A DNA stretch of 64,000 nt. Source: Shouchella rhizosphaerae. Lineage in GTDB: Bacteria > Bacillota > Bacilli > Bacillales > Bacillaceae_D. Below are positions 1 to 64,000 of the stretch, in pieces. The stretch spans positions 372,001 through 436,000 of the forward strand of contig NZ_FRBS01000001.1 in NCBI RefSeq assembly GCF_900142675.1. Direction: 5' to 3'. The position numbers and the translations under genes were made by a program. The notes beneath the pieces were generated by a model. That model saw only the letters and a list, made by a program, of their open reading frames with translations. It had not been told where the DNA came from and did not search any database. Position 1 is the stretch's first letter; every line of letters begins with the position of its first letter.

Positions 1-1449
1 ATTGCCGATGCTGAAGAGCGAAAAGCAGCGATTGTAAGTCAGTTAAAGCAAATGGAGGAAGAGCATAGCTGGGTTGTGCCAATAGATGAAGCGCTTCTTG
101 AAGAAGTGACACAATTAGTCGAGTATCCAACTGCGCTATCAGGCTCATTTGACGATTCGTTTTTAGCTTTGCCGAAAGAAGTATTAATTACAACGATGCG
201 TGAACATCAGCGTTATTTTCCAGTAGAAGCGAAAGATGGCCGTTTGCTTCCGTACTTTATTACAGTGCGAAACGGAAATGAAGAATATATTGAAAATGTC
301 GCCAAGGGCAATGAAAAAGTGTTGCGTGCTCGCTTGTCTGATGCTGCCTTTTTTTATCATGAAGACCAAAAGATTTCTCTTCAGGCAGCAAACGCTAAAC
401 TAGACAACATCGTTTTTCATGAAGCGATTGGTACAATGGGCGAAAAGGTAGCCCGTATCGGCGAATTGTCCAAATGGCTTGCAGGTGAGGCGAACTTGGG
501 TGCCCAAGAAAGGCAAACAGTGGAGCGTGCTGCCGCTATTGCCAAGTTCGACCTTGTGACTTACATGGTTGGCGAATTCCCAGAACTACAAGGAAGAATG
601 GGTCAGGAATATGCGGAAAAAGCAGGAGAGACCCCTCAAGTAGCGAAAGCGATTTATGAGCAGTACTTGCCTCGCTATGCAGGGGACAAAGTGCCTGAAA
701 CTGAAGCGGGTGCAGTGTTGGCGCTTGCCGACAAACTCGATACGGTCGTCTCTTGTTTTTCCATTGGCTTAATCCCCACTGGCTCACAAGATCCGTATGC
801 GTTGCGCCGCCAAGCAACGGGGATCATCCACATTCTTCTCCAAACTGAAATGCCTTTGACACTTGAAAACATGGCTGTTCATGCGCTTGATTCCATTGCA
901 AAAAAAGGGTTTATGACAGAAAAAGTCGAAACGACCAAGCAGGAATTAATCAGCTTTTTTGCGAATCGCTTGAAGCATGTCATGCTAGAAGCTGGCTTTC
1001 GCTATGATATTGTTGATGCGGTGCTTGCCGCTCCGCTTGTCGATGTTTATACGATGTTCGCCAAGGCAAGGCTGTTAACTGAACGTGCGGAAGACCGGGA
1101 GTTTAAAGAAGTGACCGAAAGCTTGAGTCGTGTCACAAATTTGGCTAAAAAAGCGCCAAAAGGTGTTTTCGTTTCCGAAAATCTGTTTGAAAATGAAACG
1201 GAGTCACGCTTGCTTGCTGCTACGCTAGAGGTCGAGTTCGGCTTGGCTGAGGCTTGGAAGGTCAAAGATGCGTATGCCGCTTATCAAGCGTTGGCTCAGT
1301 GTCGTGCCACGATCAACACGTTCTTTGACCATACGATGGTGATGGCTGACAATGAAGCCACTCGCAATAATCGCCTTGCGCTGCTTGACCGATTGGCGAA
1401 ATCAATCCAGTCCTATGCTGATTTTCAAAAGATCGTCTTCTCGGCCTAA
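1..1449 (+). CDS. glyS: Glycyl-tRNA synthetase beta subunit (5' end cut off)
   Basis: The reading frame is open from base 1, so the gene starts before the window; 482 C-terminal residues are visible out of roughly 690 usual for the family. GlyS is the beta subunit of the bacterial alpha2-beta2 glycyl-tRNA synthetase, which charges tRNA-Gly; it supplies the tRNA-recognition part, with a DALR-type anticodon-binding region at the C terminus. A conserved stretch reads DPYALRRQATGI at about residue 262 of the visible part. It is followed 27 bases later by ccpN, the same order as in B. subtilis. Identification rests on whole-protein similarity and on gene order. Confidence 0.95.
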   Translation: MADAEERKAAIVSQLKQMEEEHSWVVPIDEALLEEVTQLVEYPTALSGSFDDSFLALPKEVLITTMREHQRYFPVEAKDGRLLPYFITVRNGNEEYIENVAKGNEKVLRARLSDAAFFYHEDQKISLQAANAKLDNIVFHEAIGTMGEKVARIGELSKWLAGEANLGAQERQTVERAAAIAKFDLVTYMVGEFPELQGRMGQEYAEKAGETPQVAKAIYEQYLPRYAGDKVPETEAGAVLALADKLDTVVSCFSIGLIPTGSQDPYALRRQATGIIHILLQTEMPLTLENMAVHALDSIAKKGFMTEKVETTKQELISFFANRLKHVMLEAGFRYDIVDAVLAAPLVDVYTMFAKARLLTERAEDREFKEVTESLSRVTNLAKKAPKGVFVSENLFENETESRLLAATLEVEFGLAEAWKVKDAYAAYQALAQCRATINTFFDHTMVMADNEATRNNRLALLDRLAKSIQSYADFQKIVFSA

Positions 1450-1476
1450 GATTATTGGCACTGGCTTAAAAAAGAG

Positions 1477-2121
1477 GTGAGTCCAATCGAATTATCAACT
1501 AGGCAACAGCAAATCGTCGATATTGTAAAGGAAAATGGCCCAATTACCGGCGAACACATTGCAGAACGTCTATCCTTAACGAGGGCGACTCTACGTCCAG
1601 ACTTGGCTATTTTAACAATGGCCGGGTTCCTGGACGCCCGGCCTCGGGTAGGCTACTTTTATACGGGGAAAAGTGAAAGCCCCGTTCTTGCCGATAAACT
1701 CCAGGAAATCAAAGTTCACCATTATCAATCGAGGCCCGTTTTAATTGAGCAATCAGCTTCTGTATACGAAGCGATTTGCACGATGTTCTTAGAAGATGTA
1801 GGCACACTTTTTATTGTTGATAGCGATGCAACATTGGTTGGAGTCGCTTCTCGAAAAGACTTGCTACGGGCAAGCATGGGCGGACAGTCGATTGAGTCTA
1901 TTCCTGTGAGTGTCATTATGACGCGAATGCCAAACATTACGATGTGTGAAAAGGATGATTCGGTAATTGAAGTCGCACAAAAGCTCATCTCCCGGCAAAT
2001 TGATGGATTGCCAATTGTAAAAAAAGTAGACACTGGATCAGGTTTCGAAGTGGTGGGGCGTATTACCAAAACCAATATTACTCAGCTGCTTGTTGATCTA
2101 GCCAGCAAAGACGGAATGTAA
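1477..2121 (+). CDS. ccpN: Transcriptional repressor CcpN (HTH + two CBS domains)
   Basis: A 214-residue protein with an N-terminal winged-helix DNA-binding domain (about residues 5-65, including LTRATLRPDLAIL) and a CBS pair over residues 75-210. In B. subtilis CcpN represses gluconeogenic genes (gapB, pckA) during glycolytic growth. The start is GTG at 1477; no other ATG, GTG or TTG gives the conserved SPIELSTRQQQI start, although the Shine-Dalgarno-like aaaagag lies directly against the start codon, which is unusually tight. It lies directly before yqfL, its known functional partner, and probably forms an operon with it. Confidence 0.93.
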   Translation: MSPIELSTRQQQIVDIVKENGPITGEHIAERLSLTRATLRPDLAILTMAGFLDARPRVGYFYTGKSESPVLADKLQEIKVHHYQSRPVLIEQSASVYEAICTMFLEDVGTLFIVDSDATLVGVASRKDLLRASMGGQSIESIPVSVIMTRMPNITMCEKDDSVIEVAQKLISRQIDGLPIVKKVDTGSGFEVVGRITKTNITQLLVDLASKDGM

Positions 2122-2145
2122 CTTCAAAAGAAAAGGGGCGCGCTT

Positions 2146-2961
2146 ATGACAAACGACACAGAACGCCTAGTGGTTTACATTGTTTCCGATTCCGTAGGGG
2201 AAACAGCCGAGCTTGTTGTAAAAGCTGCTGTCAGCCAGTTTAGTGGCTCCAATGTGGAGCTTAGAAGGATTCCCTATGTAGAGGACAAAGGGACGATCCA
2301 AGAAGTGGTGCAAATTGCACGCAAAGCCAAGGCGCTGATCGCGTTTACGCTTGTCGTCCCAGAAATAAGGGACTTTTTGTTGGAAAGCGCAAAGGCGGCG
2401 AATGTAGAAACGGTGGACATCATTGGGCCAGTACTTTCAAAAATTACCGACTTAACCAATGCGAAGCCACGCTATGAACCTGGGTTGATCTACCGGTTGG
2501 ACGAAGATTATTTCCGCAAAGTTGAAGCTATTGAATTTGCGGTCAAATACGATGACGGCCGGGACCCCCGTGGTATTATTCTTGCCGACATTGTGCTGAT
2601 CGGTGTTTCCCGTACTTCGAAAACGCCGCTCTCTCAATACTTAGCCCATAAACGGCTAAAAGTGGCGAATGTCCCTCTTGTTCCTGAGGTCGAGCCACCA
2701 GAAGAATTGTTCAAAATCTCTTCCAAAAAATGCATTGGCTTAAAAATCAGCCCAGAAAAACTAAATAGCATTCGCACGGAACGATTAAAAGCGCTCGGGC
2801 TTAAATCGGAAGCCAACTATGCAAACATCGATCGTATTAAAGAAGAACTCGAGTATGCGAAAAAGGTAATGGATCGAGTCAATTGCCCTGTTATCGATGT
2901 TTCAAATAAAGCAGTTGAAGAAACAGCCAATTTAATTTCAAGCATGTTTCAACGAAATTAA
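2146..2961 (+). CDS. yqfL: PEP synthase/PPDK regulatory kinase-phosphorylase (YqfL)
   Basis: A 271-residue DUF299-family protein. The family members are bifunctional enzymes that phosphorylate and dephosphorylate pyruvate,phosphate dikinase or PEP synthase, using ADP and phosphate respectively. A P-loop-like motif [11 protein letters not shown] is visible near residue 152. In B. subtilis YqfL is described as a positive modulator of CcpN, and here it follows ccpN by 24 bases with the Shine-Dalgarno sequence aaaggggc. The true substrate in this organism is not shown by the sequence. A hairpin terminator follows. Confidence 0.9.
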
Positions 2962-2991
2962 GTAGCATTGATATTTCTTACTGTTCAAATG

Positions 2992-3028
2992 ATCCCCAAT
3001 CAAGTATAATTGAACATTGGGGATTTTA
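2992..3028 (+). terminator. Probable terminator after yqfL
   Basis: A 9-bp stem (atccccaat at 2992-3000 pairing with 3016-3024) is followed by a short TTTT run. It separates ccpN-yqfL from the yqxD-dnaG-sigA unit. Confidence 0.6.
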
Positions 3029-3031
3029 TCA

Positions 3032-3059
3032 TTGATGTTTCATTGTTTTTATGTATAAA
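3032..3059 (+). promoter_or_regulatory. Candidate sigma-A promoter for yqxD-dnaG-sigA
   Basis: TTGATG at 3032-3037 and TATAAA at 3054-3059 are 16 bases apart, with a TG immediately before the -10 element. The 190-base leader to yqxD is AT-rich. In B. subtilis the dnaG-sigA operon is served by several promoters in this interval, so other start sites may exist. Confidence 0.4.
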
Positions 3060-3219
3060 ATCCTAAGAGAACAAATAAATTTAAAAAGTCAAGACTTATT
3101 CTTATTTTTTTGGCAATGATAGAACTGAAGGAAGGATAGCTGTAGCGCTTTTTTCGACACATTTTTATTTTTTTCGCCAAGGAAGAAGGAGATCTGTTGA
3201 AAATGTTGAATGATAGTGT

Positions 3220-3684
3220 ATGGTGATTCCATCTAACACGACTGTCTACGTTGATGCGGATTCTTGCCCAGTAAAAGAAGAAGTCATTTCACTTGCGCGG
3301 ACATTCGGCAAAAAAATGGTCTTTGTTTATTCTTATGCGCATACCATGAGTTTGCCAAAGGATGTAGAAACGGCTATTGTCGATACGAGTAAAGAAGCAG
3401 CAGATCTTTATTTGCTGCAATCTGTCAACCGCGGAGATGTCTGTGTGACGCAAGATCATGCGTTAGCGTCGCTCCTTCTTGTAAAAGGTGTGATCGTGTT
3501 GTCGCCCCGTGGGCATGTGTATAAAGAGGAGGAAATGCCAGCTATGCTTGCATGGAGGCATACCTCACAGAAAGCCCGGAGAGCTGGGAAAAAGACGCGT
3601 GGCCCAAAAAAATTTACAGCATCTGACCGAGCCGCGTTCTATCATGCTCTATATGCTGTACTTGAAAAGATAGCAAAGGAATAG
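3220..3684 (+). CDS. yqxD: UPF0178 / YaiI-YqxD family protein
   Basis: A 154-residue member of the YqxD/YaiI family, a PIN-like fold of unknown function. The N terminus TVYVDADSCPVK with its acidic residues is the family signature. ATG at 3220 is the first possible start because a stop lies in frame at 3214. No good Shine-Dalgarno sequence lies at normal distance; the strong aaggag at 3186-3191 is 28 bases upstream and instead fits a 9-codon reading frame that overlaps this start (see findings). The gene precedes dnaG by 18 bases, as in B. subtilis. Confidence 0.85.
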   Translation: MVIPSNTTVYVDADSCPVKEEVISLARTFGKKMVFVYSYAHTMSLPKDVETAIVDTSKEAADLYLLQSVNRGDVCVTQDHALASLLLVKGVIVLSPRGHVYKEEEMPAMLAWRHTSQKARRAGKKTRGPKKFTASDRAAFYHALYAVLEKIAKE

Positions 3685-3702
3685 AATTGTGGTGATTGCC
3701 TA

Positions 3703-5514
3703 GTGGCTGTGAAAATACCCGATGAAAAACTTACAGAGGTCAGGGAAGCAAGTGATATTGTTGAGGTCATCGGCGAATATGTGCAGCTAAAAAAGCAAGG
3801 GCGTCAGTACGGAGGCCTTTGCCCGTTTCATGACGAGAAAACGCCGTCTTTTTCTGTATCGGAAGACAAACAAGTGTACCATTGTTTTGGCTGTGGAGCC
3901 GGTGGGAATGTGTTTACTTTTTTGCAGGAATTGAAGGGCTGGTCTTTTTCTGAAACCGTCTCCCACCTCGCAGAACGTGCAAAAATAGCTTTGCCGCAAA
4001 TGCAAAAAACAGAGACGGACAAACCTGAAGATGCGCGCATCAGGCAAATGAAAAAAGGCCACGAGCTCGCTGCCTCTACTTACCATAGCATTTTGACGCT
4101 AACAGAAGAAGGGGCTCCAGGGCGTGTTTATGCACAAGAGAGGCTTTTCACGCAAGACCAGATTGAACATTTCCGAATCGGCTATGCCCTTAATGATTGG
4201 GAAACGCTCGCTGTGATCTTTGAAACAAATGGCCTTGACTTAGCTGTAATGGCAGAATCAGGCCTTTTGGCGAAACGCAAACAAGGAACGGGTTATTATG
4301 ACTTGTTTCGCGAGCGACTTATGTTTCCGATTACGGATAGTCAAGGAAGCGTAGTGGCATTTGGCGGTAGGGCCATTGGCGAAGGCCAACCGAAATACTT
4401 GAACAGCCCGGAAACGCCGATTTTCCACAAAGCAAAGACGTTATTCCATATGCATGAAGCTCGTCCGAGCATCCGTAAACAAAACAAAGCCCTGTTAGTA
4501 GAAGGGGCATTTGACGTAATGGCCGCTTGGAAAGCTGGAGTGACAAATGTTGTTGCTACGCTAGGCACTGCTTTAAGCAGCGATCATGCCAAACTTCTTC
4601 GCCGCAATGCAGAAGAAGTCATTTTATGTTATGATGGCGACCGTGCCGGGAGAGAAGCGATTCGCAAAGCGATTCCCGTGTTGGAGGAAGCTGGCTGCAA
4701 AGTGTCGATTTGCCTACTTCCCGAAGGGCTCGACCCAGATGATTATGTGAAGCAGCATGGCGAAGAGGCATTTGTGCGCATACTCGACAACGAATGTTTA
4801 TCCGTAATGGCCTTTCGAATGTTGGATTTAAAGCAAGGCAAGAATATGCAAAATGAAGGAGATCGGCTCCAATATATCGAAGAAATCGTACAGATGTTGG
4901 CAAAACTCGAGCATTCTGTCGAACAAGAATACTATTTGCAGCAACTTGCAGAAAGTTTTACACTGCCGATGGATGTGTTGCGCCAAGAGTTAAGCCGGGC
5001 CGAACGCCTACTCAAACAAACAAAAGAGACACCTAAAGCGCTGCCGCGAGCGGAAAAGCCAACTTCCGGCCGAAAGCAAGGAAGCGCACGGCCTGTACCA
5101 GCTCATGTCAAAGCCGAACGGATCTTGCTAGCTTATATGCTCCAAGATACGGAAATGGTGTGGCGCGTCTCAGAAAAGCTAGGAACTGGCTTTAACCTCG
5201 AAGAACACCAAGCCCTTTATGCTTATTTGCTTTCATTTGTAACTAGAGAGCCTGATGCGAGCATGAAGCGTTTTGTAGAAAGCCTTGAAGATCGAAGGCT
5301 TGCAAAGCTGGCGGCATATTTGCTCATGCAACCATTAAAAAATGAGTGTTCAGACGAGGAGCTTGCTGATTATATAAAGCGGATTGAGCAATACCCAAAA
5401 TGGGTAAAACTGAAAGAACAGCAGCAGGCTGCGCGGTTTGAACAAGACCCAATCCGGGCGGCAAAACTGCAAATGGAGTTGATTCGCTTAAAAAAAGAGC
5501 TCCAAAGCCAGTAA
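3703..5514 (+). CDS. dnaG: DNA primase
   Basis: A 603-residue primase that makes RNA primers at the replication fork and binds the replicative helicase. The CHC2 zinc finger is complete (C40, H43, C61, C64). The Toprim domain shows the [11 protein letters not shown] glutamate motif near residue 266 and the [10 protein letters not shown] aspartate motif near residue 309. The C-terminal 150 residues correspond to the helicase-binding region. GTG start at 3703 with ggtga upstream. The stop overlaps the region just before the sigA ribosome-binding site, the classical macromolecular synthesis operon arrangement. Confidence 0.96.
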
Positions 5515-5546
5515 TGTATGGTTTAATTTTGGAAGGAGGGGATCGA

Positions 5547-6668
5547 ATGGCTGACAAACCGTTGCGTCCTGTAACAGAAGGTGACCTTACCATCGATCAA
5601 GTAAAAGAACAACTGGTGGAAACTGGGAAAAAACGTGGTACATTGACGTATGCCGAAATTACAGAGAAAATGGCTGCGTTTGAACAAGATTCAGACCAAA
5701 TGGATGAATTTTACGAGTATCTTGGTGAACAAGGCGTGGAACTTTTGAACGAAAGTGAAGACGACGTGCCATCGCTTGCACAAGTAGCCAAAGACGAAGA
5801 AGAGTTTGATTTAAATGATTTAAGCGTCCCTCCAGGGATTAAAATAAATGACCCAGTCCGTATGTATTTGAAAGAAATTGGCCGTGTTCCATTGCTTTCA
5901 GCGGAAGAAGAAATCGATTTGGCTAAACGAATTGAACAAGGCGACGAAGAGGCGAAAAAACGGTTAGCGGAAGCGAATTTGCGCCTCGTTGTTTCGATTG
6001 CAAAACGTTATGTTGGCCGCGGCATGCTATTCCTTGATTTAATTCAGGAAGGCAATATGGGTTTAATTAAAGCTGTTGAAAAGTTCGATTATGACAAAGG
6101 CTTTAAATTTAGCACATATGCCACTTGGTGGATCCGCCAAGCAATCACACGGGCCATTGCAGACCAAGCCCGTACGATCCGCATTCCTGTGCATATGGTT
6201 GAAACGATTAATAAGCTGATCCGTGTACAGCGCCAACTTTTACAAGATTATGGGCGCGAGCCAACCCCAGAAGAAGTCGGCAAAGAGATGGATTTAAGCC
6301 CCGACAAAGTAAGAGAGATTTTAAAAATTGCCCAAGAGCCTGTATCGCTAGAGACGCCAATTGGCGAAGAGGATGATTCCCATCTAGGCGACTTTATCGA
6401 AGACCAAGAAGCTCTAGCGCCATCGGATGCAGCCGCGTACGAGCTGCTGAAAGAACAACTCGAAGACGTCCTCGATACACTAACTGACCGTGAGGAGAAC
6501 GTATTGCGCTTACGTTTCGGGCTTGATGACGGCCGGACAAGAACGCTTGAAGAAGTAGGCAAAGTGTTTGGCGTTACGAGAGAGCGAATTCGCCAAATTG
6601 AAGCAAAAGCGCTCCGTAAATTGCGCCATCCTAGCCGCAGCAAGCGTTTAAAAGACTTTCTTGATTAA
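5547..6668 (+). CDS. sigA: Primary RNA polymerase sigma factor SigA
   Basis: The 373-residue housekeeping sigma-70 factor. Region 1.1 is followed by 1.2 ([11 protein letters not shown]), region 2 with the -10 recognition helix ([14 protein letters not shown]), region 3 and region 4 with the -35 helix ([19 protein letters not shown]). An open frame reaches back to ATG 5514, but ATG 5547 is preferred because ggaaggagggg at 5531-5541 is correctly spaced and the protein then begins MADKP as in relatives. It follows dnaG by 32 bases and ends at a strong terminator. Confidence 0.96.
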
Positions 6669-6683
6669 TTAAAGAGATCGCTG

Positions 6684-6725
6684 ATCGTTTGGCTTGCCCC
6701 TTTGCAAGCCAAACGATTCTATTTT
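6684..6725 (+). terminator. Terminator after sigA
   Basis: A perfect 14-bp stem (6684-6697 with 6704-6717, loop of six) is followed by tctatttt. It closes the dnaG-sigA operon. Confidence 0.85.
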
Positions 6726-6797
6726 GCTTAATTCCTATTTTACTGGGTATGAAAGGGAAATGCAAATCGCCATTTGAAATTTTCTTAATAGTATCAT

Positions 6798-6827
6798 CTG
6801 GCAAATTGTTGGTTTTTCAATTAAAAT
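6798..6827 (+). promoter_or_regulatory. Candidate promoter for cccA
   Basis: CTGGCA at 6798-6803 and TAAAAT at 6822-6827, 18 bases apart, lie about 105 bases before the cccA start. The -35 element is weak. Confidence 0.35.
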
Positions 6828-6932
6828 AGGGACGAGCCCTTTTCAGAAGTGTCCATATACAGTAAACTAAAGAAGATTCGTGCTTTTTTACATAAGAAAA
6901 AGACCTCTAACTTAGAAAGGAGAGCACTGTTA

Positions 6933-7316
6933 ATGAAAGGACGCCCATTAATCCCTTTTGCCATTATTGCATTGCTTGGTGTCGTTTTAATGGTTGCGCT
7001 TTCAGCTGTTGGCAACCATATGCGCAACATCGCTGAGGAAGGCGGAGAAGGGGCACAAGAGGAAGTCGTGATTGATGATCCAATCGAATACGGCGAAACA
7101 GTTGTCTCAGAATCGTGCATTGCCTGCCATGCCAATGACTTATCAGGCACCGGAAATGCTCCGGCTATCAATAATTTAGAGGGACGTTTGTCTCATGAAG
7201 AAATTGTTGAAATTGTCACCAATGGGCTAGACGGCGGCATGCCGGCTTTCGGAGGCCAATTGCAAGAGAATGAAATTGAAGCCGTAGCAGAGTATTTGCT
7301 TGACGCTTCCCAATAA
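6933..7316 (+). CDS. cccA: Membrane-anchored cytochrome c-550
   Basis: A 127-residue c-type cytochrome. One N-terminal transmembrane segment (about residues 6-26) anchors it; the outside-facing domain carries one haem site, CIACH (C62, C65, H66), and the sixth ligand methionine in GGMPAF near residue 105. An acidic linker joins anchor and domain. It transfers electrons at the outer face of the membrane. ATG 6933 is chosen over an upstream in-frame start because gaaaggag sits 10 bases before it and the membrane segment then starts properly. The position after sigA is the same as in B. subtilis. Confidence 0.93.
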   Translation: MKGRPLIPFAIIALLGVVLMVALSAVGNHMRNIAEEGGEGAQEEVVIDDPIEYGETVVSESCIACHANDLSGTGNAPAINNLEGRLSHEEIVEIVTNGLDGGMPAFGGQLQENEIEAVAEYLLDASQ

Positions 7317-7341
7317 GAGCAGGGGAAACCTTGCTCTTTTT
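7315..7341 (+). terminator. Terminator after cccA
   Basis: A 10-bp stem (7315-7324 with 7329-7338, one G-T pair) capped by a GAAA tetraloop and followed by T5. Confidence 0.75.
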
Positions 7342-7411
7342 CCATTTCGCTTTAGCGTTCTTAGGAACGGTTAGAGATTTATTGCAATCCGTATACATTG
7401 GGGGTTCCAAA

Positions 7412-8116
7412 ATGAATGACAAACAGCTATCCTTGCGCCTTGAGCGGGTAGCCTCTCACCTATACCATTTTAAGCGCATAGCAGACATCGGATCCGATCA
7501 TGGGTACCTCCCTTGCTATCTGGCATTGCGGTGCCCCGGTTTGACTGCAATTGCCGGTGAGCTGAATGAAGGGCCGTATCAATCGGCCTGTGCGCAAGTG
7601 AGTCGCTCAGGTCTTTCTGATGCGGTAGAAGTCCGTAAAGGAAATGGCTTAGAAGTACTGAGAAGCGATGATAAGGTTGAAGCTATTGCGATTGCAGGTA
7701 TGGGTGGGCCGTTAATTGCTTCGATCTTAGAAGAGGGCAAAACAAAGTTGCGAGGTGTTCAAACCCTTGTGCTTCAGCCCAATATCGCCGCCCATGCAGT
7801 GCGGGAGTGGCTTTCACATCACGAATTTTCGATTTCAGCCGAAGAAATCATAGAAGAAGACGGCAAAATATATGAAATTATTGTGGCGGTTCCAGAAAAA
7901 GGCACACCGTCTCTTACAGAAGCAGACTTGCTGCTTGGCCCGATTTTGCGGCGTGAAAAAGGGTCGGCTTTTCAAAAAAAGTGGCGCCGTGAACAACAAA
8001 GCTGGCTTCAAGTATTAGAGGAACTAAAAAAAGGGAAACAGACAAAGGAAATGAGCGACAAACAAAGAAAGCTTGAAAGAAAGTTGCAGCTTGTGAAGGA
8101 GGCATTGGGAGAATGA
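7412..8116 (+). CDS. trmK: tRNA (adenine-22-N1)-methyltransferase TrmK
   Basis: A 234-residue SAM-dependent methyltransferase that makes m1A22 in tRNA. The SAM-binding motif IADIGSDHGYLP is at about residues 22-33, and the later GMGGPLIASIL corresponds to the catalytic-site loop; a C-terminal coiled segment rich in Lys and Glu follows. ATG 7412 is preferred to an upstream in-frame ATG at 7331, which lies inside the cccA terminator. The stop overlaps the next start by four bases (ATGA), so translation is probably coupled with yqfO. Confidence 0.92.
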   Translation: MNDKQLSLRLERVASHLYHFKRIADIGSDHGYLPCYLALRCPGLTAIAGELNEGPYQSACAQVSRSGLSDAVEVRKGNGLEVLRSDDKVEAIAIAGMGGPLIASILEEGKTKLRGVQTLVLQPNIAAHAVREWLSHHEFSISAEEIIEEDGKIYEIIVAVPEKGTPSLTEADLLLGPILRREKGSAFQKKWRREQQSWLQVLEELKKGKQTKEMSDKQRKLERKLQLVKEALGE

Positions 8117-9234
8117 AAAACACGATTGCAGCAAATACGCTTATTCAATACTTTGAGTCGTTTGCCCCAAAGTCTTATGCGCTGGAAGGCGATAAAAACG
8201 GTTTAATGGTTGGGTCACTGAAAAAAAAGGTCAAAAAAGCAATGGTCGCCCTTGATGTACTGGAAAAAACGATCGATGAAGCGATTGAAAAGGACGTTGA
8301 CTTTATCCTGGCCCACCATCCGTTGTTGTTCCATCCTCTTAAACAAATCGATGTAGACACGCCGATGGGGAGAATGATAAAAAAAGCAATTGAACATGAG
8401 ATTACTATTTATGCTGCCCATACGAATCTTGATGTGGCCGAAGGGGGCGTTAATGATTTGCTTGCAGAACGCCTTCAAATCAAAGATAGCAATGTGCTGG
8501 CGCCGACCTATACAGAAACATTGCAAAAGCTCGTTGCTTTTGTTCCGGCTTCCCATGCGAAACAAATCCGTGAGGCCCTTGGCGCTGCTGGTGCTGGCCA
8601 CATTGGCCACTATAGCCACTGTTCCTTTTCGGCGGAGGGAATTGGGCGTTTTCGTCCACAAGAAGGAACAAACCCTTATATTGGCACGATAGGGAAAGAA
8701 GAAGAAGTAGGCGAAGTACGCATTGAAACCATTGTACCTGCCAATAGGAGCGGCAAGGTCATTGCGGCTTTGGTTAAGGCGCATCCGTATGAGGAACCTG
8801 CCTACGACTTGTATCCACTTGATCAACCACAATTTCAACGAGGACTCGGTCGTATTGGAAAAGTGGAGGGCGACCATACGCTAGCCTCATATGTTGAATT
8901 TGTTAAACAGGCGCTAGGTGTAAAAACGGTCCGTGTTGTTGGTGAGTTGGATACGAAAATTAGAAAAGCCGCTGTGCTCGGAGGCGATGGCAATAAGTAT
9001 GTGATGCAAGCCAAACGAGCTGGCGCAGACGTGCTCATCACTGGAGATTTGTATTACCACGTTGCTCAAGACGCATTAATGGCAGGCATGTGTGTCATTG
9101 ATGCTGGCCATCATATCGAGGCGATTATGAAAGAAGGCGTTGCGGAGAAAATTGCAGCATTATTGAGCGAAAACGGCTACCACATTGATATATTCGCTTC
9201 TGCCCAGAGCACAGAGCCTTTTCAATTTTTATGA
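8113..9234 (+). CDS. yqfO: Nif3/DUF34 dinuclear metal protein YqfO
   Basis: A 373-residue protein, the same length as B. subtilis YqfO. The two Nif3 halves bind a pair of metal ions through conserved histidines (LAHHPLLFHP near residue 62, ITGDLYYHV near 310, DAGHHIEA near 332), and a PII/CutA-like domain is inserted at about residues 130-240. The family has been proposed to act as a GTP cyclohydrolase I type 2 or a metal-insertion factor, but no function is firmly established. It overlaps trmK by four bases. Confidence 0.88.
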   Translation: MKNTIAANTLIQYFESFAPKSYALEGDKNGLMVGSLKKKVKKAMVALDVLEKTIDEAIEKDVDFILAHHPLLFHPLKQIDVDTPMGRMIKKAIEHEITIYAAHTNLDVAEGGVNDLLAERLQIKDSNVLAPTYTETLQKLVAFVPASHAKQIREALGAAGAGHIGHYSHCSFSAEGIGRFRPQEGTNPYIGTIGKEEEVGEVRIETIVPANRSGKVIAALVKAHPYEEPAYDLYPLDQPQFQRGLGRIGKVEGDHTLASYVEFVKQALGVKTVRVVGELDTKIRKAAVLGGDGNKYVMQAKRAGADVLITGDLYYHVAQDALMAGMCVIDAGHHIEAIMKEGVAEKIAALLSENGYHIDIFASAQSTEPFQFL

Positions 9235-9243
9235 GAATAAAAA

Positions 9244-9290
9244 AACAAGCAAGCCGCGCTTTCGCGTCGCTTGCTTGTTGAACGTTATTT
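9244..9290. terminator. Bidirectional terminator between yqfO and ispH
   Basis: An 11-bp stem (9244-9254 with 9269-9279) separates the convergent genes. On the minus strand it runs into a seven-T stretch, and on the plus strand into attttttg. Confidence 0.8.
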
Positions 9291-10229
9291 TTTGACACGC
9301 ACTTTTGGAAGGATTTTCTCGATCGGCACTTTTTTCGCCGTGTCCCATGTCGATTCATCATTTGGGTCATAGTTCTCGATAAAGGTTATCACTTCTTTTG
9401 TAATTGGTGTCGGCGTTGACGCGCCTGACGTCACACCGACTTTCTTGGCTTCTTTGATCCACTCTAGCTTTAGTTCAGACAAATCGCCAATACGGTAAGC
9501 GGGTGTACCGGCAATTTGCTCGGAAACTTGCGCCAATCGGTTGGAATTGTTGCTTTTTGGATCGCCGACAACAATCACGATGTCACATTGAGAAGCTTGT
9601 TCCGCAACCGCCTCTTGGCGGACTTGCGTTGCTAAACAAATTTCATTGTGTACTTCTGCGTTTGGATAGAGCTCCATAGCGCGCTTCATAATATCGGCTA
9701 CATCCCATTGGCTCATCGTCGTTTGGTTGGTAATAATAATGTCACGGTCATCCAATGTCAGCTGCTCCAGGTCTTCCATTGTCTCGACAAGGTGCACAGA
9801 GTCAGGAGCAACACCCATTGCCCCCTCTGGTTCAGGATGACCTTGTTTTCCGATGTAAATAAACTGATAGCCTTCTTCTGCTTTTTCCCGTATTAAATCA
9901 TGTGTTCGCGTCACGTCCGGGCATGTCGCATCAATGCAAGTCAGTCCTTTTTCTTTAGCGAGGCGGCGAACTTCAGGAGATACACCGTGCGCTGTAAAAA
10001 TGACCGTTCCATGAGTGACGTTTTTTAAAATTTCAAGGCGGTTCGGCCCGTCTAATGAAATAATGCCATCCTCTTTAAAAGCGTCCGTCACATGTTGATT
10101 ATGAACAATTTGCCCCAATATATATAAAGGCCTTGGTAAGTCCAAGTTTTGCGCCGCTTGTCTCGCCATCACCATTGCATCCACTACGCCGTAACAGTAT
10201 CCTCTTGGCGAAATTTTTAAAACGTCCAT
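9285..10229 (-). CDS. ispH: 4-hydroxy-3-methylbut-2-enyl diphosphate reductase
   Basis: A 314-residue iron-sulfur enzyme catalysing the last step of the MEP isoprenoid pathway, giving IPP and DMAPP. The three cluster cysteines are in GYCYGV (C12), ATCPDV and NEICLATQ, and the HGHPE-type loop appears as [13 protein letters not shown] strong aggagg precedes ATG. IspG, the preceding pathway enzyme, is encoded at 20.6-21.7 kb in the same window but in a different unit. Confidence 0.95.
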
Positions 10230-10245
10230 TTAATTAGAGGCCTCC

Positions 10246-10293
10246 TAAAAAAACGGGGCTGCTTACTTTCTGAAAAAGTGAGAGCCCTGTTTT
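10246..10293 (-). terminator. Terminator between the CarD-type gene and ispH
   Basis: On the minus strand aaaacagggct (plus 10283-10293) pairs with agccccgtttt (plus 10250-10260), with further imperfect pairing inside, and a seven-T run follows just before the ispH ribosome-binding site. Confidence 0.7.
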
Positions 10294-10373
10294 GATGATT
10301 TCTCTTCTATTGTAATGGAGATCAATGAGCCTGACAATCAGGAAGCCTTATGATTTCGTCGAACAATAATGGC

Positions 10374-10865
10374 TTAATTAGCGGTATCGAGCAAATTGTT
10401 GTCAATAAATTCATAGGCCTGTTCTTCCGAAAAATCTTGGACGGCTACAAGTTCGCTGGCTAACACTTGCCGTGCTTTTTGCAAATGATGGCGATCTTGG
10501 ATATGGAGTCCATTTGACCGTTCTGCCTGTTTTTTCGAGAGTGACGACACTAAATGAGCAGCGTCGATAATGCTGCCTGTCTTTAATAAATTTTCCGTAT
10601 CTCGAGAAAATTGACTCGTTGAAGGCGGCGTATCAGGCCCGTTTTGCAATGCTTTTGCGACCTTTTCAAGATCAGAGGAGGGAATGACCTTTCGGAGCCC
10701 TGATTGCTCGATTCGAGACTCTGGAAGCATAAGCGTTATATCTACCAATGGGAAATGAAGGATGAAATACAAATGCGTCTCACCCAATACATCTTTCTCC
10801 TCCACCTCTTGGATCGTCCCTGCACCATGGTAGGGGTAAACAACTTTGTCGCCAACTTTAAACAT
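10374..10865 (-). CDS. CarD/CdnL-family transcription regulator (YdeB-like)
   Basis: A 163-residue protein. The N-terminal 60 residues form the CarD/TRCF RNA-polymerase-interaction domain (MFKVGDKVVYPYHGAGTI, then LPESRIEQSGLR), and the remainder is the helical DNA-binding tail. CarD/CdnL proteins stabilise open complexes at rRNA and other promoters. The start at 10865 is chosen because ggagg lies 7 bases upstream; the ATG two codons earlier nearly touches that site, and the frame further upstream has no ribosome-binding site. Followed by a terminator and then ispH. Confidence 0.85.
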   Translation of the reverse strand: MFKVGDKVVYPYHGAGTIQEVEEKDVLGETHLYFILHFPLVDITLMLPESRIEQSGLRKVIPSSDLEKVAKALQNGPDTPPSTSQFSRDTENLLKTGSIIDAAHLVSSLSKKQAERSNGLHIQDRHHLQKARQVLASELVAVQDFSEEQAYEFIDNNLLDTAN

Positions 10866-10971
10866 GGACATTCCTCCAATCAAGTGATAGAAGTCAGTAT
10901 ACCACATTTAAAGATAAATTTCAAATTATACTACTGTGGGCAGAAACTTGTCAATAACCAAAATGAAATTT

Positions 10972-11619
10972 TTACACATAAAGTTTAGGCTTTGGAAGTT
11001 CATCTCCAGCAGGCTTCTTTCTTTTTGTGACAATCACCGCTGTGTCTAAAGGTTTGGCTTGCGTTTCGACGTCAACTTGTCGTTCTGTTTCCTCACTGTC
11101 AGCAGAAGCGGTTTTTAGTTCGGCTGTTTCTTCACCGCCAGTCGATTGGGCTTCTGGCTCTATTGTTTCTTCCGTGCCTGTTGGATCTTCATCTGCCGAC
11201 TGAGAAGAAGAACGCAAAATCCGCCAAAGCGTCGGCGCATTTTTAATTAGTGGCCCGTACTGTTGGATCATCGGTGCGACTTGTTGGGTGATGCCTAACA
11301 CACGTTGCGTATTATTCAGGATCGTGGTTAAGTTCATGCCACTACCGAACAACCTGCTGCCAGCTGTAAAGCTGCCAGCGCCAACACGAGAGGCGGCGCC
11401 GCCAAATAAGCGCGATAATAAACCACCGCCGACTCTTTGCGTCGCAAAGGAAGGCGCCACCTGCCCAGGAATGGTTGCCAGAGGCCGGGCGGCAGACTGG
11501 ACCAATCTTGGTGCCATGCCTGACCCCATCATTGAGCTAGGCCCAAAAAAAGGATTGGGTGTTGCCGGGAACGGTTGCATCGGAAGGGAACTTGCAGGAG
11601 GGCCTAAAAAAGAGTGCAT
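10972..11619 (-). CDS. yqfQ: YqfQ-like (VrrA-type) protein
   Basis: A 215-residue protein with a Pro/Gly/Met-rich N-terminal 50 residues, a Gly-rich centre (LLSRLFGGAASRVGAGSF), a conserved helical core (about residues 95-140, LGITQQVAPMIQQYGPLIKN) and an acidic Glu/Thr/Ser tail. That core matches the YqfQ family of spore-formers, whose function is unknown. It lies between ispH/carD-like and the divergent cshB, the yqfP-yqfQ-yqfR order of B. subtilis. Confidence 0.75.
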   Translation of the reverse strand: MHSFLGPPASSLPMQPFPATPNPFFGPSSMMGSGMAPRLVQSAARPLATIPGQVAPSFATQRVGGGLLSRLFGGAASRVGAGSFTAGSRLFGSGMNLTTILNNTQRVLGITQQVAPMIQQYGPLIKNAPTLWRILRSSSQSADEDPTGTEETIEPEAQSTGGEETAELKTASADSEETERQVDVETQAKPLDTAVIVTKRKKPAGDELPKPKLYV

Positions 11620-11765
11620 GTCAATTTTCCCCCATCTTTATATAGTCTCTTACCTGCAACCTATGCAGCAGTCGTATAAATCGTGTCTTTAAATGCAAAT
11701 GGACGAATTACATGCCAGTGTGGTAAAATGAAGTATTGCAATCGAACGGAAAGTAGGAGTTAAAA

Positions 11766-13127
11766 ATGAATGCTGAACATTTTAGCCGTTTAGGTTTAAA
11801 CGAGCGACTGCTCAAAGGATTGAGCGCTATTGGCGTCAAGCGGCCAACTGAGATTCAGGAACGATTGATTCCAGCGATTTTAAATCGAAAAGATGTGATT
11901 GGCCAGTCGCAAACAGGGACAGGAAAAACATTTGCGTTTTTGCTGCCGATCATCGAACAGCTCGATATCGAGCAAAACGAGGTACAGGCAGTGATCACTG
12001 CTCCTACACGAGAACTTTGCGCCCAATTATTTGATGAGTTAAAAAAGCTGATTGTCTATTATGACGGGCAAGTTGATGCGCAGCTTTTCGTTGGCGGCAC
12101 GGACAGAAAACGGCAAGCACAGCGGTTGTCCACTAAGCAACCGCACATTGTCATCGGCACGCCAGGCCGGATTGCTGACCTTGTCAATACATCTTCCTTG
12201 CTTGTATATACGGCTAAGACGCTTGTTGTTGACGAAGCGGATCAGATGCTTGATATGGGCTTTTTAGAAGACGTGGACAAGGTTGCCGGAAGGTTAGCCG
12301 AGGACCTGCAAATGCTTGTCTTTTCGGCAACCGTTCCTGAAAAGCTGCAACCATTTTTAAAAAAATATATGAATAACCCACGGCATGTTCATGTTCAACC
12401 AGAAAAGCTGGCGGCAGAGCGTGTTACCCACCAGCTTGTTCCAGTGCGCCACCGGGACAAGTTGACTGTGTTGAAAGAGACTATTCGCGGCTTAAACCCG
12501 TATTTGGCGATCATCTTTACCAATACAAAAGAGCAAGCCGACGAAGTGACAGCAGCTTTAGCTACTGAGGATATACTTGTTGATTGCCTCCATGGTGGCC
12601 TGGCACCGCGGGAACGCAAAAAAGTAATGAAACGGGTTGAGGATTTATCAATCCAGTATTTGGTTGCAACCGATTTGGCTGCGCGAGGCATTGACATTAA
12701 AGGCGTGACACACATCATCAATTACGCGTTTCCACAAGACTTGGATTTTTATGTCCATCGTGTCGGTCGGACAGCGCGGGCTGGCGCAGACGGCATTGCC
12801 TTGTCGCTGTATGAGCAAAGTGATGAAGCGGCGTGTGCGAAGCTTGCCAGTCGGGGGATTGTTTTTTCATTTGTGGAATTCAAAGATGGTGAATGGACAG
12901 AGCTCGTTAAGCCTCCTGTGGGAGCGGGTCGGATCAATCGAAAGCAACCAACAGACAAAGGGAAAGCTACTGTTGAAAAGCAAACAGGTAATCGGCCCAT
13001 TCGGACCGGCGGCAAGGCAAAAGCTAGGCCTAAAAAAGTAAAGCCTGGGTATAAACAAAAAGCGAAAGCCGCTATTGCCAAACAGAAAAAACGGGAGAGA
13101 CGCTTAAACGCGCGTAAAGAGAAATAA
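11766..13127 (+). CDS. cshB: DEAD-box RNA helicase CshB
   Basis: A 453-residue ATP-dependent RNA helicase. The Q motif ([12 protein letters not shown]), motif I (SQTGTGKT), motif II (VDEADQ), motif III (SAT) and motif VI ([10 protein letters not shown]) are all present, followed by a basic Lys/Arg-rich tail from about residue 385 that probably binds RNA. In B. subtilis CshB (YqfR) acts in cold adaptation and ribosome or mRNA metabolism. Good Shine-Dalgarno (aaagtaggag). It is followed by nfo 16 bases later, probably cotranscribed. Confidence 0.93.
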
Positions 13128-13143
13128 TACGGAGGGAGATTTC

Positions 13144-14022
13144 ATGTCATTGTTAATTGGTTCCCATGTGTCGATGAGCGGAAAGAAAATGTTGCTGCAA
13201 TCGAGTGAGGAAGCAGCCTCTTACGGTGCAACGACATTCATGATTTATACAGGGGCGCCTCAAAATACACGGCGCAAAGCGATTGAGGATTTAAACATTG
13301 AAGCGGGGAAAGCCCATATGGCGGAGCATGGCCTATCAAACATTGTCGTCCATGCTCCATATATCATCAATATTGGCAATACGCAAAAGCCAGAAACCTT
13401 TCGCCTCGGCGTTGATTTTTTGCGATCTGAAATCGAACGCACTGAAGCGATAGGTGCAAAACAGATTGTACTTCATCCAGGTGCTCATGTAGGTGCAGGG
13501 GCAGAGGAAGGCATTAAAAAGATCATTGAAGGTTTAAACGAAGTTCTTACTGAAAAGCGCGATGTACAAATCGCTCTTGAGACGATGGCTGGGAAGGGGT
13601 CTGAGTGCGGCTGTACGTTTGAGGAACTTGCTAAAATTATAGACGGCGTTACGCACAATGAGCGTTTATCGGTTTGTTTCGATACATGCCATACGCACGA
13701 TGCAGGCTATGATATTGTCAATGATTTTGACGGCGTGCTTGATGAATTTGACCGGATCATCGGAGCAGAACGGATTAAAGTCGTCCATATCAATGATTCT
13801 AAAAATGAACGCAGTGCTCGGAAAGACCGCCATGAAAACATTGGCCATGGCCATATTGGCCTTAAAGCGCTTGATTATATTGTCCATCATGACCAATTTA
13901 AAGACATTCCTAAAATTCTAGAAACGCCTTTCATAGGCAAAGACAAGAAAGATAAAAGGCCTCCATACAAACATGAAATTGCGTTGTTGCGCCGGGAGTT
14001 GCTAGAACCTATTGAAAAATAA
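13144..14022 (+). CDS. nfo: Deoxyribonuclease IV (AP endonuclease)
   Basis: A 292-residue TIM-barrel AP endonuclease that cuts 5' of abasic sites in base excision repair. Zinc-binding positions are visible in [43 protein letters not shown] and VVHINDSK. Length and residues are normal for the family. The Shine-Dalgarno sequence is ggaggga. In B. subtilis Nfo (YqfS) is a sigma-G-dependent spore DNA-repair enzyme; no clear sigma-G site is visible here because it sits 16 bases after cshB. Confidence 0.95.
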
Positions 14023-14071
14023 AGTTCCCAACACAAAGATTTTTTAATAGGCGGTGTGGCCAAAATGTTTC

Positions 14072-14107
14072 AAGCTCACGTTCTTATATAAGACGTGAGC
14101 TTTTTGT
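14072..14107 (+). terminator. Terminator after nfo
   Basis: A 10-bp stem (14072-14081 with 14093-14102) followed by a T run, ending two bases before the stop of the convergent DUF2624 gene. Confidence 0.75.
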
Positions 14108-14108
14108 G

Positions 14109-14375
14109 TTAATCCAAATAATGTTGAAATTGCTCAAACAATTCGTCGACAACACCGGCAATATACGGGTCTGTTTCCGTTCGCAGCCTCTCTAAAATTT
14201 GGTCGATTTGTGATCGGTTTCCGATGTCGATCCGTTGTGCCTTTATGATTTTGAAAATTGCTTTTGTTTGTGCTGGCGTTACTTGGTAACCATGTTTGTG
14301 CGCTAATTGAATAAATTCGGATTCAGTAATCGAATTGATTTTTTGGTTAATGAGCTGCTGCATAATGATATTCAC
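14109..14375 (-). CDS. DUF2624 family protein (YqfT-like)
   Basis: An 88-residue all-helical cytosolic protein matching the short DUF2624/YqfT family that lies next to nfo in many Bacillus. GTG start at 14375 with aaaggggg about 12 bases upstream; an in-frame ATG four codons further in is the alternative. Function unknown. Its position beside nfo and near zur agrees with the yqfS-yqfT-yqfV order. Confidence 0.75.
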   Translation of the reverse strand: MNIIMQQLINQKINSITESEFIQLAHKHGYQVTPAQTKAIFKIIKAQRIDIGNRSQIDQILERLRTETDPYIAGVVDELFEQFQHYLD

Positions 14376-14547
14376 TGTGCAAAACCGCCCCCTTTATAAA
14401 GAAAGTCTTGTTACTATATGATCGGGAATTTTAATTAGAACAAAAACAGGAAAAAACGCCATTATCTCGAATAAGAATAGAGTAGCGGGGAATGTTTACG
14501 GCCATGGTTGTTAGATAAGGATCACTACTGAAGAAGGATGTGCAAGG

Positions 14548-15687
14548 ATGTGCAAGCTTTCCCAAAATCAAAAAGCAGCCCCTATAGGGAGTAACCAAGT
14601 GCGGCAAATGGCAAAAAGCGTAGATGTACACGATGACCATTTACTTTACATAAAAGAACCGCCTGACGTCGCACATTCAATGTTTTCTTTTATTAAAGCA
14701 ATGGATATTCCTTACTTAAAGGTAGACGAGTGCTTTCGACAGCTCCACTGGAGCGAATCCTTTGTTCATCTCACCGATTTGGCAGAAAAAGACCTTGAAG
14801 AACAAACACTGGCAGAGTTAGGCGTTTCTGATCATTTGCTGCATTTTATTAATGAACAATTAAGCATCTCAGTCGGGCGAGGCAACCAGATTGTTAAAAA
14901 CTGTTATGAAGATGACGATGCGACAATCAAAGTGACTGTATTTCCTGAGAGAGGGACGTATGCTTTTGTGTACTATGTGCTTTTAGAAGATTTGACGGTG
15001 AAACGGAAATTCGAGGAATTAGTCACATTTCAACATCAAATGCAAGCAGTATCGCATATTGCTGCCAGTGTCGCCCACGAGCTCCGGAACCCGTTGTCTG
15101 TCATTAAGGGTTTTTTGCAATTATCCCATTTGACGAGCGATTTTCAGAAGTATTACAATACGATTATTTCAGAGCTAAACCGTATGAATGTCATTATTGA
15201 AGATTTTCTATCGGTTTCACGCAAAAAGAACGACCGTAAATGGCAATCGCCAGCACAGTTGCTCCAATCACTTGCTGAACTGATGCGGGCAGAATGCTCT
15301 CTGCACAGTGTTGAATTTCAACTTGACATTGAAGAAACGTTTGCGATATGCCATGTAAACGAATCGATGTTTAAGCAAGTTATGCTTAATTTGTTGCGCA
15401 ATTCAATTGAAGCTTATGAAGAGCAGTCAACTGGACGGCGGCTGGAAATAAGAAGCAGGGAAGTTGGCGAGCAAGTCGTTATTGAGCTGATCGATAATGG
15501 CAAAGGCATGCCTGATACTGTTTTAAGCCAACTTGGAAAACCATTTTTTACGACAAAAGAAAAAGGCACGGGCGTCGGTATCCCGTTATGCAAAAAGATT
15601 ATTGAAGACCATGGAGGCACATTTGATATTCAGAGTGAAGCCAATGTTGGGACGCGAATTGAGATGATATTGCCATTATTAGTTTGA
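14548..15687 (+). CDS. Orphan sensor histidine kinase (sporulation-kinase type)
   Basis: A 379-residue soluble kinase without membrane segments. An N-terminal sensing region (about 1-150, no confident domain) precedes the phosphoacceptor H box (VAHELRNPLSVIKG near residue 180), N box (LNLLRNSIEAYEE), G1 (DNGKGMP), F box (KPFFTTKEKGTG) and G2 (GTGVGIP, a variation of GTGLGL). No response regulator is adjacent, which is typical of kinases feeding Spo0F. The start is uncertain: the decamer aaggatgtgc is duplicated in tandem at 14534-14553, giving two ATGs in different frames, and ATG 14611 is another option. Confidence 0.85.
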   Translation: MCKLSQNQKAAPIGSNQVRQMAKSVDVHDDHLLYIKEPPDVAHSMFSFIKAMDIPYLKVDECFRQLHWSESFVHLTDLAEKDLEEQTLAELGVSDHLLHFINEQLSISVGRGNQIVKNCYEDDDATIKVTVFPERGTYAFVYYVLLEDLTVKRKFEELVTFQHQMQAVSHIAASVAHELRNPLSVIKGFLQLSHLTSDFQKYYNTIISELNRMNVIIEDFLSVSRKKNDRKWQSPAQLLQSLAELMRAECSLHSVEFQLDIEETFAICHVNESMFKQVMLNLLRNSIEAYEEQSTGRRLEIRSREVGEQVVIELIDNGKGMPDTVLSQLGKPFFTTKEKGTGVGIPLCKKIIEDHGGTFDIQSEANVGTRIEMILPLLV

Positions 15688-15924
15688 AAAGGATATTTAT
15701 TGGTTTTGTTCCAATCATTTTTCGAGCCTGAATGAGCCTTTTATTGGCGCGGATCAAGTGAAATAAGGCAGCAATTCGCCCTTTGAGAGAGTATTGTGGA
15801 GGAAATGCAAGGTTTTTAATTGATTTTTAGGTATTTGCCGCTTCTAGCCACTGTTTGTCTCCTTGTTCCTGATGGCGCAATCGCTTATGCTTTCAGCGTT
15901 CAAAGAACAAAGGAGTGAGACAGT

Positions 15925-16641
15925 GTGAAGCGAACAATGAAAGTACTGTTGGCAGCTGCTTTAGCGGCTTTAGTTGGTGGCGCCTTTTTACTTATACATG
16001 ATTACCGCGAAACAAACAAGGAGCTGGCCAAGGAAAATGAGGAAATGAGACAGCTTTTTGGCTCGATGGAAGAGGAGTTGCAAGAAACAGGTGCTGTTGC
16101 CGAAGAATTGTCATTTGAAGACAATCATCAAGTCTGGTCCGAAGCAATGAAGCTTGCGGATGAATTATATGAAGACAGCGATGGCCATTTTAAAAAAGAG
16201 TGGGGGATGTATTTAGCTCATTTAGCAGAACAAAAGCAAATGAATCCCTACCTTGTGTATGAATTGCTCAAAGTTGAGAGCGGAGAACAGTTTGATACAA
16301 ATGCGGTCGGTCCAAAGACAAAATATGGTCATGCTTATGGAATGGCGCAGTTTATGACTAATACGGCTCCGTGGATTGCTGAAATGGCTGGCGTAGAATA
16401 TCGCCAAGAACTGCTTTTTGATCCATTCTACGCGATTCAGCTTTCCGTTGAATATTTGGATTTTCTTTATGATCAATATGGCGATTGGGATAAAGCATTG
16501 ACTGCTTATAACCGCGGCATGGGTGGTTTAGAATCGTATATCAATGAAAACGGCGATGCAAAAAGCAGTTACGCGGTAAAGATCCAAACGGCAGCAGAAC
16601 GACATGGAGCACCTGCCGTCGTTTACGCAGGCGATGAGTAA
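15925..16641 (+). CDS. Membrane-anchored lytic transglycosylase (SLT domain)
   Basis: A 238-residue protein with an N-terminal transmembrane or signal segment (about residues 6-25), a short charged coiled stretch (28-65), and a Slt-type lysozyme-like domain (about 90-225). The catalytic glutamate lies in LLKVESGEQFD near residue 116, followed by AYGMAQFM and ALTAYNRG. It would cleave the MurNAc-GlcNAc bond of peptidoglycan outside the membrane. GTG start at 15925 with aaaggagtga. It stands alone between two terminators; the 237 bases before it hold no gene I can support. Confidence 0.85.
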   Translation: MKRTMKVLLAAALAALVGGAFLLIHDYRETNKELAKENEEMRQLFGSMEEELQETGAVAEELSFEDNHQVWSEAMKLADELYEDSDGHFKKEWGMYLAHLAEQKQMNPYLVYELLKVESGEQFDTNAVGPKTKYGHAYGMAQFMTNTAPWIAEMAGVEYRQELLFDPFYAIQLSVEYLDFLYDQYGDWDKALTAYNRGMGGLESYINENGDAKSSYAVKIQTAAERHGAPAVVYAGDE

Positions 16642-16700
16642 CAAGCAACATGAGTCGAATGGAAAGGACGAAAAACGTATGTATCGGGCACACGAGCGGG

Positions 16701-16736
16701 AAAACAACGACGTATCGAGCGTTTGTCTACAGTCTT
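16701..16736 (+). repeat. Partial copy (C) of a 3'-UTR repeat
   Basis: The stretch from 16701 to 16736 matches the 3' module of the repeat at 61.4 kb (aacgacg, tat, cgagcgtttgtctacagtct) with small differences. It lies in the 3' untranslated region of the transglycosylase gene, in sense orientation, and abuts the terminator hairpin at 16737. Confidence 0.65.
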
Positions 16737-16760
16737 AGAGCGCCTAGCGCTCTTTTTTTA
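16737..16760 (+). terminator. Terminator after the transglycosylase gene
   Basis: The stem agagcgc/gcgctct (16737-16743 with 16747-16753) is followed by T7. It directly follows repeat copy C. Confidence 0.85.
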
Positions 16761-16786
16761 ATGGTCCAACCGATTGTTTTTTTCTC

Positions 16787-16814
16787 TAGACATTTAAAAA
16801 ATAATCGTTATAAT
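16787..16814 (+). promoter_or_regulatory. Promoter of the znuC-znuB-zur unit
   Basis: TAGACA at 16787-16792 and TATAAT at 16809-16814 are separated by 16 bases. The sequence aatcgttataat overlaps the -10 element and resembles half of a Zur box (AATCGTAAT), but the second half-site is not recognisable, so zinc repression is expected from context rather than shown. Confidence 0.55.
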
Positions 16815-16864
16815 AGGAGAAGGATTAAATCGGAAGCATTCTGAATAAGTAGGACGGTGAAAAC

Positions 16865-17638
16865 ATGGACCGCTATGCTCCGCTGGCAGAGTTAAAAAAC
16901 GTATCATTTCATTACGGGAAGCGTCCCGTTTTAAGCAATATTTCGTTAACAATTGAAAAAGGCGCCTTTTTAGGGATTGTCGGTCCCAATGGGTCAGGGA
17001 AATCAACGCTAGTAAAATTGCTTCTTGGGCTTCTGCGCCCAGATGAAGGCAGCATTTCTTTATTCAATCAACCACAAGACAAGTTTAAACAATGGGATAA
17101 AATCGGCTATGTTTCCCAAAAAGCAAATAGCTTTTCTAGCGGCTTCCCGGCGACTGTTTTTGAAGTAGTGTCAATGGGATTGTACGCCAAAGTCGGGTTG
17201 TTTCGCTTTTTGCGCAAACAGGATAAAGACAAAATTAATGAGGCCATTCGCCAAGTAGGCATGTCAGAGTATATGCATGAAAACATCGGTGAATTGTCAG
17301 GGGGCCAACAACAACGCGTCTTTATTGCGAGAGCCCTTGTGAGCGACCCAGAACTCCTTATTTTAGATGAGCCGACCGTTGGGGTCGATGCCAAAAGTGT
17401 TAGTGATTTTTATGGGTTATTAAGAAAGCTGCATAAAGAAGACGGGAAAACATTGCTGTTGATTTCCCATGATATTGGAGCAATGACGCAATACGTAAAC
17501 GAAGTTGCCTGCTTAAATAAAACAATCCATTTTCATGGGACGTCAGATGAATTTGTTGCCAAAAACGATAAACTTGAATTTTATGGGCATGACGTTCAAC
17601 TTCTAACCCATAACCATGAAGGAGTTGCCCATGTTTAG
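16865..17638 (+). CDS. znuC: Zinc ABC transporter ATP-binding protein
   Basis: A 257-residue ABC ATPase. Walker A (GPNGSGKST, near residue 39), signature (LSGGQQQR), Walker B (LLILDEPTVGVD) and the switch histidine (LLISHD) are intact. The family member is the motor of high-affinity zinc or manganese import; zinc is favoured by linkage to the Fur-family gene zur two genes downstream. It overlaps the permease gene by 8 bases. No substrate-binding protein gene (ZnuA) is nearby. Confidence 0.9.
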   Translation: MDRYAPLAELKNVSFHYGKRPVLSNISLTIEKGAFLGIVGPNGSGKSTLVKLLLGLLRPDEGSISLFNQPQDKFKQWDKIGYVSQKANSFSSGFPATVFEVVSMGLYAKVGLFRFLRKQDKDKINEAIRQVGMSEYMHENIGELSGGQQQRVFIARALVSDPELLILDEPTVGVDAKSVSDFYGLLRKLHKEDGKTLLLISHDIGAMTQYVNEVACLNKTIHFHGTSDEFVAKNDKLEFYGHDVQLLTHNHEGVAHV

Positions 17639-18506
17639 CGCGTTCTTGACTTATGATTTTTTACGATATGCTTTTTTTACAGGGATGCTCATCGGTGTGT
17701 TAGCCCCACTTCTAGGAGTATTTCTAGTGGTCAGGCGGATGTCGCTCATCGCTGACGCTCTATCACATATCACCCTTTCAGGAATTACATTTAGCTTATT
17801 GCTTGGCAGTTACTTTCCGTTTATGAGCGGGGCGAACCCTCTTTACTTAGGAATGGCATTTTCTGTAGGCGGGTCCCTTTTTATTGAGAAACTTCGCCAA
17901 GTATACGTCCATTACAAAGAAATCGCGATTCCAATTATCATGTCTGCTGGGATTGGTCTTGGGGTTATTTTTATTTCTTTGGCCAATGGCTTTAACAATG
18001 ACTTGCTCAATTATTTGTTTGGTTCAGTCATTGCCGTCAATCGCAGTGACTTTATTACGATCACGATCATAACGGTTGTCGTTTTTGTTGTGCTGATCCT
18101 TTTTTATAAAGAATTGTTCTTTTTGTCGTTTGATGAGGAGCAAGCAATTGTTTCAGGAATTAACCGGCACCTGGTCCATCTCGTGTTTATGGTAATGGTT
18201 GCCCTTGTGATTGCCGCTTCGATGCGGGTTGTGGGGATTCTGCTTGTTTCCTCGCTTATGACACTGCCTGTTGCGAGCGCCATGCGTTTTGCTAAAGGGT
18301 TTAAACAATTGTTTGTGTTTGCTGTTGCCTTTGGCGAAATGGCCGTGATTGGCGGTTTAATTGCTGCTTACCAACTGCAAATAGCACCAGGTGGGGCGAT
18401 TGTCATGATTGCTGTCATCATTTTGCTTTTGTCACTAGCATTTGGGCGAAATCGCAAAAAAGGCTTATTCTTATTCGGTAGGGGAAACACACCTAGTCAA
18501 GCTTAA
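17631..18506 (+). CDS. znuB: Zinc ABC transporter permease
   Basis: A 291-residue ABC-3-family permease with about eight hydrophobic helices. The conserved LLVVRRMSLIADALSHITLS-like segment (here FLVVRRMSLIADALSHITLS, shown only in part as MSLIADALSHITL) is near residue 30. ATG 17631 is chosen because aaggag ends 7 bases upstream; an ATG 15 bases earlier lies before that site. The start lies within the end of znuC, so the two are translationally coupled. Confidence 0.9.
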   Translation: MFSAFLTYDFLRYAFFTGMLIGVLAPLLGVFLVVRRMSLIADALSHITLSGITFSLLLGSYFPFMSGANPLYLGMAFSVGGSLFIEKLRQVYVHYKEIAIPIIMSAGIGLGVIFISLANGFNNDLLNYLFGSVIAVNRSDFITITIITVVVFVVLILFYKELFFLSFDEEQAIVSGINRHLVHLVFMVMVALVIAASMRVVGILLVSSLMTLPVASAMRFAKGFKQLFVFAVAFGEMAVIGGLIAAYQLQIAPGGAIVMIAVIILLLSLAFGRNRKKGLFLFGRGNTPSQA

Positions 18507-18552
18507 AAAAATCCGTTAAACTAAAAGAAAGTCTAAAAAGAGGGTCGATTGC

Positions 18553-18969
18553 ATGGATGTATCAACTGCACTTAATCGTCTAAAAGAAGAAGGGTATAAG
18601 TATACGGGCAAGCGGGAAGAGATGCTAAAGCTGTTTGCGGCTAACTCCCGTTATTTAAGTGCACGAGGGGTGTTGGAAGCAATGCAAGACCGCTATCCAG
18701 GACTAAGTTTCGATACCATTTATCGGAACCTCTCCCTTTTTGCTGAGATTGGTTTGTTGGAAACGACAGAGCTGGACGGGGAAAAACGTTTTCGATTCAG
18801 TTGCGAAACGTCGGACCATCATCACCATCTTATCTGCTTAGAGTGTGGGAAAACAGAGCATTTTCACAATTGCCCAATGGACGAGTCGCTTGCAAAACGA
18901 TTTCCCCATTTCCATGTTACTGGACATAAATTTGAAATATACGGCATGTGCGAACAATGCCAGCAGTAA
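18553..18969 (+). CDS. zur: Fur-family zinc uptake regulator
   Basis: A 138-residue Fur-family repressor with an N-terminal winged helix (about residues 15-75, FDTIYRNLSLFAEIGLL) and a C-terminal metal-binding dimerisation domain. The structural zinc site is complete (CLECGK near 96-99 and the terminal CEQC), and the regulatory site is represented by DHHHHLIC and the later HF-HVTGH segment. Its position after znuCB and the match with B. subtilis yqfV argue for Zur rather than PerR or Fur. Probably autoregulated with the transporter. Confidence 0.88.
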   Translation: MDVSTALNRLKEEGYKYTGKREEMLKLFAANSRYLSARGVLEAMQDRYPGLSFDTIYRNLSLFAEIGLLETTELDGEKRFRFSCETSDHHHHLICLECGKTEHFHNCPMDESLAKRFPHFHVTGHKFEIYGMCEQCQQ

Positions 18970-19002
18970 AAGCTTAAGGGAGAGCCCTTAAGCTTTTTTA
19001 CG
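18968..19002 (+). terminator. Terminator after zur
   Basis: A 13-bp perfect stem (18968-18980 with 18985-18997) starting at the stop codon, followed by T-rich sequence. Confidence 0.85.
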
Positions 19003-19094
19003 TTTGGGAGGAAAGTCGTTTAAGAAATAGGCAAGCGTTGCCATGTATTCCGGCTTGTTTTAGCGCGAAAGCTAAGAGCAGGAGGGGATAATCA

Positions 19095-19319
19095 ATGAGT
19101 CCAATTGTCCATTGCCGAGTATCTAACTGCACCTTTTGGGCAGAGGGAAACAAATGCGGCGCTGAAGAAATTCTTGTGGAAACCGATCCTTACGCAGCAG
19201 ACTATGATATCGAGGCAAGTAGTGAATGGCATGCCGATGCAAAAGAGGACGTACACGAACATGCCGAACAAAGCGCAGAGACGTGTTGCCAAACCTTCAA
19301 ACCAAAAAAAGAACACTAA
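19095..19319 (+). CDS. DUF1540 small cysteine-rich protein
   Basis: A 74-residue protein with the DUF1540 pattern near the N terminus (HCRVSNCTFW, then NKCGAEEILV) and a His/Glu-rich middle, ending with a CCQTF motif. The family binds metal in predicted small modules and is common in spore-formers; function unknown. Shine-Dalgarno aggagggg. Its 3' untranslated region contains repeat copy A. The location directly after the zinc unit is suggestive but proves nothing. Confidence 0.8.
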   Translation: MSPIVHCRVSNCTFWAEGNKCGAEEILVETDPYAADYDIEASSEWHADAKEDVHEHAEQSAETCCQTFKPKKEH

Positions 19320-19332
19320 GGCTTACCAACTA

Positions 19333-19468
19333 AGTCAATAACCGCTCAAACGCTTGTCAGACGAGGAGTGCGGCCGAGGGAAGATGCGAATAGAACGGGG
19401 GTTCATGAGCAGCGGTTTTCTTGCGCATGAAACGACCGTTTCAAAGCATATGAGTGACTACAGTCTGA
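19333..19468 (+). repeat. Copy A of a modular 3'-UTR repeat
   Basis: The core 19348-19409 matches the complement of 61439-61500 at 59 of 62 positions. The copy begins aagtcaataaccgc and ends ctacagtctgag, both also found in the 61.4-kb copy, but carries its own 34-base insert (19411-19444) that can form a stem (gaaacg/cgtttc). It lies after the DUF1540 gene in sense orientation and abuts the terminator at 19469. Confidence 0.8.
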
Positions 19469-19495
19469 GGGGCTTGCCAAGCAAGCCCCCTTTTA
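19469..19495. terminator. Terminator after repeat copy A
   Basis: A 9-bp stem (19469-19477 with 19481-19489) followed by cttttat. It overlaps the 3' end of the convergent yqfW gene. Confidence 0.75.
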
Positions 19496-20077
19496 TATAG
19501 GAAACGCCTCCCCGCTTTTAAGCCAGCGTTCCATCCAATGATATGCTTCTTGCCAGTTTCGCACGCGTACGACAGATTGTGGGGTTGGCATTTGGTTGTA
19601 TGGCGTATCGAATAAGAGGACAGGAATCGCAAATTCTTCAGATATCATGACGGCATTATCATGTTTGTCTTCAAGAAAAACGTCAAGCTTTTGCGCTTTA
19701 ACGGCCTCAAGTTTATCATGCTTGCCGACAAGTTCAATATGGTGATAAGGCACTTGGCGATTCGCGAACCAAGAGGTCGTAACGTCTGTTAAGTGTTTAC
19801 GTCTGGCTGTGATGTAAATGAGCTCATGTTCTTTACTCCAATTTAGAAGGGCCTGTTTGGCACCATAAGCGAGCTCTGCTTCAGCATAGATTGTAGGTTC
19901 ATTTATTTCCATCCAATCCCAAAATTCTTTGTCTGAAATGCGAAGGATTTTAGTCAAGTCGTATTCAGACAAATCAGCTAGTGTGAATTTCTTATTAAAA
20001 TCTTTATTTAAATAAGGGACAAACGTAGCTGGGTCTGTAATCGTACCGTCAATATCGAGTCCAATCCGTTTTTTCAT
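19493..20077 (-). CDS. yqfW: HAD-type 5'(3')-deoxyribonucleotidase-like protein YqfW
   Basis: A 194-residue HAD hydrolase. The nucleophile motif is LDIDGTITDP near residue 6, motif II is LIYITAR with the later K in GKHDK, and the final acidic motif is FLEDKHDNAV. The family is annotated as a nucleotidase of the NT5C type; its substrate in Bacillus is not established. ATG 20077 is preferred over an upstream in-frame ATG because the HAD motif then starts at the usual distance and gaggtg lies upstream. Confidence 0.82.
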   Translation of the reverse strand: MKKRIGLDIDGTITDPATFVPYLNKDFNKKFTLADLSEYDLTKILRISDKEFWDWMEINEPTIYAEAELAYGAKQALLNWSKEHELIYITARRKHLTDVTTSWFANRQVPYHHIELVGKHDKLEAVKAQKLDVFLEDKHDNAVMISEEFAIPVLLFDTPYNQMPTPQSVVRVRNWQEAYHWMERWLKSGEAFPI

Positions 20078-20173
20078 TACAATTACACCTCTTTTAGTAA
20101 TACTTGGCAGCATGTATCGTTTCCTTTTACGGCAAACTAACGACAATCTTCATAAGAAAGCGGGGGAAGCATT

Positions 20174-20596
20174 TTGGCAGAAAACAAACAGAAAGAAACG
20201 GTTAAACTAGTCGATGAAAATGATCCGTCGCTAACCTTTTTAAATACGCATGTGGATGGTCATGATGGCGAAGAAGGCTCAGACTACTTGCTGGACAATC
20301 AGGATGAAAACCGTTTTAACGAGGAAACGGCAAGTGAATTTTCGGCGGACGAAAGGTTGCGAGAACAAGATACAGAAGAAGAGACAGACCGAACAGATGC
20401 GGGGAAAGGGATAGGTACGTTAGCGCTCGTCCTCTCGCTTACTTCCTTGTTTCTTGTCCCATTATTGTTAGGGACAGCCGGCATTATTTGCGGCGCTGTT
20501 GCCATTTCAAGAGGGGCAAGAGGGTTAGGCATTTGGGCCACCGCAATCGGCATTGTTTCTGTTCTCTCTACGCTTATCTTTTCACCCTTTTTTTAA
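20174..20596 (+). CDS. yqfX: DUF4190-type membrane protein (YqfX-like)
   Basis: A 140-residue protein with an acidic hydrophilic N-terminal 75 residues and two transmembrane segments (about 78-105 and 112-138) separated by AISRGARGLG, the usual DUF4190 hairpin. TTG start at 20174 after gcgggggaag. It lies divergently from yqfW and convergently with ispG, as yqfX does in B. subtilis. Function unknown. Confidence 0.78.
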   Translation: MAENKQKETVKLVDENDPSLTFLNTHVDGHDGEEGSDYLLDNQDENRFNEETASEFSADERLREQDTEEETDRTDAGKGIGTLALVLSLTSLFLVPLLLGTAGIICGAVAISRGARGLGIWATAIGIVSVLSTLIFSPFF

Positions 20597-20600
20597 ACGA

Positions 20601-20632
20601 AAAAGCCGGCTCGGACCCGAGTCGGCTTTTAA
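20601..20632. terminator. Bidirectional terminator between yqfX and ispG
   Basis: A 13-bp stem (20601-20613 with 20618-20630, one G-T pair) with T runs at the 3' end in both directions. Confidence 0.85.
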
Positions 20633-20637
20633 ATGGT

Positions 20638-21741
20638 TTAATTCGGCTGAGCTTCGCGTTGTTTTGCATAATGCTCTTCTGCAAGTTTATCGATTTCTTT
20701 CTTTAGCTCTTCCACCATTGTTTCTTCTGGAACTTTACGGACAATCTCGCCTTTCATGAACAAAAGTCCTTCGCCCCGTGCTCCGGCAATGCCGATATCT
20801 GCTTCTCGGGCTTCGCCTGGGCCATTTACGGCGCAACCGAGAACAGCGACTTTGATCGGTGCTTTAATTTTTGAAATGTATTCTTCCACTTCGTTGGCAA
20901 TGCTAATCAAATCAATCTCAATCCGGCCGCACGTCGGGCAGGAGATGAGTGTCGCTGCATTAGCAGCTAGGCCAAACGATTTCAAAAGTTCACGTGCCAC
21001 TTTTACTTCTTCAACCGGATCAGCCGACAGCGATATCCGCAATGTGTTGCCAATACCCATATGCAGAAGAGCACCAATTCCAGCTGCGCTTTTGACCGTC
21101 CCGGCAAAAAGCGTGCCTGATTCAGTAATGCCTAGATGGAGCGGGTAGTCGAATGCTCTGCTCGCTTTGTCATAAGCTTCGATTGCTAAACGCACATCCG
21201 AGGCTTTCATCGATACGATAATATCGTAAAAATCGAGTTCTTCTAAAATACGGATATGGTGCAATGCACTTTCGACCATCGCGTCAGCAGTTGGATAGCC
21301 GTATTTCTCAAGCAAATGGCGTTCCAACGAGCCGGCGTTGACGCCAATACGGATCGGAATGCCTTTTTCTTTTGCTGCCTTTACGACTGCTTCTACATTT
21401 TCGCGCTTGCCGATGTTGCCAGGGTTGATACGGATTTTGTCAGCGCCGCCTTCAATTGCTTTAAGCGCAAACTTGTAGTTAAAATGAATATCAACGACAA
21501 GGGGGATATTGATGCGTTTTTTTATTTCAGAGATTGCTTCTGCAGCTCGCATATCTGGACAAGCTACACGTACAATCTGGCAGCCCGCTTCTTCTAATCG
21601 ATTAATTTCCGCAACAGTCGCTTCGACATCATGCGTTTTTGTTGTCGTCATGCTTTGGATAATAATTTCATCATTTCCCCCTATTGTCAGGTTTCCTACC
21701 TTAACAGGGCGCGTATTTTTGCGGTGAACTCTCTCGGCCAT
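20638..21741 (-). CDS. ispG: 4-hydroxy-3-methylbut-2-enyl diphosphate synthase (flavodoxin)
   Basis: A 367-residue MEP-pathway enzyme that converts MEcPP to HMBPP with a 4Fe-4S cluster. The cluster ligands are in LISCPTCGR (near residue 265), and [10 protein letters not shown] near residue 305. The N-terminal half is a TIM barrel ([11 protein letters not shown] start). Length is normal for the bacterial two-domain form. It is transcribed alone on the minus strand; IspH, the next enzyme of the pathway, is at 9.3-10.2 kb. Confidence 0.95.
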
Positions 21742-21840
21742 AGACCTAATCGCTCCTTTGAGGGGCAGTTGTGCCCATCTTTTGTCTCCTATGGAGTCTG
21801 TTCTATTCTATCAATGATTAACTAGGGCTGGCAAGGATAT

Positions 21841-22197
21841 TCACTCAGGTTCACCATCATACAAAGGAAATCGGTAACGGTGGCCGACTTGAAGCGCGTT
21901 TGGCTCCATTTGTTCATTTAATTCGCGGAAGTCTGCGATGATTGATTCGATTGGACGGTCGACTTGGCGGCCATGCAAATGTTCAACGACAGAGAGGACA
22001 GTTTGCCCTGGCTCAATAATCACTTCTTGATAGGGGAGGGATGGCTCATCCTCTCCTTGATCCTCTTTCACGTGAACGGCTAAAGAGGCAGGAGGCGTAC
22101 TAGTCCCTTTCTCTTCTGCAAACGTACCGCCAGTTAAATCATGGTGTATGCCAAGAATAACAATAATCAAGACAATCCCGTAAAAGATCCGTTTCAC
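21841..22197 (-). CDS. yqfZ: Exported LysM-domain protein (YqfZ-like)
   Basis: A 118-residue protein with an N-terminal membrane or signal segment (about residues 3-20), an acidic linker, and a C-terminal LysM-like module (PGQTVLSVVEHLHG, then NALQVGHRYRFP). LysM modules bind peptidoglycan GlcNAc. GTG 22197 is chosen because aaaggagg ends 10 bases before it; the ATGs further upstream lie before or within that site. It stands at the yqfZ position next to ispG. Confidence 0.75.
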   Translation of the reverse strand: MKRIFYGIVLIIVILGIHHDLTGGTFAEEKGTSTPPASLAVHVKEDQGEDEPSLPYQEVIIEPGQTVLSVVEHLHGRQVDRPIESIIADFRELNEQMEPNALQVGHRYRFPLYDGEPE

Positions 22198-22291
22198 AGC
22201 GCAGCCGCCTCCTTTTTGCATGAATGGCTTCAATATGTATAACCTATAGAATGGACGTTTGCTTAAAATCTATTCATTCGTGAGGGCTCTA

Positions 22292-23446
22292 ATGAAAAAG
22301 AATGATTATTCAGGGCTGTTTTTACTTCCGACACTGATCGTCTTAGGGAATTCGATGTATGTGCCGCTTTTGCCCGTTATTCAACAAACATACGCATTTA
22401 CACAAACGGAAAGCACGTGGTTTTTAAGCACTTTTACGCTCGCAGGTGTGGTGGCGATTCCATTTGCCCAACAATTGGCCCGGCGTACGAATATTCGCAA
22501 GGCTATGGTCATAAGCTGTTTTTTAGTCATGGTAGGGTCGCTTGTCAATGTATGGGCCCAAATGAATGAGGCTGCTACACTTTTATTTGCTGGACGGATA
22601 GTTTCCGGGATGGGAGCAGGTGGCGCAACTTCTCTTGCTTACACATATGCAGGCGCTTTTGCAAAAGGCAACGAAAAGTTGGTTCTCTTTGGGCGGCTTG
22701 AACTTAGCAATGGCATCGCAAAAGTAAGCAGTCCACTAATTGGGAGCTTGCTATTGTATTTGTCTTGGACACTAAGCCCATACCTGTTTCTCTTATTGGC
22801 TGTTGGCAGCATCTTTTTTGTCTGGCGCAATATTGCGCCGCTAAAGTGGGAAAATCCAAAAGTGGGACAACGCTCTTTCCGGCGCTATTTTTTCGTTGCC
22901 GCCTCTGAGTATATGTTAAGCCTTGTTCATTTGTTTTTATTATATGGTTTGTTTTTTTATGCTTCTTATTTATTCTCGCTATTTGGTTTTTCTCCTGCCG
23001 TTCGGGGTGTGCTGTTAGCGCTGCCGTTTTTGGCAATGGTGCTGTGCTCAGCGAATATTCGCTTTGTTGCCAACGTGGGTCAAACAGCAATACGTGGCGT
23101 ACTGTTAAGTTTGCTGCTATGTTGCACACTTTTGCTGCTATTCTTTAGTGAGCAAGCAATTGTACTTTGTATCGTACTTTTGATTTGCGGCGGATGTACA
23201 GGGGTCGCCTTGCCCCTTGCAAGCAATGCCTTAGGGGAGAAGACGGCAGGGGCTGTCCGTGAACGTTTAATTGCATATCTGTCGATGGCAAGGTTTTTAA
23301 GCATTGCGGCAGCGCCGCTTTTTTATCAAATGTGGATAGGCAATGGCATGGTTGCACTTGGCAGCCTAGTTGCCGTTTTGGCGGCTTCCCTTATAATAGG
23401 AATATGCCTCCACAGGGAAAAAAACCAACATATCACACAAATTTAA
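22292..23446 (+). CDS. MFS transporter
   Basis: A 384-residue major facilitator with about 12 transmembrane helices and the motif-A-like loop ARRTNIRKAM after helix 2. Helix 4 shows GRIVSGMGAGGATS and helix 5 motif-C-like GIAKVSSPLIG, which suggests a drug/H+ antiporter (DHA1/Bmr-like) efflux pump. The substrate cannot be inferred. ATG 22292 is preferred (gaggg upstream); TTG 22259 is a possible earlier start. It lies alone, divergent from the LysM gene. Confidence 0.8.
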   Translation: MKKNDYSGLFLLPTLIVLGNSMYVPLLPVIQQTYAFTQTESTWFLSTFTLAGVVAIPFAQQLARRTNIRKAMVISCFLVMVGSLVNVWAQMNEAATLLFAGRIVSGMGAGGATSLAYTYAGAFAKGNEKLVLFGRLELSNGIAKVSSPLIGSLLLYLSWTLSPYLFLLLAVGSIFFVWRNIAPLKWENPKVGQRSFRRYFFVAASEYMLSLVHLFLLYGLFFYASYLFSLFGFSPAVRGVLLALPFLAMVLCSANIRFVANVGQTAIRGVLLSLLLCCTLLLLFFSEQAIVLCIVLLICGGCTGVALPLASNALGEKTAGAVRERLIAYLSMARFLSIAAAPLFYQMWIGNGMVALGSLVAVLAASLIIGICLHREKNQHITQI

Positions 23447-23551
23447 GCAGCGAACCAGGACTTTAGACCCTTCTCGGATGAACAAAAAAGAGGTTACCTA
23501 TTTGAGAGGGCTGTAAAAACAGCTGCCTCACGAACAGGAGTGATCAGTTTA

Positions 23552-24436
23552 ATGAGAACAACATTAAAGAAAATAAGCATCGCTTTGACTGCGTTATTGC
23601 TTGTTATTTCCTTTATGCCAAAACTAGCGTTTGCAGACGCCGTCCCTGGTGATGTGATAGTCACCCTTGGACAAAACTTGTCTGAGGAGCAGAAGAAGGA
23701 TGTTTTAAAACGGATGGAACTGCCTGATGAGTATGAAACCATTTATGTAACCAATGAAGAAGAGCACTTATACTTAGGTCAGTATATTAGCGCCAGCCAA
23801 ATCGGCAATAAAGCCTTGTCTTCATCGAAAATAACAATTGCCCCTGCTGGCACTGGCATACAAGTGACTTCTGATCGAATTAGCTGGGTTTCGAATGAAA
23901 TGTATGCCAATGCTTTAGTAACAGCTGGCGTACAAGACGCTGAAGTGTATGTCACAGCTCCGTTTGAAGTTTCAGGTACGGCTGCTCTAACTGGGTTGAT
24001 TAAAGCATATGAGACAGCTGCTGACTTGGATATTCCAGAGGAACAAAAGACCGTTGCCAATGAGGAAATGATCCGAACAGCAGAGCTAGCTGAATCGATT
24101 GGCAGCGAAGAGGCCAATGAGTTAATTACCCGAGTGAAAGAAGAAATTGCTAGCACCGACATTAAAACAGAAGAGGAAATGCGAACGATTATTATTAAGC
24201 TTGCCGATGAAATTAACGTGACGCTATCGGATCAGGAAACGGATGAACTTACAGCATTATTTATGAAAATGAAAGATCTTGATATTGATTGGGATCACTT
24301 AAAGGATCAGCTATCGAAAGTAAGGGAGAACTTTGGCAATTTTGTCGAAAGCGAGGAGGCAAAATCATTCCTCGACAGTTTTATTGATGCAATGAAACGC
24401 TTTTTTGATTCCATTGCTGACCTATTTCGTTCATAA
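23552..24436 (+). CDS. Secreted DUF1002 protein (YpuA-like)
   Basis: A 294-residue exported protein. The signal peptide covers about residues 1-29 with the cleavage site after AFA. The DUF1002 domain (VIVTLGQNLSEEQ, later TAPFEVSGTAALTGLI) fills the next 170 residues and matches B. subtilis YpuA; the acidic C-terminal helices may be coiled coil. Start at ATG 23552 (aggag 11 bases upstream), with GTG 23540 too close to the same site. Function unknown; it probably acts at the cell surface. Confidence 0.82.
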   Translation: MRTTLKKISIALTALLLVISFMPKLAFADAVPGDVIVTLGQNLSEEQKKDVLKRMELPDEYETIYVTNEEEHLYLGQYISASQIGNKALSSSKITIAPAGTGIQVTSDRISWVSNEMYANALVTAGVQDAEVYVTAPFEVSGTAALTGLIKAYETAADLDIPEEQKTVANEEMIRTAELAESIGSEEANELITRVKEEIASTDIKTEEEMRTIIIKLADEINVTLSDQETDELTALFMKMKDLDIDWDHLKDQLSKVRENFGNFVESEEAKSFLDSFIDAMKRFFDSIADLFRS

Positions 24437-24466
24437 TAAGAGAGGAGTGAGCTCCTCTCTTATTAT
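24435..24466 (+). terminator. Hairpin after the DUF1002 gene
   Basis: A 13-bp stem (24435-24447 with 24452-24464) overlaps the stop codon. It is followed by attatg and has no uninterrupted T run, so termination may be incomplete. Confidence 0.55.
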
Positions 24467-24535
24467 TATGGGCATGAAACTTTTTGAAGGGCTGCACGTA
24501 GAAAAGGTATAAGTGATGATTGGGAGGTCGATTTT

Positions 24536-25207
24536 ATGATTGATTGGCTCGATTCAGCTTCGATTGGATTTATCGTAGTTGCTTTTGGGACATTATTTTT
24601 AATTGGCGAATTGCTAGTTAGGGTAAGGGGTCTATTTGGCCTTCTCGGCATTGGGTTAATATGCATGTATTTTATTTACCATTTAAACGGGGACGTCGGC
24701 ACTTGGGTAATTGTTTTTTATTTAATTGGCCTTGGACTCATTATCTTTGACGGCAACGTGACATCAGACGGAACAATTGCTGCGATTGGGGTTATACTAA
24801 TGATCGTCGGCCTAGCGATCCCTGCCCCAGATTTCGTTTATGGCGTGCTTGTTTCATTTGCGACCGTAATCGGTGCCTTTGCGTCTCTTTTGTTCTTAAA
24901 AGTTTTTCCCCATCGGAATATGTGGGCGAAAATGACATTAAAAGACCAACTTTCTTCTGAAAAAGGCTATAACTCTATGAACGAAAGCTACAAAGAACTT
25001 GTTGGAAAAAAAGGAATAGCTTTGACTGACTTTCGTCCTACTGGAACCATTGACATTGAGGGGAACCCATACAGCGCAACAAGCGGGGGCCGTTGGATTA
25101 AAGCCGATACAGAAGTGGAAGTGGTTTCCGTCGACGGAACGAGGATTTTAGTCAAAGCCGTCGAAGTGGAGAATGAAGATGCAAATCAAAGTAAGGATCA
25201 CCAGTAA
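24536..25207 (+). CDS. NfeD-family membrane protein
   Basis: A 223-residue protein with four or five hydrophobic segments over residues 8-130, and a soluble OB-fold domain at the C terminus (GKKGIALTDFRPTGTIDIEG, later ILVKAVE). NfeD proteins usually work with stomatin/flotillin-type SPFH proteins in membrane microdomains. No partner SPFH gene is adjacent. The protease-like N-terminal domain of long NfeD proteins is missing, so this is a short form. Shine-Dalgarno gggaggt. Confidence 0.82.
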   Translation: MIDWLDSASIGFIVVAFGTLFLIGELLVRVRGLFGLLGIGLICMYFIYHLNGDVGTWVIVFYLIGLGLIIFDGNVTSDGTIAAIGVILMIVGLAIPAPDFVYGVLVSFATVIGAFASLLFLKVFPHRNMWAKMTLKDQLSSEKGYNSMNESYKELVGKKGIALTDFRPTGTIDIEGNPYSATSGGRWIKADTEVEVVSVDGTRILVKAVEVENEDANQSKDHQ

Positions 25208-25261
25208 AGGCGAAGCTTGTCTCACGGCAGCTAGGGGGAAAGTAAATATGGAGGAAAGACT

Positions 25262-26311
25262 ATGGAATTAGGCATTAGTACCTTTGTAGAAACAACTCCG
25301 GATATAAAGACGGGGGAAACAATCAGCCATGCCCAACGACTCCGGGAAGTCGTTGAGGAAATAGTCCTTGCTGACAAGGTTGGACTCGATGTATTCGGCG
25401 TAGGAGAACATCATCGCCAAGATTATGCTGCTTCTTCCCCTGCTGTCGTATTGGCTGCGGCGGCTTCGCAAACAAAACGAATTAGGCTGACGAGTGCGGT
25501 GACTGTGCTTTCATCTGCTGACCCCGTACGCGTCTTCCAAGATTTCGCAACGCTTGACGGACTTTCAAATGGGCGGGCGGAAATAATGGCAGGCAGGGGC
25601 TCTTTCATTGAGTCGTTCCCGCTATTTGGCTATGACTTAAATGATTATGATGAGCTGTTTGAAGAGAAACTTGATTTGCTTTTGCAGCTGCAACAGTCAG
25701 AAAGGGTAACGTGGAGCGGCAAACATCGCCCTGCTATTCAAAATTTAGGTGTGTATCCACGGCCTGTACAAAATCCACTGCCTATATGGATTGGGAGCGG
25801 AGGCAATCAGGAATCTGTTATTCGCGCAGGGCTTCTCGGTCTCCCGCTTGTCCTCGCGATCATCGGTGGAAATCCACTCCAGTTTGCTCCTCTAGTGGAA
25901 CTTTATTATAAAGCGGCTGAGCATGGGGGACATGACCCCTTAAAACTCCAAGTTGCCTCTCATTCACACGGGTTTATAGCCGAAGATGTGGTAACTGCTG
26001 CAGACACATTCTTTCCTTCTACCCAGCAGGCGATGAATACGCTTGCCCGGGAGAGAGGCTGGGGAGTATACACCCGCTCAAGCTTTGATGCTGCACGGAG
26101 CTTTGAGGGAGCTCTTTATGTCGGAGATCCTGAGACGGTGGCAAAAAAGATAATTCACCTGCGTAAATATGTAGGAATTACAAGATTTATGCTGCATGTG
26201 CCGGTCGGTTCGATGCCCCATGAAGATGTCATGAAGGCAATTGAACTTTTCGGAAAAGAAACGGCGCCACGTGTGAGGGAGGAAGTCTTCCGATGGGAAA
26301 CGTCCCAATAA
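25262..26311 (+). CDS. Luciferase-like flavin-dependent monooxygenase
   Basis: A 349-residue LLM-class (bacterial luciferase-like) TIM-barrel oxidoreductase. The characteristic GVGEHHRQDYAASSPAVVL segment is near residue 46, and NGRAEIMAGRGS near residue 104. These enzymes use FMNH2 or F420; FMN is expected in Bacillus. Substrate unknown. It follows nfeD by 54 bases and could be cotranscribed. Shine-Dalgarno ggaggaaag. Confidence 0.85.
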   Translation: MELGISTFVETTPDIKTGETISHAQRLREVVEEIVLADKVGLDVFGVGEHHRQDYAASSPAVVLAAAASQTKRIRLTSAVTVLSSADPVRVFQDFATLDGLSNGRAEIMAGRGSFIESFPLFGYDLNDYDELFEEKLDLLLQLQQSERVTWSGKHRPAIQNLGVYPRPVQNPLPIWIGSGGNQESVIRAGLLGLPLVLAIIGGNPLQFAPLVELYYKAAEHGGHDPLKLQVASHSHGFIAEDVVTAADTFFPSTQQAMNTLARERGWGVYTRSSFDAARSFEGALYVGDPETVAKKIIHLRKYVGITRFMLHVPVGSMPHEDVMKAIELFGKETAPRVREEVFRWETSQ

Positions 26312-26435
26312 AGGCATACCCACGTCCAGTACATGGTTGATCAAAAGAGAGTGAGACCTGAAAGGCCAGTTGACTGAACTTGCTCTTATTCCGGTTTTTT
26401 ATCATGCAATCACAGACGGTGTATCCTTTTCAAGT

Positions 26436-26500
26436 CAATAAATGAAACGTCAGCGCTGACCATGTGGCCAAGCAGCGGTTCATTTATTGGCTGTCTTTTT
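26436..26500 (+). terminator. Large composite hairpin, probable terminator
   Basis: The outer 11-bp stem (26436-26446 with 26479-26489) encloses a perfect 12-base palindrome gtcagcgctgac and further GC-rich sequence, and is followed by ggctgtcttttt. It lies in the 391-base gap between the monooxygenase and the Na/Pi gene, the rest of which holds a promoter and no supported gene. Confidence 0.55.
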
Positions 26501-26602
26501 GTATAAGACTAAACAAATCACATATTATAACGACAAGTTAGGTGCCTATAGCCACTCATTTTTTCGTTTTGTAAAGAAAACATTAAGAAACGGTAAATAT
26601 CA

Positions 26603-26631
26603 TTTACAAATACTCAATAATTGTTTAATAA
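26603..26631 (+). promoter_or_regulatory. Candidate promoter of the Na/Pi cotransporter
   Basis: TTTACA at 26603-26608 and TAATAA at 26626-26631 are 17 bases apart, about 70 bases before the chosen start. I could not recognise a convincing set of PhoP-box repeats. Confidence 0.5.
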
Positions 26632-26702
26632 TAGACACGGACCATAATGTTGAGGTTTGTCGAAAGACGCCCAAAAATGAGTTGGATGAAGGGATGAGAT
26701 GC

Positions 26703-28325
26703 GTGGGAGAGTTTCAAACGTTGCTGTTTACGTTTCTTGGAGGAATAGGGATCTTTCTATTTGCCGTCAAGTATATGGGTGACGGACTCCAAAAGACAGC
26801 AGGAGACCGGTTGCGGGATTTGCTAGACAAATACACAACGAATCCTTTTATGGGTCTAATTTCGGGGATTGTCGTCACGATTTTACTGCAGAGCAGCACA
26901 GCGACAACGGTGTTGACGATCGGACTTGTTAATGCAGGCTTTATGCGGCTTAGGCAAGCGATTGCTGTTATAATGGGCGCAAATATTGGGACAACAACAA
27001 CAGCCTTTATTATTGGACTAAATTTAAAAGAATACAGCTTGCCCATTATGGCAGTAGGGGCCTTTTTAATTTTCTTTTTCAAAAAGAAAAAAGTCAATCA
27101 TATCGGTCAGATCGTGTTTGGGTTTGGCGGGCTTTTTTATGGTCTAGATCTTATGGGAAGTAGCTTGCGGCCGCTTAGCAATTGGGAACCATTTGTCGAT
27201 TTCACCGTTAGGATGGGAGATAACCCATTTTTAGGAGTGATTGTAGGGGTGATTTTAGCTGTCGCCTTGCAAAGCTCGACTGCAGCAATCGGTCTGGTTC
27301 AGCAATTGTACGAGCAAGGAGCAATGGAACTACAAGCTGCGCTTCCCGTTTTAATTGGCGACAACATTGGTACTACCCTTACAGCTGTATTAGTTGCGAT
27401 TGGTGCGACTGTAGGAGCACGAAGGGCTGCGCTCACCCATGTCGTGTTTAATGTCATTGGTGCGGTGTTAGTCATGATCGCGTTTCCTATTTTTGTAAAC
27501 TTTATTGCTTTTTTAGGCGAACAATTCAATTTAGGCCCTTCCATGCAAATTGCATCAGCTCACGGTGTCTATAATGTCGCAAATGTGATCATTCAATTTC
27601 CGTGTATCGCTTTACTGGCCTATATCGTTACGAAGCTTGTTCCAGGAGATGAACTTGCTTTAGATTACAAACCAAAACATTTAGATCCGATCTTTATCGG
27701 AAACTCGCCAGCAATTGCTTTAGGACAAGCCAAACAAGAAATTATCCATATGGCCGATTACTCAAAAAAGGGATTAGAGCAAGCGATTCGCTATATGGAA
27801 ACAGGCGAAAAGAAGGACGCCGAGTTGGCACTCCAGTATGAACAAGCGATTAACAATTTAGACCGCGAGATCACCGACTATTTGGTTAAAGTGTCGGCAC
27901 GTTCCTTGTCGCCGACGGATTCCAATCTCCATTCAACGCTATTAAATGTTGTTAGGGATATTGAACGGATTGGCGATCATATGGAAAACATTGTTGAACT
28001 GAAAGATTATCAAAAAGCGAATAAAGTGAAAATGAGCGATATTGCCTTAAATGACTTAAACGAGATGTTCAAATTAACGTATTCGACATTAGAAGAAGCA
28101 ATGGATTCCCTTGAACGGGATGACCTTGATAAAGCCCATGACGTTTTAAAACATGAAGATTTAATTGATAGCATGGAAAGAAAGCTAAGAAAACAACACA
28201 TTAAACGGATAAATGAGGGCAAATGTTCTGGTTCGGCGGGGATTGTCTTTGTCGATATTATTAGTAATTTAGAACGAATTGGCGACCATTCGGTCAACAT
28301 TGCCCAATCGGTAATTGGCGATTAG
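26703..28325 (+). CDS. Na+/phosphate cotransporter family protein (YqeW-like) with PhoU-like tail
   Basis: A 540-residue protein. The N-terminal 340 residues are two NptA/Na-Pi-cotransporter repeats, each with a QSSTA motif (LLQSSTATTV near 64, ALQSSTAAIG near 187). The C-terminal 170 residues are a helical PhoU-like domain (DIERIGDHMENI and LERIGDHSVNIA). It probably imports phosphate with sodium. GTG 26703 is preferred because gaaggg is 9 bases upstream; the frame is open for another 70 codons, but those are AT-rich and lie across the promoter. No pst operon is present in this window. Confidence 0.88.
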   Translation: MGEFQTLLFTFLGGIGIFLFAVKYMGDGLQKTAGDRLRDLLDKYTTNPFMGLISGIVVTILLQSSTATTVLTIGLVNAGFMRLRQAIAVIMGANIGTTTTAFIIGLNLKEYSLPIMAVGAFLIFFFKKKKVNHIGQIVFGFGGLFYGLDLMGSSLRPLSNWEPFVDFTVRMGDNPFLGVIVGVILAVALQSSTAAIGLVQQLYEQGAMELQAALPVLIGDNIGTTLTAVLVAIGATVGARRAALTHVVFNVIGAVLVMIAFPIFVNFIAFLGEQFNLGPSMQIASAHGVYNVANVIIQFPCIALLAYIVTKLVPGDELALDYKPKHLDPIFIGNSPAIALGQAKQEIIHMADYSKKGLEQAIRYMETGEKKDAELALQYEQAINNLDREITDYLVKVSARSLSPTDSNLHSTLLNVVRDIERIGDHMENIVELKDYQKANKVKMSDIALNDLNEMFKLTYSTLEEAMDSLERDDLDKAHDVLKHEDLIDSMERKLRKQHIKRINEGKCSGSAGIVFVDIISNLERIGDHSVNIAQSVIGD

Positions 28326-28332
28326 CCTATAT

Positions 28333-28364
28333 AACGGCCGGAAGTAAAAGCCGGCCGTTTTTTC
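28333..28364 (+). terminator. Terminator after the Na/Pi cotransporter
   Basis: A 9-bp GC-rich stem (28333-28341 with 28351-28359) followed by T6. Confidence 0.85.
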
Positions 28365-28401
28365 TTAAATAATCGTTGCATCAAAGAGAAAAACGTGGTA
28401 A

Positions 28402-28407
28402 TATAAT
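28402..28407 (+). promoter_or_regulatory. -10 element before the tRNA cluster
   Basis: A perfect TATAAT lies 31 bases before the first tRNA. A TTGCAT is 20 bases upstream of it, which is longer than the usual spacing, so the -35 element is uncertain. Confidence 0.5.
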
Positions 28408-28437
28408 TTTTGTCCGAATGAGGAGTATGGAAGACGA

Positions 28438-28512
28438 TCCACAGTAGCTCAGTGGTAGAGCTATCGGCTGTTAACCGATCGGTCGCAGGTTCGAATCCTG
28501 CCTGTGGAGCCA
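28438..28512 (+). tRNA. tRNA-Asn (GTT)
   Basis: Acceptor stem tccacag/ctgtgga, anticodon GTT in loop ctgttaa, T loop ttcgaat. CCA is encoded (28510-28512). First of five tRNAs in a cluster. Confidence 0.97.
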
Positions 28513-28514
28513 TT

Positions 28515-28591
28515 GGCGGTGTAGCTCAGCTGGCTAGAGCGTACGGTTCATACCCGTGAGGTCGGGGGTTCGATCCCCTCCGCCGCTACCA
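28515..28591 (+). tRNA. Elongator tRNA-Met (CAT)
   Basis: Acceptor ggcggtg/cgccgct with a G1-U72 wobble pair as in the B. subtilis elongator tRNA-Met; anticodon CAT in loop ttcatac; CCA encoded. It begins two bases after the tRNA-Asn CCA. Confidence 0.95.
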
Positions 28592-28620
28592 TATCTATAC
28601 ATAACGAATCAAGCTTTTAT

Positions 28621-28697
28621 GGCGGTTGTGGCGAAGTGGTTAACGCACCGGATTGTGGTTCCGGCATTCGTGGGTTCGATTCCCATCAGCCGCCCCA
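28621..28697 (+). tRNA. tRNA-His (GTG)
   Basis: Anticodon GTG in loop attgtgg. The extra G at position -1 (28621) pairs with discriminator C73 (28694), the histidyl-tRNA identity element. CCA encoded at 28695-28697. Confidence 0.96.
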
Positions 28698-28714
28698 TTT
28701 TAAAACATACTTGC

Positions 28715-28788
28715 GGACCCTTAGCTCAGTTGGTTAGAGCAGTCGGCTCATAACCGATTGGTCGTAGGTTCGAGTCCTACAGGGTCCA
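28715..28788 (+). tRNA. tRNA-Ile2 (CAT, expected lysidine-modified)
   Basis: Acceptor ggaccct/agggtcc, anticodon CAT in loop ctcataa. The body resembles the B. subtilis tRNA-Ile read as AUA after TilS modification, not the initiator or elongator Met tRNAs. CCA is not encoded. Confidence 0.8.
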
Positions 28789-28792
28789 CTTT

Positions 28793-28882
28793 GGAGGAAT
28801 ACCCAAGTCTGGCTGAAGGGATCGGTCTTGAAAACCGACAGGCGGGTCACACCGCGCGGGGGTTCGAATCCCTCTTCCTCCG
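28793..28882 (+). tRNA. tRNA-Ser (TGA)
   Basis: Acceptor ggaggaa/ttcctcc, anticodon TGA in loop cttgaaa, with the long variable arm of a class II tRNA. CCA is not encoded. Last tRNA of the cluster. Confidence 0.95.
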
Positions 28883-28886
28883 TTTT

Positions 28887-28919
28887 AAAAAAACGCCTAA
28901 ATAAAAAGGCGTTTTTTTT
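28887..28919 (+). terminator. Terminator after the tRNA cluster
   Basis: A 12-bp stem (28887-28898 with 28907-28918) ending in a T8 run. Confidence 0.88.
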
Positions 28920-28921
28920 AT

Positions 28922-28946
28922 GTTTAATGATAAGGGAATAGGGAAT
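28922..28946 (+). promoter_or_regulatory. Candidate sigma-B promoter for sodA
   Basis: GTTTAA at 28922-28927 and GGGAAT at 28941-28946, spaced by 13 bases, match the sigma-B consensus GTTTAA-N12-15-GGGTAT at 11 of 12 positions. The site is about 105 bases before sodA. Confidence 0.5.
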
Positions 28947-29051
28947 AAAAAATAAATGAGAAAGCGCGAGCATTTTCTTTGCGGAGCGCTGTCTTTAATG
29001 GTAATCTAATTGAGAATCGAAGACTATTTGAAACTGAGGAGGAATTAAAAC

Positions 29052-29660
29052 ATGGCTTACAAACTACCAGAATTGCCTTATGCTGCAAATGCACTTGAGC
29101 CGCATATTGATGAGGCGACAATGAACATTCACCACGGCAAACACCACAATACGTATGTAACAAACTTAAATGCTGCATTGGAAGGGCATGCAGCCCTTGC
29201 AGAGAAGAGCATTGAAGACTTGGTGGCAAACTTGGATGCTGTTCCAGAAAACATTCGTACAGCGGTTCGCAACAATGGCGGAGGCCATGCAAACCACACA
29301 TTTTTTTGGCAAATTTTAAGTCCAAATGGTGGCGGCGAGCCGACTGGTGCTCTAGCAGAAGATATTAAATCAACTTTCGGCAGCGTTGAAGAATTCAAAA
29401 ACAAATTTGCAGACGCAGCAAAAGGGCGCTTTGGTTCAGGATGGGCTTGGCTAGTTGTCAACAACGGCAATTTAGAAATTACAAGCACGCCTAACCAAGA
29501 TACACCTTTATCTGAAGGGAAAACGCCTATCCTCGGACTTGACGTCTGGGAACACGCTTACTACTTGAACTACCAAAACCGTCGCCCAGACTACATTGCA
29601 GCTTTCTGGAATGTCGTCAATTGGGACGAGGTTAGCAAACGTTACGAAGCAGCAAAATAA
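29052..29660 (+). CDS. sodA: Manganese superoxide dismutase
   Basis: A 202-residue Fe/Mn-type SOD, cytosolic (no signal peptide), converting superoxide to oxygen and peroxide. Metal ligands are visible: H27 in [10 protein letters not shown]82-region HANHTFFWQ, and the [15 protein letters not shown] signature (Asp and His ligands). Manganese preference follows from the Gly-Gly-His-type context of the family. Shine-Dalgarno gaggagg. The order sodA-yqgE-pbpA is as in B. subtilis. Confidence 0.95.
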
Positions 29661-29673
29661 ATACATGCCAACG

Positions 29674-29704
29674 AGCCGTGAAGCATTTCGCTTTGCGGCT
29701 TTTT
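29674..29704 (+). terminator. Terminator after sodA
   Basis: An 11-bp stem with two G-T pairs (29674-29684 with 29690-29700), followed by T5. Confidence 0.8.
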
Positions 29705-29779
29705 CATTGGGCAAAGGCAGAAAAAACGTGCATAGCAGGCATTAAAACAGATCACACTACCGACTAAGGTGGTGAGGTC

Positions 29780-31072
29780 ATGCAAAAGAAATTGGCAGAT
29801 AAAGTGTTCGGCCATGTAGAAGCATCAAAAGATTTGAAATTGCTCCTTGTCATTGGCGGCCTTTATGCGCTAAGTGTGGCGCTTTCCAATACATTTGTAA
29901 ATATATTCTTGTGGAAACAGTCTGGGAAATTTATGGACCTCGCTTTATACAATTTAATGTCTGTCATGTTGCAGCCACTCGCCTTTATCCTTGCAGGGAA
30001 GCTAACGAAGAGGATCGACCGTGTGTTTATTTTGCGCCTAGGCGTAAGCATTATGTCGCTTTTCTATATTACGGTGCTTCTAGCCGGGTCACATGCCGCC
30101 GATTATTTGCTTTTGCTTGGTGCGTTGCTTGGTGCTGGCGCTGGTTGTTATTGGCTTGCATTTAATGTGCTGACGTTCGAAGTAACAGAGCCCGATACAC
30201 GCGACTTTTTTAACGGCTTTTTAGGGCTGCTAACCTCTTTTGCTGGGATGACCGGCCCATTGTTGGCTGGGTTTATCATTACGAGAATGACTGGTTACCG
30301 CGGCTATTTCCTCATTTTTGCCTGTTCGTTGACGCTATTTCTTATCGGTGTCATTTTAACAATGTGGCTTTCCAAACGGCATGCGAAAGGAAAGCTACAA
30401 TTAGGGGAAGTGTTGAAAGAACGACGCCGAAACAAAGATTGGGCGAGAATACTTTGTGCCCATTTATTCCAAGGTTTTCGGGAAGGGACGTTTGCTTTTG
30501 TCATCGTCGTATGGGTATATGTGACAACTGGCAACGAGCTTGCTCTTGGCACATATGGGCTTGTCACTTCCAGTGTGCAGTTGGTGGTTTATTATTTAGC
30601 AGCTCGGCTGTTAAAGCGCGCTTTCCGAAAGCGGGCCATATTAGTAGGCGGTTGCATTTTATATGGAGCGATTTTCATCCTTCTGTTTCACTTAAGCTTT
30701 GCTAAACTCATCACGTATGGCGTGTTTATTTCCATCGCCTATCCATTGCTGCTCATCCCTTATATTTCGCTTACGTACGATGTAATTGGCCGTTCGTACA
30801 ATGCAGCGGAATTGCGGGTTGAATACATCATCATCCGTGAATGTGTGCTAAATACAGGGAGAATATTATCGATTCTTTTATTTATTGCTGCGATTAGCTT
30901 GTTTCCAGAAAAACAGGCGATTCCGTCTGTATTGCTTCTTGTTGGTTCAGGTCATTTATGGATCTATTTTTTTGTGCGAAACATTCAGTTAAGCCCCCAA
31001 GATCCTGAGCCTAGCCATGTGCAATATGCAGGGGACCCAGACGGGGAAAATAGCGCTGGAGGCTCGGTGTAA
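29780..31072 (+). CDS. yqgE: MFS-type membrane protein YqgE
   Basis: A 430-residue major facilitator-like protein with about 12 transmembrane helices. Membrane segments start near residue 22; RITRMTGYRGYFLIF lies in the middle part and a long hydrophilic C-terminal tail follows (about 405-430). It keeps the B. subtilis position between sodA and pbpA. Substrate unknown. The Shine-Dalgarno sequence is aggtggtgagg. No terminator is visible between its stop and the promoter at 31087. Confidence 0.82.
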   Translation: MQKKLADKVFGHVEASKDLKLLLVIGGLYALSVALSNTFVNIFLWKQSGKFMDLALYNLMSVMLQPLAFILAGKLTKRIDRVFILRLGVSIMSLFYITVLLAGSHAADYLLLLGALLGAGAGCYWLAFNVLTFEVTEPDTRDFFNGFLGLLTSFAGMTGPLLAGFIITRMTGYRGYFLIFACSLTLFLIGVILTMWLSKRHAKGKLQLGEVLKERRRNKDWARILCAHLFQGFREGTFAFVIVVWVYVTTGNELALGTYGLVTSSVQLVVYYLAARLLKRAFRKRAILVGGCILYGAIFILLFHLSFAKLITYGVFISIAYPLLLIPYISLTYDVIGRSYNAAELRVEYIIIRECVLNTGRILSILLFIAAISLFPEKQAIPSVLLLVGSGHLWIYFFVRNIQLSPQDPEPSHVQYAGDPDGENSAGGSV

Positions 31073-31086
31073 CTTTTTCTCGGCCT

Positions 31087-31115
31087 TTGACAGATTGTGT
31101 CGTCCATATTATAAT
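31087..31115 (+). promoter_or_regulatory. Consensus sigma-A promoter of the structured RNA
   Basis: TTGACA at 31087-31092 and TATAAT at 31110-31115 with exactly 17 bases between them: a perfect match to the housekeeping consensus, typical of an abundant stable RNA. Confidence 0.9.
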
Positions 31116-31121
31116 AAACAA

Positions 31122-31338
31122 GAATTGCCTGCTATGTTCGTGTGCTTTTTTATGTTTCGAACCTTGAATGTAAAAAAGGGAGTTCTATATGATTGACTCT
31201 ACGTCATGCCGACTGGTTCGGACTTCGGAACGTGAACTGCGAACACCCACCTGCGAGAGTAGGTTCATGAAACATTTACTGCTAACGGCACCCGCGGGTA
31301 AAGAGTAGAAAAGGCATCCGCTTGCCGGGTGTCTTTTT
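31122..31338 (+). ncRNA. Structured small RNA, probably 6S RNA
   Basis: A stretch of about 217 bases, non-coding in all frames at credible length, runs from a perfect promoter to an intrinsic terminator (31313-31338, 8-bp stem and T5). Bases 31152-31164 pair with 31261-31275 over 13 pairs with a two-base bulge, and further pairing extends outwards, giving a long rod with an internal bubble. A hairpin with a GAGA loop (acctgc/gtaggt, 31248-31264 region) sits on the 3' side after acaccc. Size, strong promoter, rod shape and this 3' hairpin fit firmicute 6S RNA, which binds sigma-A RNA polymerase. The family assignment is from memory of consensus features, so it is provisional. Confidence 0.6.
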
Positions 31339-31391
31339 GTGTTGGGAATTTATAAGCTGTTAGGCGATACATAAATGATGATGGAGGGGAA

Positions 31392-33497
31392 ATGATGGCT
31401 GAGAAAAAAAACAAAGCGCGCAGCCAAGTATCCGCCAGGCTAAATATTTTGTTTCTTGGCGTGTTTTTGTTGTTTTCTGCATTGATTTTGCGTCTCGGCA
31501 TGGTCCAAATAGTCCAAGGCGAATCTTACGAAGAAGAGTTAACACATGTATCGAACCAAACGGCCCGCATCGACGCGCCCCGTGGACTGATGTATGATAG
31601 CTACGGCAATGTGGTGGTCGACAATTCCATGGAGTTGTCTGTCACTTACACCAATCCTGGGAACCAAAAAGCCGAAGATATTCTTGAATTAGCGATAAAG
31701 CTGTCTGATTTCATTGAAGTCGACACAGAGAATCTCCGTTTTCGCGACAAACAAGAATATTGGTATGTCACTCATAGCGAAAAAGAGCGGAAGGCGTTAA
31801 TCGAAGGAAAAAAAGTCGACGATAAAGACGAGTACCAAACGATTATAGATGAAATTACAGAAGAGATGGTCGATGGCTATTCGAAAGAAGAAGAACAAGT
31901 CATTGCAATTTTTACACATATGCTCCGCGGTACTAGCGGCACGCCACAACGAATTAAACAATCGATTACGGAAGAGGAAGCCCATGTGTTAAGTGAGCAC
32001 TTGGACAAGCTGCCGAACATCGACTTGCAGCGGGATGCGACAAGGGAGTACGTATATGGCGACACGTTGCGGCAATTGTATGGCAGCGTTGGGTCAATCC
32101 AATCGGAAAAAGTCGATGATTATTTGGCAAACGGCTATGCCCGCTCTGATCTTGTCGGCAACAGCTATTTGGAGCTTCAATATGAAAATGTGCTCCGTGG
32201 CACAAAAGCGGAAATTTCGCGGACATCCACACGGACTGGCGGCGAGGAAGCCGAAAGCGTCGTCGAAGAAACACTTGGCAGCCGTGGCAATGACTTAGTA
32301 TTAAGCGTTGATATGGAGTACCAGCAACTGCTTGATGAAGCGGTAGAAAAACATGTCATGAAAAACCGCGGCTACTACTTGCAGCAGCAAGAAGGCAGCG
32401 CCTATGCGATTGTGATGAATCCAAAAACAGGTGAAATATTAGCGATTAGCGGTTTTGTCGATCCTGCCGGAGAAGATGAAAGCTATTTGCACCCAACCGG
32501 AGCTGTGAACAATGCGTTTGAGTTTGGCTCTGTCGTCAAAGGGGCATCCGTGTTAACCGGCATGCAAGAGGGCGTTGTCACTCCTGATACGGTTGTTAAT
32601 GACCGGCCGTTGCATTTTAATGGCACGCCTGAGAAAAAGTCGGTGTCCACTATGGGGCCTGTTAATATGGGTACTGCGCTGGAACGGTCTTCGAACGTCT
32701 ATATGTTTGAAATTGCGATGCGAATGGGCAACTATACGTACAACAGCAACATCCCCCAAAGCCAACGTAGCTTGTTTGGCCTGTCCGTCGCCAATGATGT
32801 GTTAGAGCGTTCACGTTATTATTTCAGCCAATTTGGCTTAGGGACTCAAACGGGAATTGACCTTCCCCATGAAGTAACAGGTATTACTGGCGTTCCACAA
32901 GAGCCAGGGGCTTCACTTGACTTTATGATCGGCCAATTCGACACTTATACGACGTTGCAGGTTGGCCAATACGCGAGCACGATTGCCAATGATGGCGTGC
33001 GCATGCGCCCTCGTCTTGTCAAAGAAATATTGGAGCCTTCTATCAATGGAGAAGAAGCGACCGTTGTAAAGGAATTTGCGCCTGAAGTGCTTAATGAAGT
33101 CGACATGTCTAAAGACAAACTTGACGTGGTGCAAAATGGCTTCCGCCGCGTGGTGACAGGCAGCCGCGGTACAGCTAGTTCAATTAAAACGGATGTGCCG
33201 ATTGCTGCTAAGACTGGGACAGCAGAGATTTCCGTGGCGATTGGCGAAGGCGATAATCGCCAAGTTTTAAACGGAAACAACCAAAGCTTTATTGGCTATG
33301 CTCCCTATGACGATCCAGAGATCGCCTTTGCTGTCATCGCTCCAAAAGTGCAAATTCCAAGGGGAACATCGTATAAAATTGCTCAAAGCATTGCCCAAGA
33401 CTTAGTCAATGACTACTTTGATTTACAGGAAAACCGAGAGGGCCCTAAATCAGTCGATTCAGTCATGGATGAAGTTGATTTGTTTGAAAATGAGTAA
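31392..33497 (+). CDS. pbpA: Penicillin-binding protein 2A, transpeptidase
   Basis: A 701-residue class B PBP that cross-links peptidoglycan during cylinder growth or spore outgrowth. One transmembrane segment (about 17-37), a dimerisation region starting RIDAPRGLMYDSYGN, and the transpeptidase domain with SVVK (active serine, near residue 380), SSN (near 434) and KTGTA (near 603). Two adjacent ATGs (31392 and 31395) follow ggagggg; either may be used. In B. subtilis pst genes follow pbpA, but here yqzC-yqzD follow directly on the opposite strand. Confidence 0.93.
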   Translation: MMAEKKNKARSQVSARLNILFLGVFLLFSALILRLGMVQIVQGESYEEELTHVSNQTARIDAPRGLMYDSYGNVVVDNSMELSVTYTNPGNQKAEDILELAIKLSDFIEVDTENLRFRDKQEYWYVTHSEKERKALIEGKKVDDKDEYQTIIDEITEEMVDGYSKEEEQVIAIFTHMLRGTSGTPQRIKQSITEEEAHVLSEHLDKLPNIDLQRDATREYVYGDTLRQLYGSVGSIQSEKVDDYLANGYARSDLVGNSYLELQYENVLRGTKAEISRTSTRTGGEEAESVVEETLGSRGNDLVLSVDMEYQQLLDEAVEKHVMKNRGYYLQQQEGSAYAIVMNPKTGEILAISGFVDPAGEDESYLHPTGAVNNAFEFGSVVKGASVLTGMQEGVVTPDTVVNDRPLHFNGTPEKKSVSTMGPVNMGTALERSSNVYMFEIAMRMGNYTYNSNIPQSQRSLFGLSVANDVLERSRYYFSQFGLGTQTGIDLPHEVTGITGVPQEPGASLDFMIGQFDTYTTLQVGQYASTIANDGVRMRPRLVKEILEPSINGEEATVVKEFAPEVLNEVDMSKDKLDVVQNGFRRVVTGSRGTASSIKTDVPIAAKTGTAEISVAIGEGDNRQVLNGNNQSFIGYAPYDDPEIAFAVIAPKVQIPRGTSYKIAQSIAQDLVNDYFDLQENREGPKSVDSVMDEVDLFENE

Positions 33498-33499
33498 AT

Positions 33500-33536
33500 A
33501 AAAATCCAGCGAGCAGATAAAGCTCGCTGGATTTTT
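33500..33536 (+). terminator. Terminator after pbpA
   Basis: A perfect 15-bp stem (33500-33514 with 33522-33536) ending in T5. Confidence 0.88.
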
Positions 33537-33571
33537 ATACTAGAAAAACACTTACTCGATTTTCAGTTAGA

Positions 33572-33598
33572 AAGGTTGCCGACAAAATCGGCAACCTT
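33572..33598. repeat. Inverted repeat between pbpA and yqzC
   Basis: An 11-bp perfect stem (33572-33582 with 33588-33598, loop caaaa) without a T run on either side. It may be a weak terminator for yqzC or an RNA-end protector. Confidence 0.5.
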
Positions 33599-33666
33599 GT
33601 CTGGCCTTTATATAAGAAATTTGCTAAATAAAAAGGAATGAATGTAAGATGCGTCGAATGTTGTAC

Positions 33667-34143
33667 TTAGAACAATTCATCTAAGATTTCGTCCATGCTC
33701 ATTTCACTTGATAATTCCCCGGTGACTTGCGGTTTTAGCTCATTTGATAAGCCACGTTCATCCACGGCATCAAAAAAATCATGGGCGTTGTCAACAATGC
33801 CTGCCTCTTCAAGCATTTGGCCGACGTCAATGCTTGTCATTCCCGATTGAACATGAAGAATGGTTCTGTAAACAATTCGCTCTTCACTATCCCCATCTTC
33901 GTTTTGCGTTGCATCCTCTAAGGCAGCTTGTGCTTCTTGTAAATCGCTTTCCATCTGATCCCATGTGTCTTGTTGTTCGATGACATAGCCTGCCTCTGCG
34001 AGTGATTGCTTCATCTCATCTTCAGTTAGTTCTGGTGCAGCAGCGGAAGAGGCCCCGTCTCCCTGGATAAAGTATACTGCGCCAAGAGCCACAGCAGCTA
34101 CGAGCAAGCCACAAGCAAAACTGCGCAATGATTTAGGACTCAT
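33667..34143 (-). CDS. yqzC: Membrane-anchored MltG/YceG-like N-terminal domain protein (YqzC-like)
   Basis: A 158-residue protein: one N-terminal transmembrane segment (about residues 6-28), a Glu/Gln-rich helical stretch, and a C-terminal part (MTSIDVGQMLEEAGIVDNA) that resembles the LysM-like part of MltG/YceG lytic transglycosylases. The catalytic domain of MltG is absent, so it cannot be a complete transglycosylase. ATG 34143 is chosen (agaagg upstream) and overlaps the end of yqzD; an ATG ten codons earlier is possible. Gene order matches B. subtilis yqzC-yqzD. Confidence 0.72.
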   Translation of the reverse strand: MSPKSLRSFACGLLVAAVALGAVYFIQGDGASSAAAPELTEDEMKQSLAEAGYVIEQQDTWDQMESDLQEAQAALEDATQNEDGDSEERIVYRTILHVQSGMTSIDVGQMLEEAGIVDNAHDFFDAVDERGLSNELKPQVTGELSSEMSMDEILDELF

Positions 34144-34516
34144 TTGCAGCCTTCTTTCTTTCTTTTGTGCCATTGTAAACGTACGGGGCCAACAGGCGCT
34201 CTACTTCATGGGTTTCAAGCTCTGTTTCGATTGCAATGCCTTCAACTGAATAGCCGCGTTTATGCAGGTCAAGAATTTCTCTAAGCAATTTTTGATGCGA
34301 TGATGATCGCGCTTGCGCTCCTGGCTCATGTGCAGCGATTTCAGCGTCGAGTTCCATATCGCGAATTTGGTTCTTTAGCTGATGCAGCTCTTGCATAAAG
34401 GAAATGGAAAGCTGCTCGATTTGCTCGTCCACTTTCGATGGTTTTTCCGTTTTGAAAAACGAAAGCACAAGCAAGGCAATCGCAACTGCGAGTAAAATGG
34501 CCAATGTCCATTCCAT
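34133..34516 (-). CDS. yqzD: Membrane-anchored coiled-coil protein (YqzD-like)
   Basis: A 127-residue protein with an N-terminal membrane segment (about residues 3-20), a coiled-coil helix (28-65) and a small C-terminal region (HKRGYSVEGIAIETELETHEVERLL) that looks like a helix-turn-helix. Shine-Dalgarno taggaggg. It overlaps yqzC, so the two are probably translated together. Function unknown; the homologous pair occurs in other Bacillus. Confidence 0.72.
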   Translation of the reverse strand: MEWTLAILLAVAIALLVLSFFKTEKPSKVDEQIEQLSISFMQELHQLKNQIRDMELDAEIAAHEPGAQARSSSHQKLLREILDLHKRGYSVEGIAIETELETHEVERLLAPYVYNGTKERKKAANES

Positions 34517-35120
34517 TGAAAACGTACCCTCCTACTTTATCAACTGTGTTACATCCTATTATTATACATGAAATTGCTGATTTTTCATTTCAAAATCTTA
34601 AATTTATGGCACGATGCGGTGATTTTTGACAAAATCAGACATGATTCCAAGTAATGGCTATGATAACAGGCTAAAGAGAAAGGGAAATACTTGCTGCAAC
34701 TAGGGAATTGGTTCTACAAAATTATACAATTTGCACTTCTTGTGGGATGCGAAAAGAAGGGGTATGCTGTTAGTAGAGCTTTTATTAGGCGAAACGATTT
34801 GTCGTTATGCCGTGTGGAATGGTTACGGCTATTTTAAAGTCGTATGGAATGCAAGCTTTACATAAGCCAAACGGCTGTATATAAGACGAAAGCAGCAGTA
34901 GGCTAGAGGCTGAAGCGAGAGCGAGAAGAATATAGGCATTAATAAGCCGCATTCGCCTATTGTCGAAGGGACCTAAGCATGGGAGCTTGCAACAAACGAG
35001 CATTAGCCAAAATTAATTTTTGCAAATTTAAAATGTTGTCTCTGTTTGGGGAGTTTTTTGAAAATGAAATTTACGATCATGCATGTTGACAAAAAATGAG
35101 CTGAATAAAGGAGAGATTCG
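34517..35120. other. 604-base interval without a supported gene
   Basis: The left end holds the divergent yqzD promoter region (TATAAT on the minus strand near 34560). The rest has only weak promoter-like words (ttgaca at 34627 and 35089 without good -10 partners) and a 72-codon minus-strand frame (34785-35003) without a ribosome-binding site. I see no tRNA, terminator or riboswitch. It corresponds roughly to where other Bacillus carry longer gene sets. Confidence 0.5.
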
Positions 35121-35813
35121 ATGTACGTTTTGCCAGACTTTTCGCGAGAATTAAATACGGACTCCGCTACAAAAGCGTCTTTTTATGTAGACATTCATGC
35201 TAGGTTGAAGCTATGTGAGGGCCAACAGGCACTCTCGCGTATTGGGCTTTGGCAGGATGGGAAGACCTCTTGGGTGGGGGACGGCGATTGGAGTGTTCAA
35301 GCTGCGTTTTCAAAAACGGCATTATCGATTATGAGCCAAGCATTTCATAAAGTATGGAATATCCTTGTGACGATCATTGATCGTGAGTCACCAGATCGCC
35401 TTGGCTGCTTGAGAGAAGTAAGAATCGAAAACCAGGGCTCCGACACCAAACAGGTGAAATTGTTGTTTCACCATTTGCCTTTAATGCAGTCGCAAGGCAT
35501 TGCTTTTTATTCCCCTCAAGATAAAGCGCTCATCCATCACGCAGAGAATCAATTTTCGCTGTTTTCCTTGACGATGCGTGACGCGGCTTTTATTCAGCCA
35601 GGAGCCGGAAGCTTGAAGAAAAATTGGAATTCTCAAGAAGGTAAATTGTTTTTTTCGCCGTTCTCAGCTACGAGCTTAGAAAGCGTGTTGGCCGCGAGTT
35701 GTGTCCTCTCTTCTCAAGCAAGCGTAAAAGGCCATGCCTGGATGCTTTCTTCCCAAAGCTTGGAAGCGTTAAAACAATCCCATAAAAGGCTGCAGGCCGC
35801 TTATGGGCAATGA
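35121..35813 (+). CDS. Protein resembling the N-terminal domain of GH15-type glucosidases
   Basis: A 230-residue cytosolic protein. The pattern (ARLKLCEGQQALSRIGLWQDGKTSW, here quoted only as SRIGLWQDGK; then VTIIDRESPDRLGCLREVRIENQG and LLFHHLPL) resembles the beta-sandwich domain that precedes the catalytic barrel of bacterial and archaeal glucoamylase-like enzymes (family GH15). The catalytic (alpha/alpha)6 barrel is missing and does not follow in any frame, so an enzyme function is unlikely on its own. Good Shine-Dalgarno (aaggagaga). Confidence in the similarity is moderate. Confidence 0.5.
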   Translation: MYVLPDFSRELNTDSATKASFYVDIHARLKLCEGQQALSRIGLWQDGKTSWVGDGDWSVQAAFSKTALSIMSQAFHKVWNILVTIIDRESPDRLGCLREVRIENQGSDTKQVKLLFHHLPLMQSQGIAFYSPQDKALIHHAENQFSLFSLTMRDAAFIQPGAGSLKKNWNSQEGKLFFSPFSATSLESVLAASCVLSSQASVKGHAWMLSSQSLEALKQSHKRLQAAYGQ

Positions 35814-35822
35814 AATCGAAGC

Positions 35823-35851
35823 TTGCAAAATATGATGGAATTTGCTATCAT
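35823..35851 (+). promoter_or_regulatory. Promoter of rpmG
   Basis: TTGCAA at 35823-35828 and TATCAT at 35846-35851, 17 bases apart, 36 bases before the L33 start. No clear Zur box overlaps it. Confidence 0.65.
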
Positions 35852-35887
35852 AGCTGAGTATGTAGGACGAGTTTGGAGGGATAACAG

Positions 35888-36037
35888 ATGCGTGTTCAAG
35901 TTACACTTGCTTGTACGGAGACGGGTGATCGCAATTATATCACGACAAAAAACAAGCGCACAAATCCAGAGCGTATTGAACTTAAGAAATATAGCCCGCG
36001 TTTAAAGCGCCACACACTTCATCGCGAAACAAAGTAA
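35888..36037 (+). CDS. rpmG: 50S ribosomal protein L33, zinc-free (C-minus) form
   Basis: A 49-residue protein beginning [18 protein letters not shown] and ending TLHRETK, the L33 type 1 pattern. Zinc-binding forms carry four cysteines (positions 9, 12, 36, 39); here only C9 remains and positions 12, 36 and 39 are Thr, Ser and Leu, so zinc binding is lost. Ribosome-binding site ggaggg 7 bases before ATG. It lies before yqgN, the rpmGA position in B. subtilis, and has its own promoter and terminator. Confidence 0.93.
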
Positions 36038-36066
36038 GCAGCCGGTCATCCGCTGCTTATTTTTTT
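36035..36066 (+). terminator. Terminator after rpmG
   Basis: An 8-bp stem (36035-36042 with 36052-36059) beginning at the stop codon, followed by T7. Confidence 0.85.
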
Positions 36067-36098
36067 GCCGTGACCATGATACTTGGAGTGATGCCGAT

Positions 36099-36662
36099 AT
36101 GCGTAGTAAACAGAACATTCGAAATGACGTCTCTAAACAGTTGAACATGTTGCCAGCGCATGTGTATAAGCAACGATCAACCAAGCTTGCTGATTTGCTT
36201 ATGCAACAGGATGTTTGGAATCAGGCAACAACCATTGCGCTAACGGTCTCTCGCTTTCCGGAAGTAGAGACAGCGCCTTTGATTGCTGGCGCATTAGCTG
36301 AGAATAAAAAAGTGGCCTTGCCGCGTATTAACATGAAAGAGCGGACAATGGCGTTCTTTTACATAACCTCTACTGAGGAATTGGTAGAAAACAAGTATGG
36401 CCTGTTTGAACCAAAACAAGAGGAAGCGTGCCTCGTTCGCCCTGACGAGCTAGAGCTCATTGTTGTCCCAGGTGTGGCATTTACAAAGGCGGGAAAACGA
36501 CTCGGTTTAGGCGGCGGTTTTTATGATCGTTTTTTGCCAAGCTGTTCAGGCTTAACCGTTGCGTTATGTTTCCGTGAACAACTGTTTTCTGATTTGCCAA
36601 CAGAACCCCATGATGTTCTGATTGACAAGGTCATCTCTGACGACAGGGTCGATGCTTCATGA
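36099..36662 (+). CDS. yqgN: 5-formyltetrahydrofolate cyclo-ligase
   Basis: A 187-residue MTHFS-family enzyme that converts 5-formyl-THF to 5,10-methenyl-THF with ATP. The conserved segment VVPGVAFTKAGKRLGLGGGFYDRFL (substrate and ATP loop; quoted here in pieces as PGVAFTKAGKRLGLGGG and YDRFL) is near residues 126-150. Normal length. The stop overlaps the following gene by four bases (ATGA), suggesting coupling. Confidence 0.92.
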   Translation: MRSKQNIRNDVSKQLNMLPAHVYKQRSTKLADLLMQQDVWNQATTIALTVSRFPEVETAPLIAGALAENKKVALPRINMKERTMAFFYITSTEELVENKYGLFEPKQEEACLVRPDELELIVVPGVAFTKAGKRLGLGGGFYDRFLPSCSGLTVALCFREQLFSDLPTEPHDVLIDKVISDDRVDAS

Positions 36663-37459
36663 TCTCCCTTTTGGCTTATATTGGGATTGGGATAGCGGCA
36701 CTCCTTTTATACAAGCTGGACAAGCTGACTGCTTCTGGTATGTGGGCCGCGTGTGTTGTTGGGTGGCTGACAATAACGGGCGTTGGTGTAGGGGGGTTAG
36801 TGGTGATTGCCGTTTTCTTTGGCAGCTCCATTGTATGGGGACGTCTTGACTCTTCAAAAGTGGATGTCGATGTGGTTGCCAAACACGGAGCTCGTGATGC
36901 ATGGCAAGTATTGGCAAATGGTGGCGTTGCTGGTCTTTGCTCGTTGTTGGCTTGGTTGTTTCCTGGCTATGCTGCCTTTGCCTTTGCTGGATTTATTGGC
37001 AGTTTAGCTGGCGCTACTGCCGATACTTGGGCATCGGAGCTTGGAAAATATAGCAGAGAGAAACCGATTCATCTATTGACTTTGAAGCGCGTTTCTCCTG
37101 GTGTATCAGGAGCTGTATCAGCGCTTGGTATGGCTGCCGCTTTTGCAGGCAGTTTTCTTGTCGCAGCAACGGCGATTTTAATATGGTGGAGATATACGCC
37201 ATTGAGCCATATCTGGTTACTAGTCTATTCAGCAATCGGCTTTCTCGCCAATTTAGCTGATTCTCTATTTGGTGCTGCGATTCAAGTGTTGTACCGTTGC
37301 CCTGTTTGCGGGTTAGAGACAGAAAGACTAAACCATTGTGGAGAGAAAACGGAAAAGATAAAAGGGTTCCGTGTGGCAACAAACGACACGATCAATTTTA
37401 TTTGTACGTTTACAGGAGCGGCGCTTGGCGTTTTAGCAGTCGCATTGATTGGGCGATAA
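36659..37459 (+). CDS. DUF92 family membrane protein
   Basis: A 266-residue protein with about six hydrophobic segments and the DUF92 signature (GSLAGATADTWASELGKYS near residue 113; GFLANLADSLFGAAIQ near 190). In plants a distant member (VTE6) phosphorylates phytyl phosphate; in bacteria the family has no established role. A cluster of cysteines (CPVCGLETE) is near residue 215. ATG overlaps yqgN by four bases. Membrane location is certain; function is not. Confidence 0.83.
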   Translation: MISLLAYIGIGIAALLLYKLDKLTASGMWAACVVGWLTITGVGVGGLVVIAVFFGSSIVWGRLDSSKVDVDVVAKHGARDAWQVLANGGVAGLCSLLAWLFPGYAAFAFAGFIGSLAGATADTWASELGKYSREKPIHLLTLKRVSPGVSGAVSALGMAAAFAGSFLVAATAILIWWRYTPLSHIWLLVYSAIGFLANLADSLFGAAIQVLYRCPVCGLETERLNHCGEKTEKIKGFRVATNDTINFICTFTGAALGVLAVALIGR

Positions 37460-37513
37460 CGGGGCGGTTGCGATGGCTGTTAACATAATTGGTGGAACAA
37501 GGAGGAAGCGCGC

Positions 37514-38527
37514 ATGGCTCATTTAGAACGTTATTCAAGACAGCTATTGTTTTCTGGAATTGGTGAGGAAGGGCAACAACGGCTATTAAACAGCCGTGTG
37601 CTAATTGTTGGCGTTGGCGCCTTAGGAACGGTCCTTGCTAACCACATGGTCCGTTCTGGCATTGGCCATATCCGCATTGTCGATCGTGACTACGTGGAAA
37701 TGAGCAATTTGCAAAGGCAAATGCTGTTTACTGAAAGCGATGTAGAACAAGCATTGCCAAAGGCGGTCGCTGCAAAACAAATGTTAGAAAAAGTGAACGG
37801 ATCGGTACATATTGAAGCATTTGTAGAAGATGTAACGGTACAAAATGTGGACAGGCTAATGGAAGGTATGGATCTCGTCTTAGATGGGACGGATAATTTT
37901 AAAACGCGTTTTTTGCTTAATGATGCCTGTTTTAAGAAAGGCATTCCTTTTGGGTATGGTGGAGCTGTAAGCGCCAGGGGCATGAGTGCTTTCCTAGTTC
38001 CTGAAAAAACGCCATGCTTGCGCTGTTTTATCACAAGCGGTGCCTCTCCAGGGGAGACGTGTGACACAGTCGGCGTCATTGCTCCTGTTGTTGATATTGT
38101 GGCCTCTTACCAGGTGGTCGAGGCAATGAAATACTTGGTCGGAGCAACAGATCAATTACGGCGTTCTGTACAGACATTTGATTTGTGGGGCAATTATGAC
38201 CATAAGCTCAAGTTTCAGGCTCCGAAACCAGACTGCCCGACTTGCCAATTGCATGAGTATCCGGCATTACAAGTCGAGCAAGAAGCAGAGACAACATTAT
38301 GTGGTAGAGACACTGTACAAATTGCGACTGGCTCGCGGTTTCAGTTAAAAGAGTGGGCAGCGAAGCTTCAACCAATCGCCACTGTGAAAGAAACGCCCTT
38401 TCTTCTCCGTGTCTCTCTCCCAGAGGGTGAACAATTGGTCCTATTTCCTGATGGGCGAGTGCTTGTACAAGGAACGGAAGATATTAGCCGCGCCAGAACG
38501 CTTTTCAGCAAATATATTGGCGACTAA
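37514..38527 (+). CDS. thiF: Sulfur-carrier adenylyltransferase ThiF (MoeB/HesA type)
   Basis: A 337-residue E1-like enzyme. The ATP-binding GVGALGTVLA is at about residues 31-41, and two zinc cysteine pairs are seen (CLRC near 159 and CPTC near 238). The C-terminal 90 residues form the extra domain found in Bacillus ThiF (LCGRDTVQI start). It adenylates the C-terminal glycine of ThiS, which is encoded 10 kb away at 48.2 kb. Unlike in B. subtilis it is outside the thiamine operon; MoeB activity is an alternative or additional role. Shine-Dalgarno aaggagg. Confidence 0.82.
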   Translation: MAHLERYSRQLLFSGIGEEGQQRLLNSRVLIVGVGALGTVLANHMVRSGIGHIRIVDRDYVEMSNLQRQMLFTESDVEQALPKAVAAKQMLEKVNGSVHIEAFVEDVTVQNVDRLMEGMDLVLDGTDNFKTRFLLNDACFKKGIPFGYGGAVSARGMSAFLVPEKTPCLRCFITSGASPGETCDTVGVIAPVVDIVASYQVVEAMKYLVGATDQLRRSVQTFDLWGNYDHKLKFQAPKPDCPTCQLHEYPALQVEQEAETTLCGRDTVQIATGSRFQLKEWAAKLQPIATVKETPFLLRVSLPEGEQLVLFPDGRVLVQGTEDISRARTLFSKYIGD

Positions 38528-38794
38528 AAAAGTCGGCTGGATAAAAAACATACAGCTAGTACCGGAGCGCCCCTGTCGTTCTTTCTCGTTTCGTGCCATT
38601 CAAATTCAACACCTTAGGCTACCTGTTATAGAGAATATTTTTTAGGGCATCTCTAGGCACTTTGCATAATCGTAAAATCGTGGTTGGGGCTTGACGAAAA
38701 AAAGGAAGACATTTAAGCTAGCAGAAGTTGTTGCTAATTCGCACCGACGCGGTAAAGTGACATAGAATGAAGAAAAGGACTTCGGTGTTTTATT

Positions 38795-40180
38795 ATGGGA
38801 AAGAAACCTAGCTTATTAATGGTTATAGTCTTTTTGCTATTTTTTATCGCTATATTAGGCGGTTGCATATTCTTCCTTAAAATTGATCCCCATCTTCCAA
38901 TTTTGTTGGCGCTTATTGTGACAATTATTTGGGGTCGGTTATTGGGCTTCTCTTATAAATCATTAGAAGGGGCGCTCATCAAAGGCATACAAGGGGGCGT
39001 TGCCCCATTATTGATCTTAATGCTTGTTGGGGCAGTCATCGCCGTGTGGATGATGAGCGGCACAGTACCAACGCTATTGTATTTTGGAGTACAGTTGTTG
39101 ACGCCTGAATGGTTTGCCATTAGCGCTTTAACCGTCTGCATTCTCGTTTCCACTTTTACAGGAAGCGCGTTTACGACTGTTGGCTCAGTTGGCGTGGCGA
39201 TTATGGGCGTCGGCATTGCCTTGGGCGTGCCAGCCCCACTCGCTGCTGGAGCAGTTGTTTGTGGCGCTTGTTTCGGCGATAAAATGTCGCCTTTATCCGA
39301 TACAACCAACTTTGCACCTGCAGTGGCCGGTGAACAGCTTTTTGCCCATATTAAGCATTTAATGTGGACGACCGTACCAGCGCTTTTCATCACTTATTTG
39401 TTGTTTTTTATAATCGGTGGGCAACAAAGCGGACAGCCGTCTGATCTTGCCGGGCTCTTGGAAGCATTAAAGGCATCGTTTACGATTAGCTGGCTCACGT
39501 TGCTATCGCCTTTGCTCGTTGTTCTGTTGGCGATGCTACGGTTGCCGGTGCTGCCTGTTTTAGTTGCCGGAATTGTTTCAGGCTTGTTGTTGACTGTCGT
39601 GGTTCAGCAAGAGTCGTCACTGGCTTATATGTTAACCGTATTGCAGTCGGGCTTTGAGGGAACGACTGGCAATGAACTATTGGACGGCATTCTCAATGCT
39701 GGCGGAATTCAATCGATGATGTGGTCCGTCTCATTAGTGTTGCTGGCGCTTGCTTTAGGCGGCGTGATTCAACACATCGGTTTTATTGAAGCGTTGTTTG
39801 CAAACATGAAAAAGCTATTGGCAAAAAGGGGGCATTTAATTGCTTCAACAGCATTAGCCTCGATCGGCACTAATGCTGTAACGGGGGAACAATATTTATC
39901 AATCTTATTACCAGGCAGTTTTTTCAAACGTTACTATGAACAGGCAGGGCTTGCCCCGAAAAATTTGTCGCGGACACTTGAAGATGCGGGTACACTTGTC
40001 AATCCCCTTATTCCATGGGGGGTGAGCGGCGCTTTTTTTGCACAAACACTTGGTGTATCTGTGCTTGAATACGCTCCTTTTGCTTTTTTCCTTATTTTAT
40101 CTCCAATGCTTACGGTTGCCTTTGGCTATTTAGGAATCGGCATAGCTCCTTTGGATAAAAACAAACAAAAGTCGGTATAG
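38795..40180 (+). CDS. nhaC: Na+/H+ antiporter NhaC
   Basis: A 461-residue antiporter with about 11-12 transmembrane helices. NhaC-family marks are FTGSAFTTVGSVG near residue 116, GACFGDKMSPLSDTTN near 157 and NPLIPWGVSGAFF near 407. It would export sodium in exchange for protons, important for pH homeostasis in alkaline or saline habitats. The Shine-Dalgarno region (gaaaagga) is about 15 bases from ATG, so the start may be slightly different. The 267 bases before it hold only weak promoter candidates. Confidence 0.9.
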   Translation: MGKKPSLLMVIVFLLFFIAILGGCIFFLKIDPHLPILLALIVTIIWGRLLGFSYKSLEGALIKGIQGGVAPLLILMLVGAVIAVWMMSGTVPTLLYFGVQLLTPEWFAISALTVCILVSTFTGSAFTTVGSVGVAIMGVGIALGVPAPLAAGAVVCGACFGDKMSPLSDTTNFAPAVAGEQLFAHIKHLMWTTVPALFITYLLFFIIGGQQSGQPSDLAGLLEALKASFTISWLTLLSPLLVVLLAMLRLPVLPVLVAGIVSGLLLTVVVQQESSLAYMLTVLQSGFEGTTGNELLDGILNAGGIQSMMWSVSLVLLALALGGVIQHIGFIEALFANMKKLLAKRGHLIASTALASIGTNAVTGEQYLSILLPGSFFKRYYEQAGLAPKNLSRTLEDAGTLVNPLIPWGVSGAFFAQTLGVSVLEYAPFAFFLILSPMLTVAFGYLGIGIAPLDKNKQKSV

Positions 40181-40199
40181 TAAGAGTGGAGGTGACGTT

Positions 40200-40415
40200 A
40201 TGCGTCAAGTGTTAGTCGCTGTCTCGACGTTTATTGCCATTCTTGCTATTTGTAAATACCGATATCGGCTGTTAAATGCGTTTTTGCGCCAACCACTGCT
40301 CAGGCGGCTGGCCGTTAGGGCAGTGTTAAGAATGCCATTTGTTCGTAACCGTATTATGCCCACTCTCTTTACTCGACCAGCTGAGCCGACGGAATTATAC
40401 AAAGAAAAGTTCTGA
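40200..40415 (+). CDS. Small basic membrane protein (YqgO position)
   Basis: A 71-residue protein with one N-terminal hydrophobic segment (about residues 4-20) and an Arg-rich remainder (RYRLLNAFLRQPLLRRLAVR, given as its start RYRLLNAFL). A strong gtggaggtga precedes ATG 40200, which supports translation. It follows nhaC by 19 bases and precedes the rhomboid gene, the position of yqgO in B. subtilis, but similarity cannot be judged from so few residues. Function unknown. Confidence 0.65.
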   Translation: MRQVLVAVSTFIAILAICKYRYRLLNAFLRQPLLRRLAVRAVLRMPFVRNRIMPTLFTRPAEPTELYKEKF

Positions 40416-40499
40416 CGTGTTGTCAGGGCTTTTCTTTCGTTTCTTTTTAGGCAAACTTGTTATAATAAAAGAACTGGCAGAAATAAGGAGGAATTAGGC

Positions 40500-42071
40500 T
40501 TGGATACGGTTGTACACCGCTATTTTTTCTGGAAGATCGTGGAGCATTATGCACTAAAGAAACAGTTCCGCGTCCTTGCGCTATACAATACGCAAGTATG
40601 GCTAGAAGACGATACCGTGAAACCGCGGCGTGTGATTCGCATTGTGCTCTCTGAAGTCGATTGGGCGAATCGCCTGAAACGGGATATCGGCCATGCCAAG
40701 CAGCAATTCAACACGATTTATAAACAGCTTGGCGTTTGGGAAATTCAAGGAGAAAACGTCTATGTGATGAGCTTGCCTCCTGTTGACTCATGGGAAGAAA
40801 CGATGGAACCTTTTACGATCGGTAACCGAAAAGGAAAAATCCGCAACATTGCCTTGCATACAGATACGGATACATACAACGAGATTACTGAACAAACATT
40901 AGGGAATGACGGACTGCCACCGTTTGAGGCTTTGGATTCTCACGAGGCGATGGAGCAGGAGATTTTGCGGATTCACGAAAACGTAAAACGCACGAGCGTT
41001 GGCCGCCAGACAAAAGAACGGCAAACGTTGTTTTTTGGAAAACCTCGCGTGATCTATGCGCTGTTAATTTCGATATTGATTATGTTTAGCGTCCTTGAAG
41101 CAAATGGAGGAAGCACCAACATTGAGACGTTAATTGACTTTGGCGCAAAATACAATCCGCTCATTGTGGAAGGGGAATGGTGGCGTCTATTTTCAGCGAT
41201 GTTTTTGCACATTGGCTTTTTTCATTTGTTTATGAATGGCATGGCGCTTTACTTTTTAGGCAGTGCAGTGGAGCAACTTTTTGGTTCGATACGGTTTTTG
41301 GTCATTTATTTCATGGCTGGCTTATTTGGATCTGCCGTTAGCTTTGCCTTCACCGACTCTTTGTCAGCAGGTGCGTCAGGGGCTTTATTTGGTTGTTTTG
41401 GCGCTTTGCTTTATTTCGGCATTAAACAGCCTTCTTTGTTTTTTCGCACACTGGGCCGCAGTGTGATCGTGCTCTTGATCATTAACTTTTTCCTTGGTTT
41501 TATTGTTCCTGGAATTGACATTGGCGCCCACGGCGGCGGCTTAGTCGGTGGTTTTTTGGCAGCTGCAGCTGTACGTATGCCAAAGGAAACAAGAAAAACA
41601 AATGTGCTATGGTCATTATCTGCATTGGCAGGTTATATCGTCCTGGCAGCTAGTTTGCTGTTTTTTGGCTATCAGTCGGCCGCAGGGACAGTCAACCCAG
41701 ATATGGCCGCGCTAGAAGCAAATCGCCTGTTTCAGCAAGGGAATTGGGAGGAAGCACGGCCTCTTGTAGCAGAAGGGCTTGAACAAGATAGTGAGCATGT
41801 AGAGCTGCTGTTTTTGCAAGCCTATTTGGATATGCAAGACGGCAAAGATAAGGCCGCACAGGAGAAGCTGGAGTTTGTCACTTCTGAAAATCGCCACTTC
41901 CATCAAGCGTGGTTTAATCTGGCCCTTATTTATTGGCAGCAAGGGGAAATTGAGCAAGCTCAGCACGCGGTGGAAGAGGCAATTAAACAAGGAGAGCAAG
42001 ACGAGCATCCAGATGTAGAAATCGATCGTTATCGTGAAGTGCAGGAAGAAATTGAACAGCAACAGCACTAG
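40500..42071 (+). CDS. gluP: Rhomboid intramembrane protease GluP (YqgP) with TPR tail
   Basis: A 523-residue protein: a soluble N-terminal domain (1-170), a six- or seven-helix rhomboid core (about 180-385) and C-terminal TPR-like repeats (about 400-510). The rhomboid dyad is present: serine in GASGALFG and histidine in GAHGGGLVGG; the HIGFFHLFMNGMAL loop is also typical. In B. subtilis YqgP cleaves membrane substrates, including the magnesium transporter MgtE with FtsH. TTG start at 40500 with aaggagg upstream. Confidence 0.92.
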   Translation: MDTVVHRYFFWKIVEHYALKKQFRVLALYNTQVWLEDDTVKPRRVIRIVLSEVDWANRLKRDIGHAKQQFNTIYKQLGVWEIQGENVYVMSLPPVDSWEETMEPFTIGNRKGKIRNIALHTDTDTYNEITEQTLGNDGLPPFEALDSHEAMEQEILRIHENVKRTSVGRQTKERQTLFFGKPRVIYALLISILIMFSVLEANGGSTNIETLIDFGAKYNPLIVEGEWWRLFSAMFLHIGFFHLFMNGMALYFLGSAVEQLFGSIRFLVIYFMAGLFGSAVSFAFTDSLSAGASGALFGCFGALLYFGIKQPSLFFRTLGRSVIVLLIINFFLGFIVPGIDIGAHGGGLVGGFLAAAAVRMPKETRKTNVLWSLSALAGYIVLAASLLFFGYQSAAGTVNPDMAALEANRLFQQGNWEEARPLVAEGLEQDSEHVELLFLQAYLDMQDGKDKAAQEKLEFVTSENRHFHQAWFNLALIYWQQGEIEQAQHAVEEAIKQGEQDEHPDVEIDRYREVQEEIEQQQH

Positions 42072-42102
42072 CACGTATTAGGAAGTCAGTGTGCTGTCAA
42101 GC

Positions 42103-42134
42103 AGCCAGTTGAGTAGTGGAACTGGCTTTTTTTG
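42103..42134 (+). terminator. Terminator after gluP
   Basis: An 8-bp stem (42103-42110 with 42120-42127) followed by T7. Confidence 0.8.
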
Positions 42135-42224
42135 TTGTTCGCTTTTCCTGACGGTGACTCACATATTTTTGGAAAGGAAAGCCAAGCTATGTAAAAGGAC
42201 TGGACGATTGAAAGGGTGACAAGA

Positions 42225-43679
42225 ATGCCTGGCCAAAAACAGCAAAAGTTGACTTCTTATGAAAAAGGGCTTGCCTTTTTGAAAAAGGAATTGGCGGTTG
42301 AAGACAACTTTGATTTGATTTGTTTGGAAATGCGGCATGCAAACAAACGGATGGCGCTTTTTTTAGTTGATGGTTTTGCCAAAGACATTGCGCTGACACA
42401 AATTCAACGGGAACTTTCCCACACGACTGAAGAGGAATTGCAAGACCGATATGATGCCTTACTACAAAGCCGGATTCCTTATGCAGAAGTTGAAACCGAA
42501 AGAGACTTGAACCAAGTCGTAGAGCAAGTGTTGGCTGGGCCAGCAGCTTTGCTCGTCGAGGGCCTTGACTATTGCCTGCTGATTGACACGAGGGAGTACC
42601 CTGTTCGAAGCCCGGAGGAGCCGGATACAGAGCAAGTTGTTCGTGGTTCTAGAGACGGGCTTGTCGAAACACTTGTTATGAACGCAGCTCTCATCCGCAG
42701 AAGAGTTCGTGACCGGACGCTCCGCGTTGTGTTCAAGCAAGTTGGGCGACGCTCTAAAACAGATATAGCCTTAATGTATATTGGCGATATTGCTGATAAG
42801 CGTTACGTCGAGCAAATGACCGCTGCCCTTGATGCAATTGACACCGATGGTGTACCAATGGCAGATAAATCAATTGAAGAATTTATCTTTAAAGAAAGCA
42901 GCAATCCGTACCCACTTGTGCGTTATTCAGAACGGCCAGACGTGTGTGCCACCCATTTATTTGAGGGCCATGTCCTTATTCTTGTCGATGGGTCGCCAAG
43001 TGTTATGATTACACCTACTACTTTCTGGCACTTGCTTCAACATGCAGAGGAGTACCGTCAAAAACCAATCATAGGCGCAATGCTGCGGCTAGTCAGATTC
43101 GCCGCTGTTTTTTCGTCGATCTTCTTGCTGCCGTTATGGTATTTATTCGCGACAAATCCATTTTTGTTGCCAGATAGTTTGGCCTTTATCGGCACAGAAG
43201 AAAAAGGGAGCTTGCCACTGTTTGTCCAGTTTGTCATCGCAGAAGCAGGGATTGAAATGTTGCGGATGGCGTCGATTCATACACCGAATGCAGTTGCAGA
43301 AGCGCTCGGGCTTGTAGCTGCCTTATTGATTGGCGATATTGCCATACAAGTCGGTGTCTTTTCCCCAGAAGTGATCCTCTACTTAGCGATTGCCGCTGTC
43401 GGTACGTTTGCAACACCTAGTTATGAACTTTCCCTTGCCAACCGATTTATGCGTGTACTTTTGTTGGTGGCTACTGCCGCCTTTCAGTTGCCAGGGCTTA
43501 TGATTGCCTCGACCATTTGGTTAGTGATGCTTGTCCGTTTAAAGGGGATGGATGTTCCTTATATGTGGCCCTTTATTCCTTTTAATGCAAAAGCATTACG
43601 GGACGTCGTGTTTCGAGTGCCAATGCCTGTAAAAAACCGCAGGCCAGTCATTATTCATCCCCAAGATCCGGACCGTTAG
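42225..43679 (+). CDS. spoVAF: Stage V sporulation protein AF (GerA-type family)
   Basis: A 484-residue member of the GerA/SpoVAF family: a soluble N-terminal half (1-285; GPAALLVEGLDYCLLIDTR, DGSPSVMITPTTFWHLLQ) and four or five membrane segments in the C-terminal half. Overall similarity is to SpoVAF rather than to GerAA receptors. SpoVA proteins move dipicolinic acid during sporulation and germination, and SpoVAF is reported in a germinosome-associated complex. It stands alone, away from a spoVA operon. ATG 42225 is preferred; GTG 42216 touches the ribosome-binding site. Confidence 0.82.
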   Translation: MPGQKQQKLTSYEKGLAFLKKELAVEDNFDLICLEMRHANKRMALFLVDGFAKDIALTQIQRELSHTTEEELQDRYDALLQSRIPYAEVETERDLNQVVEQVLAGPAALLVEGLDYCLLIDTREYPVRSPEEPDTEQVVRGSRDGLVETLVMNAALIRRRVRDRTLRVVFKQVGRRSKTDIALMYIGDIADKRYVEQMTAALDAIDTDGVPMADKSIEEFIFKESSNPYPLVRYSERPDVCATHLFEGHVLILVDGSPSVMITPTTFWHLLQHAEEYRQKPIIGAMLRLVRFAAVFSSIFLLPLWYLFATNPFLLPDSLAFIGTEEKGSLPLFVQFVIAEAGIEMLRMASIHTPNAVAEALGLVAALLIGDIAIQVGVFSPEVILYLAIAAVGTFATPSYELSLANRFMRVLLLVATAAFQLPGLMIASTIWLVMLVRLKGMDVPYMWPFIPFNAKALRDVVFRVPMPVKNRRPVIIHPQDPDR

Positions 43680-43691
43680 CAAATCGGGGTT

Positions 43692-44087
43692 TCAATCAGC
43701 AGCCATGTCTATTTCGTACAAATCATCTTTTATAAAACGGTCTGCTTTTTGCACTGGCTGGCTTTTGTCAGCTAAAACAAGGGCAAAGGGTGTCGGCGTT
43801 GGCGGGTTCACAACGGTGTATGGAACGTTCTGGCTAACCGCTATTTTAATGTAAGCTGCATAATCGCTATAAGCCAGGTTGCCATTTAAAAACAGATGGA
43901 GGTTGTTAGCCTTAGCCATCGTTTGTTCAACTTCCCTGTAAACCGGGGCAGCCTGGACTTGCTTTTTCGTTAAAGCAATATAGACCCTTTCAAAGATGGT
44001 CGTCAAAAACAAACGGCGTTCCGCTGGTTTTGTTTCTGGATTTCCGTAAATTGCTTTTTCTAATAGGTCGTTTACATCTCTTCCCAT
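43692..44087 (-). CDS. yueI: YueI family protein (DUF1694)
   Basis: A 131-residue cytosolic protein matching the DUF1694/YueI family (IYGNPETKPAERRLFLTTIFERV near residue 14, given as PETKPAERRLFLTTI; later FLNGNLAYSDYAAYIK). The fold is unknown to me and no function is established. It is convergent with spoVAF with only 12 bases between stops and no visible terminator. Shine-Dalgarno aaggagtg. Confidence 0.82.
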   Translation of the reverse strand: MGRDVNDLLEKAIYGNPETKPAERRLFLTTIFERVYIALTKKQVQAAPVYREVEQTMAKANNLHLFLNGNLAYSDYAAYIKIAVSQNVPYTVVNPPTPTPFALVLADKSQPVQKADRFIKDDLYEIDMAAD

Positions 44088-44200
44088 TTTCCCACTCCTT
44101 CTTTATATCTCCATCATGGCATTCATGTCCTTATTTTTCAACCAAGCACATAAGCTATAGTAGTACAATTGTTTAACAATTTTCATGAGGGGTTGATCAC

Positions 44201-44710
44201 ATGGGGTTTGCATTTATGGTGGCCGCCTTTGTGTTTGTGTTGGGCGCCGCAATTGGCGGGATCGTCGCCACGATGAAATTTGTCCCGCCTATTTTAGGGC
44301 TATCCGTGTTTAGCATTAGCTTTTTCTTTTTTGCTTATGTCGGTATGTTTCTTGCGCTGATTGGCCCGAATTGGCTTGGCTTGCGGTTTTTGGACATTGT
44401 AATCGCCATGTGCTCGTTTTTGTTTATCATCGCTTTGTTCCGTTCGTATCATCCTACTTGCGGTTACCGTCCCCGTGTAAGTCCAGTCGGGTTCATTGCT
44501 GCTATTCTGTTTTTCTTGATGGGCGTACAATGGGGAACGGCAGGGTTCGGCACGTTTTTTACATTAGGAATGGCAATTTTGTTTACAGGAAGCGTTTTTT
44601 TAGGCATATTGCTGTATAATACGATATTGGGATGGCTACGAAATGTTTACATTGCGGCATTCTTGCCTCTCATCTCATTTCTTTTTATTGCAGTACTGAA
44701 ACTGATATAA
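44201..44710 (+). CDS. Putative five-helix membrane protein
   Basis: A 169-residue hydrophobic protein with about five transmembrane helices and few charged residues; the only long loop (RSYHPTCGYRPRVSP) lies near residue 86. I do not recognise the family. It follows a weak gaggggttg site and precedes the yqgQ gene by 18 bases, so it may be cotranscribed with yqgQ-glcK. Confidence 0.65.
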   Translation: MGFAFMVAAFVFVLGAAIGGIVATMKFVPPILGLSVFSISFFFFAYVGMFLALIGPNWLGLRFLDIVIAMCSFLFIIALFRSYHPTCGYRPRVSPVGFIAAILFFLMGVQWGTAGFGTFFTLGMAILFTGSVFLGILLYNTILGWLRNVYIAAFLPLISFLFIAVLKLI

Positions 44711-44728
44711 TAAGCTAGAGGTGAGTCA

Positions 44729-44941
44729 ATGAAAACGCTTTTCGAAGTTAAGCAGTTGTTAAAGCAATATGGCGCTTTCATTTATACAAGGGATTTGGAT
44801 GCAGACATGCAGTTGATGCAAATGGAAATGGAGGAACTTCATCGACTTGGCCTAATCGAACGTGGCGAATTCCAACAAGCAATGCTTGTATTAAAACGTG
44901 AACAGCGGGCTGCAAAAATGGGGGAGAGAGCGAATGACTGA
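44729..44941 (+). CDS. yqgQ: YqgQ family protein (DUF910)
   Basis: A 70-residue helical protein (FEVKQLLKQYGAFIYTRD start, given as VKQLLKQYGAFIYT) of the DUF910/YqgQ family, a three-helix bundle proposed to bind nucleic acid. It overlaps glcK by 8 bases, and this yqgQ-glcK pairing is conserved in Bacillus. Confidence 0.88.
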   Translation: MKTLFEVKQLLKQYGAFIYTRDLDADMQLMQMEMEELHRLGLIERGEFQQAMLVLKREQRAAKMGERAND

Positions 44942-45914
44942 GGACTACTATGCGGGAATTGACATTGGCGGTACGACCGTAAAGTTGGCGTTTCTTACGG
45001 AAACAGGCGAGTTAAAAGATAAATGGGAGATTCCCACAGACGTGAGCGAAAACGGCAAACATATTGTCGATCAAATCGCCGCAAGCATTCAAAGCCGGCT
45101 GCCGCAACATGCAACCTTGTTAGGGGCTGGAGTAGGTGCACCAGGATTCATTGAAATGGAAACTGGTTTTATTCACCATGCCGTCAATATCGGCTGGCGA
45201 AACTATCCACTAAGGGAAGAACTTGAACGCGTCCTTGGAGTGGTTGTCCGCGTCGACAATGACGCTAATTTGGCAGCACTTGGAGAGAAATGGCGCGGCG
45301 CAGGAGATGGCGCTGAAGAAGAGTTGTTTATCACACTTGGTACAGGTGTCGGCGGTGGCATTATTACAAGAGGGCAAATTCTCCACGGGTCAAGTGGAAT
45401 GGGCGGCGAAATTGGCCACATAACAGTTATCCCTGAAGGTGGGGCACCGTGCAATTGCGGCAAAACAGGCTGCCTGGAAACGGTATCTTCGGCAACGGGC
45501 ATTTTACGGATGGCCAAGGAAAAGTTAACAACAAATAAGGACAGCGCTTTGCATCGCTTTGAAGAAGGGGCGTTAACGACAAAAGATATTTTCGATGCTG
45601 CTAAAGCTGGCGATGCACTTGCTAAAGATGTGGTAAGTGAAGCAACCTTTCACCTTGGTTTTGCAATAGCGAACCTGGCTAATGCGCTCAATCCAAGCAA
45701 AATCATTATTGGCGGTGGTGTTTCTAAAGCGAAAGAAAGCTTGCTTGCTCCGCTTCGCCTCGTATTTAAGCAATTTGCGTTGCCCCGTGTTTCTGAGAGT
45801 GCTGAGATTAAATTGGCTCATTTAGGCAATGACGCTGGGATTTACGGTGCTGTTTGGCTTGCTATTCAGGCAAAAGCAACACAGGAAGATGAGATGTTAG
45901 GAAAAAGTGAATGA
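44934..45914 (+). CDS. glcK: Glucokinase (ROK family)
   Basis: A 326-residue ROK kinase that phosphorylates glucose with ATP. The phosphate-binding loop DIGGTTVK is near residue 8, the sugar site near VDNDANLAALGE (about 105), and the ROK zinc motif CNCGKTGCLE near 175. ATG 44934 is preferred over an upstream in-frame ATG because gggggagag precedes it and the protein then starts just before the nucleotide loop. Cotranscribed with yqgQ; aspA follows 20 bases later. Confidence 0.93.
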   Translation: MTEDYYAGIDIGGTTVKLAFLTETGELKDKWEIPTDVSENGKHIVDQIAASIQSRLPQHATLLGAGVGAPGFIEMETGFIHHAVNIGWRNYPLREELERVLGVVVRVDNDANLAALGEKWRGAGDGAEEELFITLGTGVGGGIITRGQILHGSSGMGGEIGHITVIPEGGAPCNCGKTGCLETVSSATGILRMAKEKLTTNKDSALHRFEEGALTTKDIFDAAKAGDALAKDVVSEATFHLGFAIANLANALNPSKIIIGGGVSKAKESLLAPLRLVFKQFALPRVSESAEIKLAHLGNDAGIYGAVWLAIQAKATQEDEMLGKSE

Positions 45915-45933
45915 GTAAAAGGAGTCGCATGAA

Positions 45934-47346
45934 ATGGAGTACCGGGTTGAACGAGACTTACTAGGAGAAAAACAAGTACCGAAACATGCTTATTATGGCA
46001 TCCAATCGCTGCGGGCAAAGGATAATTTTCCGATTACCGGCTATCCGCCCCACCCTGAACTTATTCGCGCTTTCGGCTATGTGAAAAAAGCGGCTGCCCT
46101 TGCAAACCGCGATGTCGGTGTACTGCGCCCCCACATTGCTGAAGCGATTATTAAGGCAAGCGATGAAGTAATTGAAGGGCGTTTGAATGATCATTTTATT
46201 GTCGATTCGATCCAAGGAGGCGCCGGCACGTCGTTTAATATGAATGCCAATGAAGTCATTGCTAACCGGGCGATTGAGATTCTTGGCGGCGAAAAAGGCG
46301 ATTATTTAAAAGTCAGTCCCAACACACACGTCAACATGGCCCAGTCTACCAATGATTCATTTCCGACGGCGATTCATATTGCCGCTTTAAATATGACAAA
46401 GGGCTTGACGGAAGAATTGCAGAAATTGATCAACGAAATGGAAGCGAAAGCCGAAGAATTTGACAGCGTCCTAAAAATGGGGCGGACCCACTTGCAAGAT
46501 GCAGTCCCTATTCGACTAGGGCAGGAATTTGGCTCGTACCGCAGAGTGCTAGCCCGTGATCTAAAACGGGTAAGCCGTTCGGCAGACCACCTCCACGACA
46601 TCAATATGGGTGCAACCGCTGTAGGAACGGGTTTGAACGCCAAACCGGAATACATTGAAAAAGTTGCAAAACATTTGGCTGACTTGACTGAGCTGCCGTT
46701 GAAAACGGCGGAGGATCTTGTCGATGCCACCCAAAATACAGATGCCTATACAGAGCTTTCTAGTTCGTTAAAAATTTTAGCTATTAATTTATCGAAAATC
46801 GCAAATGACTTACGTTTAATGAGCTCGGGCCCGCGGACCGGATTGAATGAAATCAATTTGCCACCGCGACAGCCGGGTTCATCGATCATGCCTGGAAAAG
46901 TAAATCCGGTTATGTGTGAAGTCATTAACCAGCTTTCTTTTCAAGTTATCGGCAATGACCATACGATCAGCCTTGCTTCAGAAGCGGGCCAACTTGAACT
47001 AAACGTGATGGAGCCTGTACTCGTTTTTAATTTATTGCAATCATTAACGGTGCTACAAAATGGTATGCGCGTCTTTAAAGATTACGCAATTGCCGGCATT
47101 ACCGCTAACGTGGAGCGATGCCGGGAACTTGTAGAACATAGCGTCGGTATTGTAACGGCAATCAATCCCCATGTCGGCTATGAAGTAGCTACTCGTGTAG
47201 CTAAAGAAGCAATTGAAACAGGGCGGCCGGTCCGGGAAATTTGCCTTGAACGGGGCATCCTTTCAGAGGAAGAATTGAATGAAATTCTTGATCCAAAAGA
47301 AATGACAAAACCCGGTATCGCGGGCTCCCGTTTTTTGCCGTTATAA
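45934..47346 (+). CDS. aspA: Aspartate ammonia-lyase
   Basis: A 470-residue member of the fumarase/aspartase superfamily, converting aspartate to fumarate and ammonia. The signature [12 protein letters not shown] is near residue 316, with TGLNAKPEYI in the middle and the aspartase-typical N terminus (ERDLLGEKQVP). The paralogous fumarase, fumC, is encoded at 55.7-57.1 kb. Separate fumarase and aspartase assignments rest on these N termini and lengths. Probably in one unit with yqgQ-glcK. Confidence 0.9.
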   Translation: MEYRVERDLLGEKQVPKHAYYGIQSLRAKDNFPITGYPPHPELIRAFGYVKKAAALANRDVGVLRPHIAEAIIKASDEVIEGRLNDHFIVDSIQGGAGTSFNMNANEVIANRAIEILGGEKGDYLKVSPNTHVNMAQSTNDSFPTAIHIAALNMTKGLTEELQKLINEMEAKAEEFDSVLKMGRTHLQDAVPIRLGQEFGSYRRVLARDLKRVSRSADHLHDINMGATAVGTGLNAKPEYIEKVAKHLADLTELPLKTAEDLVDATQNTDAYTELSSSLKILAINLSKIANDLRLMSSGPRTGLNEINLPPRQPGSSIMPGKVNPVMCEVINQLSFQVIGNDHTISLASEAGQLELNVMEPVLVFNLLQSLTVLQNGMRVFKDYAIAGITANVERCRELVEHSVGIVTAINPHVGYEVATRVAKEAIETGRPVREICLERGILSEEELNEILDPKEMTKPGIAGSRFLPL

Positions 47347-47407
47347 CAACGAAAGAGCGACTTTTGTTTTTGCAAATGGATCAATGTATGCGATAATGAT
47401 ATAGAAA

Positions 47408-47503
47408 GACTAGGGGTGCCTAATGAAGTTAGGCTGAGAATAAGAACGTATTTCTTTTACCCTAATAACCTGATCTGGGTGATGCCAGCGGAGGGAAGTC
47501 GGT
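47408..47503 (+). promoter_or_regulatory. TPP (THI-box) riboswitch
   Basis: The sensor is recognisable from its two conserved sides: ctaggggtgcc followed by ggctgagaataag (47410-47443), and ccctaataacctgatctgggtgatgccagcggagggaag (47460-47500; shown in pieces here as acctgatctgggtgatgcc and agcggagggaag). It binds thiamine pyrophosphate and controls thiE and the genes after it. A terminator hairpin at 47534 forms the expression platform. Confidence 0.95.
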
Positions 47504-47533
47504 TTGCAGTGATTGAATGACATGCTTGCATGT

Positions 47534-47562
47534 GGCCGAAGCTCCTCGCTTTGGCCTTTTTA
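47534..47562 (+). terminator. Riboswitch-controlled terminator before thiE
   Basis: A 9-bp stem (47534-47542 with 47548-47556) followed by ttttatttt, 31 bases after the riboswitch and 23 bases before thiE. TPP binding would allow this hairpin to form and stop transcription. Confidence 0.85.
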
Positions 47563-47584
47563 TTTTGCAAAAGGAGGGAACAAC

Positions 47585-48214
47585 ATGAAGCCTTTTCGAC
47601 TTTACGCGATCACAGGAGAAGAATTCCATCCTGGACGCGATGTCGTAGAAGTGATGGAAGAAGCTATCCAAGGTGGGGTTGACATTATTCAGCTTCGTGA
47701 TAAAACGAGCAGCAAAAAGGCTGTGTTGGAAAAAGCCCGTAGGCTAAAAAAGCTTGCAGCTGATTATGGAATTCCGTTTATTGTCAATGACCATATCGAT
47801 GTCGCCCTTGCCGTCGACGCAAGCGGTGTCCATGTTGGACAAGATGATTTACCCCTTCCAGAAGTAAGAAAATTGCTGGGACCAGACAAAATCATTGGCG
47901 TTTCTACCCACAAGTTAGAGGAAGCGCTTGAAGCTGAAAAGAACGGAGCCGATTATATTGGCGTCGGTCCGATTTTTCCAACAAACAGCAAAGCGGATGT
48001 AGTAGACCCAGTTACAACGGCTTATATTCGCGAAGTAAAGGAACATGTGACGATTCCATTTGTGGCCATTGGCGGCATCAAACGCCATAATGTCCGTGAA
48101 GTGATCGAAGCGGGTGCTGAAGCCATTTGCGTTATAACCGAAATTGTTGCTGCCCGTGACGTAAAAGCAGCTAGTCAAGCGTTGCTTGCCGCGATGGAGG
48201 AGGCAAGTCAATGA
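47585..48214 (+). CDS. thiE: Thiamine-phosphate synthase
   Basis: A 209-residue TIM-barrel enzyme joining HMP-pyrophosphate and thiazole phosphate to thiamine phosphate. Key parts are IIQLRDKTSSKK near residue 35 (substrate loop), IVNDHIDVALA near 61 and GVGPIFPTNSK near 129. The residues fit ThiE; the aminotransferase-isomerase TenI, which looks similar, is the alternative. Start ATG 47585 with aaggaggg. First gene of the riboswitch-controlled operon and coupled to thiS by ATGA. Confidence 0.88.
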   Translation: MKPFRLYAITGEEFHPGRDVVEVMEEAIQGGVDIIQLRDKTSSKKAVLEKARRLKKLAADYGIPFIVNDHIDVALAVDASGVHVGQDDLPLPEVRKLLGPDKIIGVSTHKLEEALEAEKNGADYIGVGPIFPTNSKADVVDPVTTAYIREVKEHVTIPFVAIGGIKRHNVREVIEAGAEAICVITEIVAARDVKAASQALLAAMEEASQ

Positions 48215-48408
48215 GATTAGTCGTAAATGGTGAAGAACGAATTTCAGAAAGCACAACGCTGAGCGAACTAGTTTCTGAATTTGGCTTAGCGAGCCAACTA
48301 GTGGTGGCGGAAGTCAACGGGACGATTATTGACCGTGTTGACTGGGAGGCCACTTCTTTGAGTGAAGGAATGAAAATCGAGCTAGTCCATTTCGTAGGGG
48401 GAGGATAA
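48211..48408 (+). CDS. thiS: Sulfur carrier protein ThiS
   Basis: A 65-residue ubiquitin-like protein ending in GGG. ThiF adenylates its C-terminal glycine, which is then converted to a thiocarboxylate that donates sulfur to the thiazole ring. It overlaps thiE by four bases and is followed by thiG two bases after its stop. Confidence 0.93.
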
Positions 48409-48410
48409 AC

Positions 48411-49202
48411 ATGAAAAAAGCACCACTTGTCATTGGCGGAAAAACGCTCTCATCGCGGTTTTTCATTGGGACAGGCCGTTATCCAAACCCGGTTGTTCAA
48501 AATGAAACCATTAAAGCCTCCGGAGCGGAGGTTTTAACATTTGCCATTCGCCGTATTAACCTAGAACATCCTGATGAGGATGCAATTTTACAGCATTTAG
48601 AAGGGCGTACTTTTCAATACTTGCCAAATACATCAGGAGCGAACAATGCGGAAGAGGCAATCCGTATTGCTCGTTTGGCCCGAGCGGCTGGGCTGAGCGA
48701 TTGGATCAAAGTCGAAATTAGCGTATCTGAAAAAACGCTATTGCCTGATCCGGTCGAGACATTAAAAGCGACAGAAGCTTTAGCGAAAGAAGGCTTCACT
48801 GTATTGCCGTATACATCAGATGACCCAATTCTTTGCAAAAAACTTGAGGAAGTCGGCGCAGCCGCAGTTATGCCTGGGGCTTCTCCAATTGGCACAGGCC
48901 TTGGCATATTAAACCCGTATAACCTTGGCGTCATTGTCGAGGAAGCTTCTGTACCGATTATTGTGGATGCTGGTCTCGGTTCTGCAAGCGATGTTGCCAA
49001 GGCAATGGAATTAGGGGCAGATGGAGTATTAATGAATACGGCAGTAGCTAAAGCAAAGGATCCAGTAAAGATGGCGCTGGCAATGAAGCAAGCGATTGAA
49101 GCCGGTTTGCTGTCCTACGAAGCAGGGCGCATTCCGATGAAGCGCTATGCGACAGCAAGCAGCCAGCTTGACCATTTATTGTCCAGTCACAGTAAGGGGT
49201 AG
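48411..49202 (+). CDS. thiG: Thiazole synthase
   Basis: A 263-residue TIM-barrel enzyme that makes the thiazole phosphate of thiamine from DXP, dehydroglycine and ThiS-thiocarboxylate. Conserved parts are IGTGRYPNP near residue 19, the [13 protein letters not shown] catalytic loop and [13 protein letters not shown] near 156. Shine-Dalgarno gggggagg overlaps the thiS end, so translation is closely coupled. Confidence 0.95.
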
Positions 49203-49207
49203 TCAAA

Positions 49208-50314
49208 ATGGAGCATACAATTGTTTTAGGAGGCGGCGTTATCGGGCTGTCTGTTGCTTTTCAGTTAGCAATGGACGGCAAGACCGTTTCTGTCCTAGAA
49301 ATAAACACATGCGGCGGGCAGGCATCTGGTGCAGCTGCAGGCATGCTTGCCCCGTACTCAGAAATTAGCGAGGATCCAGATGATTTCTTTCGCCTTTGTT
49401 TAGCAAGTTTGCGCGCTTTTAAAGAATGGCAAGCATCCGTAAAACAAGAGTCAGGCATGACGTTTGAATTTACAGAATCAGGGAGTCTTCATTGTGTGTA
49501 TCATGAAGCTGATTTGTTGTCACTTGCCACTAGAAAAGCATGGCAAGAGGAATTTGGTGCCAAAGTCGACGTATTGACACGCGAAGAGTTAAAGAAAAAA
49601 GAGCCTGAGCTTGCCGAAGACATAATTGGTGCGATCCACTACCCAGAAGAAGCTCATGTCTATGCGCCTGATTATGTAAAGGCGTTGCAACAGGCTTGCA
49701 GAAATCGCGGCGTCCACATTTATGAGCAGCTCAAACACGTTTCGCTCGTAAAAACAGAGCCCCACATCGAGCTACAGAGCGCTTCAGGGCAGCGTTTCAC
49801 AGCAGACCAGCTCGTTGTGGCGACAGGTGCATGGGCGAAAGAGCTAGAAAGCCAGCTTGGCTTGAACTTGCCCATTTACCCAATAAGAGGGCAAATTTGT
49901 GCTTATAACATTGAACCAGGCCGTATTCGCCACATTTTGTACACAAGCCAAGGGTATCTTGTCCCAAAAGCAAATGGCACACTTGTTAATGGCGCTTCAG
50001 AAGATATTGCTGGCTTTCAAACAGAAATTACCGACAAGGGCATTCGCCGTCTAACAAATTGGAACCATAAGATAGTGCCCTTTTTAGCTGAACTCACGCC
50101 GTTTCATAAATGGGCTGGCTTAAGGCCGGCGACACAAGACGGTTATCCGCTTATCGGTTTTCTTCGCAACCATCCCCGCGTTTTTATGGCTTGTGGCCAT
50201 TACCGGAACGGCATTTTATTAAGCGCGATTACGGCAAAAGTGGCGAGTGCGCAGTTGGCTGGGCAGAAGCCGCCTGTACCAATCGCCCTTTTTGATCCAG
50301 ACCGTTTTTCGTAG
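49208..50314 (+). CDS. thiO: Glycine oxidase ThiO
   Basis: A 368-residue FAD enzyme of the D-amino-acid-oxidase family that oxidises glycine to the dehydroglycine used by ThiG. The FAD loop LGGGVIGLSVAFQLA is at about residues 6-20, ASGAAAGMLAPYSE near 41, and the C-terminal GLRPATQDGYPLIG near 306. Six bases after thiG. This aerobic route replaces the ThiH route of other bacteria. Confidence 0.93.
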   Translation: MEHTIVLGGGVIGLSVAFQLAMDGKTVSVLEINTCGGQASGAAAGMLAPYSEISEDPDDFFRLCLASLRAFKEWQASVKQESGMTFEFTESGSLHCVYHEADLLSLATRKAWQEEFGAKVDVLTREELKKKEPELAEDIIGAIHYPEEAHVYAPDYVKALQQACRNRGVHIYEQLKHVSLVKTEPHIELQSASGQRFTADQLVVATGAWAKELESQLGLNLPIYPIRGQICAYNIEPGRIRHILYTSQGYLVPKANGTLVNGASEDIAGFQTEITDKGIRRLTNWNHKIVPFLAELTPFHKWAGLRPATQDGYPLIGFLRNHPRVFMACGHYRNGILLSAITAKVASAQLAGQKPPVPIALFDPDRFS

Positions 50315-50334
50315 TCAGAGAAGGAGGCGTACGA

Positions 50335-51153
50335 ATGCCCATTCCAACAGTCCTCTCCGTTGCTGGTTCTGATTCCAGCGGCGGTGCTGGCATTCAAGCA
50401 GACATAAAAACGTGTCAAGAGCTTGGCGTTTATGCTGCTACTGCCATTACTGCTATTACAGCCCAAAATACAACTGGCGTACAATCGTGGCAAGGACTTG
50501 ACGCTTCACTCGTACGGGACCAAATCGAAGCAGTATTAAGTGATATCGGAGTGCATGTCATCAAGACAGGCATGTTGGTCAATGCAGACATTGTCACAAC
50601 GGTGGCTGAATTGGCAAATACGTATCGAGTAGCTAACATTGTCGTTGATCCCGTCATGGCCTCGACAAGTGGAACAGCGCTTCTTTCGGCAGAAGGCCAA
50701 CAGGTACTTGTACAGAAGCTTTTGCCACTTGCGACTGTTTTTACGCCTAATTTGCCTGAAACGGCCATGCTTCTTAATAAACCAGAATGTAAAACCGTTG
50801 CTGAAATGAAAGCAGCCGCGGTACAATTGCATAAAATGGGGCCTAAGCTAGTCATTTTGAAAGGCGGCCATTTGCGACAAGGGGAAGCCATTGATTTATG
50901 CTACGATGGCCAAGCTTTCTTTGAGTTAAAGGCAAAACGGCTAGACAGAAAGCATACTCACGGGACTGGTTGTACGTTTGCTTCAGCGATAGCAGCAGAA
51001 CTCGCAAAAGGGGCCAAGCCAATCGAAGCAGCTAAAAAAGCGAAAGCATATGTGACGGCCGCGATTTCGGAAGGAATCCCATTAGGAGCCGGAATCGGCC
51101 CGACGGATCATGCTGCTTATCGCCGCCTTGGCCAAGAAGGGGGTTGCAATTGA
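50335..51153 (+). CDS. thiD: HMP kinase / HMP-phosphate kinase
   Basis: A 272-residue ribokinase-fold kinase phosphorylating hydroxymethylpyrimidine and its monophosphate. The SVAGSDSSGGAGIQADIKT start (given as GSDSSGGAGIQADI) and HTHGTGCTFASAIAAEL near residue 207 identify it. Pyridoxal kinase activity of some ThiD paralogues is a possibility. It overlaps the next gene at TTGA. Confidence 0.92.
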   Translation: MPIPTVLSVAGSDSSGGAGIQADIKTCQELGVYAATAITAITAQNTTGVQSWQGLDASLVRDQIEAVLSDIGVHVIKTGMLVNADIVTTVAELANTYRVANIVVDPVMASTSGTALLSAEGQQVLVQKLLPLATVFTPNLPETAMLLNKPECKTVAEMKAAAVQLHKMGPKLVILKGGHLRQGEAIDLCYDGQAFFELKAKRLDRKHTHGTGCTFASAIAAELAKGAKPIEAAKKAKAYVTAAISEGIPLGAGIGPTDHAAYRRLGQEGGCN

Positions 51154-51707
51154 GAAAGCATATAGTCGTATTAATATTGCCAGTCATTTTAATGATCGCG
51201 ATCGCTTTGAGCGGTATTTATTACTTGAATCAAGAAGAAACGATGACAAATGAACAGCTGAAAGCTGAAATTGAACTGGTAGCTGAACGAGGAGAAGACG
51301 GTACATTGTTACTTGAATGGAGCTGGCCGCAAATGCCAGCAGAAGGCATGTATGGAACCGACTATATTGGCATTGCGTTTACTGGGGCAGACGAAGTGGA
51401 AGTTGGCGAGGCAGTCCTTGATACGGAAGAACAACATCGCTATATAGGCGAGCGTGTCGATAACGGTATCATTTTTGCATATCCGACGGAAATGGCAGAA
51501 CATCAAAGCATTGGCACGAAGGGCACAATTGTCCAACCATTGCCTGCTTCTGCGGACAACATCACCATTTCTGTCCTACATACGTGGACGAACCATGAAG
51601 CATTGACGATGGAAGACGCCACTTTTGAAGCACCTGCTTTTGGTAGCGCCAAAAATGTTCAGCATTGGGTAAAAACGGTGGAATTAGGTGAGTTGCTTGC
51701 GAATTAG
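51150..51707 (+). CDS. Unknown membrane-anchored protein in the thiamine operon
   Basis: A 185-residue protein with a single N-terminal hydrophobic segment (about residues 4-27) followed by a soluble domain with an acidic surface. I recognise no family. TTG 51150 overlaps the thiD stop (TTGA) and aaggggg lies 6 bases upstream; TTG 51144 is an alternative. It is translationally linked to thiD on one side and to the DUF1385 gene on the other, so it belongs to the riboswitch operon by position. Its role is unknown. Confidence 0.7.
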   Translation: MRKHIVVLILPVILMIAIALSGIYYLNQEETMTNEQLKAEIELVAERGEDGTLLLEWSWPQMPAEGMYGTDYIGIAFTGADEVEVGEAVLDTEEQHRYIGERVDNGIIFAYPTEMAEHQSIGTKGTIVQPLPASADNITISVLHTWTNHEALTMEDATFEAPAFGSAKNVQHWVKTVELGELLAN

Positions 51708-52758
51708 CGGCATGTCGTTTAATGCGGGGAATTTTTACAGCGGGGCAGGCTTTTTGGCTTGTGCTTACTATGATGAACAGGGCAAGCTGCATTCATGGGC
51801 AAAGCCTGCCGGAATGCAAGCCTATTTACAAGCTGGCAAACTGATTGTAAAAACAATGCCATTTCGATTTGTCGCACTCATTATCGCTCTGCTGTGTTTG
51901 ATTATTGTGCCCAAAATCATTCCAACCAGCTGGAATGGATTGCCTGTTTATACGTTCTTTTATTTATTGTTTGCCGGGCATTTTCTATTTCCTGAGCCGT
52001 TAAAAAAGTACCATGGCGCAGAACATAAAGTGTTTAGTGCAAAAGGGCGCATTTGTACAGAACGGTTACAGGCGATAAAAAGAGCGGATATTCGCAATCG
52101 TGGTTGTTCCACCGGGCTAGTTGTCGTTTATTTTTTAAGTGTCTTCCTTCTAAGTGGAAGCCTTTCTTTGTTCACGCCATTTCAACAAGCGCTAATGGTT
52201 TCTTCTTATGCGGCTCTGGCTGTCGTGGCCCTTTATCAACTTTTTCATCGCAAGCCGTGGCTAAAAGGGCTTGAAAAGAGCGTTTTAGTTCTTTCTTACT
52301 GGTTGCAACTTCATGTGACAACGAAAGAGCCTGACGAGAACCATCTTCAGTGCGCGATTTCCGCCTATCAACAGTTAGGCTATGTGGCTTTTCCAGAAAA
52401 CATAAAAAAGCGGAGGCTTCCGCGAAAGGAGAACAAGGGAATGGCAATTGCAGACGTATCGATCATTCCAATTGGTACTTCCTCGACAAGCGTTAGCGCT
52501 TATGTAGCATATATCCAACAAGTGCTTGACCACTATGAGAAAGAAAAGCAAATCCGTTACGAGCTTACGCCTATGAGCACGTTGATTGAGGCAGAGCTGC
52601 CTGTGTTGTTTGAAGTGATCCAGAAAATCCATGAAGCGCCGTTTGAACAAGGAGCCTTGAGGACGGCAACGTCGATTCGCATTGACGACCGCCGCGATCA
52701 GCCTTTAACGATGGACGGAAAACGTAAATCTGTGCAAGAGAAGCGAATAGAACAATAG
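51688..52758 (+). CDS. DUF1385 (YqhQ-like) membrane protein fused to a thiamine-binding YqgV domain
   Basis: A 356-residue product. Residues 1-250 resemble DUF1385/YqhQ, with four or so membrane segments and the markers YHGAEHKVFSAKG near residue 108 and WLQLHVTTKEPDENHL near 208. Residues 252-356 (MAIADVSIIPIGTSSTSVSAYV start) are a complete MTH1187/YqgV-type thiamine-binding domain. They are in one frame. An internal ATG at 52441 has aaaggag 9 bases upstream, so a free YqgV protein may also be made. Start GTG 51688 overlaps the previous gene by 20 bases; ATG 51712 is possible. The end of the thiamine operon fits the ligand. Confidence 0.75.
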   Translation: MSCLRISGMSFNAGNFYSGAGFLACAYYDEQGKLHSWAKPAGMQAYLQAGKLIVKTMPFRFVALIIALLCLIIVPKIIPTSWNGLPVYTFFYLLFAGHFLFPEPLKKYHGAEHKVFSAKGRICTERLQAIKRADIRNRGCSTGLVVVYFLSVFLLSGSLSLFTPFQQALMVSSYAALAVVALYQLFHRKPWLKGLEKSVLVLSYWLQLHVTTKEPDENHLQCAISAYQQLGYVAFPENIKKRRLPRKENKGMAIADVSIIPIGTSSTSVSAYVAYIQQVLDHYEKEKQIRYELTPMSTLIEAELPVLFEVIQKIHEAPFEQGALRTATSIRIDDRRDQPLTMDGKRKSVQEKRIEQ

Positions 52759-52780
52759 CTGGAGACTCTATCTCCAGCTA
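52756..52780. terminator. Hairpin at the end of the thiamine operon
   Basis: A 10-bp stem (52756-52765 with 52771-52780) covers the stop codon of the DUF1385 gene and touches the stop of the convergent GNAT gene. It lacks a T run in either direction. Confidence 0.5.
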
Positions 52781-53239
52781 TCAGTCAGCTATTAAGCCAG
52801 ATTTACTCGTAAGAGGTTTGCTCATCGTGACATGGGGGATGCCAGCATCGATAAATTCAGGGGAAGTTACTGTATAACCAAGCTTTTCATAAAAATAGCT
52901 CGCGTGTGTTTGGGCATTGAGCTTTGCTGCTTTTGCTCCCATTCTCGCGCTCGCTTCCTCAAGCGCTGTCATTAATTGTTTCCCTGCCCCTGACCGGCGC
53001 TTTTCTTTGACCACACAAACCCGTTCAATTTTCGCCTCGTTATGAGCCAATAAGCGGACACGCCCTGTACCAATCGGTGTTTTTTCGTCGTACATGATGA
53101 TGTGTGTAGCGGACTCGTCATGCTGATCCCGTTCAATCGAAGGGGAGACGCCTTGCTCTTCAATGAATACATGATGCCGCACACTGGCGCAGTCCGAGTG
53201 TTCTTGCTCACTAGTGGCTACTTTCGTCCAATAAGTCAT
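52781..53239 (-). CDS. yjcF: GNAT acetyltransferase (YjcF-like)
   Basis: A 152-residue GNAT-fold acetyltransferase. The acetyl-CoA loop is RRSGAGKQLM near residue 82, preceded by the AKIERVCVVKEK strand. Substrate unknown. It is the distal gene of a three-gene unit yjcH-yjcG-yjcF, six bases after yjcG, as in B. subtilis. Confidence 0.82.
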   Translation of the reverse strand: MTYWTKVATSEQEHSDCASVRHHVFIEEQGVSPSIERDQHDESATHIIMYDEKTPIGTGRVRLLAHNEAKIERVCVVKEKRRSGAGKQLMTALEEASARMGAKAAKLNAQTHASYFYEKLGYTVTSPEFIDAGIPHVTMSKPLTSKSGLIAD

Positions 53240-53245
53240 TTCCTC

Positions 53246-53761
53246 TTAATCTCCTTCTAGCAAAAATGTCTCGTAAACGGCCCATGAACCATTGTCAAGT
53301 TGTTTGAGCAATTGAAAGCGATCAATTGTTTCTTGATGGGAAACATCGATCATTTTCAATTGACCAACGATATCAGCATGCTCTGATTGGGGCAGTCCCT
53401 GGGCAATGGTAATGTGGGGAACAAATACAGGATGCGCCCGTTTGCGTGGAAACGGATCGCGGTGTAGCGCTTCATAAAGAGCAAGCAAACGATCGTTTTC
53501 TTTAATTTTATAATAAATGGTTGTTGACTGCGGGTAAAACGTGTCGACTTTATAAACATCAATCGCAATTGGTTTATGGGTTTGCCCAATGGTCCGTAAT
53601 GCCTTGATGATTTTAGATCGTTCCTCCTCGGCAATTGAAAACCGTTCTTTTAAGGTGATATGTGGCGGTATGTTTGCGTAATGGGCATCATAACGCCGCC
53701 TATAGCCGTTAGCCGTGTCTTGGAACGGTTTGGATGGGAACATGACAATGCTGTAATTCAA
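53246..53761 (-). CDS. yjcG: 2H phosphoesterase superfamily protein YjcG
   Basis: A 171-residue 2H phosphoesterase (2'-5' RNA ligase-like). The two catalytic motifs HITLKE (near residue 34) and HITIAQG (near 116) are intact. Such enzymes open or form 2'-5' or cyclic phosphodiester bonds in RNA or nucleotides; the substrate of YjcG is not established. Middle gene of the yjcFGH unit. Confidence 0.88.
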   Translation of the reverse strand: MNYSIVMFPSKPFQDTANGYRRRYDAHYANIPPHITLKERFSIAEEERSKIIKALRTIGQTHKPIAIDVYKVDTFYPQSTTIYYKIKENDRLLALYEALHRDPFPRKRAHPVFVPHITIAQGLPQSEHADIVGQLKMIDVSHQETIDRFQLLKQLDNGSWAVYETFLLEGD

Positions 53762-53846
53762 GTAAAAAACCCCCCTCGATTTTTAGATGATATCACAACG
53801 GTTTTGCTTGTGCAGTGAAATATGATCGCATACTTTCTCTTGTGAG

Positions 53847-54578
53847 CTAAGCAAGCGGCAACACGGTTTGAAGCGCCCGAGGCAAATCCTTTTGCCAATA
53901 TGTCCACGTATGATTGCCTTGGAACTCATGGTACGTATATGAAAATGGGCCTTGTTCAAGCAGTTTATTTAATTTGCGGTTAGGCGTCAAAAAATCAGCT
54001 ACATCCCCGTTTGTTAAAGTCACTTCTGTCTCCTCTAGCCCAATAACATGGTAGATGGTTAACGAGTGGCTGTTAGAAAACTGATTTACTTGTTCAAGTA
54101 CTGGCTCAGAAACAAAGGGAGAATGGAGCACCACTTTTCCGAAAATGTTTGGATATTCAAGCGCCGTTTGCAACGACACGGTTGCAGCAAGGGAATCCCC
54201 CGCAAGTATGCGTGCTTCTGGAAGTGGTTCTGTCGACAATTCTTGTTCGAGAAAAGGGAGTAGCTCACATGCGAGAAAGCGTCGATAGTTTTTGGCGTCT
54301 TCTCCTTCTGGGTGGTACCATTTTCTTCTAGTAGGCACAGAGGGGTAAGGGACGCCTACAATAACCGCTTCCTCAATATCTCCTTCTTCCATTAATGCCT
54401 CCGCTTGGCGCGGAATGCGCCCTAAGCGGAAATAGTCTTGGCCATCTTGGCAAATCAGGAGTCTGTACGATTTTAATGGTGTATAATGGGGCGGTTTATA
54501 GATCGATATAGGAATCATCTCCGCCAAATATGTACTTTCAATTTTCAGCTCAGATAACTGTCCATTTAAACCTGCCAT
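53847..54578 (-). CDS. yjcH: Alpha/beta-hydrolase esterase (YjcH-like)
   Basis: A 243-residue esterase-D/enterochelin-esterase-like hydrolase without signal peptide. The nucleophile elbow is LAGDSLAATVS near residue 148, a GDSL-type variation of GxSxG, and the histidine is near the C terminus in FQGNHTWTYWQKDLP. First gene of the yjcHGF unit, 85 bases before yjcG. Substrate unknown. Confidence 0.82.
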   Translation of the reverse strand: MAGLNGQLSELKIESTYLAEMIPISIYKPPHYTPLKSYRLLICQDGQDYFRLGRIPRQAEALMEEGDIEEAVIVGVPYPSVPTRRKWYHPEGEDAKNYRRFLACELLPFLEQELSTEPLPEARILAGDSLAATVSLQTALEYPNIFGKVVLHSPFVSEPVLEQVNQFSNSHSLTIYHVIGLEETEVTLTNGDVADFLTPNRKLNKLLEQGPFSYTYHEFQGNHTWTYWQKDLPRALQTVLPLA

Positions 54579-54731
54579 GATGCAACGTCCTTTCTTAACG
54601 GGCTTTAGCTTAGTTTAACATACTTTTGTCAAAGCCAGTTAATTTCGTCTAGTCAAGCGTCTGTCTATGATAAAATAGAAAAAAATGGACAACCTAAAAA
54701 GGATGACGCATGTGACGAATGGAGGAGTAAA

Positions 54732-54923
54732 ATGATCAAACGTCGAAAACCCCACTGGGTTTATTATAAAGAAATTTTCCGTTCCAAATTTCAAGCTGGT
54801 TGCGTAAAAGCGAAATTGGAGGATAATTGGCAGAATGGATATGAAATTGGCCCTTTAGTTGAAGTTAAAAAACTACGATCCAATAAGTATGTGGTCCGTT
54901 ACACGTATGATGAAGTCATGTAA
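54732..54923 (+). CDS. Small basic protein of unknown function
   Basis: A 63-residue Lys/Arg- and Tyr-rich protein (start MIKRRKPHWVYYKEIF). No membrane segment or known motif. A strong tggagg precedes ATG 54732 and the codon use looks normal, which supports a real gene. It is followed by a convergent XRE regulator 6 bases from its stop. Confidence 0.6.
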   Translation: MIKRRKPHWVYYKEIFRSKFQAGCVKAKLEDNWQNGYEIGPLVEVKKLRSNKYVVRYTYDEVM

Positions 54924-54929
54924 ATTCGT

Positions 54930-55235
54930 TTATACCTTGTTTGTTGCACAATGTTTTCTGTATAGCTGCAAGCAATCTGCTAGAAACAATTTTTCATCGC
55001 TAGTGAGCTGATCAGAATGGAGTATAAAGGAATCGTTTGAGTCCAGTCGGCCTACCAAATAATCAGTGCTAACATTAAAGTAGTCGGCAAGGCGGGCCAA
55101 ATTGTCTAAGTCAGGTTTTCTTGTGCCATTCTCATAACCTGAAATTGTAGATTGTGCCATATTTAACGCTTGGCCCAGTTCTTTCATTGTCAACTGTTTT
55201 TTAATGCGGCATTCTTTTAATCGTGATGCAAACAT
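54930..55235 (-). CDS. XRE-family regulator with acidic C-terminal extension
   Basis: A 101-residue protein with a Cro/CI-type helix-turn-helix (about residues 4-58; LTMKELGQALNMAQSTISGYENG) and a 40-residue tail. ATG 55235 is preferred (aaaggag 10 bases upstream); an ATG three codons earlier touches that site. It is divergent from a second XRE gene across a 153-base region. Its target is unknown. Confidence 0.8.
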   Translation of the reverse strand: MFASRLKECRIKKQLTMKELGQALNMAQSTISGYENGTRKPDLDNLARLADYFNVSTDYLVGRLDSNDSFILHSDQLTSDEKLFLADCLQLYRKHCATNKV

Positions 55236-55315
55236 GCCGTCCATTCTCCTTTCATTGAAGCTTGTTCCATTATACTTTGCAATCTGTAAAATAAAGAAGT
55301 AATACGCGAAATGAA

Positions 55316-55345
55316 TTGAAGGAATTGCTGATTGCGTAGTAAAAT
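55316..55345 (+). promoter_or_regulatory. Candidate promoter of the plus-strand XRE gene
   Basis: TTGAAG at 55316-55321 and TAAAAT at 55340-55345, 18 bases apart. On the opposite strand TATAAT (plus 55269-55274) is the -10 candidate for the divergent regulator, so the two promoters lie back to back in 80 bases. Confidence 0.45.
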
Positions 55346-55388
55346 AGGTAATGATGTGTTTTATTGAAGAACTCAAGGAGGAAGAACG

Positions 55389-55613
55389 ATGAGTGAAAGT
55401 AGCATTCGAATTTTGCGAACCAAAAAAGGCTATAGCCTTGAGGAAGTAGCAAAAGAGGTAGGGATTTCAGCGGGGTATTTGTCGCAAATTGAATCAGGCA
55501 AGCGCCAAGTCAGCGCTGAAATCGCGAAGCTAATTGCAAAATTATTTAGCGTTGATCGGGAAGAACTTTTTGAAGCAACGCGTTTTAAAGCCATTCGCCA
55601 AGAAAAGAAATAA
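55389..55613 (+). CDS. Small XRE-family regulator
   Basis: A 74-residue protein consisting almost only of a helix-turn-helix domain (about residues 5-62; LEEVAKEVGISAGYLSQIESG). It resembles the DNA-binding half of SinR-type regulators. Shine-Dalgarno aaggagga. It is divergent from the other XRE gene. The two may regulate each other, but no operator palindrome is obvious. Confidence 0.8.
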   Translation: MSESSIRILRTKKGYSLEEVAKEVGISAGYLSQIESGKRQVSAEIAKLIAKLFSVDREELFEATRFKAIRQEKK

Positions 55614-55680
55614 CTATTTTCTTGTTTAAAGAAGAGCCCGCACAGTTTGATTCAGCCTCCTTGAGTCCGCTCTTCCAATA

Positions 55681-55712
55681 AAAAAAGCAGGCGAACATGC
55701 CTGCTTTTTTGT
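55681..55712. terminator. Bidirectional terminator between the XRE gene and fumC
   Basis: A 12-bp stem (55681-55692 with 55699-55710) with six-base A and T runs built into its ends, serving convergent genes. Confidence 0.88.
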
Positions 55713-57101
55713 TTATTTTGGAGCAATCATTTCCTTTGGTACTACATATTCATCAAATTGCTCTTCAGTCAGCAACCCTGACTCAATAGCAGCTTCTTTA
55801 AGTGTTGTGTTTTCAGCATGTGCTTTTTTCGCAATTTTCGCGGCATTTTCGTAGCCGATGTGCGGGTTTAGAGCAGTTACAAGCATAAGGGATTCATTTA
55901 GCAATTGCGTCATTTTTTCTTCATCTGCTTTTAAGCCAACTAAACATTTGTGGCGGAAGTTGTTGAGCCCGTCTGCAAGAAGGCGCATCGATTGAAGGAC
56001 GTTGTAAATAATGACTGGTTTAAATACATTTAGCTGAAAATGGCCTTGGCTAGCAGCAAAGCCGACTGCTGCATCGTTCCCCATAACTTGGGCGGCTACC
56101 ATCGTTAACGCTTCACTTTGTGTCGGATTGACTTTGCCAGGCATAATCGAGCTTCCTGGTTCATTGGCCGGAATCAACACTTCGCCAATGCCACAACGTG
56201 GCCCACTTGCAAGCAAGCGAATGTCGTTTGCAATTTTAAATGCATCAGCAGCAAGTGCTTTCAGTGCGCCATGAAAATGGACAAGCTCGTCATGGCTTGT
56301 CAAGCCATGAAAAAAGTTTTCTGATGCTTTAAAAGCAACGCCTGTTTGGTTTGTAAGTTGAGCAGAAACTTCTTTGCTAAAACCAATTGGCGCGTTTAAG
56401 CCAGTGCCAACAGCGGTTCCGCCGATCGTAAGAGAACGTACATGTTCAAGTGCTTCGCTAACCAGTGTTTCGCATGTTTGCAGCATATGTTTCCAACCGC
56501 TAATTTCTTGCCCAAATGTGAGCGGAGTCGCATCTTGCAAGTGTGTACGGCCAATTTTCACAACATCCGCAAAGGCCTCTTCTTTTTCAGCAAGTGTGTC
56601 TTTGAAGGCACGAATCGCTGGCAGGAGGTTTTCTTCCGCAAAAACGACAGTAGCGACATGCATTGCAGTTGGAAATGTATCGTTTGAACTTTGTGAGTGG
56701 TTGACATCGTCGTTTGGATGGACACGAACATCATGATGTCCATTTTCATCCAAGTATTGGTTCGCTAAGTAGGCAAGCACTTCATTCATATTCATGTTAG
56801 ACTGCGTGCCGCTGCCTGTTTGCCAGACAACTAAAGGGAAATGATCTTCGAGTCCGCCTTCAATAACTTTATCGGCTGCATATGTAATCGCTTCAACTTT
56901 GCGAGAATCGAGTCCTTTTAAGCGCCCATTGACAATGGCTGCAGCTTTCTTCAAGTGGGCGAAGGCAAGAACCACTTCAAAAGGAATTTTTTCGGTGCCA
57001 ATTTTAAAGTTTTCCAGGCTACGCTGTGTTTGTGCACCCCAAAAACGGTCTGCTGGCACTTCGATTTCGCCGATTGTATCTCTTTCTGTACGCGTTTCCA
57101 T
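55713..57101 (-). CDS. fumC: Fumarate hydratase class II
   Basis: A 462-residue fumarase (citG of B. subtilis) hydrating fumarate to malate in the TCA cycle. The signature [16 protein letters not shown] is near residue 316; the catalytic-site segments [13 protein letters not shown] (near 96) and [10 protein letters not shown] (near 138) are complete. It is transcribed alone on the minus strand. The paralogue aspA lies at 45.9 kb. Confidence 0.95.
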
Positions 57102-57186
57102 TTTTCATCACCCTTTTTTATGATCGAAATGAATTACAAACTCCAAATCTATCATACCAGAATTACCGGGAAAACTTAATGAAAAC

Positions 57187-57209
57187 AGCAGAGGAATTTT
57201 TCCTCTGCT
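57187..57209 (-). terminator. Terminator after msrB
   Basis: A 9-bp stem (57187-57195 with 57201-57209) lies a few bases after the msrB stop; on the minus strand it runs into tgttttc. Confidence 0.65.
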
Positions 57210-57216
57210 TCAGACT

Positions 57217-57651
57217 TTAGTCAAATAGTTTTTCGTAGGCGCCGTAGCCCGCTTCTTTGAGTTTTGCTTTAGGAATAAACCGCAGTGCGGCAGAGTTGAT
57301 GCAGTAACGAAGTCCATTTGGCCCTGGGCCATCTGGAAAGACATGCCCCAAATGGGAGTCAGCATTTTTACTTCGTACTTCTGTACGGACCATAAAATGG
57401 CTCCTGTCTTCTTTTTCGATGATTTCTGCTTCATCAATCGGTTTGGTGAAGCTTGGCCAGCCGCAGCCTGCGTCATATTTATCCTTTGACGAAAAAAGCG
57501 GTTTACCTGAAACAACGTCTACATAGATGCCTTCCTCTTCTGTTTCATAATATTCATTTTGAAAAGGCGGTTCCGTGCCGTTTTCTTGAGTTACGAAATA
57601 TTGAATTGGCGTCAATTTCTTTTTTAATTCGTCTTTTTGTGGCTTGGTCAT
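57217..57651 (-). CDS. msrB: Peptide methionine-(R)-sulfoxide reductase
   Basis: A 144-residue MsrB. The catalytic cysteine is in RYCINSAAL near residue 118, and the substrate pocket shows CGWPSF, HLGHVF and GPGPNGLRY. The structural zinc CxxC pairs found in many MsrB proteins are absent. ATG 57651 is preferred because ggaggag is 7 bases upstream. It overlaps msrA by four bases (ATGA), so the two stereospecific reductases are made together. Confidence 0.93.
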
Positions 57652-58184
57652 GTCGTTTCTCCTCCCCAATGCTTTTGAATAAACGCTTCACGCCCTGAGC
57701 CGCGGCGATACATTTGATAATGGAACGGGTTTTTTTTGTAATAATCTTGGTGATAGCCTTCTGCAGGATAAAAAGGCTTTGCAGGCAATATGAGCGTAGC
57801 GATAGGTTTGCTAAATTTGCCACTTTGTTCTAGCTGTTCTTTTGAATGTTCCGCTTCTTTCTTTTGTGTTTCGTTATGGTAGAAAATAGCTGTCCGGTAG
57901 GAATCCCCACGGTCATGGAACTGGCCACCAGGATCAGTTGGGTCGATTTGTTGCCAGAAAATCTCCAGAAGTTTGCTGTATGGAAAAACAGCAGCATCAT
58001 AAACAATTTGTACCGCTTCAAAATGGCCGGTTGTTTCACTGCATACCTCTTTGTATGTCGGGTTTATCGTATGCCCACCAGTATAGCCTGATGTGACCGT
58101 TTCAATCCCATCATAGGAGTCAAATGGTTTCACCATACACCAAAAACAACCGCCTGCAAATGTTGCTTTTTCTAGTTTTGCCAA
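57648..58184 (-). CDS. msrA: Peptide methionine-(S)-sulfoxide reductase
   Basis: A 178-residue MsrA with the catalytic GGCFWC near residue 11 (here GCFWCM) and EGYHQDYY near residue 142. It repairs oxidised methionine with thioredoxin as reductant. TTG 58184 is preferred because aaggagg is 8 bases upstream and [12 protein letters not shown] then starts as in relatives; an upstream ATG lies in the promoter region. First gene of the msrA-msrB operon. Confidence 0.92.
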
Positions 58185-58214
58185 CCTGCACTCCTCCTTA
58201 AAGCGTGTTTCTTT

Positions 58215-58241
58215 AGTATACCATACCCACAAGCTGGGTAT
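58215..58241 (-). promoter_or_regulatory. Extended -10 promoter of msrAB with a dyad in the spacer
   Basis: On the minus strand TGG-TATACT (plus 58215-58223) forms an extended -10 element about 35 bases before the msrA start. A 7-bp inverted repeat (ataccca at 58223-58229, tgggtat at 58235-58241) occupies the spacer, a position suited to a regulator. Confidence 0.5.
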
Positions 58242-58667
58242 CTTATCAGCAGCATTCCATTTCCATAAGCTGTGCTAGGATAACTACTTAGTGCCGTGCA
58301 TCCATTGAGCGGGTGAGGTTTGGTATGCTGCTTTTTCTACACTTGCTTTATCGAATGTAGGGTGATTTGGTTAACCCAAAATAGCAGAAGAGCAGAAAGA
58401 TGGCAACTAGTCGACATGGTGATGTCGGCTTTTTGTTGTTCTTGTCAAAATTTCTTGATCGAAAAAGAAAGAATGAAGAAGGATTCATTTTGGCAATTCA
58501 CGAATGTTTTTGTAGATTGCTGTCTCTTGATTTCAAAATAAGGGAGGTTCCAAGCGGAAGTTTTGTAAAAGGAGAGAAAAAGAAAACGATAAGTCCAGAA
58601 AGTGGGTTTTAAAAATGAAATCAATGAATGAAAATGGTTTTATCTCAATTTTAGTAGGAGCTGGCGC
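58242..58667. other. Interval before the second kinase without a supported gene
   Basis: About 425 bases contain a free-standing terminator (58409-58434) but no gene that I can support. Frames at 58320 and 58400 (70-73 codons) have no ribosome-binding site and odd composition. Confidence 0.5.
58409..58434 (+). terminator. Free-standing terminator
   Basis: A 9-bp stem (58409-58417 with 58422-58430, one G-T pair, loop ggtg) followed by T5, with no gene upstream on this strand within 150 bases. Confidence 0.7.
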
Positions 58668-59663
58668 TTGTCAACAAGGGAATCAAGGAAGATCGCAATG
58701 GAGATAGAGGAGCTGTTCGGTTTGTTGGATTTATCAGAAGATTGCTACTTCATTCACGATAGGGCAACCATTTTATTTGCGAATCGAGCTGCCCATGAGT
58801 GTTTAGGAAAACCGATCGGCTATTTGCACGGGAAACGGCTAAAACAGCTTATTTACGAAGAAGACATCGTATGTGCCGGGAAACCATTTCAGTTGGGCAA
58901 AAAACGTCTTTATGCGTCCGTATTAAAGCAACCTTTTAAACAAGCGCACAAACGAAAAGAAGCAATGGAAGTTGTCTCTCGCTTATCGGCGGGGGTGGCT
59001 CACGAACTCCGCAATCCACTGACAACGATAAAAGGATTTATCCAACTCTATTCGGAAGTTGGCGAGTTGAGTGCAAGCCAGATCAACATCATGAATATAG
59101 AATTGGAGCGAATTGAAAACATTATTAATGACTATGTGCTGTTAGCTGAAGAACCTCTTGCACGTGAAAACGAATCGATTCAAATGGCAGCCTTTTTGCA
59201 GTCGCTCTTAAAAAAGAACAAAGTGAAGCGGCTTACCGACGGTCACCCTATTAAGCTAAACATCAGCGAGGAAGCAACCGTATTGGGGTCAAGAAAAGAG
59301 CTTTTTCTATTGTTTTACAATTTGCTTGAAAATGCGATTGATGCTAGTGTGAAACATTCGCCTGTGCATATTACTATGTATGCGGAAGGCCCGAATGTTT
59401 GTGTGGAAATAACAGACTTTGGTTCTGGAATGCCCGCGGAGAGACTCAATTATATAGGCCAGCCCTTTTATTCGACAAAAGAAAAAGGAACAGGCCTTGG
59501 CTTAATGATTTGTTACCGCGTCGTTGAAACGCATGGCGGCTTGATTGATATTGAGTCGAAAGATAAAAGGGGAACGAATGTGAAAGTCATCTTGCCAATG
59601 ACAACGAAAAACAGGGCTGGCTCAATGGTACGCGAAAAAGCGGCGATGTTAACCTATGGATAA
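58668..59663 (+). CDS. Second orphan sensor histidine kinase (PAS-like input)
   Basis: A 331-residue soluble kinase. An N-terminal PAS-like region (about 12-85; LDLSEDCYFIHDRATILFAN) precedes the H box (VAHELRNPLTTIKGF near residue 109), N box (FYNLLENAIDAS), G1 (DFGSGMP), F box (QPFYSTKEKGTG) and G2 (GTGLGLMI). It is of the same type as the kinase at 14.5 kb and also has no response regulator next to it, suggesting a phosphorelay input. TTG start at 58668 with agtaggag 7 bases upstream; ATG 58698 is the alternative. Confidence 0.83.
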   Translation: MSTRESRKIAMEIEELFGLLDLSEDCYFIHDRATILFANRAAHECLGKPIGYLHGKRLKQLIYEEDIVCAGKPFQLGKKRLYASVLKQPFKQAHKRKEAMEVVSRLSAGVAHELRNPLTTIKGFIQLYSEVGELSASQINIMNIELERIENIINDYVLLAEEPLARENESIQMAAFLQSLLKKNKVKRLTDGHPIKLNISEEATVLGSRKELFLLFYNLLENAIDASVKHSPVHITMYAEGPNVCVEITDFGSGMPAERLNYIGQPFYSTKEKGTGLGLMICYRVVETHGGLIDIESKDKRGTNVKVILPMTTKNRAGSMVREKAAMLTYG

Positions 59664-59832
59664 AGCGTGCTCAATCGTTAACCATTATTGCAAGCATAAG
59701 AACATCGTTGTCGTGTTAACGCAAAACAAAGGAAAAGGAGAATAGATCCCGCAAGTTGGGCATTCCCCAGTCGATTTTCGGCCGTTTCCGTGGTACACTA
59801 CAACCATAACGACTGGAGAAAAAAGGGATCAA

Positions 59833-60816
59833 ATGCCATTTAAAATTGGTTATCGCACGTTAAAGACTGCTGTTGGTGTCGTGATTGCTTTAAGCATGGC
59901 TGAAGCATTGAAATTGGATTATGCCAGTTCTGCAGCAATCATTACAATTTTATGTATTTCGGTTACGAGGAAAAACTCACTATTGGTTTCTTGGGCACGT
60001 TTTGTTGCCTGTATGATCGGCATTGTTATGAGTGCGGTCATGTTTGAAACATTGGGCTACAAACCAATCATTGTTGGTCTGTTTATTTTATTGTTCATTC
60101 CTGTTGTCCTCGTTGCAAAGTCGGCGCAAGGCATAGTCACCAGTTCTGTTATTGTCATGCACCTTTACACGCAAAAGCAGGCGACATTCGCGTTTTTCTT
60201 GAACGAACTTCAGCTAATAGTGATTGGTATTGGCACAGCGCTGCTTATGAACTTATACATGCCGTCTAAAGACAATGTGCTTCGCCGCTATCGGATTGAA
60301 TTTGAGCAAAAACTGGCTGTTATTTTGCAGGAATTGGCTGCCTTTATTCGAGAAGGGGAGAGCGACTGGGATGGCAAAGAAATTTCCGAAGCAGACCATT
60401 TGTTAAAAGAGAGCAAGACAATCGCACTTCAGGCAATGGAGAACCACTTGTTGCGGGAAGAAGACCATTATTATCACTACTTTGCCATGCGCGAAAAGCA
60501 ATTGGAAATCATTGAACGGATCATGCCCCACTTAGCTAGCCTTGAGGGAGCAGTAACGCAAAGCGAGCCAATTGCCGATTTTTTAAGCGAATTGAGCGCT
60601 GCCGTCAGTCCGACTAATTCTGTCCCTTATTTTATGCTGCGGCTTGAAGAACTAAAAGCAGCCTTTCGCGCTATGCCATTGCCGGCTACGCGGGAGGAGT
60701 TTGAAACAAGGTCATCACTTTTGTATGTGATGAATGAATTTGAACAATATTTACAAGTGAAAGATGCGCTTTGGAGCAACAAGCAGGATAAAAAAAGACC
60801 ATTTCGCAAAGCCTAA
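59833..60816 (+). CDS. yqjA: Aromatic acid exporter family protein (YqjA-like)
   Basis: A 327-residue protein. About five membrane segments fill residues 10-150 (KTAVGVVIALSMAEAL start), and a helical cytosolic domain follows. The family (ArAE_1) includes B. subtilis YqjA and is related to p-hydroxybenzoate efflux proteins; the actual substrate is unknown. Shine-Dalgarno signal is weak (aaaaggg). It overlaps the coupled reading region of the L,D-transpeptidase gene by position only, not by frame. Confidence 0.82.
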   Translation: MPFKIGYRTLKTAVGVVIALSMAEALKLDYASSAAIITILCISVTRKNSLLVSWARFVACMIGIVMSAVMFETLGYKPIIVGLFILLFIPVVLVAKSAQGIVTSSVIVMHLYTQKQATFAFFLNELQLIVIGIGTALLMNLYMPSKDNVLRRYRIEFEQKLAVILQELAAFIREGESDWDGKEISEADHLLKESKTIALQAMENHLLREEDHYYHYFAMREKQLEIIERIMPHLASLEGAVTQSEPIADFLSELSAAVSPTNSVPYFMLRLEELKAAFRAMPLPATREEFETRSSLLYVMNEFEQYLQVKDALWSNKQDKKRPFRKA

Positions 60817-60847
60817 TGAAAGATCCGTAAAAGGAGAGGCGTATGAA

Positions 60848-61363
60848 GTGAAATGGTCTTTTTTGTGTATTTTTTTAGTTATGTCGCTACAGCCCTTGCA
60901 AATGCCTGGTGACACGGATTGGGAGGTTGAAAAAGCGAGTGTCATCGTCAATGTCCGTACCAATACGCTCGCGTTAATTGAAGCCAACCATATTGCAGAA
61001 ATTCATCCTGTCGCCACTGGGAAAAAAGGGGATGAAACGCCCCTTGGACAGTTTACGGTTTTAGTGAAAGTAGAACAGCCCTATTACCGCAAAAAAAATA
61101 TTCCCGGTGGAGATGCTCGTAATCCATTAGGAAGCAGATGGATCGGTTTTGATGCCTTAGGCACGGCAGGCCGGACATATGGGCTACATGGTACTAACCG
61201 ACCAGGCTCAATCGGTTATAGCGCCTCTGCAGGCTGTATTCGCCTCGCAAATCCGACAATTGAACGACTTTACCAAAAAATCGACATCGGCAGCAAAATA
61301 TTCATTGTCAACGAACATCGCTCCTTCCAAGCGATTGCGAAGGAAGCGGGGCTAATAAATTAG
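60848..61363 (+). CDS. L,D-transpeptidase (YkuD domain)
   Basis: A 171-residue exported YkuD-type enzyme with a signal or membrane segment (about residues 3-16). The catalytic motif HGTNRPGSIGYSASAGCIRL has its histidine near residue 118 and the cysteine near 133. It would form 3-3 cross-links or attach proteins in peptidoglycan. GTG 60848 is chosen because aaggagagg is 8 bases upstream; the open frame reaches back into the end of yqjA. It ends in an 11-base gap before a hairpin. Confidence 0.85.
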   Translation: MKWSFLCIFLVMSLQPLQMPGDTDWEVEKASVIVNVRTNTLALIEANHIAEIHPVATGKKGDETPLGQFTVLVKVEQPYYRKKNIPGGDARNPLGSRWIGFDALGTAGRTYGLHGTNRPGSIGYSASAGCIRLANPTIERLYQKIDIGSKIFIVNEHRSFQAIAKEAGLIN

Positions 61364-61388
61364 AACAGTGCGCTTCTCGCGCACTGTT
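61364..61388. repeat. Hairpin copy 1 flanking repeat B
   Basis: A 25-base palindrome (aacagtgcgc/gcgcactgtt) identical at 24 of 25 positions to 61543-61567. It abuts repeat copy B and may also terminate the L,D-transpeptidase transcript. Confidence 0.85.
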
Positions 61389-61530
61389 CAGACTGTAGAC
61401 AAACGCTCGCATACTTCGTCGTTTGCCTCACTCATATGCTCATGAACCTCCGTTCTATTCGCATCTTCCCTCGGCGGCACTCCTCGTCTGACAAACGTTT
61501 TCTATCAGTCTGAGTGCGGTTATCGACTTT
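61389..61530 (-). repeat. Copy B of the modular 3'-UTR repeat
   Basis: On the minus strand it begins aagtcgataaccgc and ends ctacagtctg. Its core 61439-61500 matches copy A (19348-19409) at 59 of 62 bases. It has a 3' module (aaacgacgaagtatgcgagcgtttg on the minus strand, about 61396-61420) that copy A lacks and copy C has; its ends caaacg/cgtttg pair. It lies in the 3' untranslated region of the small prli42-like gene, in sense orientation. Confidence 0.8.
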
Positions 61531-61542
61531 GTCGACAACCTT

Positions 61543-61567
61543 AACAGTGCGCTTATCGCGCACTGTT
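61543..61567. repeat. Hairpin copy 2 flanking repeat B
   Basis: The second 25-base palindrome, three bases after the prli42-like stop on the minus strand. Together with copy 1 it brackets the repeat in direct orientation. Confidence 0.85.
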
Positions 61568-61569
61568 TC

Positions 61570-61668
61570 TTAGAAAAAGCCGAGTCCTGCTGCTCCTGTT
61601 AGAATCGTGCCAATAACTAAGGTTGCAATCATGATATACACTATCAAGCGCTGGAATTTACGCGGCAT
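61570..61668 (-). CDS. prli42: Prli42-like stressosome-associated miniprotein
   Basis: A 32-residue protein starting MPRKFQRLIVYIMIATL and ending GAAGLGFF, i.e. a basic N terminus, then one transmembrane helix. This pattern (short basic start, membrane helix, K/R-x-QR motif) fits Prli42, which anchors the stressosome to the membrane in Listeria. Shine-Dalgarno ggagg is 7 bases before ATG 61668; an ATG two codons earlier nearly touches it. Annotation pipelines often miss genes of this size. Confidence 0.78.
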   Translation of the reverse strand: MPRKFQRLIVYIMIATLVIGTILTGAAGLGFF

Positions 61669-61739
61669 CTCCATTCCTCCCCAAATCAACTACTTTTTAG
61701 TTTACCCGAAGAAAACACAAGCAATCAAGGGGTGTTTTT

Positions 61740-62153
61740 ATGGACCATTTTCAAATTGACCATATTGCTATCGCCGTTCCTTCCTTAAACACCAGCCTTC
61801 CTTTGTTTGAACAAGTGCTTCAAGCGACTGCCAGCCATGAAGAAAGGCTGCCACACCATCAGGTTAATGCTGTTTTTATTAATGGGATGGGAGTGGGGTA
61901 TGAACTGATTGAACCTCATCCTAGCAACGTATCGTTGCAACGCTTTCTAGCGAAACAAAACAATCGACCTGCTTTTCACCACATTGCTTTTTCGGTTGCT
62001 AATATAGAGACGGCCATAGGAATGTTGAAAGAAAAGCACGTCCGCTTGACGAGTGAGTTGCCGCTTATCGGAAGCTTCGGACGGAAGGTTGCTTTTATTC
62101 ATCCGAGCAGTACAGGCGGTTTGCTCGTTGAACTTTGTGAGGGAAAAACGTGA
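61740..62153 (+). CDS. mce: Methylmalonyl-CoA epimerase-type VOC protein (YqjC-like)
   Basis: A 137-residue vicinal-oxygen-chelate fold protein with paired beta-alpha-beta modules. Metal ligands are likely in DHFQIDHIAIAV (His near 8), HHQVNA, FHHIAFSV (His near 78) and the terminal VELCE glutamate. It matches methylmalonyl-CoA epimerase, which interconverts the (R)- and (S)-forms. No methylmalonyl-CoA mutase or carboxylase is adjacent, so a different VOC function remains possible. Shine-Dalgarno aaggggtg. Confidence 0.75.
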   Translation: MDHFQIDHIAIAVPSLNTSLPLFEQVLQATASHEERLPHHQVNAVFINGMGVGYELIEPHPSNVSLQRFLAKQNNRPAFHHIAFSVANIETAIGMLKEKHVRLTSELPLIGSFGRKVAFIHPSSTGGLLVELCEGKT

Positions 62154-62214
62154 AATCAATTAGCAAATCAGCTATAGTAAAAAGGAAATGGAAAAGCAGC
62201 GATGGAGTGATGAC

Positions 62215-63327
62215 GTGTATTCAAGAGTAGTCGAAGAGTTTTTGGAACTTGTGCAAATCGATTCTGAAACAAAACATGAAGAAAAAATGGCAAGTGTTTT
62301 AAAAGAAAAATTCACATCACTAGGCTTAGCCGTAGTCGAAGATGATGCAAAAGAAAGAACGGGCCATGGCGCAGGGAATTTAATTTGTACGTTGCCTGAA
62401 ACAAGCAGCGGATTTGATCCACTTTATTTCATTGCCCATATGGATACAGTTGGCCCAGGAAAAGGGATTCAACCAATTGTAGAAAATGGCTATATTCAAA
62501 CGGACGGGACAACCATTTTAGGAGCAGACGATAAAGCGGGAATTGCGGCAATGTTAGAAGCAACTCGTGTTCTGCAAGCATCGAAAGAACCACATGGCCA
62601 AATTCAGTTTGTCATTACTGTAGGCGAAGAGGCTGGCTTAGTTGGTGCGAAAGCGTTGGCCAAAGATGCGATTTCTGCTTCTTATGGCTATGCTCTTGAT
62701 AGCGACGGAGAAGTAGGGGGCATGATCACGTCAGCGCCTTCGCAAGCAAAAATCTTTGCAAAAGTATATGGCAAAACGGCTCATGCTGGCGTTGAACCTG
62801 AAAAAGGAATATCAGCTATTGCAGTTGCTTCCAAAGCTGTTTCAAAAATGCCGTTAGGAAGGATTGACGCAGACACGACAGCCAATATCGGCCGATTTGA
62901 AGGCGGTACACAAACCAATATTGTTTGCGACGTTGTTACAATCACCGCCGAAGCCCGTTCCCTTGTAGAAGAGAAGCTAAAACAGCAAGTTGAAGCGATG
63001 AAACAAGCTTTTGAACAAGCCGCATTAGAAATGAGCACAAGTTGCGATGTACAAGTGACATACAGTTATCCTGGCTATCGGGAGTCAGAGGACACAAAAG
63101 TTGTTCAGACTGCAATTCGCGCAATTAAAGCATGTGGGTTGACGCCTATGACTACTTCAAGTGGGGGAGGCAGTGATGCCAACATCATTTCTGGATACGG
63201 CATCCCGACCATTAACTTATCAGTAGGTTATGAAGGGATTCATACAACAAGCGAACGAATTTCGATTGAAGCGCTTGAAAATACAGCAAAACTTGTCGTA
63301 GAAATTGCCCGCTCAGCTAGGAAATGA
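62215..63327 (+). CDS. yqjE: M20-family peptidase (tripeptidase-like, YqjE)
   Basis: A 370-residue zinc peptidase of the PepT/M20 group. Metal-ligand segments are IAHMDTVGPGKG near residue 74, GADDKAGIAAML near 103, VGEEAGLVGA near 138, the dimerisation domain from about 178 (KTAHAGVEPEKG), and GGGSDANI near 319. It probably trims peptides in the cytosol. GTG 62215 is preferred because atggagtga is correctly spaced and the N terminus then matches relatives; ATG 62188 has a ribosome-binding site almost touching it. Confidence 0.87.
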   Translation: MYSRVVEEFLELVQIDSETKHEEKMASVLKEKFTSLGLAVVEDDAKERTGHGAGNLICTLPETSSGFDPLYFIAHMDTVGPGKGIQPIVENGYIQTDGTTILGADDKAGIAAMLEATRVLQASKEPHGQIQFVITVGEEAGLVGAKALAKDAISASYGYALDSDGEVGGMITSAPSQAKIFAKVYGKTAHAGVEPEKGISAIAVASKAVSKMPLGRIDADTTANIGRFEGGTQTNIVCDVVTITAEARSLVEEKLKQQVEAMKQAFEQAALEMSTSCDVQVTYSYPGYRESEDTKVVQTAIRAIKACGLTPMTTSSGGGSDANIISGYGIPTINLSVGYEGIHTTSERISIEALENTAKLVVEIARSARK

Positions 63328-63342
63328 AATAAAAAAAGAACG

Positions 63343-63380
63343 GGAGTAGAGAATGGACTTGATCTCTACTCCTATTTTTT
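63343..63380 (+). terminator. Terminator after yqjE
   Basis: A 10-bp stem (63343-63352 with 63363-63372) followed by tattttttc. The 190 bases after it hold no gene I can support. Confidence 0.8.
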
Positions 63381-63573
63381 CATGGATGGTTGGTGAGGAT
63401 CCATCAAGCAGAAAACGCAGAGAGGGGAGGCGACTAGCAAGGTTAGAGGAAATGTCTTCTGTGGTGGCTGCTTCCACTATGACAAGGGAATGTCATCAAC
63501 TTCGTGTCTTTTGGAGCCTTTTATAGCAGCACTCAAAAGGAGATAGGGTTGATCTGTTGAAGTAATTTCACAG

Positions 63574-63607
63574 AAAAAAGGCTGATCCATTGAATCAGCC
63601 TTTTTTG
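63574..63607. terminator. Bidirectional terminator
   Basis: A 13-bp stem (63574-63586 with 63594-63606) whose ends are A6 and T6 runs; it lies downstream of the small minus-strand gene at 63619. Confidence 0.85.
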
Positions 63608-63618
63608 TACGTGTCGAT

Positions 63619-63795
63619 TTAACTATACTCCATCGTTTCTAAAATCATTTCTTCCGTTATGCCACTCATCATAGATAGGGTGCGCAAATCAGGAGAGGCA
63701 TTGTGCTGGCTCCAGTAAGCAAACAAACATTCAATAATGCGCTGCTTATTTTGCTGGTACATGGTCCGTTTTGTTTGTAATAATGGGTTCACCAT
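63619..63795 (-). CDS. Small helical protein at the yqzH position
   Basis: A 58-residue protein starting MVNPLLQTKRTMYQQNKQ and ending MILETMEYS, with a single cysteine and a tryptophan in the middle. A strong ggaggtg is 8 bases before ATG 63795. It follows yqjE and precedes the next gene, the place of yqzH in B. subtilis; sequence similarity to YqzH is only suspected. Function unknown. Confidence 0.7.
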   Translation of the reverse strand: MVNPLLQTKRTMYQQNKQRIIECLFAYWSQHNASPDLRTLSMMSGITEEMILETMEYS

Positions 63796-63944
63796 TTTTG
63801 CGCCACCTCCGATATAAGTAGAGGGTATACATGCAATCTACTATATTATCATGATAACTTATTTTTAAACAAGTTTCAAACCGATTCCAGGCGGTTTCCC
63901 TTCAGTGCCCTTCGTGCTAAACTTAAAGAAAGGTGGCGATCAAC

Positions 63945-64000
63945 ATGCTAGATATTGAGAGAGTCCGTGAGCAACAAAGACCTTTACCAATCAGCAAAAT
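63945..64000 (+). CDS. Start of an unidentified gene (cut by the window end)
   Basis: ATG 63945 follows aaaggtgg 9 bases upstream; the first 18 residues read MLDIERVREQQRPLPISK and the frame stays open to the window edge. Too little is visible to name the product. Confidence 0.5.
   Translation, partial: MLDIERVREQQRPLPISK

Follow-up and report, generated by a model that had tools for sequence, protein, structure and literature searches.

A fused DUF1385–thiamine-binding protein gene of Shouchella and related genera carries conserved internal start signals

In the window, the whole 64,000-nucleotide stretch of the Shouchella rhizosphaerae genome analysed here, the last gene of a thiamine operon joins a short DUF1385 membrane domain in frame to a thiamine-binding domain (TBP), and a start codon and a Shine-Dalgarno (SD) motif at the junction are conserved among fused genes of related bacteria. 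We consider it probable that the fused gene has retained an internal start and gives rise to both a tethered and a free thiamine-binding product, which would combine in a mixed membrane-attached complex.

A membrane domain and a thiamine-binding domain in one frame

The plus-strand frame 51688–52758 is free of stops and comprises 356 codons counted from GTG 51688. Pfam searches place DUF1385 at residues 47–229 (E 9.1e-13) and Thiamine_BP at residues 255–350 (E 1.4e-30) of this same frame, and NCBIfam assigns the C-terminal part to TIGR00106, the MTH1187 family of thiamine-binding proteins (111.2 bits, cut-off 54.7). The DUF1385 profile (PF07136) scores 48.5 bits with the window protein, against a gathering cut-off of 22.1, and matches all 19 members of our alignment of short DUF1385 proteins (A1); TIGR00106 matches 50 of the 60 members of a second alignment (A2), the other ten being DUF1385-only rows. 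The frame is a genuine in-frame fusion of DUF1385 with a TBP, as the initial annotation had it.

The real start of the fused gene is probably TTG 51697, giving 353 aa (51697–52758, plus strand), rather than GTG 51688. The TTG is favoured because its equivalent is kept in eight of nine Shouchella-group loci compared, the ninth (L036) having ATG there, and because two split loci of this group (L037 and L045) lack the GTG and carry GGAGG upstream of the TTG. From this start, the gene would encode a short DUF1385 domain (51703–52377), composed of N-terminal strands, four predicted transmembrane segments and C-terminal helices, as judged from PF07136, invariant residues, charge and the structural model; a linker (52378–52440), rich in K, R and E, which carries the internal ribosome-binding site; and an MTH1187/YqgV-type TBP (52441–52758), for which a free product of 105 aa is predicted from ATG 52441, all on the plus strand.

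The AlphaFold2 model of the fusion has a pLDDT of 92.5, with lower confidence in the linker (68–69 at model residues 231–250). Positive charges cluster in the N-terminus, in a loop containing the HxAEHK...N-R-x-C-S-T motif and in the C-terminus, while loops 75–82 and 157–160 are nearly charge-free. Because of this clustering, a topology of four membrane segments is likely, with both termini, the HxAEHK loop and the TBP on the cytoplasmic side. The TBP resembles MTH1187 (1LXN) with 42% identity, a TM score (target) of 0.85 and a Z of 13.7 (rmsd 2.2 over 98 residues); further fold matches are MJ1052, YBL001c and TM0486, and YkoF (1SBR/1S99) is more distant and low in the lists. For the DUF1385 part, no PDB match was found by sequence, and the fold searches, in which the membrane domain was covered within the whole model and the TBP filled the lists, returned no fold for it.

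The DUF1385 part shares the HxAEHK motif and the Cys-containing loop with YqhQ (PF07136) and is not a canonical YqhQ by length and score. Specifically, canonical YqhQ is a single-domain protein of about 315 aa (intact frames 312–372 aa) that scores 256.8–279 bits, whereas the window copy, a domain of about 246 aa, scores 48.9 bits. The gap in score to A1 (140 bits or more versus under 40) sets the short form apart as a separate subfamily. A canonical YqhQ match was seen in none of the 13 genomes of the window's genus (G000–G012), and several other fusion-carrying genera (g5, g6 and g7) likewise show none.

Distribution, history and surroundings of the fusion

A whole-protein search of 60 genomes, including the window's own, gave some match in 54, and both domains as one full frame in 31, as counted from the listing. 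In two further genomes (G006 and G027), a frame break interrupts the DUF1385 part of the fusion. Four genomes of the window's genus carry two separate genes; in G003 the split is a stop just before the TBP start, while in G005, G008 and G012 DUF1385 ends in another frame around that start. The lone stop in G023, G026 and G029 falls upstream of the DUF1385 start. In a named collection, which overlaps the 60-genome set (many loci apparently come from the same genomes) and is not independent of it, the short DUF1385 turned up at 85 loci, of which 80 were retained. The same domain pair, which the initial annotation had proposed to look for elsewhere, occurs in 54 of the 80 and forms one frame in 52 of those 54, across more than ten genera; this count includes L147 despite a frame break in its DUF1385 part, and the two remaining loci are L123 (Sinobaca), which is split, and L107, which has a frame break inside DUF1385.

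The carriers of the fusion are mostly salt- and alkali-loving Bacillus relatives. Among the named genomes listed, Shouchella clausii and S. tritolerans come closest (88% identity in the DUF1385 part), and fused proteins range down to 36% identity to the window protein. By profile search, 26 of the 80 loci are free of TBP, namely those of Brevibacillus, Ammoniphilus and Tumebacillus, a record titled Anoxybacillus that groups among Brevibacillus on the DUF1385 tree, and L138, a Halalkalibacterium fragment at a contig end. Among the Brevibacillus loci, the stand-alone short DUF1385 gene of L122, L127, L129, L131 and L135 lies 1.1–2.8 kb upstream of a class B RNase P RNA gene, and this RNA was found downstream in five of the seven TBP-free loci scanned.

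On a tree of 78 DUF1385 parts, built by a quick method and rooted on the TBP-free rows, three changes are needed; we interpret them as a single fusion with two subsequent splits, in the four Shouchella genomes and in Sinobaca. Nine near-copy, contig-end or frame-broken loci were left out of the tree (L074, L092, L107, L137, L138, L139, L143, L146 and L147). Three rows have long branches (L123, 2.52; L140, 1.99; L149, 1.44), and the placement of Sinobaca is therefore less sure. The initial annotation had allowed that relatives might have two genes and this strain a unique error; the separate-gene cases are instead derived on the tree, and a strain-specific error or frameshift is ruled out by the 60-genome search together with the 52 of 54 named loci that are fused.

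In the window, the fusion ends a same-strand run of overlapping or closely spaced genes (thiE-thiS-thiG-thiO-thiD-p187-fusion) behind a TPP riboswitch. The aptamer (47402–47513, plus strand; Rfam RF00059, 71.6 bits, E 4.1e-12) is followed by a terminator-like hairpin with a T tail (47534–47556, plus strand), after which the plus strand has only weak terminator-like sites. The genes thiE to thiD occupy 47585–51153 on the plus strand (Pfam TMP-TENI, ThiG, DAO and Phos_pyr_kin); thiE starts at ATG 47585 as read by eye (the mechanical ORF starts from 47513), thiS was read by eye from its frame (48211–48408, plus strand), and the order thiE, thiG, thiO, thiD is kept in relatives. A promoter-like site (9 of 12) at 51150–51178, just before p187, makes separate transcription of p187 and the fusion possible. 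Two genes of the fumarase/aspartase family, about 40% identical, flank the operon (45934–47346, plus strand; 55713–57101, minus strand).

A conserved upstream partner of the fusion, p187, was absent from the initial annotation. This gene (51144–51707, plus strand), which, if it begins at TTG 51144, overlaps the thiD end, encodes a membrane-anchored and probably extracytoplasmic protein and precedes the fusion in 47 of the 52 fused loci; it was not found in L096 (cut by a contig end), L103, L108, L115 and L121. Its AlphaFold2 model (pLDDT 93.4) consists of a helix at residues 7–30 followed by a beta-rich domain. The window protein matches no Pfam family at E up to 0.01 (a weak DUF7365 row has E 0.17), the weak Pfam rows of the family each occur in one of 45 members, and the fold search, for which Foldseek was also run, gave a weak resemblance to adhesins, pilins and adaptins (Z at most 8.5) and no convincing relative. 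We rejected these weak matches as a guide to function and treat the domain as a generic beta sandwich.

The placement of the fusion at the end of a riboswitch-controlled thiamine operon, described in the initial annotation, is correct for the window and fails as a general rule. Genes of the thi pathway lie within the flank of 31 of the 52 fused loci and were not seen in the fetched flank of the other 21, two of which (L081 and L096) are cut by contig ends; an Rfam scan of 11 of these 21 detected no TPP riboswitch. Across the loci compared, the thiamine-operon link thus belongs to a subset of the fusions, and it is in the Shouchella/Halalkalibacter group that the module sits behind the thi operon. 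In the thi-free fused loci compared, the usual order is glucokinase, then aspartase, yqgU-like or FetAB genes, then p187, the fusion, and an MBL hydrolase or comGA. Parts of this neighbourhood recur in four of five solo TBP loci of other families (L066, L068, L069 and L070, but not L067), and L066 and L068 show glcK, a yqgU-like gene, TBP and an MBL hydrolase (glcK and ComGA by NCBIfam); we take the neighbours and solo TBP genes to be yqgU, yqgV and yqgX. Since the fusion shares its neighbourhood with solo TBP loci, it most likely arose at the ancestral yqgV locus, growing on yqgV, with the thi operon beside it in one group.

A FetAB-like ABC pair stands just before p187 or the fused gene in L076 (4791–6260), L083 (4830–6322), L097 (4930–6390), L103, L106 and L112. 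It also precedes the solo TBP gene in L069, and this neighbour may predate the fusion. In several genera, thiD and p187 are separated by an insert that had been guessed to be thiC; L083, from Alkalihalophilus pseudofirmus OF4, instead shows the FetAB-like pair, both proteins of which score below the NCBIfam cut-offs.

Start signals at the domain junction

The internal ATG 52441 with its own aaaggag, pointed out in the initial annotation, is present in the window, with AAAGGAG at 52425–52431 (plus strand) nine bases before the ATG, and both motif and start codon prove to be conserved among the fused genes. In the codon alignment, which like the SD-motif counts omits L147 and L107, the first TBP codon is a start codon in all 54 fused genes (ATG in 46, TTG in 7, GTG in 1; over the 52 fused loci, 44, 7 and 1). 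Eight genes depart from ATG, which takes eight changes on the tree, all of them to other start codons, whereas at two other variable Met columns used as controls (residues 57 and 342) a start codon occurs in 2 of 18 non-Met rows (Fisher p 2.9e-5, with rows that share ancestry and are not independent). An SD-like core precedes the TBP codon in 54 of 54 genes, as AAGGAGG in 29, AAGGAG in 13 and weaker forms in 12, which a permissive pattern list could pick up by chance. The spacing is eight bases in 36 genes and nine in 12 (8–9 bases in 48 of 54), and the reading frame of the motif varies. Where the genes are split, a comparable motif precedes TBP, whose start position is unchanged.

To gauge how far the protein sequence accounts for the motif, codons were redrawn for the same six residues and the binding energy to the 16S tail was compared. 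The observed energy lies under the mean of this synonymous null in all 52 loci, by 5.8 kcal/mol on average. A gene-wide scan covered 30 genomes, with the four split ones and the frame-broken L047 and L049 set aside. Once synonymous codon choice is corrected for, top rank among its 342 windows goes to the one at the junction (residue 252; −5.88 kcal/mol, between-window standard deviation 0.78), and its neighbours hold the next six ranks; by raw energy, the window one codon upstream comes first and the junction window second. Locus by locus, significance is modest (a median p of 0.0485 with 16 of 32 values below 0.05, and a median of 0.068 in a second run), and the strength of the SD evidence therefore rests in the agreement across loci. 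By these comparisons, conservation of the start codon and SD motif exceeds what coding for the long protein would require.

We do not count weak RNA folding at the junction as evidence for a start, because base composition accounts for it: the junction is less structured than the gene average in 48 of 54 genes, and weaker than composition-matched shuffles in 34 of 54, with a mean difference of 0.22 kcal/mol. Just before the internal SD motif, the minus strand of the window has a small terminator-like hairpin with a run of T's behind it (52410–52423), whose letters recur only in L031–L033 among the loci compared.

From the conservation of its start signals, the gene most likely makes two products, a membrane-tethered and a free TBP. 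If only the fusion were made, the SD-like stretch and the Met would be relics of the yqgV start or a ribosome pause site between the membrane and soluble domains. The gene is indeed a real fusion, and its K/E-rich linker favours AAGGAGG by chance, with an amino-acid-matched null that is itself at about −6 kcal/mol on average. However, motif and start codon survive down to the most divergent fused proteins while the linker residues around them change, every codon change retains a start codon, and a pause site needs no start codon 8–9 bases downstream, all of which makes this reading very unlikely. It is unlikely, too, that the long chain is a by-product, with two proteins as the functional unit and the fused chain cleaved in the linker or of little weight. 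Two independent splits have been tolerated, and model confidence drops in the linker, as it does in flexible linkers, consistent with such a by-product; but in 52 of 54 loci DUF1385 has no stop of its own before the TBP end, and every full chain carries the TBP unless it is cleaved.

A possible thiamine-binding membrane complex

The preferred reading, with tethered and free products, suggests the following history and architecture. An upstream short-DUF1385 gene would have joined in frame to an ancestral cytosolic yqgV of the MTH1187 type, which retained its ribosome-binding site and start codon after the fusion. In the long product, the TBP would hang on the cytoplasmic face of the four-helix DUF1385 membrane domain, while internal initiation would supply the free thiamine-binding protein. 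MTH1187-type proteins form oligomers, and mixed assemblies of tethered and free chains are therefore to be expected; free chains would probably assemble on fewer tethered ones, so that the internal start would set the subunit ratio of the membrane-attached complex, to which p187 may add an outward-facing domain. We guess that this complex acts at the membrane in sensing or handling thiamine or a precursor, and in the window the module would be under TPP control, judging from its place downstream of the riboswitch. Taken as a whole, such an undescribed complex, with p187 outside, the short DUF1385 in the membrane, tethered and free TBP inside and a ratio set by the internal start, is a tentative possibility.

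A role of the fusion as a thiamine sensor or transporter is plausible as a prediction. In its transporter form, which is compatible with the two-product reading, DUF1385 would be the permease for thiamine or a precursor and the TBP its cytosolic ligand-binding gate. The TPP-riboswitch operon of the window and the family name point this way, and so does the link to YkoF, a related thiamine-binding fold that Bacillus subtilis encodes with YkoEDC: in the ykoEDC-like set of the window's genome, which is TPP-controlled, no ykoF was seen in the 8.5 kb inspected. The window's genome contains five TPP riboswitches; the other four adjoin TenA, an M20 peptidase-type gene with TenA, a ThiD-like kinase, and an ABC_cobalt/ABC/CbiQ set (G000:C4:606629; L167 714–3661) that reads as a YkoEDC ECF transporter. 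Given this TPP-controlled set, however, thiamine uptake need not depend on the fusion protein; moreover, adjacent thi genes are not a constant feature of the fused loci, and no transporter fold was matched in searches that covered the membrane domain as part of the whole model. We regard the transporter reading as rather doubtful. Elsewhere in the genome, a second, more distant solo Thiamine_BP protein (G000:C9:361973; L168 4956–5234) lies beside a gene that by eye resembles a chromate transporter.

In Bacillus subtilis, YkoF is encoded together with YkoEDC (ykoFEDC). There, as here, a thiamine-binding protein of related fold is tied to a TPP-controlled membrane system, but YkoF is a separate protein that serves an ECF transporter. 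The MTH1187/YqgV proteins (TIGR00106, PF01910; 1LXN, and 1VK8 for TM0486) have the same fold and profile as the TBP, and the fusion occupies the place of the solo TBP gene; the solved proteins are free, whereas the TBP here is attached to a membrane domain and, probably, also produced in free form. YqgV/DUF77 has been listed as a possible thiamine-binding protein (PMC6393860). For the internal start, a parallel is Cas11b, where an internal Met in the cas8b frame gives a small protein identical to the C-terminal part (PMC11899642). In the fusion, one product would instead be membrane-anchored and the ligand is probably thiamine; we claim no evolutionary relation.

A fused gene with an internal start is a known class; in the literature searched we met neither this family nor its spread or partner gene. 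Specifically, among papers on DUF1385, YqhQ, MTH1187/YkoF, YqgV, TM0486 and internal initiation, no title or start of an abstract shows the fusion or its internal start. DUF1385 is common in Bacilli (181 of 299 genomes match the short-form alignment, most of them weakly) yet scarcely named in that literature. The occurrence of the fusion across genera ties DUF1385 to a small-molecule-binding domain and suggests a testable ligand; if the complex proposed above is real, this would be the first ligand for a DUF1385 protein known to us. The conserved internal start also provides a clean example from nature in which a fused gene seemingly still makes its free part, and may help to address why internal starts persist in gene fusions.
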